Below, piece after piece: positions 1-26,014 of a stretch of 26,014 nucleotides of DNA. Source of the stretch: a virus; IMG/VR virus record IMGVR_UViG_3300010397_000083, positions 1-26,014 of that record; one strand, given 5' to 3'. Within the stretch, counting starts at the first letter, position 1, and every line of letters begins with the position of its first letter. The translations under genes and the position numbers were made by a program. Below the pieces are notes generated by a model. The model was given only the letters and a program-made list of their open reading frames with translations, searched no databases and was not told the DNA's origin.

Positions 1-423
1 CGTCTGCCTGTTGGTGGGGTGGATGCCGCGGCGGCATTCGGCGGGGCACCACCGGCGGGTCCACAAGTAGCATATGCACCACCGGCAGGTCCGCCGGCTG
101 CGTATGCTCCACCAGCGGGTCCACAAGCTGCGTACGCACCACCGGCAGGTCCGCAAGCCGCGTATGCACCACCGGCGGGTCCGCAAGCTGCGTATGCACC
201 ACCGGCGGGTCCGCAAGCTGCGTATGCACCACCGGCGGGTCCGGCGATACCCGGCGCTGTAGCTCCCGCGCCGGACTTCTTGAATCCCCCGATGGCACCG
301 CCGCCCGCCGCCCCGGCGCACGTAATGACCGCCAAGGCGAACGGTGCCACTTACGAACAGTTCAAACAGAATCCGGCGTGGACTGACGCGCTGCTTATAT
401 CCGAGGGGTACATGCTGCCGTAA
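1..423 (+). CDS. C-terminal part of Pro/Ala-repeat protein, probably phage ssDNA-binding protein (DUF2815-like); 5' truncated
   Basis: The reading frame is open from the first base, so the gene begins upstream of the window. An internal GTG at 19 is not preceded by a Shine-Dalgarno sequence. The visible part is a low-complexity linker of six decapeptides of the form APPAGPQAAY, then a Pro/Ala stretch, then a compact tail containing GATYEQF, AWTDALL and EGYML. From memory, tails of the form ATYEQ...WTDALL..HGYM end phage DUF2815-type single-strand DNA-binding proteins, which are often encoded close to a family A polymerase, as here. The acidic globular domain is not visible, so the family call is an inference. 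Two adjacent stop codons (421-426) end it. Confidence 0.6.
   Translation, partial: RLPVGGVDAAAAFGGAPPAGPQVAYAPPAGPPAAYAPPAGPQAAYAPPAGPQAAYAPPAGPQAAYAPPAGPQAAYAPPAGPAIPGAVAPAPDFLNPPMAPPPAAPAHVMTAKANGATYEQFKQNPAWTDALLISEGYMLP
46..243 (+). repeat. In-frame 30-bp tandem repeat coding for the decapeptide APPAGPQAAY
   Basis: Six complete 30-bp units start at 46, 76, 106, 136, 166 and 196, followed by a partial seventh from 226. Units at 166 and 196 are identical, while earlier units differ mostly at third codon positions. The period is a multiple of three and the unit codes for a Pro/Ala-rich linker, so this is a coding minisatellite likely to vary in copy number by slippage. Confidence 0.9.
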
Positions 424-450
424 TAACGAGGGTCTAAGTGTTAGGTAAGA

Positions 451-498
451 GTCGAAAAGAGCCTAGAACACAAAAGCTCCTTGACCGCCCTTTTTTTT
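451..498 (+). terminator. Possible Rho-independent terminator after the ssDNA-binding-like gene
   Basis: An imperfect stem (GTCGAAAAGAGC at 451-462 with GCTCCTTGAC at 476-485) is followed by CGCCC and eight T residues at 491-498. The five-base gap between stem and T-run and the mismatches make it a weak candidate. Together with the element at 498-553 it fills the gene-free stretch 424-572. Confidence 0.3.
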
Positions 499-553
499 AT
501 AACGGCTTGAGCTGAACCGCCGCGCAGCGGTCGGCTTCGAGCGTTTTGTTATA
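498..553 (+). repeat. attC-like hairpin element A (TATAAC...GTTATA)
   Basis: The ends are perfect inverted repeats: TATAAC at 498-503 and GTTATA at 548-553. Inside, ACCGC (516-520) pairs with GCGGT (527-531). After a bulged A515, 510-514 pairs with 532-536. After a bulged T537, 505-509 pairs with 538-542. The stem is about 15 bp with two G-T pairs, single-base bulges and the loop CGCGCA. Terminal AAC/GTT boxes, an unpaired spacer and an imperfect stem with extrahelical bases match integron attC architecture. The outer bases do not match the RYYYAAC/GTTRRRY consensus exactly. No T-run follows, so it is not an ordinary terminator. Confidence 0.5.
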
Positions 554-572
554 TTTACGAAAGGAGGATTTG

Positions 573-893
573 GTGAAACCTTACTATACTGAAAGGTTCT
601 TACACGAAGAGGCGGCACAGATGGGGATAGACCCCGCATTATCAAGATACACCCGGCTGTTTCCTGATGGCGAGCCGGTTGCACGGTGGGAAATTACGGG
701 CATGAATCCGCTTCAGCTTGACTTGTACCCTATCGGAAGGAAGAAGCAGTCTATCGCTTCAGTCTATCATACTACTGCATGGCACACATGGGATGAGGAC
801 GGCATAGGCGGGGCGAATGGCGGGGAAGAGGTGGACATTGACACTGCCATTATTGAGGCATTCAAGGCGTGTCTGCAACAGGGGTTTTTGTGA
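573..893 (+). CDS. Hypothetical protein, 106 aa, first gene of accessory cluster
   Basis: I do not recognise a family. The start is taken as GTG 573 because AAAGGAGG lies at 560-567, at good spacing; an earlier TTG at 546 falls inside the upstream hairpin element. The protein is soluble-looking, with an N-terminal ERFLHEEAAQMGI stretch that looks helical and a central WEITGMNPLQLDLYP segment. No signal peptide or membrane segment is seen. It is the first of six closely packed genes (573-1930) that look co-translated: its TGA overlaps the next ATG as TGATG. Base composition is AT-richer than in the polymerase downstream. Confidence 0.75.
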   Translation: MKPYYTERFLHEEAAQMGIDPALSRYTRLFPDGEPVARWEITGMNPLQLDLYPIGRKKQSIASVYHTTAWHTWDEDGIGGANGGEEVDIDTAIIEAFKACLQQGFL

Positions 894-1090
894 TGTTGTG
901 CCCTGAGTGCGTAGGCATGAACGGATATTTAGACCCTTCCTGCCAGCTCTGTTGCGGCAGAGGAACGATTACTGATGATCTGGTGGGTGAGGATTTTGAC
1001 GATGATAGCGGCGAACCGGATTGTCTAGGAGATTACGCCCCGGGCTCGTCAACGTGCGATTTTTGCAAATATCAGGAGGAATGCAAATGA
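893..1090 (+). CDS. Cys-rich zinc-ribbon-like small protein, 65 aa
   Basis: The start is ATG 893, overlapping the previous stop in TGATG; a GTG three bases upstream is also in frame. The N-terminus has paired cysteines (C3/C6 in CPEC, then C17, C20, C21) followed by an acidic linker, with a C-terminal STCDFC...EEC motif. Two CxxC knuckles separated by a loop suggest a structural zinc site. No catalytic motif is visible. The stop overlaps the next start (ATGA, 1087-1090). The function is unknown; proteins of this kind are common in variable early regions of phages. Confidence 0.65.
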   Translation: MLCPECVGMNGYLDPSCQLCCGRGTITDDLVGEDFDDDSGEPDCLGDYAPGSSTCDFCKYQEECK

Positions 1091-1239
1091 AACCTGTTCA
1101 CTGGTTCAATGGTGAAAAAATACTCTGCGGGATTAAGGTAGACAATGCCCCGGCGTTTCTGATGCACGAAAAGGACAAGGGCGAAGTTACTTGTAAGCGG
1201 TGCCTGCATGGGCTGAAACATGACTGGGGGAAGAAATGA
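1087..1239 (+). CDS. Small zinc-binding-type protein, 50 aa
   Basis: The start is ATG 1087 because AGGAGG lies at 1074-1079 with about 7 nt spacing; the in-frame ATG at 1081 abuts the Shine-Dalgarno. The pattern VHWFNGEK..CG followed by VTCKRCLHGL is a recurrent small phage/plasmid protein motif (His-Trp, CG, then a TCxxC knuckle), known to me only as hypothetical proteins. C14, C36 and C39 plus histidines could bind one zinc. The gene overlaps both neighbours by ATGA. Confidence 0.7.
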   Translation: MKPVHWFNGEKILCGIKVDNAPAFLMHEKDKGEVTCKRCLHGLKHDWGKK

Positions 1240-1418
1240 GGATTTACAGCGAACTGGTTGAAAGTTGCGAAGAGTGCCCGGCATTCATGGAGGATAATTT
1301 CGGCGTGAATGTTCACGGCTGTTGCCTAATACCGAATGCGGAAATTATATCTACTAAGCAATTCCCTGATTTTTGCCCATGCCCGGAAGATCCAGAGTAC
1401 CCGGACACGGTTGAATGA
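1236..1418 (+). CDS. Small Cys-rich protein, 60 aa
   Basis: The start ATG 1236 overlaps the previous TGA as ATGA. Cysteines sit at 11 and 14 (SCEECP), 29-30 (GCC) and 47 and 49 (FPDFCPCP). The layout, a CxxCP motif, a central Cys, then an (I/F)PxxCPxP ending, matches a widespread group of small phage proteins of unknown function that I recognise by pattern only. Probable metal-binding fold. The gene ends in ATGA with the next short gene. Confidence 0.65.
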   Translation: MRIYSELVESCEECPAFMEDNFGVNVHGCCLIPNAEIISTKQFPDFCPCPEDPEYPDTVE

Positions 1419-1570
1419 AATACGGGAAATGTGAAAAATCTCCGCACGGCTGCCAGTTCTGCACAGTTTATTGGAGTTGTGATGATAAGCGGCAATTGCC
1501 GAAACGCCAGTCACCAGGGAAAAATGAAGCGTGGTTTGTGGCTCGGACATACCCAAAACAGGAGGCATGA
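1415..1570 (+). CDS. Very short Cys-rich protein, 51 aa
   Basis: ATG 1415 overlaps the previous TGA (ATGA) and the frame runs to TGA 1568-1570. The product begins MKYGKCEKSPHGCQFC, with Cys at 6, 13, 16 and 22 and a basic middle (KRQLPKRQ). It is the fourth Cys-rich product in a row, and the seamless overlap supports it as a real gene despite its size. The next gene's Shine-Dalgarno (AGGAGG) lies at its 3' end. Function unknown. Confidence 0.6.
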   Translation: MKYGKCEKSPHGCQFCTVYWSCDDKRQLPKRQSPGKNEAWFVARTYPKQEA

Positions 1571-1573
1571 CAA

Positions 1574-1930
1574 ATGAATTTGAGATTTGGAAAAGGTGAC
1601 ATTTTAATAACTCAGTGCGGCAATGGGGAAATTGAACACGTGCTGTTTGAACAAGGGCGCGGCGCTGGCAAGGTCGGTGCTAAAAATCCTGATGATCTGG
1701 ACAGGCAAGACGGCATGATGGTATCGGGTGAAGATATTGATAATGCCACAGTGACATTCACTTTTGACAATCCTGCAAGCTGTGCAGTGGTCATGGAAAA
1801 ACTCCTTGTAAATATGGTGGCATTCCGGAAAAACGGCAAGGTTGTTGGCCCTGAGAATATCGACCTTGTTGAATCGGTCAATTACCTCTGGGATGAACTT
1901 CACGGCAAATACGATGAGGTTGCAGAGTAA
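1574..1930 (+). CDS. Hypothetical protein, 118 aa
   Basis: ATG 1574 follows AGGAGG at about 9 nt spacing and lies 3 bp after the previous stop. The sequence is a mixed alpha/beta type with DNATVTFTFDNPASCAVVMEKL and a C-terminal helix SVNYLWDELHGKYDEVAE. There is no CxxC motif, unlike the preceding four products, and no membrane segment. I do not recognise the family. It closes the first accessory block and is followed one base later by attC-like element B. Confidence 0.7.
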   Translation: MNLRFGKGDILITQCGNGEIEHVLFEQGRGAGKVGAKNPDDLDRQDGMMVSGEDIDNATVTFTFDNPASCAVVMEKLLVNMVAFRKNGKVVGPENIDLVESVNYLWDELHGKYDEVAE

Positions 1931-1931
1931 A

Positions 1932-1991
1932 TATAACGGCTGTTGCGTGAACAGCGCGGGTTTTTGCGCCTGTTTCCACGCAATGGTTATA
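1932..1991 (+). repeat. attC-like hairpin element B (TATAAC...GTTATA)
   Basis: TATAAC (1932-1937) and GTTATA (1986-1991) are perfect inverted ends. TTGCGTG (1943-1949) pairs with CACGCAA (1977-1983), then AACAG (1950-1954) pairs with CTGTT (1970-1974), leaving T1975 and C1976 bulged on the right arm. A short CGC/GCG stem with another bulged C closes on a T-rich loop. It has the same architecture and the same leading bases (TAACGGCT) as element A. It begins right after the stop codon of the 118-aa gene. Confidence 0.5.
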
Positions 1992-2024
1992 GTGCGAACC
2001 ATCAAATTTGCAAAGGAGACAATT

Positions 2025-2300
2025 ATGGGAAAAGCGAAAGAATCAATTTACGACGGCAAAACAGTATTGGTGCCGATGGCGGACGTTCAGCACATTGAAA
2101 AACTGGTCCGCAAAAATAAGCCCACTGACACTGAGTTGATACCGAACGGCCTACATGCAGTTACTAGGAATACTAGGTGGAATTTTGAGCATGACACCTA
2201 TGAAAATGCCATTTATATTCCTGAAAACGAAGCGGCGGATTTTCTCAAAGCATGGCAAATTTTCCGGTCAGAAATTGACGACATCGACGAAGGGCCATAG
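2025..2300 (+). CDS. Hypothetical protein, 91 aa
   Basis: The start is ATG 2025 because AAAGGAG precedes it at 6-7 nt; longer in-frame starts would run through the hairpin element. The protein starts MGKAKESIYDGKTVLVPMADVQHIEKL and has an alpha/beta composition with an acidic C-terminus (SEIDDIDEGP). The N-terminal half reads like small phage proteins in which a displayed field value is compared with a residue (VLVPMADVQHIEK), but I cannot assign a function. It stands alone between two TAACGG elements, as a single-gene cassette would. Confidence 0.7.
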   Translation: MGKAKESIYDGKTVLVPMADVQHIEKLVRKNKPTDTELIPNGLHAVTRNTRWNFEHDTYENAIYIPENEAADFLKAWQIFRSEIDDIDEGP

Positions 2301-2305
2301 AGCAC

Positions 2306-2331
2306 TATAACGGTTCGGCGGATGACCACCA
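2306..2331 (+). repeat. Partial TAACGG element C
   Basis: TATAAC at 2306-2311 followed by GGTTCGGCGG repeats the left end of elements A and B just after a stop codon (TAG 2298-2300). No matching GTTATA arm or long stem follows, so it looks like a degenerate or half copy. It fills the gap before the next gene's Shine-Dalgarno (AGGGGGAA). Confidence 0.35.
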
Positions 2332-2342
2332 TAGGGGGAATT

Positions 2343-2837
2343 ATGGGAAAAGTTGACGAGTTGTTTGACGGTAGCAATGCACATCTGTTGAACGGAGGAG
2401 AGGGCGGTTCATCTGCTTGTTATCCCCTCTCTGCCGATCTGTTGGCTATTGGCGAGTTGGTTCGTACACAAGACAACCGAATTACTGATGCGCCGCTGTT
2501 CATCGTGCAAGAGAAAGTCCGGGATTACGGCTATGACACCCGATACACCGACAATCATATCTGGCTAGATGATGAAGGCTGCGAGGTCTCCAAGGCCAAA
2601 GCCAAGAAACTGGAAGCGAAATATGACGACACACTTGAAGAGCCTGACACTTTCAGTCGTGCCGGCTACAAGGATCGCTGGGAGTTTGTCACGGCCTGTT
2701 TCACGGAACAGGGCTGCAAGGATTTTCTGCAACGGGATGGCCACAATCACGGCGAAACTCGGATTTACGCCGCTGGAAGCTACCGTAATGAGGAATATCG
2801 CACAGTGTGGGACTTCCTGAAATCACTACAGGGATAA
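2343..2837 (+). CDS. Hypothetical phage protein with C-terminal WEFVTACFTEQGCKDFL domain, 164 aa
   Basis: The start is ATG 2343, preceded by AGGGGGAA; an in-frame ATG at 2322 has no such site. The C-terminal part, with RWEFVTACFTEQGCKDFL, GHNHGETRIYAAGSYRN and a final hydrophobic helix VWDFLKSLQG, is a pattern I recall from many hypothetical proteins of proteobacterial phages. The middle holds QEKVRDYGYDTRYTD. Function is unknown. The first bases (ATGGGAAAAG with AATT before it) are nearly the same as in the 91-aa gene, which suggests a shared leader or duplication. The stop TAA is part of element D. Confidence 0.75.
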   Translation: MGKVDELFDGSNAHLLNGGEGGSSACYPLSADLLAIGELVRTQDNRITDAPLFIVQEKVRDYGYDTRYTDNHIWLDDEGCEVSKAKAKKLEAKYDDTLEEPDTFSRAGYKDRWEFVTACFTEQGCKDFLQRDGHNHGETRIYAAGSYRNEEYRTVWDFLKSLQG

Positions 2838-2891
2838 CGACAAAATTGTGCTGCCGTAGCGCAGCGGAGGTCAGTCACGAATGACTGGTTA
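2835..2891 (+). repeat. attC-like element D (TAAC...GTTA) with two hairpins
   Basis: TAAC at 2835-2838 includes the stop codon, and GTTA lies at 2888-2891. Inside are two clean hairpins: GCTGC/GCAGC (2850-2854 and 2861-2865) and a perfect CAGTCA/TGACTG stem (2872-2877 and 2882-2887) with a 4-nt loop. The layout differs from A and B, with two small stems instead of one long bulged stem. The next ATG starts 6 nt after GTTA. Confidence 0.35.
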
Positions 2892-2896
2892 AAATC

Positions 2897-3307
2897 ATGG
2901 ACAATTTATCTACACAGACAATACCAATACAGTATCCTGAATGGATGCAACGAACCTATGATGATGTTTTTATTGGTGCTCGGTGGAACTATGCTTCCAT
3001 TGAGGACGTTGTACGCAGTGGCGCAATACACCTATTTGACACGGTTAATATGTGGTGTGGCGCAGAAATAAGTGATGTTGTATGGACGGATAATTCCGAA
3101 CACGCAACATGCCCTCTTTGCTTGCGCCGAAAATTAAGATATTTGCGAGATTTCCATACTGAAGAAATTTTGCAGCCAATCAATCAATTAATATTTGAGA
3201 TAGAGGGTGAATACAGGCAATTCGCATCGGAAAGTGAACTAGCAGAACTAATGCGAATTGCCAAACGCCATCCTTCCGAGTGGAGAAAACTTGGGAGCAG
3301 ATTTTAA
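2897..3307 (+). CDS. Hypothetical protein with H-CG-TCPLC zinc-type motif, 136 aa
   Basis: ATG 2897 is the only sensible start; no clear Shine-Dalgarno precedes it, perhaps because the upstream hairpin occupies the leader. H45, C54-G55 and C72-P-L-C75 form the same H...CG...TCxxC pattern as the 50-aa protein at 1087, so a zinc site is likely. The C-terminal half is helical and charged (EGEYRQFASESELAELMRIA). This is the most AT-rich gene of the window by eye, unlike the GC-rich polymerase. Its TAA stop is shared with element E. Confidence 0.7.
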   Translation: MDNLSTQTIPIQYPEWMQRTYDDVFIGARWNYASIEDVVRSGAIHLFDTVNMWCGAEISDVVWTDNSEHATCPLCLRRKLRYLRDFHTEEILQPINQLIFEIEGEYRQFASESELAELMRIAKRHPSEWRKLGSRF

Positions 3308-3349
3308 CGGCTTGAGGCTTTGCGGGTTCACCGCAACAGCCAATGGTTA
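3305..3349 (+). repeat. attC-like hairpin element E (TAAC...GTTA)
   Basis: TAAC (3305-3308) contains the stop codon, and GTTA lies at 3346-3349. GGCT (3316-3319) pairs with AGCC (3338-3341) and TTGCGG (3320-3325) with CCGCAA (3331-3336), with C3337 bulged and loop GTTCA. The leading bases TAACGGCTTGAG are the same as in element A, and the trailing AATGGTTA matches element B. This shared outer sequence shows a repeated element and not just random hairpins. Confidence 0.5.
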
Positions 3350-3384
3350 CCCTTTGGGGTAGCGAAGCTAAAAGGAGCAATATC

Positions 3385-3621
3385 ATGGCGGGTGCAGATT
3401 ATAGATCGTGCGATGTATGTGGCGGCAAGGCTTTTTATGATGCCGATTTGCAATACGAGCAGGAGGATATGTGGAACAAAGACCGTCCTTTTGCCAAAGT
3501 AGCAGGAGAGGTACTTTCAAAATTTGAGCGGTACAAGCTAGGCAATGTGGGAGATTGGTCGGTTCTTTGCGCGACATGCTCAAAAACCCATAAAACTCAG
3601 ATAGTGGCGATAAAAGGATAA
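3385..3621 (+). CDS. Zinc-ribbon-like small protein, 78 aa
   Basis: ATG 3385 follows AAAGGAG at 6-8 nt spacing. CDVCGG near the N-terminus and LCATCSKTHK near the C-terminus give two CxxC pairs that could close one zinc ribbon around a helical middle (PFAKVAGEVLSKFERYKLG). No enzymatic motif is seen. The stop TAA is fused to another TAACGG sequence. Function unknown. Confidence 0.7.
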   Translation: MAGADYRSCDVCGGKAFYDADLQYEQEDMWNKDRPFAKVAGEVLSKFERYKLGNVGDWSVLCATCSKTHKTQIVAIKG

Positions 3622-3650
3622 CGGTTTTGCGATAATCTGGTAACAGGTCG
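3619..3650 (+). repeat. Partial TAACGG element F
   Basis: TAACGGTTTTGC begins at the stop codon of the 78-aa gene, matching the left boundary of the other elements (C also has TAACGGTT). No convincing right arm with GTTA follows, so it is either a decayed copy or the array end. It occupies the 39-bp gap before the next short gene. Confidence 0.3.
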
Positions 3651-3660
3651 ATCTCATGTA

Positions 3661-3822
3661 ATGCTGTATCACCCCGGCAGCAGACGCGGCAGGTTTAAGA
3701 TTGACGTTGACGGTGTATTCTGGCGGGAATGCGGATTTTCCGAGGCAATGGAAAAGATCAGAAAGAGTTGTAAACGGACACCACTGTATGTTTACGATTT
3801 AACAGGGAGCTGTCGATTATGA
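3661..3822 (+). CDS. Short hypothetical protein, 53 aa
   Basis: ATG 3661 opens a frame to TGA 3820-3822 that overlaps the start of the clamp-like gene in ATGA. The product is basic (MLYHPGSRRGRFKIDVDGVF..., then MEKIRKSCKRTPLYVYDL). The start has only a weak upstream purine-rich site. The tight overlap with the next gene suggests translational coupling to the replication genes. I do not recognise it. Confidence 0.5.
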   Translation: MLYHPGSRRGRFKIDVDGVFWRECGFSEAMEKIRKSCKRTPLYVYDLTGSCRL

Positions 3823-4391
3823 TACCCATAAAAGAATTTAAGCAAGCCGTCAATCTGGCGGTCATCCACACGTCGGGCCACTCGCCTGACCTCAACCACG
3901 TGTTTTTTGACTTGTCGCAGTCCGGCACCCTGCTGGTCCACGGCTGTACCTGGCAACAGCTGGCATCCATCAGCCTGGCGGTCAGTCACCCGCACGCCGG
4001 TAGTCCGATATTTGCTCTGCCCACCGCTGCGGCAAAGGAACTGCTTGCCAAGCTGTCGGGCGAACGGGTGACGGTTGCGCTGTTCGACGGGCAGATAATG
4101 TTTACCGACGGCATCGAGTGCCTGATGTACGCCGACGGTCGGCCCACCAACATACCGGATTTTACCAGCCTGCTCGGCAGGATGCCACCTGAAGCGAACG
4201 GCGAAGCGCGGTTTGACGCAGTGATGCTTGCCGACATGCTGCTTAATGCCCGTAAGCTGCTGGTGCCGGACCGTCCGACCGTCAGACTGCGGATCGCTGG
4301 GGAAGGACCGTTGTACATCCAGCTGATTGTCGTTTTGCCGGTAATTCGGTCGGCCACGCTGGTACTGATGTATGAGATGGTGGCGGGGTGA
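3819..4391 (+). CDS. Small sliding-clamp-like protein (DnaN/beta-clamp fold), 190 aa
   Basis: ATG 3819 follows AGGGAGC and overlaps the preceding stop. The pattern resembles bacterial beta clamps: FFDLSQSGTLLVHGCTWQQLASISL, FALPTAAAKELLAKLSGERVTVALFDGQIMFTDG, RFDAVMLADMLLNARKLL, then a strand PTVRLRIAGEGPLYIQ and a terminal VVLPVI segment where DnaN has its conserved MPMR-type end. DnaN has about 370 residues and three domains; 190 residues would hold roughly two short domains. Its 4-nt overlap with the DNA polymerase supports a processivity role. The fold is inferred from sequence pattern only, and another DNA-binding role is possible. Confidence 0.55.
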   Translation: MIPIKEFKQAVNLAVIHTSGHSPDLNHVFFDLSQSGTLLVHGCTWQQLASISLAVSHPHAGSPIFALPTAAAKELLAKLSGERVTVALFDGQIMFTDGIECLMYADGRPTNIPDFTSLLGRMPPEANGEARFDAVMLADMLLNARKLLVPDRPTVRLRIAGEGPLYIQLIVVLPVIRSATLVLMYEMVAG

Positions 4392-6493
4392 GGGTACCCG
4401 CCGGCACAAGCTGGTCAACAATCCTGCCGTCCATGGACTTTGAAGTTTATTCAGAAGCCGGGTATTACCAGACTCCGGACGGACGGTGGCATGGCGTAAC
4501 CAAGACGGGTCCCGGTCTGGCGGCTGTCGGTGCGCCGGTCTATTCCGAACATCCGTCTACGGTGGTGCTGTCCCTCGCCTACGACCTGAAAGACCGTATC
4601 GGTCCGCGGTTGTGGGTACCCGGCATGTCGCCACCCACCGATCTATTTAACCACATCGCGGCGGGTGGTCTGATCGAGTCCCACAACTCGGGGTTTGAGT
4701 TCTACATCTGGCATAACGTCTGCCACAAGCGGATGGGTTGGCCGCCGCTGCCCGTCAGTCAGCAACGCTGCTCAATGGCAAAGTGCCGCGCCCACTCGCT
4801 ACCCGGCAAGCTGGAAAAAGCCGCCGAAGTGCTGCGGGTTGCCGAACAGAAGGACAGCAAAGGCGCAGCCCTGATCCGCAAGCTGTGCGTTCCCCAGCAG
4901 CCGACCGCCAAGCGACCAGGCGGACGATGTACCGACCCCACTGCACAAGCCGAGCTGTACACCTACAACATTCAGGACATAAAAGCCGAATCAGCTATCA
5001 GCGAGCGATGCCCCGACCTGTCAGCCGCCGAGCTGGAACTGTGGCAGCTCGACCAGCGCATCAACATCCGAGGTGTTCACATCGACCAGGAAGCGTTGCA
5101 GAACTGCATTATGATATTCCGGCAGGCCGAGGCACGGTACACCGCCGAGCTGCAGCAGCTTACCGGTGGTGCCGTGCAGTCAGCCGGTGAGTTGGCGAAG
5201 ATAACCGCCTGGCTGGCCGCGCAAGGACTGCCGACCGCCTCCCTGGATGCCGAGGCGGTTGAAAGTCTGCTGCAACGGGCTGACGTGCAGGGTGCGGTCC
5301 GGCGGGTCCTTGAAATCCGGTCCATGCTTGGCGCCGCTTCGGTCAAGAAACTGTTTGCCATCGAGCGCCGTCTGTCAGCGGATGGGCGGCTGCGGGACTT
5401 GTTTGCGTTCTGCGGGGCTGACCGGACAGGCAGATGGGCGGGCCGCGGACCTCAGCCGCAGAACATGCCCGGTGGTCTGCCTACTGAAGAGGTCGAACGG
5501 GCACTGTTGGTCATGGCGAGCCGCGATTTGTATACCGTCGAACAGGCGTATGGCAATGCGGTAGACACCATTTCCGGCTGTCTGCGTGGGCTGTTTGCCG
5601 CATCGCCGGGCCGCGACCTGATCTGCTCGGACTTCTCAGCTATCGAAGCCGTCGTGATGGCGTTTATGGCGGGGGAAGAATGGCAGATGGATGTATTCAA
5701 CACCCACTGTAAGATATATGAAGCGACGGCCAGCAAAGTGACAGGGCGGCCCGTCGAAGAGTACTTGAACTATAAGAAAGAAAACGACAAGCATCATCCA
5801 CACCGTAAACTGGGCAAAGTAGCTTCGCTGGCGTCACAGTACGGTGGGGGTCTTGGTGCCTGGAAAAACTTCGGTGCCGACGAGTTCATGACTGACGACG
5901 AGATACAGGAAAACGTCAAGGCATGGCGGATCGCCAGCCCGGCCATTGCTGGTCAGGGGTACCAGGGACAGCCGCTGGGTTTTTGGTATGGCCTGCAAGA
6001 TGCGGCATTTTTAGCAGTTCAACATCCGGGCCGGTGTTATCAGTTTCGAGACGTAGCTTATGGCGTGAAGGACAACGTGCTGTACTGTCGTCTGCCGTCG
6101 GGCCGCAATCTCACATACCACACGCCGCGGCTGGAAATGGGTACAACTTCATGGGGTAAACAGACACTTCGCCTGACCTACATGGGGTGGAACAGCAACT
6201 ACTTGAATGGACCGGTCGGCTGGATGAAACTCGACACCTACGGGCCGAAGCTGGCGGAAAATGTTATTCAGGCCGTAGCCCGCGACATTCTGGCGTACAG
6301 CATGTTGAACCTGGATAAAGCCGGGTACCCGATTGTACTCCATGTGCATGACGAAATTGTAGCCGAAGTACCGAAAGGTTGGGGGTCGGTCGAAGAGTTC
6401 GAGCGGATAATGTCACAGATGCCGCCGTGGGCCGCCAGCTGGCCGGTTAAGGCAGCTGGCGGCTGGCGCGGTCGGCGGTACCGGAAGGACTAG
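4388..6493 (+). CDS. DNA polymerase, family A, with 3'-5' exonuclease domain
   Basis: Replicates the phage genome. The GTG start at 4388 gives 701 aa and overlaps the clamp-like stop (GTGA); an ATG at 4433 is a possible alternative. Exonuclease motifs: DFE at residues 17-19 (DFEVYSEAGY), ESHNSGFE, and YTYNIQD. Polymerase motifs: motif A SDFSAIE with D415 and E420, motif B R473...K477...Y485-G486, and motif C HDE at 654-656. The C-terminus (MPPWAASWPVKAAGGWRG...YRKD) matches the ending usual in phage family A polymerases linked to DUF2815-type SSBs. No 5'-3' exonuclease domain is present. The stop overlaps that of the convergent gene. Confidence 0.95.
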   Translation: MRVPAGTSWSTILPSMDFEVYSEAGYYQTPDGRWHGVTKTGPGLAAVGAPVYSEHPSTVVLSLAYDLKDRIGPRLWVPGMSPPTDLFNHIAAGGLIESHNSGFEFYIWHNVCHKRMGWPPLPVSQQRCSMAKCRAHSLPGKLEKAAEVLRVAEQKDSKGAALIRKLCVPQQPTAKRPGGRCTDPTAQAELYTYNIQDIKAESAISERCPDLSAAELELWQLDQRINIRGVHIDQEALQNCIMIFRQAEARYTAELQQLTGGAVQSAGELAKITAWLAAQGLPTASLDAEAVESLLQRADVQGAVRRVLEIRSMLGAASVKKLFAIERRLSADGRLRDLFAFCGADRTGRWAGRGPQPQNMPGGLPTEEVERALLVMASRDLYTVEQAYGNAVDTISGCLRGLFAASPGRDLICSDFSAIEAVVMAFMAGEEWQMDVFNTHCKIYEATASKVTGRPVEEYLNYKKENDKHHPHRKLGKVASLASQYGGGLGAWKNFGADEFMTDDEIQENVKAWRIASPAIAGQGYQGQPLGFWYGLQDAAFLAVQHPGRCYQFRDVAYGVKDNVLYCRLPSGRNLTYHTPRLEMGTTSWGKQTLRLTYMGWNSNYLNGPVGWMKLDTYGPKLAENVIQAVARDILAYSMLNLDKAGYPIVLHVHDEIVAEVPKGWGSVEEFERIMSQMPPWAASWPVKAAGGWRGRRYRKD

Positions 6494-7047
6494 GGATCGA
6501 GGTTCTGCGCGGCGGGGTTGAGAGCCGTCACAATAGCAGCGATGTTCTGCAGCTCGGCAACATGCCCCGTATCTGAAACGACACCTGACGCAGCGACAGC
6601 CTGAAGTACGGCGCTGGTAGCGACCGCAGCACTTTCGGGGGTACTGCCGGCGGCAATGTGCGCTTCGAGGGCCGACTTGATTGCCAGGTCCAGACCGTCG
6701 GCTATCTTCGCACCTTCGGCAACTGCGGGGGCCGCCTGACCGCAGAACGGCGCAATGACTTCCGACAGCTTGGCCGCTTTGTCGATCAGGGTGAGGCATT
6801 CATCCATGATCGGTTCGGCCTTGACGAGTTCTTCTTTCAGACCTGCAAAAAACGAGGTAATACCGGAAAGTTGGAGCATTTTTTCTTCCTCCTGATGTAG
6901 TACAGCCTTCCATGGCTGCCGGGTAATGAGAGCCCACAAGAACGGCCCCACGCTGTTCTGAATGACGGCTTTCGAGTTGGCGAGAAAATGATCGGCGGCT
7001 GCAACCGCAGTAGCCACACTGGCGATGGTTGGTATGACGATGCTCAT
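6490..7047 (-). CDS. Hypothetical Ala-rich protein, last gene of the late operon, 185 aa
   Basis: ATG 7047 overlaps the lipase stop (ATGA) and has GGGAGG upstream. The N-terminus (IPTIASVATAVAAADHFLANSK...VGPFLWALI) is mildly hydrophobic, and the rest is Ala-rich helix with no clear membrane segment. An in-frame ATG at residue 57 has a much stronger Shine-Dalgarno (AGGAGGAAG), so a 129-aa product starting MLQLSGITSFFAGL is likely as well or instead. It sits in the lysis block behind endolysin and lipase, so a lysis or virion role is possible, but no family is recognised. The stop lies in a CTAG shared with the polymerase stop. Confidence 0.65.
   Translation of the reverse strand: MSIVIPTIASVATAVAAADHFLANSKAVIQNSVGPFLWALITRQPWKAVLHQEEEKMLQLSGITSFFAGLKEELVKAEPIMDECLTLIDKAAKLSEVIAPFCGQAAPAVAEGAKIADGLDLAIKSALEAHIAAGSTPESAAVATSAVLQAVAASGVVSDTGHVAELQNIAAIVTALNPAAQNLDP
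6877..6893 (-). promoter_or_regulatory. Strong internal ribosome binding site and start (residue 57 of the 185-aa gene)
   Basis: On the minus strand AGGAGGAAG (6893-6885) lies a few bases before ATG 6879-6877, in frame with the longer gene. It is stronger than the site at the annotated start and would give a 129-aa product, so two forms may be made from one frame, as in some phage lysis genes. Confidence 0.5.
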
Positions 7048-7619
7048 TCTATATCCTCCCGTAAGGCGAGTTTTGCCAGATACGTTGCCATAAAATGATC
7101 GGAAATGTCAATCGGCAATCCGTCGTCCGTCAGCACGATAGGGTTGGTCAGGTGCCGGTACATAATCCGGGGGATGCCTGGTACCGGATCGTCCTCGCCG
7201 ATAACCCTTACATGGTCGAGTACCGGCGTACTGAAGAACCGGAAGTATACCCGCGGCGAGCCAAAAGTAATCAGCCGGCAGTTAAGCCGTTCGGCCAGCA
7301 GAGTTGCCACCGCGCCGCCCAGCGAATGCCCGGTGGCAATGATTGGCTTGCCGGTCGGAATGGCCCCCAGCAGCCCCGCCGCACATAACTTTTGAAATGA
7401 ATTGACGAACCCGGCGTGTGCGATGAATCCCCGGCAGGATTTCTTCGGTATCACATCGGCATCCCGCAGCCAGTTTTCCGCGTTGGCTGTACCTCGGATA
7501 ACCACAATGATGTGGGTGTCGGTCTGGCGGATGCCGTACCGCAGGTCTTCAACTTCGACGTACCCGGTAGCGGCATCGTCGTAACTCTGTTTGCATAGTT
7601 CGGCGCATAGCTTGATCAT
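7044..7619 (-). CDS. Class 3 lipase (alpha/beta hydrolase), 191 aa
   Basis: Probably hydrolyses an ester bond in a lipid. The nucleophile motif GHSLGG spans residues 97-102 with Ser99. VIRGT (40-44) matches the conserved RGT of Lipase_3 proteins. D143/D144 (GEDDPVPGIP) and H175 in DHFMATY complete a Ser-Asp-His triad at the spacing usual for the family. No secretion signal is seen, so release would depend on the holin. ATG 7619 lies 1 nt after the endolysin stop, with GGAGG inside the endolysin 3' end. Its place in the lysis cassette suggests a role in breaking the envelope, comparable in logic to mycobacteriophage LysB, although host membrane lipid is the likelier substrate here. The fold assignment is firm; the biological role is inferred. 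Confidence 0.88.
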   Translation of the reverse strand: MIKLCAELCKQSYDDAATGYVEVEDLRYGIRQTDTHIIVVIRGTANAENWLRDADVIPKKSCRGFIAHAGFVNSFQKLCAAGLLGAIPTGKPIIATGHSLGGAVATLLAERLNCRLITFGSPRVYFRFFSTPVLDHVRVIGEDDPVPGIPRIMYRHLTNPIVLTDDGLPIDISDHFMATYLAKLALREDIE

Positions 7620-7620
7620 T

Positions 7621-8040
7621 TCAGGCGACCTCCAGCTTACCCGCTTTCCAGAGGGCTTGCTGCTCTTTCCAACGGGACAGCTCCACGTGGGGGGCGTCGT
7701 GAATACTATGGAAGTAGTACCCGGCAGTCAACCCGAGAGATACGGCAATGTCCGCCATAACCTTAAACACTTTGTCGGCTGTACCCCAATCGAAATCCCC
7801 ATTTTTTATAGGCCAGAGGTCAACCGCCAATCCGAAATTGTGGGCCGACGAGCCGGGGGGAGCATTACTGACTACTTTGCCGGGGGCGGTCCGACCTTGA
7901 GCGTAGATAGCAGCCTGTTGCGCCATAGTCCGGCGACCGTCGCTGATGCCCCATGACAAACCGGTGGCATCATTCACTTTGGCTATGAGCTGTTCGACCA
8001 GCGGCTTAAAATCAGGTTCGAGGGTGTCCAGCTTGTTCAT
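7621..8040 (-). CDS. Endolysin, M15-family L-Ala-D-Glu-type peptidase, 139 aa
   Basis: Cleaves peptidoglycan stem peptides. Zinc ligands are visible as H67 and D74 in SSAHNFGLAVDLWP and H118 in APHVEL, with D115 in the position of the catalytic acid (DxxH), as in the phage T5 endolysin family (Peptidase_M15_4). SDGRRTMAQQAAIYAQG is the conserved N-terminal helix region. The length is normal for a single-domain enzyme and there is no signal peptide, so it needs the holin upstream. ATG 8040 is preceded by AAGGAG at good spacing. The lipase follows immediately. Confidence 0.92.
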   Translation of the reverse strand: MNKLDTLEPDFKPLVEQLIAKVNDATGLSWGISDGRRTMAQQAAIYAQGRTAPGKVVSNAPPGSSAHNFGLAVDLWPIKNGDFDWGTADKVFKVMADIAVSLGLTAGYYFHSIHDAPHVELSRWKEQQALWKAGKLEVA

Positions 8041-8131
8041 CGGGTTTCTCCTTCGTAAGTAACGGGCAATAAATGTTATAAATGCATTCCGGCTTACCGC
8101 AGTACGGGCAGTCTGTACAGGTTATTTCCAC
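8012..8131 (-). CDS. Possible tiny Cys-rich peptide between holin and endolysin, 39 aa
   Basis: A GTG at 8131 inside the end of the holin gene opens a frame that crosses the 81-bp gap and ends inside the endolysin start region (TGA 8014-8012). The product contains CTDCPYCGKPEC and a further Cys, a dense zinc-knuckle-like motif. Arguments for it: it fills an otherwise empty gap and overlaps both neighbours. Against it: GTG start, weak Shine-Dalgarno and very small size. Confidence 0.3.
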   Translation of the reverse strand: MEITCTDCPYCGKPECIYNIYCPLLTKEKPDEQAGHPRT

Positions 8132-8424
8132 AGTTTCACGATAAACGCAGTGATGGCGCTGACGAACAGGGAAACGCCCGCGACGATCCCCCCTATCTTA
8201 ACCTTGTCACCCTCTACGGTTATCTCGATGTCCCGCATCCGTTTAAACAGGTTTTCGGTGTCTTTTTCCTGACGGTTTGCCTGTTCTTGCAGGGACTTGA
8301 TGAAAGCTCCTTGCTCGGCGATCCGCTCTAGTACTAGCAACACTCTGCCGTTGCCGTCTTCAAGCCGAGCAAGTGTGCTGTTGATGGCTGTTATCTTATC
8401 TTCCTGTTTGCAAGGCTCGGCCAT
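8122..8424 (-). CDS. Holin-like protein, coiled coil plus C-terminal membrane segment (XhlA type), 100 aa
   Basis: Residues about 8-70 are charged and helical with heptad character (INSTLARLEDG...SLQEQANRQEKDTENLFKRMRDIE). A hydrophobic stretch at about 76-97 (IGGIVAGVSLFVSAITAFIVK) is followed by a short LWK tail. This coiled-coil/TM layout matches XhlA-like haemolysin/holin accessory proteins, which act in the inner membrane with the endolysin. ATG 8424 is preceded by AAGGAG. Its position directly before the endolysin supports a lysis role; a spanin-like or antiholin role cannot be excluded. Confidence 0.7.
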   Translation of the reverse strand: MAEPCKQEDKITAINSTLARLEDGNGRVLLVLERIAEQGAFIKSLQEQANRQEKDTENLFKRMRDIEITVEGDKVKIGGIVAGVSLFVSAITAFIVKLWK

Positions 8425-8450
8425 TTGGGGGGTACTCCTTCAGGTGGTTT

Positions 8451-9038
8451 TTATATTGGCAATTCGCAAGCCGTAAATAGCGGTGAACCATGGTATTCGT
8501 TACCGAGCCCGGTCAGCCAGTGGATTGCTTCATGGGACAGCGCATAATGTGGGTTGGTAAACCCCGGCACGTCGGCTATCGCAATGGTGATCGTATCGGT
8601 TGATGTATCAGTACATCCCCTTGATGCCCACTGTCCGAAGCAGGTAAATACCCCAGCGAACTCGACAATCCGCGGGATGCCATCGTATACGGGTCCGGCG
8701 TAATGCTCCCTGACGCACTGTTTTGTTTTCGCAAAATCGTCTTGAATAGACAGTGCCGTGTCTGGCAGCATTTTGTTACTTATGGAATGATACCCGACAG
8801 CATCATAGTACACACCTGTTGCACCGGGAGTCCGACCCACAACAGGCTGCCCACCACCGTCACCACACCCTGCCAGCAGCACGACAGCCAGCAGACAGCC
8901 GAGCCACCCTTTTGCCTTTGCGGTCAGAATTATCAGTTGATTTATAGCCTTGCTCAAATTGAATCCCCCGGTCTGTTCCTTCAGCCACCCCAACGCTTTT
9001 TCCGCTTCTGCACTCAGCCTGATCGATGTGTTTTTCAT
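8451..9038 (-). CDS. Ribbon-helix-helix domain fused to lipoprotein signal and HExxH metalloprotease-like domain, 195 aa
   Basis: Three parts lie in one frame. Residues 1-44 (TSIRLSAEAEKALGWLKEQTGG...NLSKAINQLI) read as a ribbon-helix-helix DNA-binding domain. Residues 45-58 (GWLGCLLAVVLLAGC) are a hydrophobic core with a lipobox ending at C58. The C-terminal domain contains H169-E-A-I-H173 followed by NEYHGSPLF, with H183 as a possible third zinc ligand, plus several cysteines suited to the periplasm. ATG 9038 has AAAGGAGG. A TTG at residue 28 has GGGGGA upstream and could start a lipoprotein without a complete RHH domain. The gene has its own sigma70-like promoter with tandem repeats, as expected for an autoregulated moron. 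Each domain call is by pattern, and the fusion itself is seen directly. Confidence 0.7.
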   Translation of the reverse strand: MKNTSIRLSAEAEKALGWLKEQTGGFNLSKAINQLIILTAKAKGWLGCLLAVVLLAGCGDGGGQPVVGRTPGATGVYYDAVGYHSISNKMLPDTALSIQDDFAKTKQCVREHYAGPVYDGIPRIVEFAGVFTCFGQWASRGCTDTSTDTITIAIADVPGFTNPHYALSHEAIHWLTGLGNEYHGSPLFTACELPI

Positions 9039-9064
9039 AGGTGATACCTCCTTTGGTTAAAAGG

Positions 9065-9092
9065 ATTGTACCACGTTGTACCACTTTGTCAA
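9065..9092 (-). promoter_or_regulatory. Sigma70-type promoter for the RHH-lipoprotein gene
   Basis: On the minus strand a perfect TTGACA (9092-9087) is followed after 16 bp by TACAAT (9070-9065), five of six bases of the -10 consensus. The -35 box overlaps the tail fibre stop codon. The expected start is about 20-25 nt before the gene's Shine-Dalgarno. It is the only convincing host-type promoter seen inside the late operon and would allow expression apart from the lytic programme. Confidence 0.75.
9066..9084. promoter_or_regulatory. Tandem 9-bp operator-like repeats within the promoter of the RHH gene
   Basis: TTGTACCAC occurs at 9066-9074 and again at 9076-9084, a 10-bp period, so both copies face the same side of the helix. 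They lie between and over the -35 and -10 boxes of the promoter for the ribbon-helix-helix gene. RHH proteins such as Arc, ParD and MetJ bind closely spaced repeats of this kind, so autorepression is a natural inference. Confidence 0.6.
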
Positions 9093-10081
9093 TACGATTT
9101 TATTTCTACCGAAAACCAGTTAAGTCCCCCCGTTGTATCAGTCATAAAATCATGGGACGTAGAAATTTCGAAGTAATCCCCCGCAACAACCGGTATCCAG
9201 GCGGTTTCGAGAACCACACCTAACTTACTGCCGGTCAGACCTGCGGCGGTTTGCAGGAAAGCTGACCCAACGTAACTCCCCCCTGAACCGCCATTTTTTA
9301 TCAAAAATACGCTCGGGTCTCCTGCCGAACCAGCCGGAGCCGCCACATAGTTGGTTTGCATTTTAAACTTGGCCCAAGCCGCACCCACCGGCATGGTCAG
9401 CCGGGACGGATGGGTAACTCCCTCGTGGATGCCGTCTGTGTCGTACAGCTCCGCTGCCCACGTGATGTTGGCCGCTCGGCTGGTAGAATTGTTATACACA
9501 ACAGCGCCACGATGCGGCTGCCGCTCACCTGATACCATCCAGTTATTACCCGTTGTGTACCGTTTCAGTCTAATTCCCTCGCCCTGCTTGGTTAGACTTA
9601 CACTCGCCGCTCCCAGCACGGTACCGGTCGCCGGAGTGATTACCACCGAGTTACCAGAAGCATCAATCTTGCTTATCTCATACACCCCAGGCGCAGCCGG
9701 ATTGTTGGCGGCAAGAATGTTAGCGTTATATTGACCGCTGGTGGCGTCGGCGTAGATGTAAGTAACCGAGTCTGCCGAAGCCCCCCCGCCCGATCCGGCC
9801 ACACCGTCGGTCGCCCGAACCAATATCCCGGCAGCATCGTAGAGTGCCATGCTGTACGAGCCATTCAGCCAGACGTTTGCCTGGCCTGCCGAGTCGAGGA
9901 CCACCGGATTGGCGTTCTGCACGTTGCCCGTTGCGTCGGTGTAGGTCGCTTTCGGAAAGGACTGCGCCGGACCCGCCACGGTGCCGGGTTGAGCAGTGTA
10001 CAGCTTACCCCCGGCAAGGGGCGCTCCGGCATCGGTAAACTCGCGGTAGGCAAGGGGTGGGCAGAGGTTGACTAAGGACAT
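9089..10081 (-). CDS. Tail fibre protein with conserved podovirus-type N-terminal domain, 330 aa
   Basis: Adsorption protein on the virion. The N-terminal 90 residues (LAYREFTDAGAPLAGGKLYTAQPGT..., NPVVLDSAGQANVWLNGSYSMALYDAAGILV) match the conserved N-terminal domain of many podovirus tail fibres and spikes. The C-terminal part is a glycine-rich beta region ending in GDYFEISTSHDF and WFSVEIK, resembling compact C1q-like fibre tips. No glycanase or lyase motif is evident. ATG 10081 has AAGGAG within the previous gene, which it overlaps by 10 bp. At 330 aa it is short for a fibre. Confidence 0.85.
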   Translation of the reverse strand: MSLVNLCPPLAYREFTDAGAPLAGGKLYTAQPGTVAGPAQSFPKATYTDATGNVQNANPVVLDSAGQANVWLNGSYSMALYDAAGILVRATDGVAGSGGGASADSVTYIYADATSGQYNANILAANNPAAPGVYEISKIDASGNSVVITPATGTVLGAASVSLTKQGEGIRLKRYTTGNNWMVSGERQPHRGAVVYNNSTSRAANITWAAELYDTDGIHEGVTHPSRLTMPVGAAWAKFKMQTNYVAAPAGSAGDPSVFLIKNGGSGGSYVGSAFLQTAAGLTGSKLGVVLETAWIPVVAGDYFEISTSHDFMTDTTGGLNWFSVEIKSY

Positions 10082-10458
10082 GGGGTGACTCCTTCAAACA
10101 GTTTGGCGGCTGCGGCTTCATACTCAACCCAGTCTTCACCGAAGAACAGGATGGCAAGCCGTTCCAGTGCATCAGCCTCCATGTGAGTTTTATGGTATGG
10201 CGCGGCGGGTGATAGGCCGGGGTCGTCAAGTTCCGGGTGTGACAGGTCAAACTCGTCAACCTGGCGGGTCGTAATGCCGAGCTGCTTGTTACGGTAAAAT
10301 TCAAGGATTTCGTGCAGTAGGACGGCTATGGAGTAGGCCGGATTGTCTGGGAAAGAAGTAATCCGAAACCAGACATTATGCTCGTTCTCACCATAGTCTC
10401 CCAGGGTCGGGTATGTCTGCTTATGCTGCGGCACGAACTCTACGACGATGCGTTTCAT
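10072..10458 (-). CDS. Hypothetical phage protein with HEILE motif, 128 aa
   Basis: The start is ATG 10458, 1 nt after the ATP-grasp stop. The protein follows a pattern common in phages: a start like M-R-I-x-x-x-P-H-x-Q-x-Y-P-T-L-G-D-Y, then AVLLHEILEF (H49, E50, E53), then a late segment APYHKTHMEADALERLAILFFGEDWVEYE. The HExxE plus YHxxH residues could bind a metal, but no activity is known to me for this group. It is located between the ATP-grasp gene and the tail fibre. The stop TAG overlaps the tail fibre start. Confidence 0.75.
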   Translation of the reverse strand: MKRIVVEFVPQHKQTYPTLGDYGENEHNVWFRITSFPDNPAYSIAVLLHEILEFYRNKQLGITTRQVDEFDLSHPELDDPGLSPAAPYHKTHMEADALERLAILFFGEDWVEYEAAAAKLFEGVTPCP

Positions 10459-10459
10459 G

Positions 10460-12049
10460 TCAGAACTCGATTCCATGCCGTTCCCCCGCTTCGATCTGTT
10501 CCCGTGCTGCGTCAAACAGGCTGTCGTCGTAGTCCAGCTCGTCGGCTTCGATCTGCTTGGCGCGGTCAAGAACCAGCTCTATCGCTTCATCCAACGTATC
10601 AGCCCATGCAACAACCGCGCCGAAGAATCCCCCGTTGCCATTGGGCACACAGTAAAACTCGCCGTCCCGCATCGTGTGGTTTTTCAGCTTGACAAACTGG
10701 CGGATTGCTTTCGGGATGGACACATGGAGCTCATGGTGCTCATGCCATGCCGAGGTCAGAATGATTTCCGCACAGTACGCAGCTTTTGGTTCGAGTTCTG
10801 GCACGATGCCATGGGCGATCTGCCAGGTTGCCTCCGACCAATTTTCGTAGAGCTCGCAGAGGACTTCCCCCGGAGGACTCGGTACCCTGCAGGTAGCATC
10901 GATATAGTACGGCTTGCCATCCTTCGTCACCCGGATTTCCGTACTGTAGTTGCCGTTGTAGCCCAGCTTGGCAAGTACCGGGCCGAAAGCGTCATTAATG
11001 CCCTTGACGATTTCCGGCGGTTCTTCAAACACCTTGCCGCAGAAACCTTTGTCCTTAATTTCATACCCGATAATGCAGTTGCCTGTAAACTCACCATCGA
11101 CACAGTAGCCGTCATAGCCTACTTCCAAGTCGGCATCGATCTTGTGCTGTACGAGGATTTCCATCGTATCGGACGCCGTGCCGACCCTCTTCCGCAGGTC
11201 GTCGAGGAATGGCTTGGACTGTGCCAGACTGGTAAACTTGCGGGACTCGAAATCGCCACGGTGCAGGTTCTTCAGGAAGAGGGTCTGCCCGTCGTGCTCC
11301 GTCAGGTACTTTTTCAGGTCATCCATTCCTTGCGCTTGGTAGGTTTCAGCACATGGCAGCTCCAATTCGCCGAGGATGTCAAGGAATTTCACCTTGTCAA
11401 TCTCGACCCGCTCGCCGCGGCCTGACCCGAAGACCTTGTAGCCCTTGCCGCGCAGGTAGTGTTGCAACTCGCCATCATAGCAGTCGAAGAAATAGACAAC
11501 ATCCGCTTCGTCTAAGTGCTTCCAGAAATCCGCGATCCGCTCGACATTCGGTAGACCCGCACCAATAGTGTGTTTCTGGCTGGTCGGATATGCGTCGGCA
11601 TCGGCGAGATAGTACATTACACGCTTGTATTTTTCAGCCAACTTTTCGGCGCAGTACAGGTACAGACCGCCGCGGTCATAGACGATGGCCGTCTTATCCG
11701 ACAGGTCCACCGCCTCGGCAGCGGTCGGTTCCGGTTCCGGCTCGGGCGGCGGGGTGCGTTCCGCCTTGGTAAGTTTTTGCACGACACCCTTGGCAGCAGC
11801 GTAGATGTGGCTATGCAGCCCCTCCGGTGGTAGCTTGCCCCTCGTCTTGCCGAAGATGTCCGGCTCGAATCGTTTCAACCAGTCGAGTGCCATCAGGCGG
11901 GTTAGCCACATCTTCGGGGCGTTGGATGGGCTGAAACCCTCCAGGCCGCCGGTCAGGTGATGGCGTTCCCGAATAGTTGCATGGCTGTCCGCCACTGTGC
12001 CTATAAACAGCTTGCCGCGCTGTTTGACCGCCGGGTTAAGGTGTGGCAT
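10460..12049 (-). CDS. ATP-grasp superfamily enzyme (PurD/carboxylate-amine ligase-like), 529 aa
   Basis: Likely joins a carboxylate to an amine or thiol using ATP. After an unrecognised N-terminal region (1-95) and a Pro/Glu linker (about 100-108) comes an ATP-grasp architecture: a pre-domain (TAIVYDRGGLYLYCAEKLA...DADVVYFFDCYDG), then DKVKFLDILGELELPCAET, a lysine-containing strand (TLFLKNLHRGDFES), QHKIDADLEVGYDGYCVDGEF, and a late metal-site segment STEIRVTKDGKPYYIDATCR. ATG 12049 overlaps the upstream gene by 14 bp and has AGGAGG. The substrate is unknown. It sits among virion genes with rSAM, GNAT and glycosyltransferase genes elsewhere in the operon. Confidence 0.78.
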   Translation of the reverse strand: MPHLNPAVKQRGKLFIGTVADSHATIRERHHLTGGLEGFSPSNAPKMWLTRLMALDWLKRFEPDIFGKTRGKLPPEGLHSHIYAAAKGVVQKLTKAERTPPPEPEPEPTAAEAVDLSDKTAIVYDRGGLYLYCAEKLAEKYKRVMYYLADADAYPTSQKHTIGAGLPNVERIADFWKHLDEADVVYFFDCYDGELQHYLRGKGYKVFGSGRGERVEIDKVKFLDILGELELPCAETYQAQGMDDLKKYLTEHDGQTLFLKNLHRGDFESRKFTSLAQSKPFLDDLRKRVGTASDTMEILVQHKIDADLEVGYDGYCVDGEFTGNCIIGYEIKDKGFCGKVFEEPPEIVKGINDAFGPVLAKLGYNGNYSTEIRVTKDGKPYYIDATCRVPSPPGEVLCELYENWSEATWQIAHGIVPELEPKAAYCAEIILTSAWHEHHELHVSIPKAIRQFVKLKNHTMRDGEFYCVPNGNGGFFGAVVAWADTLDEAIELVLDRAKQIEADELDYDDSLFDAAREQIEAGERHGIEF

Positions 12050-14468
12050 CAGTGGTGTCCTCCTGCGGGGTGGGTTCGGTCGCCAGCTTGCTGGATACTT
12101 GCATCTGCACCAGTATCGGTTTTAGCCACTTGGCGGCATTCTCGCTGACCGTTGCCGGTTTGGCCTTGGCAATCCTCATCAGCACTTCGGCAGCCTGCGG
12201 GTTGATCAACGCTTCCTGTAGGATGGCCGACACCTTCTGCTTGTTGCCTGCCAGTACCGGCTCCAGAGCGGATTTTAACAGGTTCTTAGCGGCGGAAAAC
12301 TGCCAGCCGTGGCCTGACGATACGGCAAGCAGACTCGACAGGTTTTCGGCCATCTTACCGCCAACATCCATCTTTTCGGTGGTCGTACTGCCCTTGCTGT
12401 ACGATACATACTTGTTCCGCCCGATGATCCGCATCATCTGCCCGTAGTCTTTAAGTGCCTGCATCGCCTTGATACCGTACAGTTTTTCAACCTGCGGGCC
12501 GTACTTCTTGATCAGCTTGGCGGCCTGCAATGCGGTAACTTCCGGATTGCCTAAGATGTCCGGCTTGGATTGCCGCAGCAGATCCAGTTCGGCCTCGATA
12601 GCCCGCGGCACCTGTCCTTTGATAACCTGCTGCACGGAATCAGTCAAGCCGAGATTGTCGAGGGTGCTGGCATTCTGGCGCATCCAGGTAACGGCATCAG
12701 CGATCCGCATTACGCCGGTATTGGCATCGACGGTTTTGCTGACCAGCTGTTCGACGGCGTGCGGCATCAGCTGTTCGGCTGCGGCTGTGCGGCCCGTGGT
12801 CCCACCACCGAGGGCTTTAATCAGGTCTTGGCTGCCCGTCGGACTGAAGAATTTATTTGGCACCTGCTCATTTGGAATCCGCAGGCCGGTAGCTTCATCA
12901 CCGCCAGTCCGCACATCCTTGACCGCACCACGGAAAAACCGGTCAAATTTCTCTTCCTTCGAGTACCGCTTGGCCGCCGTATACTTGGCCGCCACATCTT
13001 CCGCCGGTTGCAGGTTGGCGAGGGTGTCGGTCAGTTGAGCGCGGGTTTCTGTCAGTTTGGCAAGCTGGGGGTCTGGCATGGTCAACGGCTCGCCGACTCG
13101 CTTGCCATAGCTCTTTATCACCCGGGCTTCAAACGCCGCTGGCGACTCCCCAACCATTTTCATAGCCGACGAATCACCAGCTTTCCGGAGAGCGGCGGAC
13201 ATGGCACCAACATCCGGCTTGACGGCAGTATCGGCGATCTGCTTCTCAACCCTAGCCAGGTCGGCTCTGAGACGCGACGGAAACACAATCTGACCATTAT
13301 GCAAAGCCACATCGCCGGACTCGGCGGCTTCTCCCATCGCAGTAAAATCCGCCCCCACGGCATCCTTCAGCTTGCCAAGTAGCCGCTTGGTATTCGGGTT
13401 CTTGGATTCGGATATGGCCCCACCAATAGTCCGCTCGATGTCCTGCAACCCCTGTACGGTCTTCGGCTGTTTCGTGGCGTAGTCCATGATACCCTTGACC
13501 AGCTGCTTGTCGGACTTGACCATGGAGCTGGTCAGCAGCTCTTTGCCGGTCGCGGTCAGGTTCTCGGCGGGCATGTGATAATCAGGCACATCGGCCCACA
13601 TTTCGGCTTCCTTGCTGAGTACCGGTTTCATCGCTTTGTCAATCGCCTTAACGGTGTTGGCTCCGGTTACTTCCCGCGGCTGTACGGCTGGCAGGTCGGC
13701 GGGCTTACCGAGGGCACCGGTCAGGTTGTTGACCGCAGCTTTGTTCAACTCGGCATCATTGTACTTTAATCGCTCGGCAAACGCTGGGTCCTTGGCTGAC
13801 ATGGACTGTTCAAGGGCTGCGGATTTATAATTGCCGGATGCCTGACCGGGGGTGGGCTTGACCGCAGGTTGCAGCCTGTTCACGACGGCATCCGTATCGG
13901 TCTGCCGACCGGCGTTGGCTGTAGCGGCGGTCGCGGTGCCCGGTTCCTGCGACTTGGCAAACTGTTGCGCCGCTTTCCAGGCGTTCCGTTTGTCGGAAAA
14001 TGGCATACCCGTCGCTTTGGCTTCCCGCAGCAAGTTCACGCCCCCGGTAATTGCTTTACCGGCAAGCTGTCCGCCCATTTCCATCATGGCGCCGGAACTC
14101 ACATCGGTTGCCGCGCCCGTCAAAGTGTTGGGTGTTCCTTCGATCAGGTTGGCTACCTGTCCGCCCATCGCATAGCCCAGACCGGCACCCGCCACGTTGC
14201 CGAGCGGTCCGGCTGGCGTACCGAGGATCGCCCCGCCGACAGCCCCGCCGCCTTCAAGCAGCGGACGGGCATACTTCGCCACGGTCTTGCGGCTCGGCAG
14301 TGCTTCAACTATGCGGGTGCTGACGGACTTGGGGGGTAGGATGCGCTTGCCGGGGGTATGGCTTGGCTTGTTGGCGTACTGCTCGCCGTCACCGACAGTC
14401 GGCGGCTCGAACGAATAGCCGGTCTGTTGCTGCTGCTCGGCGGCTGGGGGGTCGAAGGAGTAGCCCAT
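12036..14468 (-). CDS. Large ejection/internal virion-type protein, 810 aa
   Basis: The start is taken as ATG 14468, which overlaps the preceding stop in TGATG; an in-frame ATG 18 nt upstream (MGTGAL) is possible. The N-terminus repeats GYSFDPP and GYSFEPP separated by a Gln run, followed by a glycine-rich, membrane-like stretch (GGGAVGGAILGTPAGPLGNVAGAGLGYAMGG) and then long helical regions. Large Ala/Gly/Lys-rich helical proteins with a glycine-zipper-like segment, encoded in threes between tail accessory genes and the fibre, are typical of podovirus ejection proteins (as P22 gp16 and gp20). No enzymatic domain is seen. Assignment rests on composition and position. Confidence 0.65.
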   Translation of the reverse strand: MGYSFDPPAAEQQQQTGYSFEPPTVGDGEQYANKPSHTPGKRILPPKSVSTRIVEALPSRKTVAKYARPLLEGGGAVGGAILGTPAGPLGNVAGAGLGYAMGGQVANLIEGTPNTLTGAATDVSSGAMMEMGGQLAGKAITGGVNLLREAKATGMPFSDKRNAWKAAQQFAKSQEPGTATAATANAGRQTDTDAVVNRLQPAVKPTPGQASGNYKSAALEQSMSAKDPAFAERLKYNDAELNKAAVNNLTGALGKPADLPAVQPREVTGANTVKAIDKAMKPVLSKEAEMWADVPDYHMPAENLTATGKELLTSSMVKSDKQLVKGIMDYATKQPKTVQGLQDIERTIGGAISESKNPNTKRLLGKLKDAVGADFTAMGEAAESGDVALHNGQIVFPSRLRADLARVEKQIADTAVKPDVGAMSAALRKAGDSSAMKMVGESPAAFEARVIKSYGKRVGEPLTMPDPQLAKLTETRAQLTDTLANLQPAEDVAAKYTAAKRYSKEEKFDRFFRGAVKDVRTGGDEATGLRIPNEQVPNKFFSPTGSQDLIKALGGGTTGRTAAAEQLMPHAVEQLVSKTVDANTGVMRIADAVTWMRQNASTLDNLGLTDSVQQVIKGQVPRAIEAELDLLRQSKPDILGNPEVTALQAAKLIKKYGPQVEKLYGIKAMQALKDYGQMMRIIGRNKYVSYSKGSTTTEKMDVGGKMAENLSSLLAVSSGHGWQFSAAKNLLKSALEPVLAGNKQKVSAILQEALINPQAAEVLMRIAKAKPATVSENAAKWLKPILVQMQVSSKLATEPTPQEDTTDATP

Positions 14469-16303
14469 CAGTGCACCGGTACCCATTGCTTGCCGTCGGA
14501 CTTCCAACGCTTCCCGGCATCGGCACCATGACCATAGAGGATCTGATTTTTATGCTGTGCGGCGGGCGGCTTGGCGTCCATAACGTCGGGCTGCTTATCG
14601 CCACCGTCGAGCCGCTGCTTGAGTTCGGTCCGCTGCTTTTCAAGTGCCTGCTTGCTTGTTTTGCCCAGCTTGGTGCCCATCTCCATGATTATTTTCATGT
14701 CTTTCAGGCTGAGATTTTCGTCATGGACTTTGTGCATGTACTCGGCCTGGTCCTTGGACACTTCGGCAATTCCGAGCGATCCGGACTCGACTTTGGCAAT
14801 TTCGTTCGACAAACTGCGGAGTGCCAGCTTGACGGACTGTAGCTGACCCGACCCAAGCACGCCGGTCAGGGAGTTGATCGGCTTGTTAAGCAGCCTGGAA
14901 TCCTTGTTGTTGAGAGTCTTGAACGCCTCTTCGACGACCTTCGTGTTGGCCTCGATGCGGTTGGTGAAAGTACCAATCAGCTGCTCGCGTTTAACCAGGT
15001 CGGTAAGTGCCTTGGCATCGGACCGCTCGCCTGCCACGTCGGCAGCTGTAATCTTGCCGTTTGCCCGCCACTTGTAATACTCGGCGTCAAAGGCTTTCTT
15101 CTCACTCATCGACTTCATGCCCGACGGGTAGCGATAGGTCCCCAGATTGCGGTCCTTAAATGCGTTCAACTTCATTTCTTTGGTGTAGGAGTGAAAGCTG
15201 TCTTTATCGTCACCGTCGTTCATGTGTATCTTGACTTCGGTTCGGTTTTTTGCCCGTTTGTCCTCTTCGGCCAGCACGCCCTTGGCGAACTGCTGGTATT
15301 CGATGGGCAGGGTTTTGTCTGTGGCAATGGCGGTCAGCTGGTTGGTGGATAGTGAAGACAGCTTGAAATCATTGAACGCCTTGTCGCGGTCTTCACGGGG
15401 CAATTTCGGGTCGGCAAAGACCTTCCGCAGCTGTTCCGGCGTTTTGGTGGCTTCCGTAACGTCCTTGACCGGTTCCCACTTCGTTGGGCGGTTGTTCTTG
15501 ACCGTCAGCTTGTACGACCCTTCCGGCGTTTCGGGGGTTATGCCGAGCTCTGGGTATTTGCTCGCCAGAGCGGCCATCTGCGTCTTGTCGTACTTCATGA
15601 CCGTTTCCAGCTCGCCCTTGCGGGGCACGCTGATGCTGTCGAACTTCGGCAGATAGGGTGCAATCTCCGGGTCGGCTTGCAGCTGTTTGGTGAATGCCTG
15701 GAATTTCTCGTCGTCCCCGGCGTCCATGAACTTTTCGGTCATCTTATGTACGGCATTCAGCTTGGTGTTGATACGCTCCTTCAAAGCGGCTTGCTCGAAC
15801 TGCACCCGTTCAGCCCGTACTCCGTCGGCCACTTCGGGCTTAATCTTGCCGGACTGCACGGCGGCCATCAGCTCATCGTCGGACGGAAACTGTGGGCGCG
15901 GCGGGGCGGCGGCGGGCTGCTGTGGCGGCGTGGTAAGCAATGGATCGCCGGTCGGCATAGCCACACCTGCGCCTACGCCGCCCTGTACGGTCTGCGGTGG
16001 TGGGCCAGACGGTGCGCCGGGTCCGGCAACCAGATTGTTAGGCACTTGCTGCTGTTGCGGGTCGGGCTGCGGTGCAGGTCCGGCGGGCGGTGTGGTGGGG
16101 GGTTGCACCATTTCCCGCCAGTTGGATGCCAGAAAGTTCTTGACACCGGTTTGCTTTTCGGCCTCGGCAAGCTGCATCTGCTGCACCTTGAGCGCCAGTC
16201 GGTTTTGCTGGAGGATGTCGCCGTGGGCCGCGGCTTGCATGGCATCGTTCTGCCCTTGCACACCGGCACGTACTACGTCGTAGGCTGTCAGCATGTTTTC
16301 CAT
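14468..16303 (-). CDS. Putative ejection/internal virion protein, 611 aa
   Basis: ATG 16303 overlaps the previous stop by one base (TAATG). The N-terminus (AYDVVRAGVQGQNDAMQAAAHGDILQQNRLALKVQQMQLAEAEKQ) is helical. A Pro/Gln/Gly-rich linker spans about 70-140, and the rest is a charged helical rod (for example EDKRAKNRTEVKIHMNDGDDKD, and NRIEANTKVVEEAFKTLNNKDSRLL). The C-terminus ends KQWVPVH. No catalytic motif is visible. It lies between two other ejection-type genes, which supports a role in DNA delivery through the tail. The family is not recognised with certainty. Confidence 0.65.
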   Translation of the reverse strand: MENMLTAYDVVRAGVQGQNDAMQAAAHGDILQQNRLALKVQQMQLAEAEKQTGVKNFLASNWREMVQPPTTPPAGPAPQPDPQQQQVPNNLVAGPGAPSGPPPQTVQGGVGAGVAMPTGDPLLTTPPQQPAAAPPRPQFPSDDELMAAVQSGKIKPEVADGVRAERVQFEQAALKERINTKLNAVHKMTEKFMDAGDDEKFQAFTKQLQADPEIAPYLPKFDSISVPRKGELETVMKYDKTQMAALASKYPELGITPETPEGSYKLTVKNNRPTKWEPVKDVTEATKTPEQLRKVFADPKLPREDRDKAFNDFKLSSLSTNQLTAIATDKTLPIEYQQFAKGVLAEEDKRAKNRTEVKIHMNDGDDKDSFHSYTKEMKLNAFKDRNLGTYRYPSGMKSMSEKKAFDAEYYKWRANGKITAADVAGERSDAKALTDLVKREQLIGTFTNRIEANTKVVEEAFKTLNNKDSRLLNKPINSLTGVLGSGQLQSVKLALRSLSNEIAKVESGSLGIAEVSKDQAEYMHKVHDENLSLKDMKIIMEMGTKLGKTSKQALEKQRTELKQRLDGGDKQPDVMDAKPPAAQHKNQILYGHGADAGKRWKSDGKQWVPVH

Positions 16304-17451
16304 TAGTATAGGTCCCCCGCATACATATCGGTGCCCTGGTAGTTGCCGCCCCCGCCGTAGTCAACCGGCTGTACCCCGTAGTTGTTCCACGCAGCCTGAT
16401 TCTGCATGTTGTTCTGATAATTCTGGCGGTAGTTATAAGCCTGTAACCCGCCGATCAGCTGATTGGTGTTGGCCCCCATCGAGTTGAACGCCCCGGTCAT
16501 ACCGGCAGACTGAGCGCTGGCAACCCCGATAGCTCCTTGCGCTCTGGCGTTTCCCATGCCGACCAGGAGGTTACTGGCATTGGCGCTGTTTGCAGCCCCC
16601 AAAGCCCCTTGATTGGCGGCAAAGGCATTACCGGCACCCATCATCTGTGATGCTGTCACCTGGCCGGTTCCGGCAATTCCGGACAGGCGGTTAAATTCGG
16701 TATTCTGCCCCTGCACGGCGGCGTTATACTGGTCGAGGGCGCTAGTATACGCCCGGTTGTACTCGGTGTTCTGCCCTTGCACCAGTGCGTTGTACTGGTC
16801 GAGAGAACGCCCGTACTCGGTATTCTGCCCCTGCACGGCGGCGTTATACTGGTCGAGGGCGCTAGTATACGCCCGGTTGTACGCCGCGCCGTATTCCTGC
16901 GACCCGTAATCCTGCCCAAATTTCTGCAACGCCACGCCAAGATTGCCCGAGCCGTAATTGCCCGCCGCCGCACTGCCCGCCGTCAAAGCATCCTGCCCCT
17001 GCTGCATGCGGAACTTATAGCCAGGATCCTGCAGGACATTTACGCTGTTCGGGTCAAAGTTGAGCTGTGGGGTGTTGGCGAAGCGGCTACCATCAAAGGT
17101 TGGCGCATGGGCGAAGCGGCTACCGTCAAAATTAAGGGTAGGTGTGCTGGCGAACCGCCCCCCTTGTGTTATCCCGTTGGCTAGGCCGTTAAGAGCACCC
17201 TGGCCGACCGCAAGCCACGGCTCCATGTGCTGCTGCTGTGTGTCGTACATCTTTTGATTGAAAGCGTACGTTTTGTCAAACTGCGCCTGCTGCTGGGCGA
17301 GCGCCTTATCGGTAGCCTCGGTCTGTGCTGCTAGTCCCTGGTCCGCCGCTTCTTTACCTTTGCGGGCCGAGTACATCGAACCGATCCACGAAAAGTCACC
17401 CATCAGCAGCCAGAACGGTGCAAAAAAAACCCGCAGCATGAATGTTTTCAT
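16303..17451 (-). CDS. Putative DNA ejection protein with DPGY(K/Q)FR motif and internal repeats, 382 aa
   Basis: The start is ATG 17451, with AAGGAG 10 nt before it overlapping the GNAT stop; a longer frame to 17595 lacks support. A hydrophobic N-terminus (FMLRVFFAPFWLLMG) is followed by a Gln/Ala-rich helix, NFDGSRFA repeats, and the motif LQDPGYKFRMQQGQDALTAGSAAAGNYGSGNLG. I recognise that motif from phage injection/internal virion proteins. The middle holds repeats of SALDQYNAAVQGQNTEY, and the tail is Asn/Gln/Tyr-rich. Probable virion ejection component, transcribed with the two larger genes that follow. Confidence 0.72.
   Translation of the reverse strand: MKTFMLRVFFAPFWLLMGDFSWIGSMYSARKGKEAADQGLAAQTEATDKALAQQQAQFDKTYAFNQKMYDTQQQHMEPWLAVGQGALNGLANGITQGGRFASTPTLNFDGSRFAHAPTFDGSRFANTPQLNFDPNSVNVLQDPGYKFRMQQGQDALTAGSAAAGNYGSGNLGVALQKFGQDYGSQEYGAAYNRAYTSALDQYNAAVQGQNTEYGRSLDQYNALVQGQNTEYNRAYTSALDQYNAAVQGQNTEFNRLSGIAGTGQVTASQMMGAGNAFAANQGALGAANSANASNLLVGMGNARAQGAIGVASAQSAGMTGAFNSMGANTNQLIGGLQAYNYRQNYQNNMQNQAAWNNYGVQPVDYGGGGNYQGTDMYAGDLY
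16697..16882 (-). repeat. 66-bp perfect direct repeat, 120-bp period, within the ejection protein gene
   Basis: The segments 16697-16762 and 16817-16882 look identical base for base. The 54 bp between them hold a diverged third copy of the core (LDQYNALVQGQNTEY against LDQYNAAVQGQNTEY). The lack of silent changes between the two outer copies points to recent duplication or gene conversion. Confidence 0.85.
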
Positions 17452-17452
17452 G

Positions 17453-17911
17453 TCATAACTCCTTGTGCCACGCCGTACCCGTAGCGGAATACCCGGTCTT
17501 TTCCAGCAGCTTGCCCGCCGCGCCGGCGGACAGCCGACTGCCAACTGCGGACAGCATAGCACCCTTGTCTCGCAGATGCGGCTCGGCGAATCCAAGCAAA
17601 ATACCCATCAGGTTGATACGCCGGGACGGGTGCAGGTCAGTTGCAGTATGCCAGACGATTTCCTGGGCGATGGCAATCTGTCGCTGATATGGGGTGCTAC
17701 GGAGGATATAGGCGAAAAACACGCCGTCAATCCGCCCTGTCGACTCGGCTATGACCAGCACGCTGTCCGGCCCGTTGCAAGGGGCAAACGTCGTGTGAAT
17801 ATGCTCGTCCTCGTACAGCCCTTTCAGGGGGCCAAAGGCTATTTCGTCGTAGTAATCCCGGCAGGCCGTCACGATGGCGGGTATGTCTGACGGATCGGCA
17901 AGCCGTATCAC
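17453..17911 (-). CDS. GNAT-family N-acetyltransferase, 152 aa
   Basis: Likely transfers an acyl group from CoA to an amine. The start is GTG 17911, overlapping the radical SAM stop as GTGA. The opening IRLADPSDIPAIVTACRDYYDE is typical GNAT (beta1-alpha1), followed by SVLVIAESTGRIDGVFFAYIL, a beta4-alpha3 segment (AQEIVWHTATDLHPSRRINLMGILLGFAEPHL) and a C-terminal LLEKTGYSATGTAWHKEL, where GNATs carry the F/Y-x-x-x-G ending. The acetyl-CoA P-loop is not canonical. Similar genes are frequent beside ejection genes in podoviruses, with unknown substrates. Confidence 0.8.
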   Translation of the reverse strand: MIRLADPSDIPAIVTACRDYYDEIAFGPLKGLYEDEHIHTTFAPCNGPDSVLVIAESTGRIDGVFFAYILRSTPYQRQIAIAQEIVWHTATDLHPSRRINLMGILLGFAEPHLRDKGAMLSAVGSRLSAGAAGKLLEKTGYSATGTAWHKEL

Positions 17912-18843
17912 TGCCCGAGCCCTTCGTTGTAAATCATAGCCTTGACAAAATCCATAACTTGCCCATCCTTGGTAGTGTAGGTGGGGGGTGTATCTATGTC
18001 GTCCAGAATTATGTTCGTTACGTTATACCAATTCACGACGGCATACAAGATATTGTTGTGTTTTAACGGAAAATAGGTAATTTTTCCCGCCGCCGGTAAC
18101 TCGGTCTGCCCAGGCTGTTCGGAAAACCAGCGCACGATGTCCGAAGTGAACAGCCGGGCGGATTTCTGTTCCGCCCAAATTGACGACGCGATCTTGATCC
18201 GGTAGCAATGAAAGTAGTCGGAATGCGCTTCGGCAAACCGCACAATGGCGGGCAGCTGCTCCAGTGAATCCACCACGAAAAACAGGGTGGTCAGCTTCAG
18301 ACCGAGTTTCTTGATGTTGGTGAGTGCCCGCCCGAACCAGAGCGCTTCAGAGTGAAAGGATAGCCCGATCTGCGTCAGGCCGTCCGCATCGGTCAGCTGG
18401 TCGGCAAATACCACCGCTCGGTTAAGGTCTGACAGGCCGTAGCCGTTGGTCAGCATGGTTGTCCGCCCGACGGTTTTTACCCATTCGATTATTTCGTGGA
18501 TCTGCGGGTGAATGGTCGGCTCGCCGCCGGTCAGGATGTATGGTCCTGGCGCTCGCTGACAGTCAGCCAGGATGTCGTCAATCGGGCGGTTGTCGACATC
18601 CTTCCGATAGTAACAATACCGGCAGCGCAGATTGCAACGGGTAGTCACATCGACCAGATGCCCGTCGTAAATTGTACCGCTGTCATGTTTCTGGCAAAAG
18701 TCATAAAACCCGGCATCGGATTCGACTATCGAATGAAACCGTCCGTGGTCGGGACAGTCCTTCCGCATGACCACCCATCGGCCGTCCGGGTAGACGGTGG
18801 CGGGTATCTCGGTATAGCAGGTCGGGCAGAGTGATTTTACCAT
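17908..18843 (-). CDS. Radical SAM enzyme with N-terminal zinc ribbon, 311 aa
   Basis: Uses a [4Fe-4S] cluster and S-adenosylmethionine to start radical chemistry. Cluster motif C70-N-L-R-C74-R-Y-C77, and the SAM-binding GGEP at 106-109. The N-terminus has C6-P-T-C9 and C30-P-D-H33-G with PATVYPDGRWVVMRKDC between them. That is the zinc-ribbon-like start known from radical SAM proteins of the tetraether-lipid-synthase/MJ0619-like group in archaea and anaerobes. The C-terminal half is variable, without an obvious SPASM cluster. ATG 18843 lies 1 nt after the upstream stop, and the gene overlaps GNAT by GTGA, so the pair are probably co-translated. The substrate is unknown. Confidence 0.88.
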   Translation of the reverse strand: MVKSLCPTCYTEIPATVYPDGRWVVMRKDCPDHGRFHSIVESDAGFYDFCQKHDSGTIYDGHLVDVTTRCNLRCRYCYYRKDVDNRPIDDILADCQRAPGPYILTGGEPTIHPQIHEIIEWVKTVGRTTMLTNGYGLSDLNRAVVFADQLTDADGLTQIGLSFHSEALWFGRALTNIKKLGLKLTTLFFVVDSLEQLPAIVRFAEAHSDYFHCYRIKIASSIWAEQKSARLFTSDIVRWFSEQPGQTELPAAGKITYFPLKHNNILYAVVNWYNVTNIILDDIDTPPTYTTKDGQVMDFVKAMIYNEGLGQ

Positions 18844-18844
18844 G

Positions 18845-19267
18845 CTATTGCTCCGCTACGAATGTGGCGCTTAGAGATATCCAACGACCTACCGCTCCGA
18901 CCATGGCAACTATGCTCCCATCCGAACGAATATCTATCCTGCCGTACGCATTAAAAGACTCCGCAGCAAAGGTGTGGCACGCAGCGGGTCTGCAACCCGC
19001 GGGAAGCATGGCGATAGGTGTAACATTAAGTGTATACCCTACGGGAAGATTAACCAAACCACTCAGGACTATTAAGCCATCTGCTTGGCGAATAAATGAT
19101 GCGGATTCGTACGCTCCCCCGTAATTAGTCACTCCATTCAGCAAGGTAAGGAGTTGCTTTACGGGCCTAGCCGAGTCCTCAATCTGCTGGTAATACTGCA
19201 ACCAGGCGGGTGTGTTGACCCGATCCGGTTTACCCTGGAAAAGTGGTGCTTCGACGGGCGCTTTCAT
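18845..19267 (-). CDS. Virion-associated hypothetical protein, 140 aa
   Basis: ATG 19267 overlaps the gp10-like stop (ATGA). The N-terminus (APLFQGKPDRVNTPAWLQYYQQIEDSAR) is followed by a beta-rich part: SFIRQADGLIVLSGLVNLPVGYTLNVTPIAMLPAGCRPA, then YGRIDIRSDGSIVAM and a closing WISLSATFVAEQ. That ending (G-R-I-x-I-x-x-D-G, then W-I-S-L-S-x-x-F) is common in small phage fibre-tip or baseplate-like modules. A short tail accessory or fibre protein is likely, given its place right after the gp4/gp10-like genes. No exact family assigned. Confidence 0.6.
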   Translation of the reverse strand: MKAPVEAPLFQGKPDRVNTPAWLQYYQQIEDSARPVKQLLTLLNGVTNYGGAYESASFIRQADGLIVLSGLVNLPVGYTLNVTPIAMLPAGCRPAACHTFAAESFNAYGRIDIRSDGSIVAMVGAVGRWISLSATFVAEQ

Positions 19268-20961
19268 GCCGGCTCCACGTAATAGCCGAGGATGATCTTT
19301 TTAACCGGGCTGGAAATCCGTAGGCGGAACACCCGGTCTTTGGACCGGCCCAAACCGCGCCAGATAAGCCGTTTACGATAGTCACCGGTCTTACCCATCG
19401 ACCGGGCGTGCTCCCGGCTCCAAGTGCGGCCCCCGTCGCTGGATACACTCAGCCCGGCGGTCGATTCGGGATCCGCGACGGCAAATATGACCTCCGGCGG
19501 AGTGGTGTACCCGCTGCCCCCATTGCTGACCGTAATCTGCGTAACCGACCCAGCATCGACCGTAGCCGTTGCCGTTGCACCTGTTCCGTTGCCGTCTACG
19601 CTGCGTACAATAACCGTAGGTGCGGTCAAATAGTCCGCCCCCGAGTACGACAGGGTAACTTGACTGACCGCACCCGCTGTCAGGACTGTGTTCGCTACCG
19701 CCGGAACGCTTACTGATCCACCCGTCTCCACATCGACTTTCAGCTCACCAATGAAAATATCCTCCAGATAGTCCTCTTCGGCAAGTCGCTGGGTGGTCTG
19801 TTCGCTGATGATCGGGCGGCCGGCATCCGTGTAGAATCGGGATGACATCTCATACAGGTTGCCGCTGAAAGCGTCCCCGACAAGGTGCATGTTGTTAAAA
19901 TACAGGTAGCAGTTACTCAGGTCGCGGTGAACGCTGGTATCAATCAGATTGCAGGTTGACCGTTCATGCCACATACGGGTCGTGGAATCGAATACAAACG
20001 TCCAGTCGTCCACCGGGTTGGTCAGAACGTAGAACGTGTGCCCTTCGTCATTATACACATAGCCAAAGCACTGCGAAAGGTCGGTGGACAAGCTCATCCG
20101 ATAGGTGATGGCGGGCGGGGTGATTACCGTCGGGGTATAGCCGTTGAGCTCCACTACTCCAACGAAAGAACCCCCCTCGTCGGTCCGCTGGGTGGCGAGG
20201 AAAAACGCACTGTTATCACCACGGGCCACGGACTGCTGCGCCGACGTTCCGAAGTCGATGACCACGCTCGGCAGTCTGCTGAACGGTGAACCTAACGACG
20301 TGGGAATACCGGCATCGTAATAGACTTCGGTGGTATACTGCTTTATGAAAAAGAGCTGTTGGTGCAGGTTGAGCACCGCCCGGATGTTGTCGGGTGCGGC
20401 CTGTACCGGATTCTGTGTCAGGGCGTTCCAGGTCGTGCCGTCATAGATGTTGGAGGTCCACGACGACATGGAGCCGTCTATGACCACAAAGTAGCCATCT
20501 ATGTATTCGAGCTGCTGTGGGGTGGCGGGGAATCCGCCGCCGGAGATGGTACTGAAGGAGTTGGCTACCACATCGTAAATGTAGCCTGCTGTTCCGTCCA
20601 CGATGCAAATCTGGTTGCCCCCCACCCCGCCTGAAGCAAGTCCGTTGTGCTTGATGGATACCCGCCCCTGTGAGGTTTGCAGCGTTCCTAGCTCCGTTTC
20701 GGTCAGGCCGTCCGCCGTAATGGAAACCAGCTTGTTGCTGCGGACGATGTAGCAGAGTCCATTGAAACCAATAAGACCCCTGACGGGTGGAAGAGTGCTG
20801 GAATGCCAGACCCGGCGGCCCGGCGTGCCTACCAACGCCGCTATGCCTTTGGCGCCTGGTGCGGTCGCCAGCTCCGGATACAGGTTGATAAACCGCTGCG
20901 ACTCGAACGCCGCACTGCGACCCTGCCCGTAGGCGCTGGGGACGAACGGAAGTCGCGGCAT
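19264..20961 (-). CDS. P22 gp10-like packaged-DNA stabilisation / tail accessory protein, 565 aa
   Basis: Forms part of the tail hub that seals packaged DNA. The N-terminus (MPRLPFVPSAYGQGRSAAFESQRFINLYPEL, then LVGTPG) and the C-terminal SSDGGRTWSREHARSMGKTGDYRKRLIWRGLG...DRVFRLRISSPVKKIILGYYVE match the P22 gp10 family (Phage_stabilise). At 565 aa it is about 90 residues longer than P22 gp10. The excess corresponds to a glycine-rich insert at about 417-495, placed between the conserved VETG strand and the DP...SSDGGRTWS strand. ATG 20961 overlaps the gp4-like stop (TGATG). Confidence 0.88.
   Translation of the reverse strand: MPRLPFVPSAYGQGRSAAFESQRFINLYPELATAPGAKGIAALVGTPGRRVWHSSTLPPVRGLIGFNGLCYIVRSNKLVSITADGLTETELGTLQTSQGRVSIKHNGLASGGVGGNQICIVDGTAGYIYDVVANSFSTISGGGFPATPQQLEYIDGYFVVIDGSMSSWTSNIYDGTTWNALTQNPVQAAPDNIRAVLNLHQQLFFIKQYTTEVYYDAGIPTSLGSPFSRLPSVVIDFGTSAQQSVARGDNSAFFLATQRTDEGGSFVGVVELNGYTPTVITPPAITYRMSLSTDLSQCFGYVYNDEGHTFYVLTNPVDDWTFVFDSTTRMWHERSTCNLIDTSVHRDLSNCYLYFNNMHLVGDAFSGNLYEMSSRFYTDAGRPIISEQTTQRLAEEDYLEDIFIGELKVDVETGGSVSVPAVANTVLTAGAVSQVTLSYSGADYLTAPTVIVRSVDGNGTGATATATVDAGSVTQITVSNGGSGYTTPPEVIFAVADPESTAGLSVSSDGGRTWSREHARSMGKTGDYRKRLIWRGLGRSKDRVFRLRISSPVKKIILGYYVEPA
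19477..19713 (-). other. Inserted beta module (SGYTTPPEVIF type) in the gp10-like protein
   Basis: Codes for about 79 residues with two related halves, SYSGADYLTAPTVIV and SNGGSGYTTPPEVIF, joined by GNGTGATATATVDAGSVTQITV. It interrupts the conserved end of the gp10 family. A module of the same type interrupts a repeat of the structural protein at 24135-25781. Confidence 0.6.
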
Positions 20962-21830
20962 CAGATCCAGTCCCCGGACATAATGTTGCTTTCGTCGCTG
21001 GGCGCGGACGTTCCGGGCAGATCAATCTTCATGATTGGCAGCCGGTGGTTGATATTTTCAATAATTCGCAATGACTCGTCGGCAGCCTTCTGGATGTCGG
21101 CCGGGATTGCCCCCCGCCGTCCCATGGGCCGCCAGATTGCTATGGCGCCGTTGTAGACTATGGCGCGGAAATAGGCCGGGGCGAAAGTGGCGGCATCCGT
21201 CAGGTTGGTAAACTCGGTCAGGTATTTTTGGGAGTTGATAGCCAGCAGGTACGGTGCGTCGGGGGTGCCATAGCAGTTGATGGCTCCCATCTGGGCGGAC
21301 TGCTGTGTAGATCCTGCATCGTAGAAAATTGCCTCGGGTCTGCCGGTAGTCAGCAACTTGTCCTCGATTGCGTCGTACTCATCCCGCTCCATGACGGTGA
21401 GGTTGAAGTCCACGCCTGACGTGTCGCGGATGAATGCGGAGGTAATGTTGATCGGCTTTGGGGTGTTGAAGTTGCCCCCAAAGCCGATAGTGTAGCTACG
21501 TTGTCCCGGTACGAGCTGAAAGAACTCCTGCGTGCCGGTCTGCAGCAGCAGTTTCCGGCCCGACCAGGATGCCAGCATAAGGTTGGTGTGCCGCAAGCAT
21601 TTCTGCATGTCGGACGCATCAGGCGTTTCGTCGAGCGTCGTGGCACCGATAATCTCCATCATGGCAATGAAAAGGTCCTGTACCAGCATGACCCCCGGCG
21701 CGGACGTATTCGGCCCCGGATCGGCAACGCGGGTGTACTGCTCGGAGAAAGTGCCGTCGCCGTTATCGACGATTGACAGCTGATAGAAGTAGCCGTCTGT
21801 TGCCTGAATGTAGTTCGACGTTATTGGCAT
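20961..21830 (-). CDS. P22 gp4-like head-completion / tail accessory factor, 289 aa
   Basis: Would sit between portal and gp10 in a P22-like tail. The central part (DLFIAMMEIIGATTLDETPDASDMQKCLRHTNLMLASWSGRKLLL, FFQLVPGQRSYTIGFGGNFNTPKPINITSAFIRDTSGVDFNLTVMERDEYDAIEDK...GRPEAIFYD) fits the P22_Tail-4/gp4 family, in which a GGxFNTxRPxxIxxAFIRD segment is characteristic. It is longer than P22 gp4 (about 166 aa), with an N-terminal extension (YFYQLSIVDNGDGTFSEQYTR). ATG 21830 has GGGAG upstream. The stop overlaps the gp10-like start, and the order gp4-gp10 is the same as in P22. Confidence 0.82.
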   Translation of the reverse strand: MPITSNYIQATDGYFYQLSIVDNGDGTFSEQYTRVADPGPNTSAPGVMLVQDLFIAMMEIIGATTLDETPDASDMQKCLRHTNLMLASWSGRKLLLQTGTQEFFQLVPGQRSYTIGFGGNFNTPKPINITSAFIRDTSGVDFNLTVMERDEYDAIEDKLLTTGRPEAIFYDAGSTQQSAQMGAINCYGTPDAPYLLAINSQKYLTEFTNLTDAATFAPAYFRAIVYNGAIAIWRPMGRRGAIPADIQKAADESLRIIENINHRLPIMKIDLPGTSAPSDESNIMSGDWI

Positions 21831-21842
21831 GGCACTCCCGCC

Positions 21843-22208
21843 TTATTTTTTCTTGCCGAGCTGGTCCTTGAGGTCCGTAATCTGAGCCGACATCTGCTTG
21901 GTCAACTCTTCAAAGTCGGCCTGCATGTCGGTAATCTGGGTATCCTTGGCCACGACGATTTCCTCCAGCTCCTTGATCCGCTCGTCTACGGACGGTACGG
22001 CGGTTGCAGCAGCGAGCTGGTCTTTGAGCAACTTGATTTCCGCCTTGAGCGCCTTGTCATCACTCTTGCCGGTATCTGCCGGACTGGCGGCTGGCTTTGC
22101 GCCCTTGACCGCTTCTGTGGCCCACCCCTGGTTCAAATGGTAGTCAAGCTGCTCCTGGGAGGTCACGGTAAACGGGTCGCAGCCCTCTTTGTACAGAATG
22201 GTTTTCAT
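21843..22208 (-). CDS. Coiled-coil hypothetical protein, 121 aa
   Basis: ATG 22208 overlaps the stop of the Lys-rich peptide gene (ATGA), with GGGG a few bases upstream. The N-terminus MKTILYKEGCDPFTVTSQEQLDYHLNQGWA is a small domain seen in structural-region phage proteins, including a short-to-long helix transition. From about residue 50 it is an uninterrupted heptad-rich coiled coil (ALKAEIKLLKDQLAAA... and ELTKQMSAQITDLKDQLGKKK). No enzymatic motif. It could be a virion assembly or scaffold-like factor, but its place is past the capsid gene. Confidence 0.7.
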   Translation of the reverse strand: MKTILYKEGCDPFTVTSQEQLDYHLNQGWATEAVKGAKPAASPADTGKSDDKALKAEIKLLKDQLAAATAVPSVDERIKELEEIVVAKDTQITDMQADFEELTKQMSAQITDLKDQLGKKK

Positions 22209-22327
22209 TTCATCCCCTTTACTTTTGTCATTTTTGGTACAGCCTTGACCTTGGGCGTTTTGGTTTTCTTGACTTTCTTCGGCTTGGTGGTTTGTTTACC
22301 CACCGGTCCGGTCAGCATGTTCTTCAT
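22205..22327 (-). CDS. Lys-rich 40-residue basic peptide
   Basis: ATG 22327 overlaps the GT-MTase stop (ATGA) and has GGAGG 7 nt upstream; the TGA overlaps the next start (ATGA). The product carries 14 lysines in 40 residues (GKQTTKPKKVKKTKTPKVK core), no acidic residue and few hydrophobics, so it would bind nucleic acid or acidic protein. The excellent ribosome site and double overlap argue that it is translated. Function unknown; a DNA-condensing or virion-packaged peptide is possible. Confidence 0.75.
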   Translation of the reverse strand: MKNMLTGPVGKQTTKPKKVKKTKTPKVKAVPKMTKVKGMK

Positions 22328-23523
22328 TTGTTTACCTCCACATAGGCTATGGTACCAACAACCTTCACAACGCCGAACCGCTCGTTGACGGCTTTCATTA
22401 CCCCCGGCCAGGCGGTCGAGTAGTCGTGAAAAGCAATCAGTTTATCCGTCAGGGGCAACCAGGCATCGATGTCTGCTTTACAGCCTTCATAGGTGTGCTC
22501 CCCGTCGATGAATACCATGTCGAACCGGTTGCCGCACTGTGCGGTGGCGGCTTCGACCGACGACATGCGGCAGACCACCAGTTTTTCCGAGTAGGCCGCG
22601 GTATTCTGCATGAAAGTGGCGTATATATCCTCATCCGCCGCCGTTTCCTCCAGCATTCCGTTGCTCGCCGGATCGTGGCCTGACCAGTTATCGACCGCCA
22701 GTACGAGTTTCTGGCAGCCCTCCAGCAGAGCGGTGGTGCTGCGGCCCTTCCACGACCCGATTTCTGCTATGTAGCCCATCTCCTGCGCCTTGGCGTAGAG
22801 CCAAGTCAGCTCTTCCTCGGACATAAACCCGTCAATACGGAGTGCTTTCAAAACCGCTTCGGGACGCTGCTTGGACAGGTATTCGTGCAGATTACCCTCG
22901 TAGTTTCTACTGCCGGTATGGGTAAAAGTGATATTCGGCAGTACCCACATCGTGCCACCAAGCTGTTCCCAGAGATGGCAAAAGCCGAAATCGTCGTAGT
23001 ACATCCGCCCGTCCTTGATGTACTCGCCGAAAAAGTTGTAGGTCTTTTTGCCCGATATACCATCGGCGTAGACGAGCTCCGGGTGAGCGGTTTGCAACTG
23101 CTCCAGTGCGGACCGGCTGATTTTCATAAAACCGGTTGCCAGCCCTTCGGCTTGCAGCACACCATTGACCAGGATGGCGTTTTCATCATCACCCTTTTTC
23201 AGCCGGACGGCGTACTCTTCGGCATCCTGTTTCTTCGGGTAAGCACCGCCGATCAGATCCTCTTCGGACATGATCAGGTCATAAAACGCCCCTGGTGCGA
23301 ACCCCACATCGGCGTCAATGAACACCATGGCGGTACAGTCCGACTCCATGAACTTGCGGGCCAGATTGTTCCGCGCCATGCTGATATAAGGCAGTCCTAC
23401 CTCATAGCAGAACTCGAACGGTATTTCCTTGGCAAGAAGTACCTGCAACGCATTCATCAAGGACTGATGGCAGTTGGCAAATATCTTCTTGTCGAAACTC
23501 GGTACTGCGATAAAAATCTTCAT
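22324..23523 (-). CDS. Glycosyltransferase - methyltransferase fusion, 399 aa
   Basis: Two enzyme domains in one chain. Residues 1 to about 225 form a GT-A-type glycosyltransferase: IAVPSFD, ARNNLARKFMES, and MVFIDADVGF with a D70-A-D72 metal motif, then LIGGAYPKK and a late FGFCHLWEQLGG. From about 235 on is a class I SAM methyltransferase of the Methyltransf_24 type: E254-I-G-S-W-K-G260, D278 in AVDNWSG, IDGEHTYEG (339-347), and AFHDYS (365-370). ATG 23523 has GGAGG. The acceptor could be a virion protein or the host surface glycan. Both domains have their motifs intact. It is followed by the Lys-rich peptide with an ATGA overlap. Confidence 0.82.
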   Translation of the reverse strand: MKIFIAVPSFDKKIFANCHQSLMNALQVLLAKEIPFEFCYEVGLPYISMARNNLARKFMESDCTAMVFIDADVGFAPGAFYDLIMSEEDLIGGAYPKKQDAEEYAVRLKKGDDENAILVNGVLQAEGLATGFMKISRSALEQLQTAHPELVYADGISGKKTYNFFGEYIKDGRMYYDDFGFCHLWEQLGGTMWVLPNITFTHTGSRNYEGNLHEYLSKQRPEAVLKALRIDGFMSEEELTWLYAKAQEMGYIAEIGSWKGRSTTALLEGCQKLVLAVDNWSGHDPASNGMLEETAADEDIYATFMQNTAAYSEKLVVCRMSSVEAATAQCGNRFDMVFIDGEHTYEGCKADIDAWLPLTDKLIAFHDYSTAWPGVMKAVNERFGVVKVVGTIAYVEVNK

Positions 23524-23554
23524 ATTTTCCCACCCCTCCGGGTTTAATAGGCGG

Positions 23555-23707
23555 TTAGCCCGCGGTTACTTCGTTCATTATGTCGTGTTTCACCAGTTCC
23601 AGAACGCCCACTATCTCGGCGTAGGTAATCAACTCCTGCACCCGGCATTCGTCTACCAGACCGTTGATGTCTGTTACCAGCTTGTCAATCCGTTCCTGTC
23701 GTGTCAT
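23555..23707 (-). CDS. Short hypothetical protein, 50 aa
   Basis: ATG 23707 follows GGGAGGGG at a workable spacing and the frame ends at TAA 23557-23555. The product is a helical acidic protein (MTRQERIDKLVTDINGLVDE..., then ELITYAEIVGVLELVKHDIM). It is the first gene after promoter motif P2, which supports it as real. Its pattern recalls small phage proteins beginning MTRxERIDxLxxxI, function unknown. Confidence 0.65.
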   Translation of the reverse strand: MTRQERIDKLVTDINGLVDECRVQELITYAEIVGVLELVKHDIMNEVTAG

Positions 23708-23720
23708 TTTTCCACCCCTC

Positions 23721-23741
23721 CCAAGGCGTATAGTCGTATTA
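23721..23741 (-). promoter_or_regulatory. Phage-type promoter motif P2 (TAATACGACTATAC)
   Basis: On the minus strand TAATACGACTATAC (23741-23728) is followed by GCCTTGG. The first ten bases are identical to positions -17 to -8 of the T7 class III promoter. The same 14-mer with a near-identical right flank occurs at 24048-24068. It begins with the stop codon of the 90-aa gene and lies 14 bp before the 50-aa gene. A single-subunit phage RNA polymerase promoter is the best reading; operator repeats are an alternative. Confidence 0.6.
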
Positions 23742-24011
23742 CTTCCCTTCAGGCCGCTTATCCAACCCTTTTTCCGCCAGCATTGCTTCTACGTCTTCAG
23801 CGTGTAGGCAGTCACACAGGCAGGCTCCCGACACTGTGGCGGTACCGTTGTTCCAGCCATGAATAGTGACAATTTGCCCGTTACAGTGGTCGTCCCCGGC
23901 TACAGCATTCACAAGAATGCCTACTGCTTCGATCTTTCCGCCGGCACAATTACCGAGGCTGACAACCCTGTCCCCGTTGTTTGCTTCTCTTCCATTTCTG
24001 TAGTGCATCAT
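23739..24011 (-). CDS. Hypothetical protein of the MxYRNGREAxNGD type, 90 aa
   Basis: ATG 24011 (or the adjacent ATG 24008) follows AGGGGG. The N-terminus MMHYRNGREANNGDRVVSLG is a pattern I know from many phage/plasmid hypothetical proteins. The rest is a small beta-barrel-like sequence with GKIEAVGILVNAVAGDDHCNGQIVTI and a Cys cluster (GACLCDCLHAEDV). There is no membrane segment. It is transcribed directly from promoter motif P1. Confidence 0.7.
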   Translation of the reverse strand: MMHYRNGREANNGDRVVSLGNCAGGKIEAVGILVNAVAGDDHCNGQIVTIHGWNNGTATVSGACLCDCLHAEDVEAMLAEKGLDKRPEGK

Positions 24012-24047
24012 CTTACCCCCTGTTGTAGTGGAATGCGTGGCCTTTAG

Positions 24048-24068
24048 CCAAAGTGTATAGTCGTATTA
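24048..24068 (-). promoter_or_regulatory. Phage-type promoter motif P1 (TAATACGACTATAC)
   Basis: On the minus strand TAATACGACTATAC (24068-24055) is followed by ACTTTGG. Compared with P2 over 21 positions, only two differ. It sits directly after the strong terminator at 24094-24125 and before the 90-aa gene, so a terminator-promoter junction is formed, as between T7 transcription units. No good -35 hexamer is present at 16-18 bp, which argues against a host sigma70 promoter. Confidence 0.65.
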
Positions 24069-24093
24069 ACTTATTCTAGCCGATCTGTCTACT

Positions 24094-24125
24094 AAAAAGG
24101 CGGGCCGCCTCGTTGACGGCCCGCC
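24094..24125 (-). terminator. Rho-independent terminator after the capsid/structural unit
   Basis: On the minus strand a perfect 9-bp GC stem (GGCGGGCCG, 24125-24117, with CGGCCCGCC, 24107-24099), 9-nt loop, is followed at once by TTTTT (24098-24094). It starts 10 bp after the stop of the repeat structural protein. It is the clearest terminator of the window. Confidence 0.93.
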
Positions 24126-24134
24126 TGTCCTGCC

Positions 24135-25781
24135 CTATGCCCCGCCTTCAAAAGCCCCTATTCCAGACTCAGAAAGCGCCTGCTGCATTTCGTTGACCAG
24201 ATTGAGCATCTGAACCATGCCGGTGCGGGCCGACAAAGCAACCCAGCTGCCCGGAACGCCGCCGCCCGCGCCAACAGCGTTGAACACGCCGACGGTGTAG
24301 ACCTCGGTGGATGGTGTGATTGCCGCGGCTGTCACGTTCTCGAAAGTAATGCCGAGAGTGTTGGCAGCTGTTACCCTGCATCCGGCGATAGCCAGACCAG
24401 CCTGTGCCGACGGCTTGTTGACAATAACCGTGCTGGGCGACGAGTTGATGAATGGCAGACCGGTCACGGTGAAGGTCTGTTCTGCCGTAGTCTGAGCGGC
24501 GATACTGACCGGTGCCAGTTTGGGGGTCAGCACGGTAAACGGCACCACCGGCGACTGAGACAATACCGTTACGCCGTAAATCTCGGTGGCGGACGGTGTA
24601 AGTGCCCCCTGTGTAGCGTTGATGAACTGAACCTGCAACGTGTTGGCAGCACTGATGCGACCCGTTCCGTTAAGTAGACCCGCGGTGAGGGCCGGCTTGG
24701 ACACCCCAACCGGAATGTCGGTTGCCAACAGGCCGTTGACCGTAACGGACTGCTCACTCGAAGTGATCGAAGCCACGGACACCAGACCGGTACCGACTAC
24801 GCCGTAGCTGATTACGTTGTCGCCGGGGGGCATCGTGTGCAGACCGGCGATGGTGTACGCCTCGGAAGTCGGGGTGATGGCTGCCGAAGTCAGGTTGACG
24901 TAGGTAATGGCGATCTGGTTGTTAGCCACGATCCGGCAGTTGCCGATGGCAAGACCGGCCTGTGTGGTCGGCTTCGTAACCATGAGGGCCATACCGGGGG
25001 CGATGGCGTTCCCACCGATAAAACTGACGGTCGGCGGCACGGCTGAATTGTACCCGCTGCCCGGATTGGTGATCTGCACGCCGATAACCGTTCCAGCGCT
25101 CATTACTGGCAGGCCGGTAGCACCCTTGCCGGTGATCCCGGTAGCCGGATCGCTGAAAACAACCGTCGGCGGCGTGGTATAGTTTGAGCCGTTGGTGGTG
25201 ATCAGCACCCCGGAAACGCCCCCCGCGGTATTGACGACAGCGGTGCCGACGGCGGTTACGGGGGTAAGGTTGAAAACCTGCTCGCTGGTCGATCCCACAC
25301 CGGCTACGGCACTGGCCGGAACGGCGGCGGGAGTGAGGGTCTGCGAGTGAACCGGCAGACCGCGCAGCAAGGTCACATTGTAAACCTGGTTGGCAGTCGG
25401 GGTGACAGCAGCATTGGTCGGGTTAGAAAGCACGATCTGTAGGGTGTTGGCTGCACTGATGCGGGCGCCATTAACACCCATGCCAGCCTGCGCGGTCGGC
25501 TTGTTGATGGCGGCCATGAAATCGGTGGTCAGAGGACCGTTACCGGCAGTGGTGCCAACGGTAATGGCTTGCTCTGCGGCGGTGTTGGCCGCAATCGAAG
25601 CTACCGTAAGGGACTGCTGATAGGTAACGACTTGGCCGCCAGTGTTGGGGACGACAGGACTCTGGCAGGGGTTGATCCGCTGCGGGACCGGTGACGAGTT
25701 GTAGAGACAGACGGGATCTTTGCTGTTGATGCCGATGGTAACGCCGTCGTCTTGGTTGCCTGTGTAGACTCTTATGCTCAT
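24135..25781 (-). CDS. Repeat-containing virion structural (decoration-type) protein, 548 aa
   Basis: The start is ATG 25781, preceded by AAAAGGAAAA; an earlier in-frame CTG/ATG region lacks support. Four copies of an about 80-residue Ig-like unit occur at roughly 58-140, 152-312, 332-406 and 420-498. Each has the form TAEQxFTV...VxKPxxQAGLxIxxxRVxAANTLxIxFxNxTxAAITPxxExY. Copy 2 is split by an SGYxxxPPTVxF module at about 182-255. I recall this unit from phage structural proteins encoded next to the major capsid protein, which suits a head decoration protein. The C-terminus ends in a helix (MLNLVNEMQQAL). Terminator follows. Confidence 0.78.
   Translation of the reverse strand: MSIRVYTGNQDDGVTIGINSKDPVCLYNSSPVPQRINPCQSPVVPNTGGQVVTYQQSLTVASIAANTAAEQAITVGTTAGNGPLTTDFMAAINKPTAQAGMGVNGARISAANTLQIVLSNPTNAAVTPTANQVYNVTLLRGLPVHSQTLTPAAVPASAVAGVGSTSEQVFNLTPVTAVGTAVVNTAGGVSGVLITTNGSNYTTPPTVVFSDPATGITGKGATGLPVMSAGTVIGVQITNPGSGYNSAVPPTVSFIGGNAIAPGMALMVTKPTTQAGLAIGNCRIVANNQIAITYVNLTSAAITPTSEAYTIAGLHTMPPGDNVISYGVVGTGLVSVASITSSEQSVTVNGLLATDIPVGVSKPALTAGLLNGTGRISAANTLQVQFINATQGALTPSATEIYGVTVLSQSPVVPFTVLTPKLAPVSIAAQTTAEQTFTVTGLPFINSSPSTVIVNKPSAQAGLAIAGCRVTAANTLGITFENVTAAAITPSTEVYTVGVFNAVGAGGGVPGSWVALSARTGMVQMLNLVNEMQQALSESGIGAFEGGA
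25017..25238 (-). other. Inserted beta module (SGYxxPPTVxF type) in the repeat structural protein
   Basis: Codes for about residues 182-255, with the paired motifs NGSNYTTPPTVVF and NPGSGYNSAVPPTVSF joined by GKGATGLPVMSAGTVIGVQI. It interrupts the second Ig-like repeat, whose right half resumes with MALMVTKPTTQAGLAI. The same kind of module is inserted in the gp10-like protein. Confidence 0.6.
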
Positions 25782-25797
25782 TTTCGTTTTCCTTTTG

Positions 25798-25851
25798 CCC
25801 GCCAGCATTTAGGCTGACGGGTCTTGGTTAGGGTGGGTTATGCTCCGTCAG
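25798..25851 (-). other. Two mutually exclusive hairpins in the capsid-decoration gene gap
   Basis: The 83-bp gap between capsid stop and the next start contains GCTGACGGG (25813-25821). It can pair with CCCGCCAGC (25798-25806; 9 pairs, one G-T). Its CTGACGG core (25814-25820) can pair instead with CCGTCAG (25845-25851; 7 perfect pairs). The two foldings compete. There is no T-run, so RNA processing or attenuation between the two genes is more likely than termination. Confidence 0.4.
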
Positions 25852-25864
25852 GCACCGCGCTTAC

Positions 25865-26014
25865 TCACCGCGTGATCCGGCAGGCAAGCTGCGCCCGTGT
25901 GGTCAACTGGCCGAACAGCACGTCGAAACGGCTGATGTAGACGCGGTTGATGATGTCGAAGCCGCGGACGAACGCAAGGCTGATGCCGTCTACCTGCTCG
26001 CGGTACGCCATCTC
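25865..26014 (-). CDS. Major capsid protein (P22 coat-like), C-terminal 49 residues, truncated by window edge
   Basis: The frame enters from the right edge and stops at TGA 25867-25865. The visible part, AYREQVDGISLAFVRGFDIINRVYISRFDVLFGQLTTRAQLACRI, follows the usual ending of P22-type coat proteins: a DGxSxxxVRxFDI strand, then xxxxRxDVLxGxxTxRPxxACRI. Its place upstream of a decoration-type protein and ahead of gp4/gp10-like genes fits. Only about 10-15% of the protein is visible, so the family call is likely but not certain. Confidence 0.7.
   Translation of the reverse strand, partial: EMAYREQVDGISLAFVRGFDIINRVYISRFDVLFGQLTTRAQLACRITR

Follow-up and report, generated by a model that had tools for sequence, protein, structure and literature searches.

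The stretch analysed here, referred to as the window, is 26,014 nucleotides long and represents a linear, incomplete 26-kb fragment from IMG/VR. In its left part, a series of small genes is inserted in the replication region of a tailed phage, with a gene of that region on either side. These small genes form five cassettes that all point in one orientation and follow each other head to tail, with attC-type sites between neighbours. The features are as follows, with attC being used in the sense that is argued for below:

19-423, + strand: 3' part of a proline-rich replication-region gene, left backbone; its C-terminal part matches the positional counterparts in L003 and in other polymerase relatives
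498-553, + strand: attC site A, TATAAC at 498-503 and GTTATA at 548-553; model matches; copies in four other viral contigs
549-1986, + strand: cassette 1, several small ORFs (573-893, 893-1090, 1087-1239, 1236-1418, 1415-1570 and 1574-1930, all +); ends GTTATATTTAC/GTAAATATAAC
1932-1991, + strand: attC site B; fold z=-3.8; cassette ends on both sides; models not significant
1987-2419, + strand: cassette 2, ORF 2025-2300; ends GTTATAGTGC/GCACTATAAC
2306-2426, + strand: attC site C, long; its R' box GTTATCCC at 2419-2426 pairs with 2831-2838
2420-2888, + strand: cassette 3, ORF ending at 2837, phrog_3205 family; ends GTTATCCC/GGGATAAC
2833-2891, + strand: attC site D; matches to models R1 and R2; fold z=-2.3
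2889-3346, + strand: cassette 4, ORF 2897-3307; ends GTTAAAATC/GATTTTAAC
3303-3352, + strand: attC site E; fold z=-3.2; 96% copy in L376; no model match
3347-3622, + strand: cassette 5, ORF 3385-3621, phrog_19621 family (E=1.1e-14); ends GTTACCCTTT/AAAGGATAAC
3613-3640, + strand: R'' box of site F; pairs with the left end of cassette 5; without an attC-like fold
3819-4391, + strand: right-hand neighbour of the array in the backbone; shares 32% identity with its positional counterpart in L003; clamp-like by label only
4388-6493, + strand: family A DNA polymerase (phrog_17, E=1.5e-90); backbone marker used for finding relatives

The flanking genes permit a comparison with phages in which this place is differently occupied. 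The polymerase of L003 is about 70% identical to that of the window, and the gap between the counterparts of the two array-flanking genes measures 358 bp there, as compared with 3.4 kb in the window. SppYZU01 has about 0.4 kb at this place, which holds one small ORF, and Scuro has 47 bp, and judged by their gene order these three are phages of the same arrangement with an empty or short gap instead of the insert. The SppYZU01 gene at the right-flank place has no BLASTP similarity to the window gene, and the comparison with the named phages therefore rests on gene order; the window gene itself (3819-4391) gave no Pfam match and no family match. Neither the left border of the array (424-498) nor the right border (after 3622) resolves into a clean insertion. 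In the stretch 424-498, which separates site A from the last backbone gene, there are an extra TAACG, a GTTAGGT box (440) and then a run of eight Ts, and this stretch is possibly the original insertion boundary or a terminator. We also considered it as an ORF-less first cassette or an attI-like boundary, and its ends pair poorly. At the other side, no right end of site F was found, and site F is probably a truncated last attC.

The strongest signal, which was absent from the list of the earlier note, is the complementarity of the two ends of each cassette over distances of 300-1400 bp. In an integron cassette, its own start and its own R'' box form the outer attC stem in the excised circle, and complementary ends are therefore expected of such a cassette. 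Here, each segment between two sites begins, after the G of the preceding site, with TT(A), so that GTTA and a private extension stand at its start and the reverse complement of that extension, in the R'' box, stands at its end. The pairing is perfect over 11 bp in cassette 1 (at 548 and 1937), 10 bp in cassette 2 (1986 and 2311), 8 bp in cassette 3 (2419 and 2838) and 9 bp in cassette 4 (2888 and 3308), and nine of ten positions match in cassette 5 (3346 and 3622). The four perfect pairs are the only GTTA/TAAC pairs of at least 8 bp in 401-3700, dinucleotide shuffles contained a mean of 0.12 such pairs per shuffle, and the head-to-tail chain of four compares with a maximum of one in 3,000 shuffles. 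A chain search by GTT alone rather than GTTA resulted in many chance chains and was discarded. In six bacterial arrays, complementarity within cassettes is 3-13 bp (median 9) and within sites mostly 3-7 bp (median about 5), and for the window we obtained 11, 10, 8, 9 and about 9 for the five cassettes and 4-6 for the sites; genuine bacterial arrays and the window thus show the same pattern.

The region had originally attracted attention by the word TAACG at or just after the stops of the small genes. The listed words are present on the + strand at 500, 1934, 2308, 2835, 3305 and 3619, together with an unlisted copy at 424. As a bare word, TAACG is not enriched in the window (31 observed versus 42 expected), and its value therefore lies in its positions, while the word count as evidence in itself had to be dropped. 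In the genes that end at 2837, 3307 and 3621, the R'' box includes the TAA stop codon, and in those that end at 1930 and 2300 the stop codon overlaps this box or just precedes it.

A covariance-model search for attC sites, as had been suggested for a check, was carried out with two models. From sequence collected beside integron integrase genes, 18 attC sites were picked by box and stem rules without the use of window sequence. The model made from them (R1) yielded 131 matches in 20 stretches beside bacterial intI genes, some of which had supplied model sites, and 108 of the R1 matches were used for the second model (R2). Both differ from the IntegronFinder model, and their E-values, including those given here, are rough. 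Site A was matched with 27.9 bits by R1 (E=2.5e-5) and 36.8 bits by R2 (E=2e-6), and site D with 17.2 bits (E=0.014) and 22.7 bits (E=0.0027), R2 having been run on the 26 kb with filters off. A CALIN is recognized by at least two nearby attC sites that a model identifies, and sites A and D, identified by the 108-site model, are 2.3 kb apart. Site B reached 10 bits with R2 (E=1.8, not significant), R2 did not find sites C, E and F, and with R1 none of these four was significant either. As model support is limited to A and D, the case for B, C, E and F rests on the cassette ends, the folds and, for E, a copy elsewhere. R2 found nothing at E<=0.01 among 33 related phage records.

Folded as single-stranded DNA, the bottom strands of B (z=-3.8), E (z=-3.2) and D (z=-2.3) are more stable than shuffles. 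Of the sites A, B and E, for which bulged stems had been claimed, B and E are thus among those that fold better than shuffles, and the free energy of A is no better than that of shuffles (z=-0.8), although A, like D, fits the structure of the R2 model. Sites C and F fold poorly by themselves; for C, we paired by hand a proposed L stem of GCGGATGACC and GGTTCATCTGC, in which the 3' arm has an additional T. Site C extends to about 2426 and thereby into the apparent start of the third gene as it had been described, and alignments of relatives of this gene start only at about the same position. The perfect TATAAC/GTTATA ends noted for A and B are indeed there. So is the misfit of the outer bases to the consensus RYYYAAC/GTTRRRY, as the boxes are GTTATAT, GTTATAG, GTTATCC, GTTAAAA and GTTACCC, yet this is no objection to attC: arrays beside bacterial intI genes contain GTTATAT/ATATAAC boxes, and the strict consensus is therefore not a defining feature.

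If these sites are recombination sites, gene content in related phages should switch exactly at the GTT boundary, and this is what the copies of site A show. The 19-nt 5' arm of site A has exact matches in four other viral contigs, and the five copies are about 96% identical from AAC to G|TT, one of them being one base shorter with a divergent 3' arm, whereas the flanks are only about 27% identical over 45 bases on the left and about 28% on the right. Conservation ends at AAC and G|TT, and gene content therefore switches at the predicted boundary between otherwise identical sites. L376 likewise contains, between different flanks, a 45-nt copy of site E with 96% identity. Together with the complementary ends and the attC model matches, this content switch bears out the proposal that the small genes were assembled as cassettes. 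The array that had been placed at 573-3621 stands, with its start moved to 498. The first cassette holds several ORFs, and their number of roughly six is unusual for an integron cassette and counts against a CALIN. Other searches with site A gave no copies: none was found in plasmids, a single weak 25-nt partial match in named phages was not accepted, and two matches with one mismatch in bacterial genomes are not attC by the model. The loose pattern TAACGGCT-N-GTTATA occurs in at least 120 stretches of IMG/VR, and as the loci searched contained no attC by the model, we treated these occurrences as chance.

Arrays are also found in other viral contigs, whose relatedness was judged by protein comparison of the contigs only. 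Two further members of the polymerase family of the window carry arrays at other places, one of them by way of an inferred contig join. In G410 (locus L004, polymerase 44% identical), a 41.7-bit attC and two cassettes, one of which encodes a methyltransferase, are located downstream of the polymerase. In G405, a copy of site A is followed by a Mom gene and, further on, by a PAPS-reductase-like gene. G405 and the record of L205, whose polymerase is 61% identical to that of the window, derive from a single metagenome, and an exact overlap of about 95-103 nt, made up of tandem repeat, links their ends, which is why we take them as one phage. A second large array is on the - strand at 1-4700 of L376, a part of the 56.8-kb contig G404. 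Seven sites were recognized there by eye, four of them also by R2, and it shares with the window site A, site E and the family of ORF 893-1090, of which it has two homologs (43% and 75%); its cargo includes two methyltransferases, one of the MT-A70 type and one C5 cytosine methyltransferase. The ORF of cassette 3 belongs to phrog_3205 (E=1.8e-29), a family that corresponds to the C-terminal part of ead/Ea22-like proteins, and genes of this family form an attC-bounded cassette with 8-bp ends in L296 and stand directly behind an attC in L361. No phrog_3205 protein was found in 398 Pseudomonadota genomes, in a search run without a positive control. The 52.7-kb record of L296 (G408) has 13 attC matches in three places, among them the spans 447-7185 (+) and 44279-46391 (-). 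Some neighbouring sites of G408 bound true cassettes with 7-9 bp ends. Between others there are phage genes, for example for a dUTPase, and the ends are not complementary, so that these look like separate insertions around backbone genes.

These data bear on the idea that a piece of a bacterial integron was captured once by illegitimate recombination and is now only decaying in the phage. The truncated appearance of site F, the one mismatch in the ends of cassette 5 and the lack of an integrase in the record would be in line with such a fossil. We nevertheless regard it as unlikely. The four perfect end pairs speak against it, and the near-identical copies of site A beside different genes in five contigs and the arrays at different places within one polymerase family rather suggest a repeated and recent traffic of cassettes. 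One attC subtype, phrog_3205, the C5 cytosine methyltransferase and the Cys-rich family of ORF 893-1090 all recur in different phages. Tentatively, and with some reserve, we consider that phages may share a circulating pool of integron cassettes and would, rather than carrying them by accident, routinely swap accessory genes by means of host integrases. The cassettes of such a pool, rich in DNA-modification and phage-type genes, were unseen in the small sample of bacterial integrons that we covered. The Mom, MT-A70 and C5 methyltransferase genes in the related contigs suggest that some retained cassettes help against host restriction.

As had been noted before, no integrase is visible: a search with TIGR02249 found no integron integrase in the window, and none of ten related or attC-bearing records has an IntI above the curated cut-off (265 bits). 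A complete integron would have an intI gene and attI beside the array; neither was found, and since the records are fragments, the absence of an integrase is weak evidence. An alternative is that a phage-encoded recombinase other than classical IntI serves the array and is encoded on the missing part of the genome. The incomplete record leaves room for it, and in G406 and G407 the IntI model weakly matches sequences that resemble tyrosine recombinases (27-35 bits). These matches are far below the cut-off, however, and may be ordinary phage integrases, and the attC-bearing G404, G405, G408 and G410 are without any IntI-model match, which makes this explanation highly improbable. Probably, a host IntI acts in trans on the phage attC sites. 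It is known that in vivo recombination with attI1 takes place at attC sites from other virulent phages, with a preference for the bottom strand (PMC9892861), that single-stranded DNA in replication or phage infection enables attC folding, and that the SOS response, by which integrase expression is chiefly triggered, can be set off by phage infection (PMC8946536). The phage would thus infect an integron-bearing host, whose IntI would bind the folded bottom strand of a phage attC and recombine it, and cassettes would thereby enter or leave the phage genome. They would be transcribed together with the rightward replication-region genes of the phage and carried to new hosts, and those useful to the phage would be retained.

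The view that the hairpins are phage RNA elements at gene ends (terminators, processing sites or elements for translation coupling) without any recombination has next to no probability: it fits the position of the B, D and E hairpins immediately after stop codons and the weak terminators that attC sites are thought to contain (PMC9892861), but it leaves the complementary ends 300-1400 bp apart unexplained, as well as the occurrence of one site beside various genes, with conservation breaking off exactly at AAC and G|TT, and the matches to a model made from integron attC sites, and Rfam gave no match.

We therefore regard it as almost certain that the region 498-3622 represents a CALIN, an array of integron cassettes lacking an integrase, in the genome of a tailed phage. 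CALINs in phages are already known, and a 2023 survey described such arrays in 21 phages (Qi et al. 2023, PMC9892861). The window is a further example, and it shares with them the attC-bounded cassettes in one orientation without an integrase, there in virulent or uncharacterised phages, the methyltransferase cargo, and the occurrence of several ORFs between attC sites. The phages and the attC subtype are different, and what is added to the known cases is the recurrence of one attC subtype and of some cassette gene families in several viral contigs, together with insert-free relatives. With sedentary chromosomal integrons of Pseudomonadota, the window has in common the attC architecture, the single orientation and complementary cassette ends of similar length; it differs in its location in a phage replication region and in that no intI or attI was found. 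Phage morons and other accessory gene blocks are likewise inserted among backbone genes, whereas the units of the window have attC-type borders and complementary ends. Integrons have mainly been studied as platforms of bacterial resistance and adaptation. In five viral contigs, one attC subtype stands beside different genes, which suggests that phages use bacterial integrons to trade genes, and with three members of one polymerase family carrying arrays at three different places (one via the inferred join), an exchange of genes, anti-restriction genes included, via host integrons becomes directly testable.

As to the encoded proteins, neither Pfam nor NCBIfam revealed a function for the cassette proteins of the window, with a Pfam search of the phrog_3205 stretch alone left out, and a search for relatives of the products of 573-893 and 1574-1930 found none. 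The product of 893-1090 is small and Cys-rich and has a sub-threshold likeness to the anti-TRAP protein RtpA (E=0.065), which probably reflects a shared zinc-binding pattern only. The proline-rich gene to the left contains tandem repeats of 30 nt at 46-240; tandem repeats of this gene also lie at the starts of G405 and L205, where the gene appears to have broken an assembly. Elsewhere in the window, a 529-residue protein encoded on the - strand at 10460-12049 resembles ATP-grasp proteins by eye, without a match in Pfam or PHROGs. The phage structural region encodes, on the - strand at 17453-18843, a radical SAM protein in which Pfam identifies an HMPTM-type zinc ribbon at the N-terminus, and an acetyltransferase-like gene overlaps this radical SAM gene.
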